A DNA stretch of 24,994 nucleotides, taken from positions 1 to 24,994 of IMG/VR virus record IMGVR_UViG_3300047370_000219, one strand, 5' to 3'. How positions within the stretch are numbered: position 1 is the stretch's first letter; every line of letters starts with the position of its first letter. The position numbers and the translations under genes are program-made. Below are positions 1-24,994 of the stretch, one piece after another. The notes beneath the pieces are model-generated. The model saw only the letters and a list, made by a program, of their open reading frames with translations, made no database searches and was not told the DNA's origin. This DNA comes from a virus.

Positions 1-2152
1 GCGTTGCAGTAGCTGACACCTCGCCTAAGTCTAGATTTTCTTCTCGGTATATACCTCTATTGATTAATATAGTTCGATAGGCTGTACCATCGCCTTCGTC
101 CAGAGACTCGAAGTTATTGGTATATCTTGCACTGCGACTGTTTACCTCGAGCTCTGGCAATGCAGGGATCTCTGGAGTGAGTAGTTCTATTGGTGTCTCT
201 GGTAAAGGAGGTGTCTCAGGTAGGGTTTTGGGTAGTTGTTCTGATGCAATATTCTTCGGATCGTTAAATCGAACTTGTGCACCATCAATATGTGTGTTCC
301 CACTACTGTACGAAGACCTCTGTCCAGTGATTTGCTCCACCAGACCAGCTCCAAAGTAGTAATCCGCAGTCCCAGTTAGGTAGTAGCCAGTGGTTCCATC
401 GACACAGCGACTGAAGTTTCCTCCAAAGTGCTCGCTATACGACCCTCTGCGAATGTGTATGCCTGAGCCATTTACATTAAAGGTCTCGTTGCCATTGATT
501 TCGATATCGCTGTTGCCAGCCACTCGCTCAAACTTGTCTCCCACCACATCTAAATTGTAATTGCCTTTTACTATGGTACTATAATTTCCCGCAATAGTCA
601 AGTTTACATTATTGTTGACTATCACATTACATTCGCCTTCGATATTGACAGTGGAACCAGCCTTGACATACAGGTTAGCATCCCCTCCTATATACTGCGT
701 CTCGTTTCCAGACACTATACTGTATAGATTCCTAGATGACTGCATATAGCGATCGCCCACTACATGGTCGACGAGTGTCCCATTATGGTCGTATTCAAGA
801 AAGGATCCTGGAGCAGAGAACAACGAAAGTCGCTCAGCTTCTGGAGTATCGTCGAGTTCTATGCTGTGACCTGTCTCTGATTGTAGCACCTTGTTGTAAG
901 GATACTCAGCATTATATGGCACATCAGTCGTGTCCCAAGTCTCTCTGCTTGAATTTGTTTCATCAGATGAAGACAACAACGCAGACACTGCTTTTTGAAC
1001 CCCCACAAATCGCGACGCTTCCTTCACATACACGGAGGTCTTATCCAGTTCTTCAGCTCTTACCAGCCGACTCAAGTCACTCTCATTAGTATATTTGGGA
1101 TAACTGTATTTTTGCGTAGCCAGTCCGAAACCCTTATACTGCAAAAGGTTTCCAGCTTTGCCTGTAAACACACTGCCGTCGATATTCGCATCACCTACAC
1201 TTAGTGCGGTGTCACTCAGCTTATTGATACCGAGATTAGTTGGTATGCCTTTTGAAAGAAAACTGGTCGCTTCCGATGCTCGTCGAGTGTTCAAAATACC
1301 AGTTAAATCTCCCGATTTTTTACTATAATTTGCCAATAAATTGGCTGCAGATTCGAATTTACCACTGTTTAATTGTGCGATGGGAGAAGCTGTTCGTAGT
1401 TGTTCAGGAGTGAGATTATGTGCGAATGAAGCCAATGCGTCATACATACTGCTTGTGACTGGCTTACGAATATTCTTTGCGAGTAATCCTTTGAGTTCGC
1501 TGGGTGCGTTGATATGTCTTTCGAGCTCAGATGCAGCTTCAGTTGCAGATACTGCTCCTGGATAAGTTAATGTGACTGGACTGCCTTTCCATGTCTGTTG
1601 TCCATGACCGATAGTAAACTTGCCATCTGAGTCTTTATATGGAGCTGAACTGAATGGATAATTCTTCTTAACCTCTTCGAGTCCCTCTGTTGAGACCTTA
1701 TGTGCCGTGACTGGACGAGCTTCTTCGAGTGTGGTTTCGCTATTGCTAGAACCTTCGGGTGCCGAGCTCTCTACGAGTTCCCCATCTTCGCCCTCCGTGA
1801 TATTGTTGAGGAAGTCGAGTGCTTTACTGTTCTTTTTATATGAGAGACCCTCTTTTTCGACTGGATCTTGCGGTACTCCAGGAACACTCCCGAGTACAAT
1901 CGGCATTTGCTCATCTGGATCCGTGAAACAAACTGCTACAATACTTCCGATAACCAGTCCAGGATTATAGCCGACCCCAGAGATACCAGCACTGGAAGTA
2001 GGCTGGATAACGATCGCCCACGGCAAATCTTCAGTAGGCAGTATAGCAATATCGGTATTATGTACTCCGTGGACTCTTACTTTGACTCGACCCAGCTTGA
2101 GAGGATCGTTTCTATTCTCTACAACACCTGTATAAAGACTCATTTTAGCCAT
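1..2152 (-). CDS. 5: Baseplate hub and tail lysozyme gp5 (partial, C-terminus beyond left edge)
   Basis: This is the T4 gp5-type cell-puncturing protein of the central tail spike. The reading frame is open from ATG 2152 to the left edge, giving 717 visible residues; T4 gp5 has 575. Residues 1-100 form an OB-fold-like N-terminal domain. Residues about 155-290 are GH24 lysozyme-like, with YKDSDGKFTIGHG at 172-184 and a late LNTRRASEA motif. From about residue 470 there are repeated V-x-G octads (HVVGDRYMQ, YIGGDANLYV, IAGNYSTIV, VKGNYNLDV), the mark of a triple-stranded beta-helix needle. A proline-rich stretch with PETP repeats follows. In T4L the catalytic Glu lies nine residues before the catalytic Asp; here that position is Tyr165 (before Asp174), so the lysozyme domain may be inactive. 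ATG 2152 is preceded by GGGAGAG and starts one base after the stop of the gp27-like gene. An in-frame ATG at 2143 is an alternative start. Confidence 0.9.
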   Translation of the reverse strand, partial: MAKMSLYTGVVENRNDPLKLGRVKVRVHGVHNTDIAILPTEDLPWAIVIQPTSSAGISGVGYNPGLVIGSIVAVCFTDPDEQMPIVLGSVPGVPQDPVEKEGLSYKKNSKALDFLNNITEGEDGELVESSAPEGSSNSETTLEEARPVTAHKVSTEGLEEVKKNYPFSSAPYKDSDGKFTIGHGQQTWKGSPVTLTYPGAVSATEAASELERHINAPSELKGLLAKNIRKPVTSSMYDALASFAHNLTPEQLRTASPIAQLNSGKFESAANLLANYSKKSGDLTGILNTRRASEATSFLSKGIPTNLGINKLSDTALSVGDANIDGSVFTGKAGNLLQYKGFGLATQKYSYPKYTNESDLSRLVRAEELDKTSVYVKEASRFVGVQKAVSALLSSSDETNSSRETWDTTDVPYNAEYPYNKVLQSETGHSIELDDTPEAERLSLFSAPGSFLEYDHNGTLVDHVVGDRYMQSSRNLYSIVSGNETQYIGGDANLYVKAGSTVNIEGECNVIVNNNVNLTIAGNYSTIVKGNYNLDVVGDKFERVAGNSDIEINGNETFNVNGSGIHIRRGSYSEHFGGNFSRCVDGTTGYYLTGTADYYFGAGLVEQITGQRSSYSSGNTHIDGAQVRFNDPKNIASEQLPKTLPETPPLPETPIELLTPEIPALPELEVNSRSARYTNNFESLDEGDGTAYRTILINRGIYREENLDLGEVSATAT

Positions 2153-2153
2153 T

Positions 2154-3410
2154 TTAAGCACTCTCCCGCAGTTTTGCTAGGTCAACTAGCATACTGTCTT
2201 TAAAGATCTCCATCGAGCAGGTATGAGCTTTGGAAGTGATTTCATGACCGATACTGCCAATGAGATAATTCCCTGAGAACATAGGATCGAGCATATCAGT
2301 ATCCTTATCCGTGGCTTCTTTTCTAAATGTAGATAAATTCACCACTCGACCAGCAGTATAGTCCATTCTGCCTGGAACCTCGATATTCAGTACGAAAGCA
2401 CGAGTATTGGCGATGGCTGATGTTCTTTGTAGGAGTGAACGCTCTACCGATGTATCACCGAAACCTTTATGCATATTCTCATGAGTGAGTAGTTGAAAGC
2501 TGGATGCATTTTCGTTGGCGATAACATCAGGAGTACTCAGTGGATATTTGTTTAGATGACTGCGTTCTTTAAACTGAGCCAAACTGCTGTAATTGGATTT
2601 GGTATAGGTTTTGGTTGTCATATCATAGTTTCTCAGTTTGTTGATAAACACACCCTGTCGAAGTCGTTCAAAGAAATTAAATCCTTCATGCATAAACATC
2701 TTACTGATTCTTTTGTAAGACTCATCCGCATCTGACCCATCAGGTGACTGGTTATCTTCAATAAATTCTTGTATCACTGGTCCATTGTACAGTTCTGATA
2801 AGCCAAGGAAGTTATAGCCATCTCTATTTTCAAAGAAGATATAGTCAGCGTGTCCTTCTTTATTTATTGCTCGTTCCGTGACGAAATCGATGGCTCTTGT
2901 CGGTGACCAACCATTACATATAAAGCGAGTACCATTTACAGTCGGTGTCATGTTCAGTTGCTTCGTACTCTTTAATCCTTGTGCATCTTCAGCTACCAAG
3001 TCCTGTATGATATTGCTACAGAAACCTTTTTTGGCAGCATCGATACTGTTGTTTCTATCTTTCACAGCATCACTGTTAATGAAGTGAAGCACATACCCAG
3101 TCTCAGTATCACCAAGACTTATTCTCTCAGTCAGTTTGAATATGTAGAATGTACCTTTGAATTTACTTTTATCCATCTCAGGTGTTTGTATATCTATCTG
3201 TATCAGTTCTTGACCGATAAGTGGCATACGATTGATTAGATCTTGCGAATCAGTAATTGCTACTTTACCTGTGATGAATGGGGAAAAGATATCTTCGAAC
3301 AGCTCAATACTTAGAACCTGCTCTCTTATATCTATTTTTGAACCACCAGCGACTAACTCAATTGCATTAATTGTTACATCACCAGCGAATGCGACTCCTG
3401 CCTGTGCCAT
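2154..3410 (-). CDS. 27: Baseplate central hub protein, gp27-like
   Basis: A 418-residue protein lying directly upstream of gp5 and downstream of gp53 in the baseplate operon. In T4 the partner of gp5 is gp27, a trimeric hub that links the tail tube to the needle; size (T4 gp27 is 391 residues) and position agree. The N-terminus (DVTINAIELVAGG, then VLSIELFEDIFSPFITGKV) is the beta-barrel opening usual in tail hub proteins of the gp27/gpD type. The C-terminal part (NIEVPGRMDYTAGRVVNLS, then FSGNYLIGSIGHEI) resembles the second barrel, where these proteins describe a flow-through surface. No catalytic motif is seen. The assignment rests on fold-like patterns and gene order more than on strong sequence identity, so the gene number is less certain than the role. 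It is separated from gp5 by a single base and is probably translated in step with it. Confidence 0.75.
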   Translation of the reverse strand: MAQAGVAFAGDVTINAIELVAGGSKIDIREQVLSIELFEDIFSPFITGKVAITDSQDLINRMPLIGQELIQIDIQTPEMDKSKFKGTFYIFKLTERISLGDTETGYVLHFINSDAVKDRNNSIDAAKKGFCSNIIQDLVAEDAQGLKSTKQLNMTPTVNGTRFICNGWSPTRAIDFVTERAINKEGHADYIFFENRDGYNFLGLSELYNGPVIQEFIEDNQSPDGSDADESYKRISKMFMHEGFNFFERLRQGVFINKLRNYDMTTKTYTKSNYSSLAQFKERSHLNKYPLSTPDVIANENASSFQLLTHENMHKGFGDTSVERSLLQRTSAIANTRAFVLNIEVPGRMDYTAGRVVNLSTFRKEATDKDTDMLDPMFSGNYLIGSIGHEITSKAHTCSMEIFKDSMLVDLAKLRESA

Positions 3411-3413
3411 AAT

Positions 3414-3911
3414 CTATATTTCCATTTTTTTAAACTCACGCACTATCTGCATAGCTAGTGTGGGAGTGACGATCTTTATTCTCCTCTTGGCTTCGTTTCT
3501 TTCCATCTCATATTCACGATGTGTTTGACCAATCGACCCTGCTACTGAAGAATCAACTACCAACCCATCTTTCTTATACCATTTGACAGTATCAGGCGAT
3601 GCATAGTTAGCAGTTATCATAGCAGTTAGAGCATCATGCTCCAGTGGGAAGTCATTTACATAGTCATAGCGATTATTGATGAGCATAAGGATCCAGTGTA
3701 AATTAGGATCCCCATAAAGTCTCTCAGCTAAGTTTTCGATTGTTTCATACTGCTTTATGTCATAAAACTCATAAGCAGTTATGTTTTGTAGTATTTGTTT
3801 CCTAAGTCTTACATTGGTTGTGATATCAGTAAGTACTTTGAGCTTCTCGTCATTACCTTCTCGTGTAATGTAGTATATCTCGTTGAATTTTTTAAAATAT
3901 GTATCAGCCAT
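3414..3911 (-). CDS. 53: Baseplate wedge protein gp53
   Basis: A 165-residue protein with the gp53 signature: an N-terminal segment ending in YYITREGNDEKLKVLTDI, then a LysM-like core at about residues 45-85 (YEFYDIKQYETIENLAERLYG then DPNLHWILMLINNRYD). In T4, gp53 joins the wedges to each other during baseplate assembly. The C-terminus (EMERNEAKRRIKIVTP and IVREFKKMEI) is the usual charged tail. The gene sits between gp48 and the hub gene; its stop is three bases before the hub start, and its ATG overlaps the gp48 stop region, which fits one late operon. No unusual features are seen. Confidence 0.85.
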   Translation of the reverse strand: MADTYFKKFNEIYYITREGNDEKLKVLTDITTNVRLRKQILQNITAYEFYDIKQYETIENLAERLYGDPNLHWILMLINNRYDYVNDFPLEHDALTAMITANYASPDTVKWYKKDGLVVDSSVAGSIGQTHREYEMERNEAKRRIKIVTPTLAMQIVREFKKMEI

Positions 3912-5194
3912 TATTGACTCATATCTGGTTCAACACCATCTGCTGGGGTTTGCTCTTTTGGAGGAGTTTCACCCATCGCCCCAAGATGCCCTTTAGTAAG
4001 GATAGATAGTTCTTGAAAGGATAATGTCATGTTAATTTGTGTAGGAGCTCCATTATCGAACGAAGTAAACTGACCCTGTGGTGTATAGTTTACATTCACT
4101 TCTTTTAATACAGCTGATGTATGTTTGTGTATATATGGGTTTATAGAGTCACCAATATAGTAGAATATCTCAAACTCTCCTGGATATAGGTATAAGAAAC
4201 CATCATCATCTTTAAACTCAGGATGCATGTGATATTTAAATGTGTTTACAATATTTCGTATATTGTTTGACTCTTCGCCAGAGCGAGGGAAGAACTGGTA
4301 GTCATACTGAAAGGTACGAAAGTCCATGTTCTTGAATATTTGTTCTTTTTTCGGGTTAGGAGCAACACCTGCCATGGCTTGTATTGCTTCACTTCCTGGA
4401 ATATTTTGTAATGCTGCTGCTTGAGCAACACCAGCAGATCCTGCTGTTAAATCATTTACTAGACCTGCTATAGATTCTGATGCAGGTTTTTTACTTGACA
4501 AGTTTTTTACCAAGTCAGTTGCACCTGCAGCAAGTACATCAGCACCTTGCATAAATGCTTGAGTCATAAATGTTTCTGCTTCTTCATACTGAGCACCAGA
4601 ACGAATAGCAAAGTTGTTAGGCATGTGTAAAGCGATAGCATGCTTCATTCTTTTTAGTGGTTTGGAAAACTTCTTACCGAGTGCTGAAGGATTTAAACTG
4701 TCAAAGTTTCCTAATGCTCCTGTTGATACAGCACCTGCTGCTCCAAGTGAAGCAGCACCTTTTGAAATCCCACCAGCAGCACCTGAAAATAATCCACCAA
4801 GTAAAGCACCAGCACCTGCTCCTGTTAGGAAACTACTTCCTATGGCAGCAAAATTACTGAAGCCAGCACCATTAATAGCACGACCAACACCTGGATCTAC
4901 ATCCTCAAGTACTCTTGATGTGTCTTGTGCTATCTTAGATTCTTGCCTTTCATTAATAAAGAACATAACATAATTGCCACCATAATCTGGGACATTTAGT
5001 ATATCTTCTGGATATGATAAGTGCGTGACTGCATAAGAAGGACTCTTATTCGTTTCTTCTACTGCATCATTTAGATCCTCATCAGATACTACTGCTTGAC
5101 TTGTACGAGTAGTAGTTGTTGATGATGTGGAACTGTGATGTGAGTGCGTGACCGACCCAGCGTTTTTTAATGATGCACCCCTTGCTGATGACAT
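3911..5194 (-). CDS. 48: Baseplate tail-tube initiator/cap gp48-like
   Basis: A 427-residue protein. Its C-terminal half (FRTFQYDYQFFPRSGEES, FKYHMHPEF, YLYPGEFEIFYYIG, VLKEVNVNYTPQGQFTSFDNG and INMTLSFQELSILTK) is a tail-tube-like beta-barrel, as in T4 gp48 and gp54, which seed tube polymerisation on the baseplate. The N-terminus is rich in Ser, Thr and His. Residues about 110-180 form a long Gly/Ala-rich, weakly hydrophobic insert (GAGAGALLGGLFSGAAGG) that T4 gp48 lacks in this form. This makes the protein longer than T4 gp48 (364 residues). It is the first gene of the leftward baseplate operon, with a CTAAATA late-promoter-like site 36 bases upstream of its ATG. gp48 is preferred over gp54 because of the neighbours, but this is not certain. 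Confidence 0.78.
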   Translation of the reverse strand: MSSARGASLKNAGSVTHSHHSSTSSTTTTRTSQAVVSDEDLNDAVEETNKSPSYAVTHLSYPEDILNVPDYGGNYVMFFINERQESKIAQDTSRVLEDVDPGVGRAINGAGFSNFAAIGSSFLTGAGAGALLGGLFSGAAGGISKGAASLGAAGAVSTGALGNFDSLNPSALGKKFSKPLKRMKHAIALHMPNNFAIRSGAQYEEAETFMTQAFMQGADVLAAGATDLVKNLSSKKPASESIAGLVNDLTAGSAGVAQAAALQNIPGSEAIQAMAGVAPNPKKEQIFKNMDFRTFQYDYQFFPRSGEESNNIRNIVNTFKYHMHPEFKDDDGFLYLYPGEFEIFYYIGDSINPYIHKHTSAVLKEVNVNYTPQGQFTSFDNGAPTQINMTLSFQELSILTKGHLGAMGETPPKEQTPADGVEPDMSQ

Positions 5195-5207
5195 GTATAT
5201 TTGACCC

Positions 5208-5215
5208 CTAAATAG
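5208..5215 (+). promoter_or_regulatory. Candidate late promoter CTAAATAG for gp4
   Basis: CTAAATAG resembles the T4 late consensus TATAAATA. It lies 24 bases before the ATG of gp4, in the 45-base gap between two diverging late operons. Function is inferred from similarity and spacing. Confidence 0.5.
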
Positions 5216-5230
5216 TAGTTGTATAGGATA

Positions 5231-5237
5231 TATTTAG
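5231..5237 (-). promoter_or_regulatory. Candidate late promoter CTAAATA for gp48 operon
   Basis: On the minus strand this site reads CTAAATATAT and lies 36 bases before the gp48 ATG. It is placed beyond the rightward site at 5208, so the two transcripts would overlap at their starts. Confidence 0.5.
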
Positions 5238-5239
5238 TT

Positions 5240-5707
5240 ATGTTTCACAAAAGAAAATACACCCCATTAAATCCCGAGAAGTACGAAGGAAACCCAACGA
5301 ACATTATTATGCGTTCTAGTTGGGAAACTCGTTTCGCTTCTTGGTGCGATAGATCTAATCATGTGTTAAAATGGAGATCTGAAGAAACAGTTGTGCCTTA
5401 TAGATCGCCAGTAGATAACCGATTGCATCGATACTTTATAGACTTTACAATAAAAGTCAAAAATAAACATGACCAGATACACACCTATTTAGTTGAAATA
5501 AAACCAAAAGTACAATGCTCACCTCCTAAATTTACTGGAAGAAGGACAAAAAAGTATTTGGCTGAGTCAAAAGCATATACTGTAAATGCAGCCAAGTGGA
5601 AAGCAGCAGAACAATACGCATTAGATCGTGGTCAAAAGTTCATTATATTGACTGAAGATGAATTAGGTCTTACATGGAAGACTGGTCTAGATAAAAAGAC
5701 TAAATAG
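5240..5707 (+). CDS. 4: Head completion nuclease gp4 (gp50/gp4 family)
   Basis: A 155-residue protein from the ATG at 5240. It carries the gp4 head-completion pattern: MRSSWETRFASWCD, then VLKWRSEETVVPYRSPVDN, RLHRYFIDFTI and TYLVEIKPKVQ. The D...E-x-K arrangement (FIDF, then LVEIKPK) is that of a PD-(D/E)XK nuclease. T4 gp4 acts after packaging, before the tail joins the head. The frame extends seven codons upstream to a TTG at 5219, but ATG 5240 is favoured: it gives the usual NPEKYEG start region, has AGGA upstream, and sits at a sensible distance from the promoter-like site at 5208. It opens the rightward late operon. The last codons and stop overlap another CTAAATAG site. Confidence 0.85.
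   Translation: MFHKRKYTPLNPEKYEGNPTNIIMRSSWETRFASWCDRSNHVLKWRSEETVVPYRSPVDNRLHRYFIDFTIKVKNKHDQIHTYLVEIKPKVQCSPPKFTGRRTKKYLAESKAYTVNAAKWKAAEQYALDRGQKFIILTEDELGLTWKTGLDKKTK
5700..5707 (+). promoter_or_regulatory. Candidate late promoter CTAAATAG for the thermonuclease operon
   Basis: CTAAATAG spans the last two codons and stop of gp4 and lies 20 bases before the next ATG. This is the same octamer as at 5208 and 8328. It may be internal reinforcement of the late operon. Confidence 0.45.
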
Positions 5708-5727
5708 TAGAATAAAAAGGAGATATT

Positions 5728-6177
5728 ATGCCCCAACCAAAACTGGGAGATCCAACTGATTTTTCATACAGAATACATAAAGTCACAAAGATAGTCGATG
5801 GTGATACCATTGATGTTATTATTGATATAGGATTTGATATAATGTATAAGTCTAGAGTGAGAATGTTTGGTATCGATACACCCGAATCAAGAACAAGAAA
5901 TAAAGAAGAAAAGATCCGAGGTCTTTTAGCTAAGAAATATTTGACTGAAGCATTAAAAAAAGGTAAGAATCTTTCAATCAAAACATACAAGGATTACGAG
6001 ACTGGTAAGTTCGGTAGAATACTTGGCGATGTATGGATAGATGGTAAGTCTATCAATGCTCAAATGATTAAAGAGTTTATGGCTGTACCATATCGTGGTC
6101 AGTCAAAAGAAGCAATAGAAAAACTACATGAAGCAAACAAACTTATGCTTCAACGACTAGGAAAGATAAGTGGCTAA
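5728..6177 (+). CDS. Thermonuclease (staphylococcal nuclease-like)
   Basis: A 149-residue SNase-fold protein, predicted to cut DNA or RNA in a calcium-dependent way. The family motifs are in order: VTKIVDGDTIDVIID (residues about 16-30), RVRMFGIDTPESR (about 45-57, with the catalytic Arg and Asp positions), KEEKIRGLLAKKYL (catalytic Glu region), KFGRILGDVWIDGKSINAQMI (about 92-112; second catalytic Arg in GRILGDV) and AVPYRGQ. No signal peptide is seen, so it should act in the host cytoplasm or the virion. It has a strong AAGGAG eight bases before ATG 5728. Such nucleases recur beside head genes in marine T4-like phages; a role in host DNA breakdown or DNA trimming is an inference. Confidence 0.9.
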   Translation: MPQPKLGDPTDFSYRIHKVTKIVDGDTIDVIIDIGFDIMYKSRVRMFGIDTPESRTRNKEEKIRGLLAKKYLTEALKKGKNLSIKTYKDYETGKFGRILGDVWIDGKSINAQMIKEFMAVPYRGQSKEAIEKLHEANKLMLQRLGKISG

Positions 6178-6757
6178 AACACCAACACAAACTTTTTTCG
6201 ATAAGGCAGCAACTGACCCAGACATTGCTAAGAAAAGCAGAGGATGGTTTAATAAAGAAGTTGTAAGGTTGCGTCAACTGCGACCTCAGCCAAAGGCAAT
6301 CATGACACAAGCAGGTCGTTCTACACGATTACTTCCTGGCAGGATGTATATGTTTCAATATGAAGCCAAAGGTGCTGATACATTACCATACTTTGATAGA
6401 TTCCCTTTGGTGTTTCCTTTTGAAATACAATCAGAGTATTTCTTAGGTTTAAACATGCATTATCTACCATACCTATTACGCATTAGATTGTTAGATAGAT
6501 TGATGACATACGCATCAAACAAAAAGATGGACGATACTACACGATTGAAGTTTCAATGGAACACTATACGAGGATCGTCAAGGTTAGCACTCGGCAGACC
6601 TGCTGTAAAAAAATATTTAAAGACACAAGTAAAATCACAATTCTTACAAGTAAACTCAGCCAACTGGAATACTGCTATGATGCTACCAGTTGAAAGATTT
6701 TCAGGTGCTACTAGGGATCGTGTTTGGAGAGAAAGTTTAGAAATAGCACAAGGATAA
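6170..6757 (+). CDS. Conserved late protein, possibly DNA end protector gp2-like
   Basis: A 195-residue protein that uses a GTG start at 6170, overlapping the thermonuclease stop by eight bases, with AGGA upstream. Recognisable blocks are SRGWFNKEVVRLRQL (about 23-37), RLLPGRMYMFQYEAKGADTL (about 53-72), YFDRFPLVFPFEI, FLGLNMHYLPYLLRIRLLDRL (about 92-112) and a basic C-terminal half ending in NWNTAMMLPVERFSGATRD. I recall closely similar proteins in the structural region of cyanophages and other marine T4-like phages, sometimes labelled DNA end protector (gp2). T4 gp2 binds packaged DNA ends against RecBCD. That name is tentative; the position next to gp4 agrees with it, but no diagnostic motif is seen. 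Confidence 0.6.
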   Translation: MAKTPTQTFFDKAATDPDIAKKSRGWFNKEVVRLRQLRPQPKAIMTQAGRSTRLLPGRMYMFQYEAKGADTLPYFDRFPLVFPFEIQSEYFLGLNMHYLPYLLRIRLLDRLMTYASNKKMDDTTRLKFQWNTIRGSSRLALGRPAVKKYLKTQVKSQFLQVNSANWNTAMMLPVERFSGATRDRVWRESLEIAQG

Positions 6758-6763
6758 TATTAT

Positions 6764-7585
6764 ATGAAACTGCCAGAATACGCAGAGTGGTCTAGAGAAA
6801 AATTACACAACTCAAAAATACAGGGAATATTCCGACATGGCGAATACCCTATGTTAGATGAAGTCTTTGACCACATACTCCCCCTCTGCCCTGCCTTACT
6901 AGAAGAAGTATTACTTCCCTATGAAGGAGACAATATACAACAACGATTAAATAAAATGTATGAAGAGGATACTTTACCTGTATTTGAAACTGCTGGGTAT
7001 AAGGTGGCGAAAGAAGCCAATGTAGGAAATAAACAGTTAGGTAAGAGAAACCTCGACAGTTGGCATGCTTTTAATTTAATTTGGAATCCAGGAGAAGCTG
7101 GTAAAGGTGTAATGGAAAAGCGAATGAAAAAGAATCGTGATAGATTACCAGTGTTAAGATCTATTTTAGAAAAATATGAACAATGGATAAATGTAATTAC
7201 TTACTCAATGATTGCCCCAAACTCAGTTGTACTGCGTCATACTGGTCATGAAAATAAAGATGGTAAGTATTTAAGATTACACTTTCCCCTCCATATTCCT
7301 GAAGGTGATATATTCCTAGAGGTAAATGACGAGGAGATACAATTTAGCGAAGCACCTTTCGCATTTAATAATCAAATCGTACATTCAGCACACAACAGAA
7401 CAGGTAAACATAGATTGGTCATGATACTAGATTTATATAGACCATTCCTTGGCATACCCACATCTTATTACATAACTAAACTACAAGACCTCACTGGTTG
7501 TACAGATAAATATCTGGTTGACTACGAACGAGATGGGGAAGTATTAAATCCAAGTTGGAAGTCAGGAGCAATAGATAATGATTAA
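6764..7585 (+). CDS. Aspartyl/asparaginyl beta-hydroxylase-like 2-oxoglutarate oxygenase, copy 1
   Basis: A 273-residue protein whose C-terminal half matches the aspartyl/asparaginyl beta-hydroxylase family (Fe(II)/2-oxoglutarate dependent). The key residues can be lined up with human AspH: His159 in RHTG (H679), Arg171 in YLRLHF (R688), His207 in FNNQIVHSAHN (H725) and Arg217 in KHRLVMILD (R735). The spacing between the two His is 48, close to 46 in AspH. This family binds iron with two His and no carboxylate, which fits. Residues 1-140 are a distinct N-terminal region (FRHGEYPMLDEVF) shared with the next gene. The substrate is unknown; a protein side chain is likely from the family. The next gene overlaps its 3' end by eight bases, so the two are probably translated together. 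Confidence 0.83.
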   Translation: MKLPEYAEWSREKLHNSKIQGIFRHGEYPMLDEVFDHILPLCPALLEEVLLPYEGDNIQQRLNKMYEEDTLPVFETAGYKVAKEANVGNKQLGKRNLDSWHAFNLIWNPGEAGKGVMEKRMKKNRDRLPVLRSILEKYEQWINVITYSMIAPNSVVLRHTGHENKDGKYLRLHFPLHIPEGDIFLEVNDEEIQFSEAPFAFNNQIVHSAHNRTGKHRLVMILDLYRPFLGIPTSYYITKLQDLTGCTDKYLVDYERDGEVLNPSWKSGAIDND

Positions 7586-8327
7586 TTTGCCATGGTGGTC
7601 AGAAATACCAAAACAAAGACTACGAGAAATACAAGAACAAAAGATATTTAAACGAGGAGAGTATCCTAAGTTAGATAATATATTTGATGAGTTATCTGCT
7701 CAGAAAGATAATCTAATAAATGACCTCGTTGGTCACTTAGATGAAAAGTGGAGCATGGATAAAAAATTACAATGGGTGTTAGATAATAAAGCTGTGCCTG
7801 TAATGAGTAGGGATAGTATGGGTCATGCTTCAGGTAGTAAAGATAAGAAACCAGCAAAGCTAGACGCATGGCAAAATGTATATTTAAAATACCAACCACC
7901 CTCTACAATATATCGTGATACAGAAGGAGAGAAAGCCAGACCCCAGTATCCTACAGCAAATAAGATATTAAAGCAGTATGAAGAAGTCGTTCCTATCGCT
8001 AATTATAGCATATTAGTAAAGGATTCGGTAATACATAGGCATACTGGACCTGAGAATCGTCGTGGACATCACCTGAGAGTACATATACCACTACATATAC
8101 CCAAGGGAGATATATTCTTAGAGGTAAATGGTTCAGAGGTGGATTGGTCTGATTGCTTCGGTTTTAATAATCAATATACTCATTCTGCTCATAATTATTC
8201 CTTCGAACACCGACTAATACTCCTGATTGACTTTGATAGGAGATATTTAGACATCCCTCCAGGACTTGCTTACGATAAAATGGAGCAAATAACTGGCGAT
8301 CCCAACATAGAATATAAAAGAATCTAA
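7578..8327 (+). CDS. Aspartyl/asparaginyl beta-hydroxylase-like 2-oxoglutarate oxygenase, copy 2
   Basis: A 249-residue diverged paralogue of the preceding gene. Shared features are the N-terminal FKRGEYPKLDNIFDEL block (about 24-39) and the oxygenase half with His155 in RHTGPEN, Arg167 in HLRVHI, His202 in FNNQYTHSAHN and Arg212 in EHRLILLID. All iron- and 2-oxoglutarate-binding positions are kept, so both copies are probably active. The middle region (about 50-130) differs from copy 1, which suggests different substrates or partners rather than a recent duplication. It lies immediately before the tail tube gene, so it should be expressed late with virion proteins. Modification of a virion or host protein is an inference; no direct substrate evidence is present. 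Confidence 0.83.
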   Translation: MINLPWWSEIPKQRLREIQEQKIFKRGEYPKLDNIFDELSAQKDNLINDLVGHLDEKWSMDKKLQWVLDNKAVPVMSRDSMGHASGSKDKKPAKLDAWQNVYLKYQPPSTIYRDTEGEKARPQYPTANKILKQYEEVVPIANYSILVKDSVIHRHTGPENRRGHHLRVHIPLHIPKGDIFLEVNGSEVDWSDCFGFNNQYTHSAHNYSFEHRLILLIDFDRRYLDIPPGLAYDKMEQITGDPNIEYKRI

Positions 8328-8335
8328 CTAAATAG
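8328..8335 (+). promoter_or_regulatory. CTAAATAG site just before the tail tube gene
   Basis: The same octamer as at 5208 and 5700, but only four bases before ATG 8340. If used as a T4-type late promoter it would give an almost leaderless mRNA. No Shine-Dalgarno sequence is seen before this ATG, which makes that worth testing. Confidence 0.35.
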
Positions 8336-8339
8336 TTAT

Positions 8340-9080
8340 ATGGCTGATAATTTTCAAGAAGCACCAAAGACTACACTCAACGATTTTACCTCTCAAGTTA
8401 AGAAAGAGGGATTAGCTGTAGTAAACAGATATGCTGTTGTCCTTCCTAATTTTGAAGGTCCAGACATGTCACGCATGTTATTAATGTATTGCTCTCAAGC
8501 ACAACTTCCAGGAATCAATAACTCTACCACTCCAGCAAGAACATTTGGTGAATATAGAGAGATGCCTTATGAAAGATTATTTGAAGCAATCAACTTAGAG
8601 TTTTATGTAGATCGCCCAATGAAAGTAAAAACATATTGGGATAACTGGACATCACAAATTATAGATCCAGTCACAAGAAAGTTTAACTATTATAAAAACT
8701 ACACAAAAGATATTACTATATTTGTTTTAGATAAAGCAGATAAACAAATTTATGGATGTACTTTATATGAAGCATATCCTAAAACATTAAATCCTATACA
8801 GCTAACTGCTGAAGGTAAAGATGCAATGAAGATTGGAGTTTCACTTTCCTACAGATATTGGAGAGGTGCTCAGTATGCTAAGAGTAAATTGCCAGCAGAA
8901 GTTGGCGATCCACCAACAGGTGTTAGACAAGAGCCAAGAATTATTGATAGAATTGAAGAGGATATACCTCAAAATGTTGTAACAGATGGCAAAGGCAACC
9001 CAGTCACCCATTCAGGTGGCTATGTGACTTATGGTGGTAATAATGCCAGAGGTCGAAGAAAATTTGGTAAGAGGAACTAA
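8340..9080 (+). CDS. 19: Tail tube protein gp19
   Basis: A 246-residue tail tube subunit. Diagnostic blocks are NRYAVVLPNFEG (about 28-39), MYCSQAQLPGINNSTTPART (about 49-68), FGEYREMPYERLFEAINLEFYVD (about 69-91), FNYYKNYTKDITIFVLD and CTLYEAYPKTLNPIQL. These match T4 gp19 and its marine relatives, which stack as hexamers to form the tube. T4 gp19 has 163 residues; the extra C-terminal part here (from about 190, with QEPRIIDRIEEDIPQ, then a Gly-rich basic tail ending RGRRKFGKRN) is longer than usual and may be surface-exposed. There is no clear ribosome-binding site before ATG 8340. The gene's stop overlaps the start of gp16 (TAATG). Confidence 0.88.
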   Translation: MADNFQEAPKTTLNDFTSQVKKEGLAVVNRYAVVLPNFEGPDMSRMLLMYCSQAQLPGINNSTTPARTFGEYREMPYERLFEAINLEFYVDRPMKVKTYWDNWTSQIIDPVTRKFNYYKNYTKDITIFVLDKADKQIYGCTLYEAYPKTLNPIQLTAEGKDAMKIGVSLSYRYWRGAQYAKSKLPAEVGDPPTGVRQEPRIIDRIEEDIPQNVVTDGKGNPVTHSGGYVTYGGNNARGRRKFGKRN

Positions 9081-9604
9081 TGAGTAAAATTGATAAAGGA
9101 CTAGGCAAGGTATTTGACCTTCCAGCAGGATTTGATGGGACACCAGTATATAATCCTGATGCAGCATGCCCAACTGATATACTTCCTGGGCATCAAGATA
9201 TAATTGCTAAGGCAAATGAATTACCATCTGCTGTAGATGATGCAGCAAATGTAATGTCGGGATATGACCCGAAAGAAGCAAAGATTGAGAGTGATTATGA
9301 TACTACTCGTTTAAATCTATTAACGATTTTAAACAAAGGTCAAGAAGCACTTAATCATGCATTAGAGATAGCTAAACAATCAGAACACCCTCGTGCGTTT
9401 GAAGTTGTAGGCAATCTCATGAAACAACAAGCTGACATAAATCAACAGCTATTAGATTTACATCAGCAAAAACAGAAGTTAGAAGGCAAGAAAGAAGAGA
9501 GAGCTCCAGGAGTTCAAAATAATTCTATCTATGTTGGCTCAACAACTGAATTGAATAAACTAATTAAGGACATGAAGAATGTCCCGATTGAAGGAGACAA
9601 ATAA
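9080..9604 (+). CDS. 16: Small terminase subunit gp16-like
   Basis: A 174-residue protein with the central helical region of T4-type small terminases: DYDTTRLNLLTILNKGQEAL (about 72-91), EIAKQSEHPRAFEVVGNLMK (about 95-114) and a coiled-coil QADINQQLLDLHQQKQKLE (about 117-135), then a C-terminal IYVGSTTELNKLI block. Small terminases form rings that recognise DNA and regulate the large packaging ATPase. The large subunit gp17 is not in this window. Start and stop overlap the flanking genes by one base each (TAATG), typical of tight translational coupling. The N-terminal 65 residues (FDLPAGFDGTPVYNPD) are not informative. Confidence 0.85.
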   Translation: MSKIDKGLGKVFDLPAGFDGTPVYNPDAACPTDILPGHQDIIAKANELPSAVDDAANVMSGYDPKEAKIESDYDTTRLNLLTILNKGQEALNHALEIAKQSEHPRAFEVVGNLMKQQADINQQLLDLHQQKQKLEGKKEERAPGVQNNSIYVGSTTELNKLIKDMKNVPIEGDK

Positions 9605-10338
9605 TGGCTTTACCTAAACATGCGAGTGCTTTACATCCACTCACAATTCCTTCTACTGGTCAAGAAGTAAAATTTAGACCATTCGTTGTTAAAGACGAAA
9701 AGGCATTGATGCTTGCTATGCAATCAGAAAATGAAACGACAATGGTTAATACCTTGCGTGAATTAATTACTAATTGTGTACAAGAAGAAATAGAAGTTAA
9801 ACGATTAGCAACTTTCGACCTAGAATATTGTTTCGCTCAGATGAGAGGAAAATCTGTAGGTGAGATAGTTGAGATAATCGGTAAATGCGATAATGAAGAA
9901 GCTGGTTGTGTTGACAACCCCAAAGCTCAAGTAAAATTATCGGTAGATATTACCTCGATACCTGTCACTTTCCCAGAAGGACACAATAAAAGAATAGACT
10001 TATGGGGAGATGTAGGAGTTGTAATGAAGTATCCTACATTGGAAACTATTATTAAATATCAAGGATTAAATCAAGATAGCGATCCTGATAAAGTATTTGA
10101 TATTATAATGGATTCAATGGAAGTTATTTATGAAGGAGACGAACTCCATTATATTCAAGAACAATCTGTTGAAGAAGTAAATGATTTTATTAACAATCTT
10201 ACTTCTGACCAGTTTTCTAAGATAAGAGATTTCTTTGAGCATATGCCAAAGATGACTCATAAAATTGAATATACTTGTCCTAATTGTGGCAAAGTTCATC
10301 AGAGAACTTTGGAGGGTTTACAGAATTTTTTTGGATAA
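9604..10338 (+). CDS. 26: Baseplate hub assembly protein gp26-like (tail assembly chaperone)
   Basis: A 244-residue protein matching T4 gp26-type hub proteins of marine phages: LTIPSTGQEVKFRPFVVKDE (about 13-32), TFDLEYCFAQMRGKSVGEI and, near the end, a CPNCGK zinc-ribbon half followed by TLEGLQNFFG. It sits just before a short gp51-like frame and the tape measure gene. That is the place taken by the G/GT tail assembly chaperones of lambda-type phages. Its last sense codons contain seven T in a row (T TTT TTT in the reading frame) followed by GGA TAA, so a -1 shift would fuse it to the next frame and give a 308-residue product. The ATG of the next gene overlaps the stop (TAATG), so reinitiation is the simpler alternative. 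Confidence 0.82.
   Translation: MALPKHASALHPLTIPSTGQEVKFRPFVVKDEKALMLAMQSENETTMVNTLRELITNCVQEEIEVKRLATFDLEYCFAQMRGKSVGEIVEIIGKCDNEEAGCVDNPKAQVKLSVDITSIPVTFPEGHNKRIDLWGDVGVVMKYPTLETIIKYQGLNQDSDPDKVFDIIMDSMEVIYEGDELHYIQEQSVEEVNDFINNLTSDQFSKIRDFFEHMPKMTHKIEYTCPNCGKVHQRTLEGLQNFFG
10326..10332 (+). promoter_or_regulatory. Candidate -1 ribosomal frameshift site T TTT TTT
   Basis: Read in the gp26 frame the bases are AAT TTT TTT GGA TAA, a perfect X XXY YYZ slippery heptamer. A -1 slip continues as Trp-Ile-Met-Leu into the gp51-like frame. A weak 4-bp hairpin (CTCA/TGAG, 10341-10352) lies eight bases downstream. No experiment supports it here. Confidence 0.45.
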
Positions 10339-10529
10339 TGCTCAGCCATGAGTCGTTGATGAACCATTATAAGACGAACTTCGCTTTAATGCAACATCAC
10401 AAATATTCCTTGACTGAGCTGGAAAATATGTATCCATTCGAGCGAGAGATATATACGACTATGCTTCATAAACACTTAGAGGAAGAAAAAGCTAAACACG
10501 AACAACAAAAGTTAAAGATGAGAAACTAG
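10338..10529 (+). CDS. 51: gp51-like hub assembly protein / frameshift partner of gp26
   Basis: A 63-residue frame beginning at ATG 10338, which overlaps the gp26 stop by one base. The protein contains a block typical of the short chaperone that follows gp26 in T4-like phages: YKTNFALMQHHKYSLTELEN, then MYPFEREIYTTMLHKHL and a charged helical end (EEEKAKHEQQKLKM). In T4, gp51 is needed catalytically for hub assembly. The frame is also open upstream through the slippery T tract at 10326, so it may be made partly as a gp26 fusion, as in the G/GT system of lambda. It ends directly against the tape measure ATG (TAG ATG). Confidence 0.72.
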   Translation: MLSHESLMNHYKTNFALMQHHKYSLTELENMYPFEREIYTTMLHKHLEEEKAKHEQQKLKMRN

Positions 10530-12233
10530 ATGGCACTACCACAAGAAGATAAAGGAGTAAAAAAGACTCCATCCGATAAGGACGCATTACCAGATAGAAG
10601 GAAAGCTACTCCTAAGAACGAGGAGTTGGCTAATCTTATTGGTGATAAAATAGCAGAGATGATGCCCAGTAAAGAAGAAACTGGCGAGCAGATGAAAGTC
10701 TTTACAGCTATGGCTGGTTATCTAGAAATATTGGCAGGTAAAGCCGAGAAAGATGATGGTGGTGGTGGCGGAGAAGAATCTGCGTTCAGTAAATTAGGCA
10801 AGTTTGGTAAAGTCCTTGCTGTTGTTATTGGTTCACTAATCGGTCTTATTGCTGCTCAACTTAAAACTATTGGTCTATTCGCAAAAGCATTCACACCTGC
10901 AAGACTTCAAGTACAAATAAGAGCATTATTCAGAGGTTTAACTGGAACTGTTAAAGGTTTCGGTACAGCCATACGAACAGGTTTTTCTAATTTACTTAAA
11001 CCACTAACTGGGTTATTCAAATCATCAGGTGGTGCAAGTGCATTAGGAAAAACTCCTCAGGCATTAAAAAACTTTATGAAAGGTTTATCTATTTTATTCC
11101 AACCATTTATTGCGTTGGGTAAGATGTTAAAGGGAGCAATCAAATCAGTTTCAACAGGTGTAAGTATCTTTGGTAGAATAAGTGGTTTCTTCAGAGGTAT
11201 CATGACATCAATATCAACCTTTGGTAAGGCGATTGGTGCTGTAGCCAAAGTTGCTTCAAAGGTATTTTTACCACTATTAATTATTATCACTTTATTTGAT
11301 ACAATCAAAGGAGCATTAGCAGGTTTCGCTGAAGGTGGTATTATAGGTGGTATCGCTGGAGCTGTTAAAGGTTTATTCAACTCATTAATATTTGGTCCAC
11401 TTGATATGCTTAAAGGAGCAGTTGCTTGGGTACTTGGTATGTTTGGGTTTGATAAAGCAGCAGAGATGCTTAATAGTTTCTCATTCGCCAGTATGTTCAG
11501 TAAACTAATAGATGGTATAGCAGGTTTCATATCTCATATTGTAGAGTTTATGACAAATATAATCATGGCACCAATACGACCCATCCTAGAATTATTTAAT
11601 TCATTAATGAATATATTTACCAATACCGATGGCGAAGGATTATTCAAAAATATATCTGACTTCTTCTTTGATTTAATATTAATCATACCGAAGTTCTTCT
11701 TGAATATACTTGATGCTGTAGCTGGATTATTTGGCTTTGATGGTTTGAAAGAAAAGGTTTACAGTTTCTTTGATACTATCATGGATAATTTTGGTATTCC
11801 TGCTTTCTCATTTAAGATTCCAATTATTGGTACAGAAGTATCCTTTGGTGGATTTTTCCCATTCAGAGATGGCGAAACAGAAGTAGAAGGTGGTGAAGGT
11901 GCACCAGCTGGTGAAGGAACTTCCGCAGAACAGAAGATAAAAGATTTCGATGAGAGAAATGCAGATGCACTAAACTTCACACCTATTAGTACTGTTAATG
12001 GTGTCAGTATAGAAGACATGGGGAAAGGTATTGAGAATGACATGGCACTGGATGGTAGACCATTGTTAGATTTAACTCCTGAAGGATTAGCTGGTGGTGG
12101 TGGTAATACTACTGTTGTGAATAATACTAATGTATCAAATAATACCAATTCTAATAGTACTGGCTTACAATTTCCTAAGAGTACTAAGAATGGCGATAAC
12201 CTGTATCAGTTTGGACAGAAATACGCAAGTTAA
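10530..12233 (+). CDS. 29: Tail tape measure / hub protein gp29-like
   Basis: A 567-residue protein placed after the gp26/gp51 chaperones, as T4 gp29 is. Layout: a charged N-terminus (1-75), a Gly/Asp linker (DDGGGGGEE, about 75-85), then a long region of alternating hydrophobic and amphipathic helices (about 90-440; e.g. VLAVVIGSLIGLIAAQL, VFLPLLIIITLFDTI, FFFDLILIIPKFFLNIL), then a Glu/Gly-rich linker and a Gly/Asn/Thr-rich end (GGGGNTTVVNNTNVSNNTN). Such helix-rich proteins set tail length and can pass into the host membrane on infection. T4 gp29 has 590 residues, so the predicted tail is of about T4 length. The stop TAA shares the sequence TTAA with the stop of the converging gene on the other strand. 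Confidence 0.83.
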   Translation: MALPQEDKGVKKTPSDKDALPDRRKATPKNEELANLIGDKIAEMMPSKEETGEQMKVFTAMAGYLEILAGKAEKDDGGGGGEESAFSKLGKFGKVLAVVIGSLIGLIAAQLKTIGLFAKAFTPARLQVQIRALFRGLTGTVKGFGTAIRTGFSNLLKPLTGLFKSSGGASALGKTPQALKNFMKGLSILFQPFIALGKMLKGAIKSVSTGVSIFGRISGFFRGIMTSISTFGKAIGAVAKVASKVFLPLLIIITLFDTIKGALAGFAEGGIIGGIAGAVKGLFNSLIFGPLDMLKGAVAWVLGMFGFDKAAEMLNSFSFASMFSKLIDGIAGFISHIVEFMTNIIMAPIRPILELFNSLMNIFTNTDGEGLFKNISDFFFDLILIIPKFFLNILDAVAGLFGFDGLKEKVYSFFDTIMDNFGIPAFSFKIPIIGTEVSFGGFFPFRDGETEVEGGEGAPAGEGTSAEQKIKDFDERNADALNFTPISTVNGVSIEDMGKGIENDMALDGRPLLDLTPEGLAGGGGNTTVVNNTNVSNNTNSNSTGLQFPKSTKNGDNLYQFGQKYAS

Positions 12234-12445
12234 GGAAACTTCCTCTCCCCATTAATCAAACCACTCGGTCCCCAATATTCTTTGTAGGCAATACTTTTTA
12301 CTTGGTGTTGTTTTGAGTGTGTTCTAATAAATTCTCCAGCACCACCATAAGTATGTTCATGAACATCTTGGTATTGCATTTTAGTATCAGGAAGCACTAT
12401 AAAAGATACAGTGAATACATGTAAGTCGTCTTTATAGTGGGACAT
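12230..12445 (-). CDS. Small hypothetical phage protein
   Basis: A 71-residue protein. Its sequence (MSHYKDDLHVFTVSFIVLPD, then VHEHTYGGAGEFIRTHSKQH) has the look of a conserved phage protein, with a His/Gly-rich centre, but I know no function for it. It ends exactly on gp29 at 12230-12233, with both stops lying in one TTAA. Its start overlaps the end of a 31-residue membrane peptide by 14 bases. The reading frame is the better of the two strands here because the gp29 frame ends at this point. Confidence 0.65.
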   Translation of the reverse strand: MSHYKDDLHVFTVSFIVLPDTKMQYQDVHEHTYGGAGEFIRTHSKQHQVKSIAYKEYWGPSGLINGERKFP

Positions 12446-12527
12446 ATCCTAAGTACCAAGCTATAAAAAGACCCACAAAGGGTAAGAGTCCAATTATAAA
12501 CCAAAATATTCTTTCCTTCTTACTCAT
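12432..12527 (-). CDS. One-helix membrane peptide (31 residues)
   Basis: A small frame from ATG 12527 to TAA at 12432. The product starts MSKKERIFW and continues as one hydrophobic helix (FIIGLLPFVGLFIAWYLGY), giving a positive-inside N-terminal anchor with the helix reaching nearly to the C-terminus. A GGAGAAC sequence precedes the ATG. It overlaps the upstream gene by 8 bases and the downstream one by 14, consistent with a real gene in this packed operon. The role is unknown; a lysis accessory or host membrane modulator would fit. Confidence 0.6.
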   Translation of the reverse strand: MSKKERIFWFIIGLLPFVGLFIAWYLGYVPL

Positions 12528-12795
12528 GTTCTCCACCTTTACCTCTTAGACTTTGACTGTACCTTTCTTTATTTACTTCTTTAAAATAAATTGCAGTCAA
12601 TACAGTCGCTGTAATTAGTAATGCGTGTGCTGCAGCAGATATACCAAAGGCATATATGCTTTCTATTATATAGATACCAAACACTGCTGACCATAACCAA
12701 GCTAATATCTGCATAGACATAAACTTAACTTGAAAATTTAATCCTGATAGAGCATTCTTTGTGGGATCCATAATTACATCAAACCATTCTTTCAT
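12520..12795 (-). CDS. Two-helix membrane protein, holin-like
   Basis: A 91-residue protein with an amphipathic start (MKEWFDVIMDPTKNALSGLN), two hydrophobic segments at about 29-49 (ILAWLWSAVFGIYIIESIYAF) and 51-69 (ISAAAHALLITATVLTAIY), and a charged tail (KEVNKERYSQSLRGKGGEHE). Two closely spaced helices and a charged C-terminus resemble small class II holins, but no family signature is seen and holins cannot be called from topology alone. Its ATG lies just after the gp32 terminator hairpin, with AAAGGA as ribosome-binding site, so read-through from gp32 or a separate promoter is needed. Confidence 0.65.
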   Translation of the reverse strand: MKEWFDVIMDPTKNALSGLNFQVKFMSMQILAWLWSAVFGIYIIESIYAFGISAAAHALLITATVLTAIYFKEVNKERYSQSLRGKGGEHE

Positions 12796-12809
12796 ATTTT
12801 TCCTTTCAT

Positions 12810-12842
12810 AAAAAAAGAAAAGGGGAACCGAAGTCCCCCTTT
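12810..12842 (-). terminator. Rho-independent terminator after gp32
   Basis: On the minus strand GGGGGAC-TTCG-GTTCCCC forms a 7-bp stem (one G-T pair) capped by the very stable C(UUCG)G tetraloop, followed by TTTTCTTTTTTT. It starts about 20 bases after the gp32 stop. Confidence 0.9.
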
Positions 12843-12860
12843 CCGCAGATTTTGAATGTA

Positions 12861-13784
12861 TTACTCAGAGTCTGCTATTTTTTGGAAGTAAGACATTACA
12901 TCTTCTTCCTGTTCAGCACTAGGTGCTGCTGGCTCAGCCTTTGCGACTGGCTCAGGTGCAGGAGCACTCTTAGGTGCAGGTGCTGCTGCCACAGTTTCAA
13001 GAATTGCATCTTCTGCTGTTCCCAATCCTGCGTTTTCATCCTCAAGAACTTCCATCAATCTTTTTGAAAGTGCTTCAAAAGATTTGAACTGGTCTGGTGC
13101 GACGAACTCAGATAGCTTATGCTGTTTTTCAACAATGCCAACCAACTCTTCATCAGACCCTGGAACTGCTTTCACATCAGTAAATTGACTTTCATCATAA
13201 TTAGGGAAGCCAGCAACTTTCTTCATACGAAGTCGGAAGTCTGCTCCTTGCCATAAGTCAAATACATTTACTGGTTTTTCATCTTCAAATGTAGGTCTAG
13301 CTTTCTCCATGATTTTATCAAAGATTTTTTTACCAAACCTGTACAGTCTGACCTGTCCTTCATTCTCGGGATGTTTTGGATCGCTGACAATCAAGACATT
13401 AGTAATATATGACAATCGTCTTTTTTGTTTACGAGCGATATCTTTATTAGCTTCAGAACCACTGTTCCATAGCTTTGAATTCAATTCACCCACAGGGTCT
13501 TTCTCACCCAATGTAGTTAAACTGTTTTCAATATACCATTTACCAGTTGGACCCTGAAAGCCATGAGAAAAAACACGAATCCAAGGCAACTCATCACCTT
13601 CTACACGAGGTAGAAAACGAATAACTGCTGTTGCGTTTCCTGCTTTATCTGGGTCAAGTTTCCAGTATCTTTCATCTGGACCTTGCTTTTGGGATGTCTG
13701 GGGATTTGCGATTTTATCGAACTCTCCAGATATTTTTGAGAAGTCTGCCATAGACGACGACTTCAAGCTGTTTAAATCAACCAT
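12861..13784 (-). CDS. 32: Single-stranded DNA-binding protein gp32
   Basis: A 307-residue T4 gp32 homologue (T4: 301). The core matches clearly: RYWKLDPDKAGNATAVIRFL (about 39-58), RVFSHGFQGPTGKWYIENSL, LSYITNVLIVSDPKHPENEG (T4: ANILVVKDPAAPENEG), RFGKKIFDKI, FDLWQGADFRLRMKKVAGFPNYDESQF, then KFKSFEALSKR. It coats ssDNA in replication and recombination. The T4 zinc-binding Cys77, Cys87 and Cys90 are absent: the loop reads YIENSLTTLGEKDPVGELN, with no Cys anywhere in the protein, so the core must fold without zinc. The C-terminus has an Ala/Pro-rich linker (about 255-290) and an acidic tip (AEQEEDVMSYF) for partner binding. RBS is AAGGAG. A strong terminator follows; gp59 lies upstream. Confidence 0.95.
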   Translation of the reverse strand: MVDLNSLKSSSMADFSKISGEFDKIANPQTSQKQGPDERYWKLDPDKAGNATAVIRFLPRVEGDELPWIRVFSHGFQGPTGKWYIENSLTTLGEKDPVGELNSKLWNSGSEANKDIARKQKRRLSYITNVLIVSDPKHPENEGQVRLYRFGKKIFDKIMEKARPTFEDEKPVNVFDLWQGADFRLRMKKVAGFPNYDESQFTDVKAVPGSDEELVGIVEKQHKLSEFVAPDQFKSFEALSKRLMEVLEDENAGLGTAEDAILETVAAAPAPKSAPAPEPVAKAEPAAPSAEQEEDVMSYFQKIADSE

Positions 13785-13858
13785 AATTTTTACTCCTTAA
13801 ATATGCTTTATATGCGTTGTATGTTTTAATATTACTTGATATTTTCTTAAAAGTAAAA

Positions 13859-14476
13859 TCAAGCATTAGTATTTAGTTCAATTAAATCATCATTGAAAGA
13901 CTTATATGTCTCAGCAAATCTGTTTTTTTCAAACTTAACGAATCCTTTCGTCTTCGTTATCCTGAGAACATCTTCTTCAAAAGCAACTCCTGCTTTGTCG
14001 TGCCAGTTCTCAAAGAATCCTTTAAATTTATCTAGGATACAAACTGTTTGTACATGAACATGTTCACCAAGAACCATCTTCATCAACTCAGGAATAATCC
14101 CATTAAAATTATATAAATCTTTTTCCGACATCTTTTCCTTTTCTAAATGTAATGTAATAGTATCAAGGTCGGACTTGAATGTACTATGTAATGCTTCACG
14201 GACTCTACACCAGTTGGTATAATAGGAATCAGATGTGATTCGGGAATATAGAGTTGCGTCATGACCATAACTGAAATTAGAAACAAAATAGTCAACAATA
14301 TCACGATCGGATTTATACGCATCTCCTAACCTCTCAAATAATTTAACATCATTCCTCGTGTAAAACTTTTCACGAGACCCACGAATGCTTCCATGGTTTG
14401 TAAAAACATCATACTTCTTATTGTGGAAGTGTAGTTTAAGTGCCATGTACAATTTATATACACGATATCCATCCAT
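13859..14476 (-). CDS. 59: Helicase loader gp59
   Basis: A 205-residue homologue of T4 gp59 (217 residues), which loads the gp41 helicase on gp32-coated forks. The start GYRVYKLYMALKLHFHNKKYDVF aligns with the T4 segment SVYKLYLMIKQHMNGKYDVI, and FYTRNDVKLFERLGDAYKSD with the T4 block containing YFFQKLSEKYK, followed by IVDYFVSNFSYG (T4 LALIFISNLVANQ). The C-terminal half is less conserved but all helical. The order gp33, gp59, gp32 is the same as in T4. Its ATG follows the gp33 stop at once (TAAATG), so translation is coupled. A CTAAATA site lies within its last codons, about 80 bases before gp32. Confidence 0.9.
   Translation of the reverse strand: MDGYRVYKLYMALKLHFHNKKYDVFTNHGSIRGSREKFYTRNDVKLFERLGDAYKSDRDIVDYFVSNFSYGHDATLYSRITSDSYYTNWCRVREALHSTFKSDLDTITLHLEKEKMSEKDLYNFNGIIPELMKMVLGEHVHVQTVCILDKFKGFFENWHDKAGVAFEEDVLRITKTKGFVKFEKNRFAETYKSFNDDLIELNTNA
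13870..13876 (-). promoter_or_regulatory. CTAAATA site upstream of gp32 (weak)
   Basis: Minus-strand CTAAATACT lies inside the gp59 end, 85 bases before the gp32 ATG. It could add late transcription of gp32. Because it is within coding sequence it may be chance. Confidence 0.25.
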
Positions 14477-14728
14477 TTATACATCCAACTTTGCAGTTCT
14501 AGGCAAGAAATTTAAATCCTGATAGTTGGCTTCTAACTTGTCTTTGAGTGCACCTCTAATTAATCCTTTTAATTCTTTTGGGTCAATCTCTGCTTTGCTA
14601 CAATATTCAAGTATAGCATCAAGATGAGATATCCCAGCTTTCTCCTTTACCATTTTCTCTATATACATAGAGAAAGATTTACTATTCTCAAATAGAGTAG
14701 GAAAATCCGTCGTTGCTGATTCGCTCAT
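14477..14728 (-). CDS. 33: Late transcription coactivator gp33
   Basis: An 83-residue protein matching the gp33 family of T4-like phages in size, place and pattern: FSMYIEKMVKEKAGISHLDA (about 19-38), ILEYCSKAEIDPKEL and a C-terminal KLEANYQDLNFLPRTAKLDV. gp33 bridges the host RNA polymerase flap and the gp45 sliding clamp to activate late promoters. Its presence supports reading the CTAAATA sites in this window as late promoters. It directly precedes gp59 as in T4. One CTAAATA site lies 24 bases before its own ATG, so it may boost its own synthesis. Its 5' end overlaps the preceding frame by 41 bases. Confidence 0.88.
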   Translation of the reverse strand: MSESATTDFPTLFENSKSFSMYIEKMVKEKAGISHLDAILEYCSKAEIDPKELKGLIRGALKDKLEANYQDLNFLPRTAKLDV

Positions 14729-15011
14729 ATACTCTCTCTTTATTGTTATATTTATTTAGATAATGGTTGATAGTTGTTAGTCTATCCTCAACCTTACCAT
14801 ACTCCGACATTTTTAGATTATACAAAGACCATGCTTTGGTATTTGGATTATCAGGATTCAAGTGGTCACCTGCCACATGAAGATATTTGTTGAACCAACG
14901 ATCTAGTCGTTCTTGTTCAGTAAGCATATCCTGCTTAACATCGTTCAGTCCTGCGATATCTCTACGAACAGCACAGTGAGCGATACGATTTTGTAGTTTA
15001 ACATGGTCCAT
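14688..15011 (-). CDS. Hypothetical helical protein upstream of gp33
   Basis: A 107-residue, charged, probably all-helical protein (MDHVKLQNRIAHCAVRRDIA, QERLDRWFNKYLHVAGDHLN, KVEDRLTTINHYLNKYNN). There is no membrane segment or known motif. Its ATG has a good AAAAGGAG site. The 3' end runs 41 bases into gp33, more than the other overlaps here, so the last codons (VYERISNDGFSYSI) may matter less than they seem. I do not recognise a function; the position before gp33/gp59/gp32 suggests expression with replication genes. Confidence 0.7.
   Translation of the reverse strand: MDHVKLQNRIAHCAVRRDIAGLNDVKQDMLTEQERLDRWFNKYLHVAGDHLNPDNPNTKAWSLYNLKMSEYGKVEDRLTTINHYLNKYNNKERVYERISNDGFSYSI
14753..14759 (-). 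promoter_or_regulatory. Candidate late promoter CTAAATA for gp33-gp59
   Basis: Minus-strand TCTAAATAAATATAAC lies 24 bases before the gp33 ATG, the same spacing as the gp4 site at 5208. It is within the end of the preceding frame. Confidence 0.45.
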
Positions 15012-15023
15012 AATTTACTCCTT

Positions 15024-15233
15024 TTATAATTTAACAGCCAATACGACAAGAATAGCAATCAGCAATACATTTACCAAAAACAATTCAATTCCTAAAATAG
15101 TATGATACCAGATCCATCTTGTTTTATATGCGTTATCAATGGACAATTCAGCTGGATCTGGATCTGGCTCGTTATGTATGCCTTTATCTGGTTGTCCCCA
15201 TAGTGTTGTGAAAAACTTTTTAATCATTTTCAT
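15024..15233 (-). CDS. Tail-anchored small membrane protein
   Basis: A 69-residue protein: a basic start (MKMIKKFFTTLWGQ), an acidic proline-rich middle (NEPDPDPAELSID), then a C-terminal hydrophobic helix (HTILGIELFLVNVLLIAILV) ending in VKL. This suggests a single membrane anchor at the C-terminus. The start could be either of two ATGs (15233 or 15227). It overlaps the gene upstream by 14 bases. No family is recognised. Confidence 0.68.
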   Translation of the reverse strand: MKMIKKFFTTLWGQPDKGIHNEPDPDPAELSIDNAYKTRWIWYHTILGIELFLVNVLLIAILVVLAVKL

Positions 15234-15447
15234 TCTCGATTTTCATATCTTCAGGATATGGATCCCTCCATTTTACGAACTCCTTTTCGCCATCCTTCCA
15301 ATACCATTTTAAAAAACCACTATTTGCTAACCCATCAATTGTTTTGCGGATAATCTCTCTGTGGTTTTGTTTACCCATCGTATAGCCAAGATATAATAAT
15401 ATCCCAGAATACAATAGAACCTGTAATATTGTAGTTTCGGTATTCAT
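15220..15447 (-). CDS. Small N-anchored membrane protein
   Basis: A 75-residue protein with an N-terminal hydrophobic helix at about 8-24 (LQVLLYSGILLYLGYTMG), then a basic and acidic soluble part (REIIRKTIDGLANSGFLKW, YPEDMKIENEND). It probably sits in the inner membrane with most of its mass in the cytoplasm. Its ATG overlaps the stop of the gene before it by four bases (ATGA-type overlap), showing operon membership. Function unknown. Confidence 0.68.
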   Translation of the reverse strand: MNTETTILQVLLYSGILLYLGYTMGKQNHREIIRKTIDGLANSGFLKWYWKDGEKEFVKWRDPYPEDMKIENEND

Positions 15448-15833
15448 CCTCGTCTCATCTTGGCAACATCAATTGCCTGCTCCTTATTAATAATCGGTAC
15501 AGCATTAGATTTATGCATCTGAGCAATACCTTTCACCAATGTACCTGTATATACCATTGGCTCTTTCTTAGCTGTATTACCACACATACCATTAGAAACT
15601 GAAGGATACTTCTTATCATAATCTTCCCTAGCTTTCGCTCTTTCCTGTTCAGCCTGTGATATCTTCAATGGTACAAACTCCTTTTTCCTAGCTTTTAGCT
15701 GGTCAGGATGAACACCATTTTCACGCAACCAAGCATCATGCTTGGCTTGTCGCTGTTTCCATCCTGGTTTTTTCTTTACTTTAGATTTACCACTCATGCG
15801 AGTAGTGGTGTAAAATGCTGGTAATAATGCCAT
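15444..15833 (-). CDS. Conserved hypothetical phage protein, Lys/Arg-rich
   Basis: A 129-residue basic protein. The N-terminus (MALLPAFYTTTRM, then SGKSKVKKKPGWKQRQAKHD) is followed by a charged helix (ISQAEQERAKAREDYDKKYP) and a distinctive end with NGMCGNTAKKEPMVYTGTLV and KGIAQMHKSNAVPIINKEQA. I recall this C-terminal pattern from other marine and enteric phages, always without a function. No catalytic motif is seen. A strong sigma70-like promoter lies at 15844-15872, so the predicted transcript start falls only about four bases before ATG 15833, and no Shine-Dalgarno sequence is present. Either the mRNA is leaderless or translation starts at Met13 (15797). Confidence 0.75.
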   Translation of the reverse strand: MALLPAFYTTTRMSGKSKVKKKPGWKQRQAKHDAWLRENGVHPDQLKARKKEFVPLKISQAEQERAKAREDYDKKYPSVSNGMCGNTAKKEPMVYTGTLVKGIAQMHKSNAVPIINKEQAIDVAKMRRG

Positions 15834-15843
15834 AATATAAGTG

Positions 15844-15872
15844 ATTCTATCCTATTTTAAGTTAAAAGTCAA
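15844..15872 (-). promoter_or_regulatory. Sigma70-like promoter P1 (TTGACT, 17, TAGAAT)
   Basis: Minus strand: TTGACT at 15872-15867, a 17-base spacer, TAGAAT at 15849-15844. It shares TTGACTTTT and GGATA(C/G)AAT with the promoters at 17285 and 17679. It would drive the small-gene operon leading to gp33, gp59 and gp32. Confidence 0.75.
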
Positions 15873-15875
15873 GCA

Positions 15876-15986
15876 CTAATTTGCCAATTTAGCAACTTTT
15901 TTCCTGCTTGGTGCCAAGTCCCTTATCACTGTATCAGTGAATATCCTCTTAGATTCTAGTAATATCTTAGCATCCATTTCACTCAT
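15876..15986 (-). CDS. Small ORF, 3' part of a gene split by TAA
   Basis: A 36-residue frame from ATG 15986 (MSEMDAKILLESKRIF, ending RKKVAKLAN). It lies in the same frame as the 34-residue ORF just upstream. Ten sense codons (LEILAFEQAH) lead back from this ATG to the upstream TAA, so the two look like halves of one charged helical protein of about 81 residues. No clear ribosome-binding site precedes ATG 15986. It may be translated by restart, by read-through or not at all. Confidence 0.45.
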   Translation of the reverse strand: MSEMDAKILLESKRIFTDTVIRDLAPSRKKVAKLAN

Positions 15987-16016
15987 GTGAGCCTGTTCAA
16001 ATGCTAGGATTTCCAG

Positions 16017-16121
16017 TTACTTCTCGGCAATCCTTGCCTTTAGCTTTTTCGCTATATCAATTGGGGTGTCTTTCCCAAGCAAAGATTTACAAAATCTTAT
16101 TTCATCAAGTACATCAATCAT
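16017..16121 (-). CDS. Small ORF, 5' part of a gene split by TAA
   Basis: A 34-residue frame (MIDVLDEIRFCKSLLGKD, ending KKLKARIAEK) from ATG 16121, which overlaps the preceding gene's stop (ATGA). It stops at TAA 16019-16017, and the frame then stays open for 46 more codons. It is predicted helical and has no known family. It reads as the first part of a longer gene carrying a nonsense change, or as a short peptide in its own right. Confidence 0.5.
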   Translation of the reverse strand: MIDVLDEIRFCKSLLGKDTPIDIAKKLKARIAEK

Positions 16122-16543
16122 GCAGCATTCTCCTTTTTATATTCATATTTGTGAATAACCTCTTCAGTGTTAAGGTTATCATGGTATTCATATCCACCAC
16201 GATCACCATCAAATTTCCTGATCTTGATCCAATGACCATCTTCATTCTTAAAGAGTCTTGGCTCATGGTACAATGTACCATCATACCATTCTTTTTGTGA
16301 TTTCTCATATTGTGGTACGAAGTCGTCAGATTTTACTGACCAGTCAATCACATATTCTCTAGACATGCTATTAGAATATGTAATCAAAGGACTAATCTCG
16401 TCCACCACTGACGCAATATTATTAACATCAACATCATTAACAATGAAGTCATGACCACCTTTATATTTCCAGTATCCTTCTTCAGATACCTCGTCAACAT
16501 CATAGTTCTCCATGTATTGAGTTGTTATTACTAATATTGCCAT
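16118..16543 (-). CDS. Conserved hypothetical phage protein
   Basis: A 141-residue protein. The N-terminus MAILVITTQYMENYDVDE with EGYWKYKGGHDFIVND resembles a conserved protein family in many lytic phages (pattern LVITTQ..ENY...YWK.KGG), for which I know no function. The centre is Ser/Thr/Asp-rich and the C-terminus is strongly charged (KIRKFDGDRGGYEYHDN). It has an excellent GGAGGT ribosome-binding site seven bases before ATG. It lies among tiny genes, probably transcribed early toward gp32. Confidence 0.78.
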   Translation of the reverse strand: MAILVITTQYMENYDVDEVSEEGYWKYKGGHDFIVNDVDVNNIASVVDEISPLITYSNSMSREYVIDWSVKSDDFVPQYEKSQKEWYDGTLYHEPRLFKNEDGHWIKIRKFDGDRGGYEYHDNLNTEEVIHKYEYKKENAA

Positions 16544-16544
16544 C

Positions 16545-16622
16545 TTATAGACCTCCGATTTTTGACATTAGATATAAAAAGAAACTTAACACGATAACAA
16601 TAGTGACGATATATTTCATCAT
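16545..16622 (-). CDS. One-helix membrane peptide (25 residues)
   Basis: A tiny frame beginning at ATG 16622 that overlaps the stop of the previous peptide (ATGA) and ends two bases before the next ATG. The product MMKYIVTIVIVLSFFLYLM plus SKIGGL is one hydrophobic helix. The last codons encode the GGAGGT ribosome-binding site of the next gene, so translating this frame may mainly serve to couple expression. Real but minimal; function unknown. Confidence 0.5.
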   Translation of the reverse strand: MMKYIVTIVIVLSFFLYLMSKIGGL

Positions 16623-16732
16623 ATATTATCTCCGAAAGTTTCTTTGGCATGCAGGTATAAAGCCACGCATGCACAGTAGATTGTAAATCCTAGTGTAGGA
16701 AATATCAACCAGTATAGAATTGCTTCTAACAT
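16619..16732 (-). CDS. One-helix membrane peptide (37 residues)
   Basis: From ATG 16732 (overlapping the upstream stop as TAATG) to TGA 16619. The product MLEAILYWLIFPTLGFTIYC continues with ACVALYLHAKETFGDNI: a long hydrophobic segment with a short charged C-terminus. Overlaps on both sides support a genuine gene in an operon of very small membrane peptides. No function is known. Confidence 0.58.
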   Translation of the reverse strand: MLEAILYWLIFPTLGFTIYCACVALYLHAKETFGDNI

Positions 16733-16920
16733 TATATGATACCTAACTCAGAAGCAACTTCAGCTTCAGTATCAAATACACCAGCAGCATCCTCACCTTT
16801 TTCATTTAAGAATGCATCTTTAGCATCTAGTAATGTTAAATATTTTTTATCGGCATAATCAGCGATAAAGTCCTGAGCTCTTTCAGTCAGCTCTAAATAT
16901 AAATTACCCATTTTACTCAT
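16732..16920 (-). CDS. Small acidic hypothetical protein
   Basis: A 62-residue acidic protein (MSKMGNLYLELTERAQDFIA, then DAKDAFLNEKGEDAAGVFDT), probably helical and soluble. ATG 16920 is preceded by AAAGGAG. An in-frame second ATG at 16911 is possible. It sits between a protein of similar character upstream and two membrane peptides downstream. Its small size and acidity resemble early host-takeover proteins, but nothing specific is recognised. Confidence 0.68.
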   Translation of the reverse strand: MSKMGNLYLELTERAQDFIADYADKKYLTLLDAKDAFLNEKGEDAAGVFDTEAEVASELGII

Positions 16921-16941
16921 AATTTTTCTCCTTTATTATTA

Positions 16942-17250
16942 TTAATCGTTAAGACCTTCAATAGATTCGCGAACCATATTATCAACAATACTTTTATACT
17001 CAGCATTATCAAATAACATATCATGAAGTATCATCAATCCAGCATTCATATAAGCACCACCAATTTCAAAATAAGTATTAGTACCATCATTATAGAAAGA
17101 TATAGATTGACCAAGACCAGCTTTTGGGTCAAAGTCAAATACAGTTTTACCACTCAGTTTATCATAAGCGTCGAATCGATCGCCTTCAGAATTTTCAGCT
17201 TCACAAGTATTTTCGATTATATCACGATATTCAGCATAATTAAAAGTCAT
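16942..17250 (-). CDS. Small acidic hypothetical protein
   Basis: A 102-residue protein from ATG 17250 (MTFNYAEYRDIIENTCEAEN, then FDAYDKLSGKTVFDFDPKAG, ending VRESIEGLND). The open frame runs farther upstream, but that part overlaps a clear promoter at 17285-17313, and AAGGA lies just before ATG 17250, so the shorter form is chosen. It is acidic with no membrane segment. It has its own strong sigma70-like promoter with a predicted leader of about 28 bases, so it is likely made early and at high level. No family is recognised. Confidence 0.72.
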   Translation of the reverse strand: MTFNYAEYRDIIENTCEAENSEGDRFDAYDKLSGKTVFDFDPKAGLGQSISFYNDGTNTYFEIGGAYMNAGLMILHDMLFDNAEYKSIVDNMVRESIEGLND

Positions 17251-17284
17251 ATTTTTTTCCTTTTTTTTGTTAATCATTAAGTTG

Positions 17285-17313
17285 ATTGTACTCCATTTAC
17301 GACCAAAAGTCAA
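17285..17313 (-). promoter_or_regulatory. Sigma70-like promoter P2 (TTGACT, 17, TACAAT)
   Basis: Minus strand: TTGACT at 17313-17308, spacer of 17, TACAAT at 17290-17285. It is near-consensus and placed about 35 bases before ATG 17250. It belongs with P1 and P3. Confidence 0.85.
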
Positions 17314-17366
17314 GAACTTTTTTACTTTTTTTTGAAGATTTATCATAATGAATACAACCACTTAGA

Positions 17367-17390
17367 GGGTGCTTATGCAGCACCCTTTTT
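17367..17390 (+). terminator. Hairpin with plus-strand T run at the 3' end of the 91-residue gene
   Basis: GGGTGC-TTATGCA-GCACCC followed by TTTTT on the plus strand. The minus-strand gene stops inside the loop. On the minus strand the hairpin is followed by TCTAAG, not a T run, so as an intrinsic terminator it faces antisense transcription; it may still protect or end the minus-strand mRNA. Confidence 0.55.
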
Positions 17391-17648
17391 AAACGCTCTC
17401 GCTCTAGACTGCATTTCATCAGCATCAAAAACAGCGAAATAAGTAGGTCTTTTGACCTCTTTACCATCTTTATCCTCAGACACACGCATTCTCATAAGAG
17501 ACGCAACCTTAGTCATACCCTTAAAAGCAGACCCTGGAACACCATAGTGTTTAATACCTTGTTTAAAAGTACAAACTCTTTCAATATCCCCACACGCATC
17601 AGCATTTACACCTGAATATTCGTAGTTATTAGTTATATTAATTGTCAT
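17373..17648 (-). CDS. Small hypothetical protein
   Basis: A 91-residue protein (MTINITNNYEYSGVNADACG, then VCTFKQGIKHYGVPGSAFKG, RPTYFAVFDADEMQSRARAF). It is basic toward the C-terminus and has no membrane segment or known motif. It has a GAGGT ribosome-binding site and its own strong promoter (17679-17707) with a leader of about 24 bases, and ends in a hairpin. A single-gene transcription unit of this kind suggests an early, abundant phage protein. The function is not known to me. Confidence 0.72.
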   Translation of the reverse strand: MTINITNNYEYSGVNADACGDIERVCTFKQGIKHYGVPGSAFKGMTKVASLMRMRVSEDKDGKEVKRPTYFAVFDADEMQSRARAFKKGAA

Positions 17649-17678
17649 ATATTTACCTCTTTATTTAATTATACAGCA

Positions 17679-17707
17679 ATTGTATCCTAATTGACTCCAA
17701 AAGTCAA
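17679..17707 (-). promoter_or_regulatory. Sigma70-like promoter P3 (TTGACT, 17, TACAAT)
   Basis: Minus strand: TTGACT at 17707-17702, spacer of 17, TACAAT at 17684-17679. CTTGACTTTTGG is identical to P2 over 12 bases, and GGATA before the -10 matches P1. Confidence 0.85.
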
Positions 17708-17762
17708 GTAAAATCGTCTCTTTTTTTAGATTAATTAGTTATATGAAATCAATGACTTATAA

Positions 17763-17793
17763 CAAAAAAGGGGAGCCATTGCGGACTCCCCTT
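17763..17793 (-). terminator. Rho-independent terminator after the Lys-tailed protein
   Basis: Minus strand GGGGAG ... CTCCCC (6-bp stem, 10-base loop TCCGCAATGG) followed by TTTTTT. It insulates the small early genes from the operon upstream. Confidence 0.88.
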
Positions 17794-17816
17794 TGTAAAC
17801 TAGGTCTTTTTTTGTG

Positions 17817-18434
17817 TTATTTAGACTTTTTTGCTGCCTTTTTCTTAGCAGGTTTTGCCTTTAATTCGTTGCCTTGCGCATCGACTTCAACCTCGCCTAT
17901 TACATTGCCTTCACTATCTTCTAAGATTTTGAAGTAATGTTTCTTATCCTCTTCATCTTCTGCTTCAAATGCCTTGACGAAATCTTCACTTTCATTCGGC
18001 AAAGTAGCGACAACAGTTTCAGAGTTTCCACCATTCATTACTGGTGCTTTGTAAAATCTGTCTTTTATTTCTTCTAGATCTGTAATCTCAACATCAAAAA
18101 CTTCCCAGTCTTCACCGACATGTTTAAAATCTTGTAGCCATAACTCGCATTGCTTTTTAGCAAACTCAAGTGTTGGTGCGATTACATTAAATTCTTGTCC
18201 ATTTCTAAAGATAAAGTTGTATTCCTCTTGGTTCTCATCTGTTTCCCATGATGGTACAGTTTCACCTTTAGCTTCTGCTTCTTGGATTTCCGCAAAGGTC
18301 TCAATTATTTTTGCTCGACCTGCGTCATTATTCAGTTGTCTTTCTAACTCTTTCTGCATTCTTACTTCTGCTGCAGTTTGAGTCTTCAAATTTGCGTTGG
18401 GATCTACTCCCATCTTTTCGACTTCTATAGCCAT
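17817..18434 (-). CDS. Acidic protein with Lys/Ala-rich tail, unknown
   Basis: A 205-residue protein. The N-terminal part is a charged helix (TAAEVRMQKELERQLNNDAG), the centre has a beta-rich section (EEYNFIFRNGQEFNVIAPTL, ELWLQDFKHVGEDWEVFDVE), then a very acidic stretch (FEAEDEEDKKHYF) and a basic end AKPAKKKAAKKSK. The end resembles histone H1-like or nucleoid-binding tails, so nucleic-acid contact is possible, but the main body is acidic. It stands alone between CTAAATA promoter-like sites and a strong terminator, so it is probably an abundant late protein. A structural or virion-DNA role is a guess; no family is recognised. Confidence 0.72.
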   Translation of the reverse strand: MAIEVEKMGVDPNANLKTQTAAEVRMQKELERQLNNDAGRAKIIETFAEIQEAEAKGETVPSWETDENQEEYNFIFRNGQEFNVIAPTLEFAKKQCELWLQDFKHVGEDWEVFDVEITDLEEIKDRFYKAPVMNGGNSETVVATLPNESEDFVKAFEAEDEEDKKHYFKILEDSEGNVIGEVEVDAQGNELKAKPAKKKAAKKSK

Positions 18435-18470
18435 TATGTATCTCCTAGTTTACTTTGTTTATGATACTAT

Positions 18471-18477
18471 TATTTAG
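18471..18477 (-). promoter_or_regulatory. Candidate late promoter CTAAATA for the Lys-tailed protein
   Basis: Minus-strand CTAAATAATAG lies 36 bases before ATG 18434, the same spacing as for gp48. It is in a true intergenic gap. Confidence 0.5.
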
Positions 18478-18522
18478 TTAAGTTGAGAAGAGATATATAC
18501 CCATTTCTCAGTTGCGACACAA

Positions 18523-18530
18523 CTATTTAG
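18523..18530 (-). promoter_or_regulatory. Second CTAAATAG site in the same gap
   Basis: Minus-strand CTAAATAG directly after the glucosaminidase stop, 52 bases behind the site at 18471. Tandem late promoters are possible. Confidence 0.4.
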
Positions 18531-18535
18531 TGTTA

Positions 18536-19090
18536 TTAAGATTTCAGGTCGTTTTTAATAATAGACTCAAGCAACTTACCATATGCTGGGTTAGTTGAGA
18601 ATGATTCTAGATAGTGTACCAGTATATGTGCATCCTCACCTCGATCCCTAGCATCCCTCAGCTTTTCATAAAAGTGTAAATCGTTCAGTATCCTTACTAA
18701 GTCAAAGGCACTATGACATTTAGTCTGATATGCTTTGACACCCCAGCCATGCCATTCATTATGATGGGTGACTGGTTTTACATGAGGAGTTTGTTCATTC
18801 CATGTACGAATACCAAATAGATTGTTTGCTTCATGTGCGAAGCGAGATGTACCATAACCAGATTCTAGTATGGCTTGTGCTATAATTAGTTCTTTTGGGA
18901 AATGACGATGATTGGGTTCTTGCCTGTATATACTGTCAACACACAGAGACATTGAAACTATAAATGCCTTCTTATCTGTATTTACTATTGTGGGGTAAGA
19001 CCAGCTGGCATATGCTTGAGTTGCCATTGATACTGCTACTCCCATAAATAACAGAGTTATCATTATAAGGATTTGTTTCGCTACTTTCAT
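18536..19090 (-). CDS. Exported glucosaminidase (GH73, Bax-like peptidoglycan hydrolase)
   Basis: A 184-residue enzyme with a clear signal peptide: basic start MKVAKQ, hydrophobic core ILIMITLLFMGVAVSMA and a likely cut after Ala28 (QAYA|SW). The mature part has the GH73/Bax pattern KELIIAQAILESGYGTSRFA (66-85), with the catalytic Glu76 in ESGYG, then NNLFGI. It should cleave the glycan strand of peptidoglycan in the periplasm. Unlike the T4-type lysozyme at 21096 it needs no holin if exported by Sec. It has a near-perfect AAGGAGGT ribosome-binding site. Possible roles are lysis, superinfection control or wall remodelling. The second catalytic residue is not certain from sequence alone. Confidence 0.85.
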   Translation of the reverse strand: MKVAKQILIMITLLFMGVAVSMATQAYASWSYPTIVNTDKKAFIVSMSLCVDSIYRQEPNHRHFPKELIIAQAILESGYGTSRFAHEANNLFGIRTWNEQTPHVKPVTHHNEWHGWGVKAYQTKCHSAFDLVRILNDLHFYEKLRDARDRGEDAHILVHYLESFSTNPAYGKLLESIIKNDLKS

Positions 19091-19123
19091 AGTGACCTCC
19101 TTTCGTGATGTAAAGAGTATTTA

Positions 19124-19642
19124 TTAAATTAAAATATGCACTCTCTTTATCAGTGACACTAATTCTCTAATTCTTACAATATCAGGATGTCTGTCATTTA
19201 GGTGTACACCCATAGCTATGGCGACTGCTTGACGCACATCACCCTCCATAAAGTGCTTGCCTTCATTAACTAAGTTAAGTTCTGGTGCACCATACATGTC
19301 ACCATCTCCATGCTCTGTGAAGTCTTTGATAGCTTTATGAACCAGCTTTAGTATATTATCTCGTTCATCGTTCAATCCTAACTTATTAAAGTCCATAATA
19401 GATTGAGTGATATCATGTACGAGGTCACGAGCATTAATAGTTAATGCTGCTGCCAAACAATATACATCCCTTAACGATCTTTCTTCATCCCTGAGTGCGA
19501 TTAGTTCTTCTCTTACTTCATCAGCAAAATGTGGACAACCAACCGAATAGTTCATAAACCATTCATCAATCTTATGTTCTGGACTGTTTAATTGGTCAAT
19601 AATATCGCCCTCTTCTCCGAGTTTCCAGTTATCTTCTACCAT
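19124..19642 (-). CDS. Hypothetical helical protein
   Basis: A 172-residue soluble, mostly helical protein (PEHKIDEWFMNYSVGCPHFA, VREELIALRDEERSLRDVYC, LAAALTINARDLVHDITQSI, VRQAVAIAMGVHLNDRHPDI). No motif or known family is recognised. It overlaps the end of a small membrane protein gene by seven bases and is followed, after about 30 bases, by the exported glucosaminidase. The regular acidic helices suggest a binding protein rather than an enzyme. No unusual composition is seen. Confidence 0.72.
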   Translation of the reverse strand: MVEDNWKLGEEGDIIDQLNSPEHKIDEWFMNYSVGCPHFADEVREELIALRDEERSLRDVYCLAAALTINARDLVHDITQSIMDFNKLGLNDERDNILKLVHKAIKDFTEHGDGDMYGAPELNLVNEGKHFMEGDVRQAVAIAMGVHLNDRHPDIVRIRELVSLIKRVHILI

Positions 19643-19806
19643 CCCCCATCATCCATTTCTTTGTTCTTCTTTTTGAAAGAGAAGAATTTTTTAAGTCCAC
19701 CTGATAATCCCCATAGGGTAAACCAGCCAGTGTTAATTAAAAAAACAAGGACTAGGAATACCATAGCAAAGTCAACTAGACCTGCTTGTAAATATCCATA
19801 CTCCAT
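19636..19806 (-). CDS. Small membrane protein (56 residues)
   Basis: A short frame from ATG 19806 to TAG 19636. The product begins MEYGYLQAGLVDFAMVFLVL and continues with VFLINTGWFTLWGL, giving a long hydrophobic segment at about 9-34. It then has a basic tail (KKFFSFKKKNKEMDDGGW). One membrane helix with a cytoplasmic basic tail is likely. It starts just after the peroxiredoxin stop (two-base overlap region) and overlaps the next gene by seven bases. A lysis or host-membrane role is possible, not shown. Confidence 0.62.
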   Translation of the reverse strand: MEYGYLQAGLVDFAMVFLVLVFLINTGWFTLWGLSGGLKKFFSFKKKNKEMDDGGW

Positions 19807-19807
19807 G

Positions 19808-20320
19808 TTAATTTGCCTTTATATGTTTAAGTGCTTCAAGCATTTTTTCAGCACCAGATACTTCAAAAGGATCTTGAATTGGACATGCTTCTGGGTATCC
19901 CCACTCGGCATATCGTAATTTAATCTCCCCATTCTTAACATACATACTGTATCGCCAAGACCTTTCACCGAATCCTCTATTAGTAAAGTCATTCAGCATA
20001 CCTGTACTTCTAGCAAAGTCAGCATTGCCATCAGGCAAAGGTTTTACTTTGGTAATCCCTTGTTGGTCAAACCACGCATTCATTACGAAAGAATCATTTA
20101 CAGCTGTACAATAAACTTCATCCATACCCAAGTCCTTGAAGTTATCATATAACTCCTCAAACTTTGGCAACTGAAAAGCTGAACATGTAGGTGTAAATGC
20201 TCCAGGCAATCCAAAAACTACCACATCCTTGTCATTAAACAAGTCTTGAGTTCTTTTCAAAACCCAATCATTATCTTCACGCATATAGAACACTTGGTCG
20301 GTTAAACGAGTTCCTTCCAT
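19808..20320 (-). CDS. Peroxiredoxin (Prx5/AhpE-type thiol peroxidase)
   Basis: A 170-residue peroxiredoxin. The active-site motif VVVFGLPGAFTPTCSAFQLP (34-53) has the peroxidatic Cys46, with conserved Thr43 and Pro40, and Arg123 in GERSWRYSM. Other family blocks are FEELYDNFKDLGMDEVYC, VNDSFVMNAWFDQ and LPDGNADFARSTGM. The length and the motif PGAFTPTCS place it with Prx5-type enzymes, which reduce hydrogen peroxide and alkyl hydroperoxides using thioredoxin, glutathione or glutaredoxin. Cys146 near the C-terminus could act as resolving residue. It is an auxiliary metabolic gene, likely protecting the infected cell from oxidative stress; the electron donor is unknown. It follows the RecB-type nuclease by one base. 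Confidence 0.92.
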   Translation of the reverse strand: MEGTRLTDQVFYMREDNDWVLKRTQDLFNDKDVVVFGLPGAFTPTCSAFQLPKFEELYDNFKDLGMDEVYCTAVNDSFVMNAWFDQQGITKVKPLPDGNADFARSTGMLNDFTNRGFGERSWRYSMYVKNGEIKLRYAEWGYPEACPIQDPFEVSGAEKMLEALKHIKAN

Positions 20321-20321
20321 T

Positions 20322-20972
20322 TTAGTTCTCCTTCATTTTTCTATAAGTTTTTCTTAGATCTAAAAAATCCTCAATGTAGTCATCCCTTTTAGCATCTAGT
20401 AATTGTATGCCTTGGTCTTCAACATTAATGATTAGTAGCATTCTTTCAATAGGAGTGCCAGTCCTTTCTTCATACATGACAGCATAAGCTGAACACTGCA
20501 TAAAATAATCTTTGACCCATTCCCTCTTCTTCATTTTAGCAGAGGTCTTGAAGTCAATTACTGTTAGTTTCCCTTCATATTCAGCTATACAATCTACAGT
20601 ACCTGCAGTTTCAAGATGGTCTGAATATAATTGAGTTTCTAAACAGTGAATGTTATTAATTTTATCGAGATATGGTATCATCTGACCGAAATCTTGTTTG
20701 CTGAAATCGTCAGATAAATCACCCTCGTTGAGTAAATACTTCTCAGCTAAGTGATGTATCTTATTACCACGAGCGAGTGCTCGTCTAGATATTTTACTAG
20801 CTTCTACTTCACCCACTTTATCTTTCCATGCTTGGATAGATTCCATGTTTTGTAGTCTAGTAATAGATGTCACTGAAGGATACTTAGCACCAGTGGGAGT
20901 TTCATAATATCTCCCACCTTCAGCATTTACCTGCTTCAGTTTACCCACTTCAATTGGTACATGATTAAACAT
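20322..20972 (-). CDS. PD-(D/E)XK exonuclease (RecB/Cas4-type)
   Basis: A 216-residue nuclease with the RecB-family motifs in order: an N-terminal YPSVTSITR block, GNKIHHLAEKYL (about 69-80, His motif), GTVDCIAEYEG (catalytic Asp), TVIDFKTSAKMKK (D-x-K motif, about 137-149) and QCSAYAVMYEE (the QxxxY motif). The four Cys that bind the Fe-S cluster in Cas4 are not present, so it is nearer to RecB-like or MGME1-like exonucleases. Related genes are common in marine T4-like phages; roles in recombination, DNA processing or host DNA breakdown are inferred. It is probably co-transcribed with lysozyme upstream and peroxiredoxin downstream. Confidence 0.85.
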   Translation of the reverse strand: MFNHVPIEVGKLKQVNAEGGRYYETPTGAKYPSVTSITRLQNMESIQAWKDKVGEVEASKISRRALARGNKIHHLAEKYLLNEGDLSDDFSKQDFGQMIPYLDKINNIHCLETQLYSDHLETAGTVDCIAEYEGKLTVIDFKTSAKMKKREWVKDYFMQCSAYAVMYEERTGTPIERMLLIINVEDQGIQLLDAKRDDYIEDFLDLRKTYRKMKEN

Positions 20973-20977
20973 AATAT

Positions 20978-21091
20978 TTACTTCTTAATATCAATCGGCT
21001 TTCCGTTTTTGTCCTTATGAAATCTATCATCCCACTTGGACTGGTTTCGTCGATATTTGTATATGATAGTCTTTACTTTCTTAAAAAGCAA
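20978..21091 (-). CDS. Small basic protein with probable TTG start
   Basis: A 37-residue basic frame between lysozyme and the nuclease (LLFKKVKTIIYKYRRNQSKW, then DDRFHKDKNGKPIDIKK). The only ATG in this frame lies deep inside the lysozyme gene (21205), so a TTG at 21091, just after the lysozyme stop and preceded by AAGGA, is the likelier start. The end (KWDDRFHKDKNGKPI) looks like a conserved small phage protein. Function unknown. Confidence 0.5.
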   Translation of the reverse strand: MLFKKVKTIIYKYRRNQSKWDDRFHKDKNGKPIDIKK

Positions 21092-21095
21092 ATCC

Positions 21096-21542
21096 TTATA
21101 CTTCTTCAAGTGCAACCATAAGTCTTTCAGCACGATTTGGTACCTGTTTGTGCCAACGACTATCTCTTCCTTCAATTGCTGCCTGTTTCCAGTCACCTGC
21201 TTCAACTGCTTTTTTCATGTTTTTGAACTTACCAAGTCTTGGTGCTCCCATGTTAAAACACATGTTGATTAGGACTCTCTGTACAGTATCAGGATAGCTT
21301 TCGATATCAGGATATACTTTCTTCACTTCCGTGACGAACTTTTCTACATCAGTATCGAATACTTCCCAGCAACGATCTTCAGATACAGCAGTTCCTACAG
21401 CTTTACCATGTTCTTCGTCATCTTCTGTGACGAGGTGTCCGATACCAAATGTAGGATAACCGAGATGGTCGTTGTATATTTCGAATTTAACTCCTTCATC
21501 GCGAATGAGTTCTTCTCTTAGTTTCTCTCTGTCAAATGACAT
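21096..21542 (-). CDS. e: T4-type lysozyme (endolysin, GH24)
   Basis: A 148-residue muramidase close in size to T4 lysozyme (164). The catalytic set is intact with T4 spacing: Glu16 (RDEG), Asp25 (IYND) and Thr31 (YPTFGIGH), matching E11, D20 and T26. The end contains RVLINMCFNMGAPRLGKFKN and DSRWHKQVPNRAERLM, like T4L SRWYNQTPNRAKRV. There is no signal peptide, so a holin would be needed to reach the wall. ATG 21542 has AAGGAG at the right distance. The frame extends upstream to 21656, but that stretch is better read in another frame (next gene's extension). This is likely the main lysis enzyme, as gp5's lysozyme domain looks altered. Confidence 0.93.
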   Translation of the reverse strand: MSFDREKLREELIRDEGVKFEIYNDHLGYPTFGIGHLVTEDDEEHGKAVGTAVSEDRCWEVFDTDVEKFVTEVKKVYPDIESYPDTVQRVLINMCFNMGAPRLGKFKNMKKAVEAGDWKQAAIEGRDSRWHKQVPNRAERLMVALEEV

Positions 21543-21546
21543 TGAT

Positions 21547-21684
21547 TTACTCCTTTGTTGTAAAATCTTTATAAAGGTGCCAGGGATGAAATGGTACAAC
21601 TTTCGCATTCCTGCGAATAGCATTCCTCTTACGAAAACGAAGAGGTTGTTTACCATTTACTGCTCCACTTACACCTTTAATTTC
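21547..21684 (-). CDS. Downstream -1 frame of the EF-hand gene (frameshift extension)
   Basis: A 45-codon frame (EIKGVSGAVNGKQPLRFRKR, then NAIRRNAKVVPFHPWHLYKD and FTTKE) with protein-like, basic composition, but it contains no ATG, GTG, TTG or CTG. It is entered exactly by a -1 slip at the A AAA AAG in the EF-hand gene, giving a 117-residue product. It ends at TAA 21549-21547, and its last codons carry the AAGGAG of lysozyme. Alternatives are an ATT start at 21681 or a single-base error or mutation in the A run. Confidence 0.55.
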   Translation of the reverse strand, partial: EIKGVSGAVNGKQPLRFRKRNAIRRNAKVVPFHPWHLYKDFTTKE

Positions 21685-21899
21685 TTTTTTGCTTTTTTAA
21701 TTGCAGCAATTAACTTTGCTTTGGTTTGTCTTTTGTCTAGTTCAACACCAATCTTACGACCAAGTGCTTCGAGCTCGTCTTTAGTTTTCTTTTCAAGATA
21801 CTTAAAGTCTTCTTTATCAAGAACACCATCTTTGTTTGTATCAAGAACAGGAAACAATTTTGCTCCTACACATTTCAACCAATCAATAACTTTTTGCAT
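21669..21899 (-). CDS. EF-hand protein with HeH/SAP-like helix, 0-frame product
   Basis: A 76-residue protein. Residues 20-31 are an EF-hand loop (DTNKDGVLDKED: Asp20, Asn22, Asp24, Gly25, Asp28, Asp31), so calcium binding is likely. Residues about 40-67 (KDELEALGRKIGVELDKRQT then KAKLIAAI) resemble the HeH/SAP or Rho-N type helix-turn-helix that binds nucleic acid, and the end is Lys-rich. The last codons contain A AAA AAG, the strongest known bacterial -1 slippery heptamer, followed after four codons by the stop. It has an AAGGAG ribosome-binding site and lies just before lysozyme. The combination is unusual and no function is known to me. Confidence 0.8.
   Translation of the reverse strand: MQKVIDWLKCVGAKLFPVLDTNKDGVLDKEDFKYLEKKTKDELEALGRKIGVELDKRQTKAKLIAAIKKAKKKLKV
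21684..21690 (-). promoter_or_regulatory. Candidate -1 ribosomal frameshift site A AAA AAG
   Basis: Read in frame on the minus strand as GCA AAA AAG AAA. Heptamer A AAA AAG is the dnaX-type site. A -1 slip leads into a start-less 45-codon open frame. A 6-bp hairpin CCTCTT/AAGAGG lies about 45 bases downstream, too far for a typical stimulator. Confidence 0.5.
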
Positions 21900-21914
21900 A
21901 ATATCTCCTTTTAG

Positions 21915-22040
21915 TTATTTTGTATTAATTTTTGAAAGCCAACCTTTTACAGTTGTTTCAATCCAACTCGCCCAAAAGGGTTGTGGAAAATTCCAGCCGA
22001 TGAAAGCACCAACTGCAATCCAGAATAGAATATCTAACAT
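21915..22040 (-). CDS. Small membrane protein (41 residues), holin-sized
   Basis: From ATG 22040, overlapping the PhoH stop (TAATG), to TAA 21915. The product begins MLDILFWIAVGAFIGWNFPQ and continues PFWASWIETTVKGWLSKINT: one N-terminal hydrophobic helix, a Trp/Pro-rich interface part and an amphipathic end. I recall similar short proteins with FIGWN-PQP in other marine phages. Placement two genes before lysozyme makes a holin or antiholin role worth considering, but it is unproven. Confidence 0.65.
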   Translation of the reverse strand: MLDILFWIAVGAFIGWNFPQPFWASWIETTVKGWLSKINTK

Positions 22041-22795
22041 TATCGTTTACTCCTTGTTTGTTTAGGTTTAGCATCTTCAGATTTAATCTTAGCAATGATA
22101 TATTCTTTTACTAAGTCACTTCTGACGATGTCGTTTACTGTAAACTCGACACGAGCATAACTATTCATATGCCTTACTATCTCCATGAAATTAAAAAGAC
22201 CTTCCCTTTCGGTGCCCTTTCTTAAATCAGTTTGGCGATAGTCGCCACAAAACACAATACGAGAATGGTCGCCCACCCTTGTAATAATTGTGTCAAGTTC
22301 CTCCCAGTTTAGATTTTGACATTCGTCCACTATTACTACAGTGTCATCAAATGTTAATCCCCTGACGAAAGATGTTGAAGCAAAATCTAAATTGTGTTGC
22401 GTCATCAACCTATCGTATGGGTCAGGATAAACCAGATTATCTACTTTCTTAGCGAACAATGCCGATGCTATATGTTTATATGGCAGTTGATATTGTTCTA
22501 GCTTTTCTTCTAGATCTCCTGGCAAATGACCAATCTCTCTACTTTGTACAGCAGATCGAATAATCAAAACTTTCTCAAACTCTTTATTCAGTACAGACTC
22601 TAATGCTTTATACATCGCAATATAAGTTTTACCTGTACCAGCTACACCATGAGCCATAATGATTTGTTTACTTTTATCATTATAGAAGTCAAAAAACTTT
22701 TTCTGACTATCGTTGAGAGGATCGACTCGTTTGAGATCGGCGATCTTCAACTTTGCTTTAGCAGATGGAGCATCTGCTTTTTTCGCTCTGGGCAT
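22040..22795 (-). CDS. phoH: PhoH-like P-loop ATPase
   Basis: A 251-residue PhoH-family protein. Walker A is GVAGTGKT (50-57), Walker B VVIVDE (153-158) followed by CQNL, and other PhoH marks are IIRSAVQSREIGHLPGDLEEKL (about 78-99) and RIVFCGDYRQTD (sensor-like motif). The N-terminus is basic. PhoH genes are very common in marine phages. They are often described as phosphate-starvation genes, but their biochemical role (ATPase, probably linked to RNA) is not settled. It lies downstream of a small conserved protein and overlaps the next membrane peptide by one base. No Pho-box-like repeat was seen. Confidence 0.93.
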   Translation of the reverse strand: MPRAKKADAPSAKAKLKIADLKRVDPLNDSQKKFFDFYNDKSKQIIMAHGVAGTGKTYIAMYKALESVLNKEFEKVLIIRSAVQSREIGHLPGDLEEKLEQYQLPYKHIASALFAKKVDNLVYPDPYDRLMTQHNLDFASTSFVRGLTFDDTVVIVDECQNLNWEELDTIITRVGDHSRIVFCGDYRQTDLRKGTEREGLFNFMEIVRHMNSYARVEFTVNDIVRSDLVKEYIIAKIKSEDAKPKQTRSKR

Positions 22796-22796
22796 A

Positions 22797-23045
22797 TTAA
22801 AATACTTCTGTGTTTATCTTACTTCCAGGATTTTTAGTTCTTACTCTTTCAAGTACATCTCTAAATCCTGTTGCTTTTTTTCTAGCATCTGTTCCTGCTA
22901 GGATACCTGCTTCTCCGATATTTGGTGCAGATATCATAGATTCCCAATCTTTATTGGTTTCTAAATACTTTACTTTGTCATCATAACTACAAAATAATTC
23001 TTTTACTTCGCCAGTCTTTTTATTTTTTACATTATATAAAGGCAT
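22797..23045 (-). CDS. Conserved small phage protein
   Basis: An 82-residue protein: MPLYNVKNKKTGEVKELFCS, DDKVKYLETNKDWESMISAP and a C-terminal RKKATGFRDVLERVRTKNPG. The pattern (MP-Y-V-N-KTGE near the start; GF-DVL-R-K near the end) recurs in cyanophages and other marine T4-like phages, without known function. It is sometimes named as an FmdB-type regulator, but the Cys pairs of FmdB zinc ribbons are not present here. It is fitted tightly between the diiron protein and PhoH, one base from each. Confidence 0.78.
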   Translation of the reverse strand: MPLYNVKNKKTGEVKELFCSYDDKVKYLETNKDWESMISAPNIGEAGILAGTDARKKATGFRDVLERVRTKNPGSKINTEVF

Positions 23046-23046
23046 A

Positions 23047-24126
23047 TTATACTGCTTCCTTTAAAGGTTTACTGAGTTCATCCCAGTCTAATTCATAATC
23101 ACTATCACTTTCACTGTATTTCAGCACTCCTAGTTTTTCATATCCAGGAATAACTTCTTCAGGAAGTAATCCAATTTTTTTCAGGTTAGGCATTATTCTA
23201 CTGAACAATACTTCTTGAAACTGTGTTTGAAATAAATTTTCTTTTGAATATTCTTCAGTTGCTACTAAATCTAATCCATATTTTTTCCATACTTCAAAAG
23301 GTCTTAATCTATTTCTTGATACTGTACATGCTTCAAGTGCAAACTTAGCACGATCTAATACTTCTTCTTCTGATAAAGTTTTAACAAACTCATGTAAATA
23401 ATTAATACCAAAAGTCACATGCCTAGCTTCATCTCTAATAATTAATCCAATCATCTCTTTATATACTGGGTCACGACTTGATTCTTTTGAAGCATTAAAT
23501 GCTGCGAGTGCGAGTCCTTCAATAATTACTTGCATTCCGATAAACTTTAAATCCCATCTTGGGTCAGTAAGTATCTTATCTAGTAAAGTTTTCAGACCAG
23601 TTCCTATTGGCCAACTCGTTTTAATTCTTGTTTGTAAATATTTGTTAAATGCTTCTACATGTCTTGCTTCGTCAAAGGTTTGACTTGCTGCATACAACTT
23701 TGCGTTGAATGTTGGAGCACAGGATGCTAACTGACTTGCTACAAGTAAAGCACCTTGCTCACCATGTAAAAACTGACTAAGTGCCCATGCGTTTTGGTCA
23801 TGTAAAAATGCTTTTCGTTTCTTTGTATCCCAGCCTTTATACATTTCATGTTCAGTCCATTGATTATCTTCAAACTCAAACTCTTCATCAGTGATACCTT
23901 CAAACTCTGGCGACCAATCAACATCAACCTCTACATTCCAGTTTAACTCCTTGCCTAATTCATACAACTTACGAATGCGATTATCTTGTACTGTATAATC
24001 CCAGTTATATGAGCCAGTCAGTGGAGTCTGAAATATCTCGACAACATCAGTTGGTTCTAGTTTTTTTGGATATTCACCATCGAAATCACGAACTTCTTTG
24101 GGTGTGGTAGTCTTTATAATTTTCAT
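23047..24126 (-). CDS. Ferritin-like diiron-carboxylate protein (oxygenase/oxidase-like)
   Basis: A 359-residue protein whose centre is a four-helix ferritin-like diiron site: Glu123 in FLHGEQGALL, Glu153/His156 in FDEARHVEAF, Glu203 in VIIEGLALAAF and Glu233/His236 in RDEARHVTFG. This E, ExxH, E, ExxH set gives all six ligands expected of an active diiron centre. The first 100 residues are acidic and separate from the site (DVDWSPEFEGITDEEFEFED), and the C-terminal 100 residues are helical. Families with this layout include AurF-like N-oxygenases, R2-like oxidases and other soluble diiron oxygenases; I cannot say which. Ribonucleotide reductase R2 is unlikely, as its radical-Tyr context is not seen. 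It is next to an alternative oxidase, another diiron enzyme. Confidence 0.75.
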   Translation of the reverse strand: MKIIKTTTPKEVRDFDGEYPKKLEPTDVVEIFQTPLTGSYNWDYTVQDNRIRKLYELGKELNWNVEVDVDWSPEFEGITDEEFEFEDNQWTEHEMYKGWDTKKRKAFLHDQNAWALSQFLHGEQGALLVASQLASCAPTFNAKLYAASQTFDEARHVEAFNKYLQTRIKTSWPIGTGLKTLLDKILTDPRWDLKFIGMQVIIEGLALAAFNASKESSRDPVYKEMIGLIIRDEARHVTFGINYLHEFVKTLSEEEVLDRAKFALEACTVSRNRLRPFEVWKKYGLDLVATEEYSKENLFQTQFQEVLFSRIMPNLKKIGLLPEEVIPGYEKLGVLKYSESDSDYELDWDELSKPLKEAV

Positions 24127-24131
24127 TACTA

Positions 24132-24139
24132 TATTTATA
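24132..24139 (-). promoter_or_regulatory. Perfect T4 late consensus TATAAATA before the diiron gene
   Basis: The minus strand reads TATAAATA five bases before ATG 24126, overlapping the stop of the preceding small gene. It matches the T4 late promoter exactly, but would give an almost leaderless mRNA for the diiron gene, so its use is doubtful. Confidence 0.3.
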
Positions 24140-24272
24140 ACTCTTCTATCGGTGGTAAGTGTTTCTTTTTATTAGGCACAACCTGACTTCTATACTTGGG
24201 TGTGCGTAGTTCTTTGGCAACAGGGTCTCTACTCCGAATATCTTTTATTGACTTGCGAGTGTTTTTCTTCAT
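24135..24272 (-). CDS. Small basic hypothetical protein (45 residues)
   Basis: From ATG 24272 to TAA 24135: MKKNTRKSIKDIRSRDPVAK, then ELRTPKYRSQVVPNKKKHLP. The sequence is strongly basic, Arg/Lys-rich and probably unstructured. Proteins of this kind (RDP-A--LR-P--R-QVV) recur in marine phages without known function. It overlaps the alternative oxidase 3' end by 44 bases in a different frame, a larger overlap than usual here, but the composition supports it. Confidence 0.6.
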   Translation of the reverse strand: MKKNTRKSIKDIRSRDPVAKELRTPKYRSQVVPNKKKHLPPIEEL

Positions 24273-24804
24273 CTGCCCTTACCTTTTTAATTACATCTGT
24301 TAGTTTCGCACTCTTTTTTAATTTGTAATAATCTATCGCTATCTGTGGTGCGTCGACATTTTCAGTTTGTCCAGACTCTACCATATGTAAATATTGTGTA
24401 TAACTTTTTACTGCTTCCTCTTCAAAATAATGTGTCATACGATGAGCAGTTTTAGGAAAGAAAATATATAGTAGTAAATAAAAAATAATAAAAATAAACT
24501 GAGCAAATAAAACTATGTATCGTTCTAACCATGATGGTTTTGCGATATCAATAAAAATCATTAGATGCATTCTTTCATTCTCAGCTTCATCCATCATCTC
24601 GCGAATCTTTGGACCCAAGCCACTCTTCATCTTACGAAGAGATTTCATATGTAGCCAAACACCAGCAACCATTCCAGGAACTGCAGCAACAGTTTCTAAT
24701 ACGACTGCACGATGCCCATACCTTTTAGCAAAAAAAGTATCGGCTATGAAACGAAAGAACATAGTCATGCTCTTCGCAAACTTATCTTTAATTATTTCCC
24801 CCAT
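24229..24804 (-). CDS. aox: Alternative oxidase (AOX/PTOX family quinol oxidase)
   Basis: A 191-residue membrane-associated diiron quinol oxidase. All AOX motifs are present: LETVAAVPGMVAGVWLHMKS (36-55) with Glu37; EAENERMHLM (73-82) with Glu77 and His80; HYFEEEAVKSYTQYL (125-139) with Glu128-130; DYYKL; and VRADEEKHSQVN (175-186) with Glu179 and His182. Between them is a hydrophobic segment (FAQFIFIIFYLLLYIFF, about 100-116) for interfacial membrane binding. The enzyme oxidises ubiquinol or plastoquinol and reduces oxygen to water without pumping protons. It is shorter than plant AOX but contains the whole catalytic core. No signal peptide is seen. Phage PTOX genes are known in cyanophages; whether this one is nearer PTOX or AOX needs a tree. 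Confidence 0.93.
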   Translation of the reverse strand: MGEIIKDKFAKSMTMFFRFIADTFFAKRYGHRAVVLETVAAVPGMVAGVWLHMKSLRKMKSGLGPKIREMMDEAENERMHLMIFIDIAKPSWLERYIVLFAQFIFIIFYLLLYIFFPKTAHRMTHYFEEEAVKSYTQYLHMVESGQTENVDAPQIAIDYYKLKKSAKLTDVIKKVRADEEKHSQVNKRYSE

Positions 24805-24808
24805 TCAT

Positions 24809-24949
24809 TTAATGTCCTATATGCATCCCTAGTAATACCCCAAATCCAAATATGAGCCAGTCAAACATAAAGTGCATGATAAAACTACCAACAAAAATAG
24901 TTTTCCAATGGCATTTACATATTTCTATGTGTTCACTAATTTTCTTCAT
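24809..24949 (-). CDS. Small membrane protein upstream of AOX (46 residues)
   Basis: From ATG 24949 to TAA 24809: MKKISEHIEICKCHWKTIFV, then GSFIMHFMFDWLIFGFGVLL and GMHIGH. The N-terminus is His/Cys-rich (H7, C11, C13, H14), followed by a hydrophobic segment. It ends four bases before the AOX ATG, so the two are probably translated together. A membrane partner of AOX, or a metal-binding role, is speculative. Overlap with the preceding frame is 14 bases. Confidence 0.55.
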   Translation of the reverse strand: MKKISEHIEICKCHWKTIFVGSFIMHFMFDWLIFGFGVLLGMHIGH

Positions 24950-24994
24950 TATGATTAAAGTCCTGTATCATAGGAAAAACTTCTTCAATAGCAT
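24936..24994 (-). CDS. Partial CDS at right edge (C-terminal end only)
   Basis: The last 18 codons of a leftward frame entering from the right edge (AIEEVFPMIQDFNHNEEN, stop TAG at 24938-24936). It overlaps the next gene by 14 bases, a spacing seen elsewhere in this genome. Too short to identify. Confidence 0.4.
   Translation of the reverse strand, partial: AIEEVFPMIQDFNHNEEN

Follow-up and report, generated by a model that had tools for sequence, protein, structure and literature searches.

The DNA analysed here is a 24,994-nucleotide stretch of viral sequence (IMG/VR record IMGVR_UViG_3300047370_000219, hereafter the window), in which two blocks of structural genes diverge from a short junction. 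The leftward block begins with gp48, the baseplate tail tube cap (3911–5194, minus strand; PHROG 230, E = 3e-46), and the rightward block begins with gp4, the head closure/completion protein (5240–5707, plus strand; PHROG 218, E = 1e-52), whose ATG at 5240 corresponds to residue 1 in the alignments of its relatives. The intergenic gap, as read from the window sequence, spans 5195–5239 (45 bases) and contains two copies of the heptamer CTAAATA, each of which is kept in relatives. The first, which would serve as late promoter for the gp4 operon, lies on the plus strand at 5208–5214 (predicted positions −12 to −6), within CTAAATAG (5208–5215), which stands 24 bases ahead of the gp4 ATG; the box itself ends 25 nt before this codon, inside the usual range of 20–39 nt. 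The second, the corresponding candidate for the gp48 operon, is visible as TATTTAG at 5231–5237 and reads CTAAATA on the minus strand, ending 36 nt before the gp48 start at 5194. Both neighbouring genes encode virion proteins, each box is in the orientation of its own gene, and the two boxes point toward each other across a 16-nt spacer. The positions, motif, and distances given in the preliminary description (a gap of 45 bases, with sites 24 and 36 bases before the genes) agree with the sequence to the base.

According to the rule that the box begins at −12 (available text of Nolan 2006), the gp4 transcript is predicted to start at 5220 on the plus strand, 6 nt past the box, and the gp48 transcript at 5225 on the minus strand. 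If transcripts do start 6 nt past each box, the leaders would be 20 nt (gp4) and 31 nt (gp48), and the two RNAs would overlap by 6 nt. AGGA at 5225–5228 (plus strand), 11 nt before the ATG, is a weak candidate ribosome-binding site of gp4, and AGGGG at 5205–5209 (minus strand) is a candidate for gp48 that shares the first two bases of the plus-strand box (5208–5209). An alternative, longer gp4 start, the TTG at 5219, would lie upstream of the predicted transcript start and was set aside.

Elsewhere in the window, a further CTAAATA is found at 5700–5706 (plus strand), within the 3′ end of gp4 and 21 nt before the ATG of an endonuclease-like open reading frame (5728–6177), and is likely to be another late promoter. 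Tandem copies occur on the minus strand at 18471–18477 and 18524–18530, 36 and 89 nt upstream of an open reading frame. The rightward region also contains two adjacent paralogues (6764–7585 and 7578–8327, plus strand; 33.9% identity, E = 2.6e-47), which sit between gp2 and a tail tube gene and have no PHROG match at E 1e-5.

CTAAATA as a Putative Late Promoter

For the T4-like phage Aeh1, CTAAATA beginning at −12 has been published as a putative late promoter (Nolan 2006), and a T4 review repeats this, in the available text of both sources. In the whole window the heptamer is mildly enriched, with 13 matches against 7.3 expected, a number reached by 4 of 100 shuffles. The signal is clearer ahead of genes in G001, an incomplete contig of 70 kb that matches 24.2 kb of the window at 99.87% identity: CTAAATA occurs within 60 nt upstream of 9 of its 102 ATG-initiated open reading frames (1.14 expected), ranks first among 105 permutations of its own letters, and is preceded in the list of enriched gene-upstream 7-mers only by Shine–Dalgarno-like sequences. 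In the wrong orientation, the heptamer lies within 60 nt of the start of only two of the 102 genes, namely gp48 and gp4, and likewise in the window, G003, and G006 no wrongly oriented copy near a gene start is seen outside this junction.

A strong strand bias is seen in the whole genome of Syn9 (177,300 bp), where CTAAATA occurs 23 times on the plus strand and twice on the minus strand, and ATAAATA 37 times and once, respectively; the sole minus-strand ATAAATA is the gp48 box. The distance from box to ATG peaks at 20–29 nt in both Syn9 and P-SSM2. A window open reading frame of 83 aa (14477–14728, minus strand) is similar to Syn9 gp33, a late co-activator (E = 2e-10, 36% over 69 aa), the gp33 homologue being placed at 14489–14692, and the relatives G003 and G005 encode gp55 and gp45, neither of which was matched in the incomplete 70 kb contig of the window's own phage. 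At the level of sequence, the gap carries two features of T4-type late promoters, the CTAAATA variant of the box and its placement a short leader ahead of a late gene. The description of the locus as interlocked divergent late promoters is strongly supported by these motif statistics, together with the retention of both sites in distant phages.

Conservation of the Face-to-Face Pair

The survey of gp4 junctions covered 316 loci, comprising the window, 310 loci from four gp4 queries, and five named records; at most the best 80 loci were taken from each query, so that the proportions below are not a census. Start codons of gp4 and its partner were assigned by rule, and some partner gaps above 55 nt are probably over-long because ATG was preferred over a nearer GTG. 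A divergent partner was found at 295 loci, 18 had too little upstream sequence, two had none despite sufficient room, and one was not called. Dereplication at 85% DNA identity left 123 representatives, among which 80 carry face-to-face boxes, one shows both geometries, eight are back-to-back, and two have overlapping boxes; nine carry only the plus box (including L202, whose second box lies outside the scan range), one carries only the minus box, and 22, in which the start codons abut or overlap, carry neither.

Of the dereplicated junctions, 100 have gaps of 20 bp or more, and 82 of these carry a face-to-face [AC]TAAATA pair; conservation of both sites in relatives was the check named in the preliminary description. 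In 200 shuffles of the same 100 junctions, face-to-face pairs averaged 0.3 and never exceeded three. With CTAAATA alone, 65 of the 100 junctions retain a pair, compared with a mean of 0.2 for other permutations of its letters. A chance origin of the pair is ruled out by the shuffles and the permutations. Across the complete Syn9 sequence, and likewise across 250,000 of the 252,401 bp of P-SSM2, the gp4 junction is the single place with face-to-face boxes spaced 10–30 nt apart. Ten of 18 named phages carry the pair (S-BM3, S-CREM1, P-SSM2, Syn9, S-IOM18, P-RSM1, ACG-2014b, S-RIM2, S-B68, and Pelagibacter phage Mosig); of the other eight, four have only the plus box, Vibrio phage K387 has only the minus box, and three have neither, with overlapping start codons.

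The boxes are conserved far better than the DNA between them, with identities of 0.96–0.996 for the boxes and 0.51–0.65 for the spacer among pairs of equal spacer length. The spacer measures 14–27 nt (median 20) in the 79 representative pairs with at least 12 nt between boxes, two shorter spacers of 7 and 10 nt are found among the junctions with gaps of at least 20 bp, and spacer lengths show no helical phasing (R 0.28).

The arrangement extends beyond the cyanophages. In T2 and Pseudomonas phage PspYZU05, opposing ATAAATA boxes separated by a 7-nt spacer lie between gp4 and a divergent baseplate wedge gene (gp53 in T4 terms), whereas a CTAAATA pair is back-to-back in Vibrio phage V05, and Enterobacter phage Taquito has only the minus box. 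Queries with the T2 and V05 gp4 proteins yielded 38 further IMG/VR loci, and after identical junctions were removed, 17 were face-to-face (one of them, L419, doubtful), five back-to-back, two plus only, one minus only, and two neither, while three had no divergent partner. Spacers in this later survey range over 2–19 nt; the spacing, which the preliminary description had also named for comparison, is not fixed.

A universal arrangement is ruled out by the back-to-back groups and by phages with overlapping start codons and no pair. One back-to-back group uses TATAAATA promoters (L043, L052, L068, L071, L080, L084, and others), in which the boxes are separated by 1 nt in several members and by as much as about 17 nt in others; in several members the plus box lies just 5–6 nt before the gp4 ATG, so that the gp4 mRNA would be nearly leaderless. 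The relatives of V05 are also back-to-back. Within the group of L119, L120, L381, and relatives, the gp48 and gp4 starts overlap (CATG) in P-TIM40, S-SZBM1, and S-WAM1, and no face-to-face pair was found nearby. Together with the variable spacer, these groups argue against one strict regulatory geometry and favour compaction combined with the need for a promoter on each side.

Changes of the Divergent Partner

The gene that diverges from gp4 is not constant. The window, Syn9, and others have gp48 in this place, and P-SSM2, S-BM3, and S-CREM1 have a member of the T4-GC_10 family. The T4-GC_10-type neighbours are related to one another (P-SSM2_013 and S-BM3_045, E = 6e-7) and to the Syn9 gene next after gp4 (Syn9 gp11 and S-CREM1 gene 44, E = 6e-48), so gp4 itself has switched sides. 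In a quick tree built from 136 gp4 proteins, eight partner changes are counted without collapsing, and seven, six, and one after collapsing branches with SH-aLRT values under 80, 90, and 95, respectively. Face-to-face pairs occur in 64 of 76 T4-GC_10-type rows and in 23 of 59 gp48-type rows, the S-B68 row being left without a partner label in this count. The face-to-face pair thus persists across changes of the divergent partner of gp4.

A Probable Compact Bidirectional Late Control Region

Taken together, the 45-bp gap is probably a compact bidirectional late control region, in which two gp55-type promoters are served by mutually exclusive polymerases. Each box would constitute a complete T4-type late promoter, a single −10-like element read by the late sigma factor gp55, with the left box driving gp4 rightward and the right box driving gp48 leftward. 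According to the available text of the T4 review, recognition of T4 late promoters is confined to the box, the gp45 clamp attaches to the polymerase at its upstream edge, and the clamp activates these promoters some 300-fold or more.

A gap of 45 bp combined with the usual leaders of 20–39 nt forces the boxes to interlock; more generally, where two divergent late genes are separated by 30–50 bp, a promoter for each would fit only in the interlocked form. The facing boxes, on opposite strands and 16 nt apart, lie within about one polymerase footprint. Polymerase covers DNA to about +20. At separations up to about 27 nt, each interlocked box would therefore lie under the downstream arm of a polymerase sitting at the opposite box, allowing one initiation complex at a time, and the other promoter could be loaded once the first complex has cleared. 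Such exclusion would follow from the geometry. Steric competition has been described as the main interference mechanism at overlapping promoters (Hao 2019, available text), and at bidirectional promoters of E. coli one direction could be repressed when the opposite one is strongly activated (NAR 2026, available text). The clamp-dependent activation noted above would make competition plausible at the gp4 junction.

The preliminary description had the two polymerases start facing each other and pass through the same DNA. As geometry, this holds in the window under the T4/Aeh1 rule, where the predicted starts (5220 and 5225) cross, but fails in T2, where a 7-nt spacer gives no crossing; shared template is thus not the conserved part. 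The conserved part, as geometry, is the overlap of the two initiation complexes. An antisense overlap of the 5′ ends was likewise dropped as a conserved function, since the T2 spacer yields no RNA overlap.

Whether the interlock has been selected as a balancing device, with competition between complexes setting the ratio of gp4 to gp48 or gp53 transcripts, is a separate matter. Such a role, which the preliminary description had suggested, agrees with the maintenance of the pair over wide divergence and partner change, and with a spacer of at most 27 nt in all 79 measured pairs, which places each box within about 20–25 bp of the opposing start. Nevertheless, spacing ranges over 2–27 nt across both surveys without helical phasing (R 0.28), several groups have lost the pair or carry back-to-back boxes, and the length of the gap by itself forces the interlock. 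In addition, basal activity was too low for competition in all five E. coli bidirectional promoters tested (NAR 2026, available text). Selection for balance is unlikely, and compaction explains the anatomy equally well.

A more speculative possibility, to which we would give still less weight, is that the direction of replication is read by the pair, which would act as a fork-polarity-sensitive selector apportioning head-completion and baseplate transcripts. In T4, the strand loaded with gp45 decides which promoter polarity is activated (T4 review, available text), and a face-to-face pair leaves both upstream edges outward and free, so that clamps of opposite orientation, coming in from the two sides, would each meet their own promoter first. 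If so, a two-way pair would let gp4 flip between operons with neither left unpromoted, a flipping that is suggested by the repeated partner changes.

It is very improbable that only the gp4 box is a promoter and that TATTTAG/TATTTAT beside the gp4 ATG acts in translation as an AU-rich signal. The minus box does adjoin the gp4 start codon in many relatives; however, TATTTAT occurs only once in all of Syn9, and wrongly oriented boxes near gene starts are confined to the gp4 junction in the four sequences named above, so that this is not a general translation signal. Least probable of all, and hardly credible, is a dimeric regulator site or RNA hairpin, because the 7-bp inverted repeat with its 16-nt loop in the window often has unequal arms elsewhere (CTAAATA and ATAAATA), its spacer varies over 14–27 nt without phasing, and each RNA would contain only one arm, given the predicted starts.

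In T4-like phages as far apart as T2, the cyanophages, and a pelagiphage, the point of divergence at gp4 often has a conserved pair of putative opposing late promoters, which offers a setting in nature for testing how promoters compete under a sliding-clamp-activated polymerase. Moreover, [AC]TAAATA provides a usable late-promoter motif for marine T4-like phages, including the pelagimyophages, in which promoter finding had failed earlier (PMC7029224, available text).

Comparison with Known Systems

In literature searches, no listed paper described a pair of opposing late promoters at gp4 in its title or the opening of its abstract, which is at most a weak indication that none exists. A search at the DNA level with 3.3 kb of window sequence matched only a nuclease stretch. 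The individual elements have clear counterparts. The late promoters of T4 (TATAAATA; gp55, gp33, and the gp45 clamp) likewise consist of a single AT-rich box at −13 to −6 with no conserved −35 element (available text), from which the window box differs in having C rather than A at −12. In T2, the T4-type promoters also form a face-to-face pair, in the gap that separates gp53 from gp4; in the window, the partner is gp48, and the spacer is 16 rather than 7 nt, so that the predicted starts cross. The late promoters of Aeh1 share the identical heptamer CTAAATA at the same predicted position, although face-to-face pairing is absent from the text of Nolan 2006 that was compared.

The facing promoters pR and pL of phage 186 are comparable in their expected interference (available text), but these set the lysis–lysogeny choice, whereas both promoters in the window are putative late structural promoters, interlocked so that each serves the gene beyond the other. 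The bidirectional promoters of E. coli (Warman and Grainger, available text) similarly form a short two-way initiation region in which a bound polymerase excludes the other. Those promoters share one pseudo-symmetric −10 element, whereas the window has two boxes 16 nt apart and no shared symmetric −10 element. The finding at the gp4 junction is real and conserved, and its sequence is correctly read as two putative opposing late promoters; it combines known kinds of elements, T4-type late promoters and overlapping opposed promoters, and is conserved more broadly than the preliminary description could foresee.
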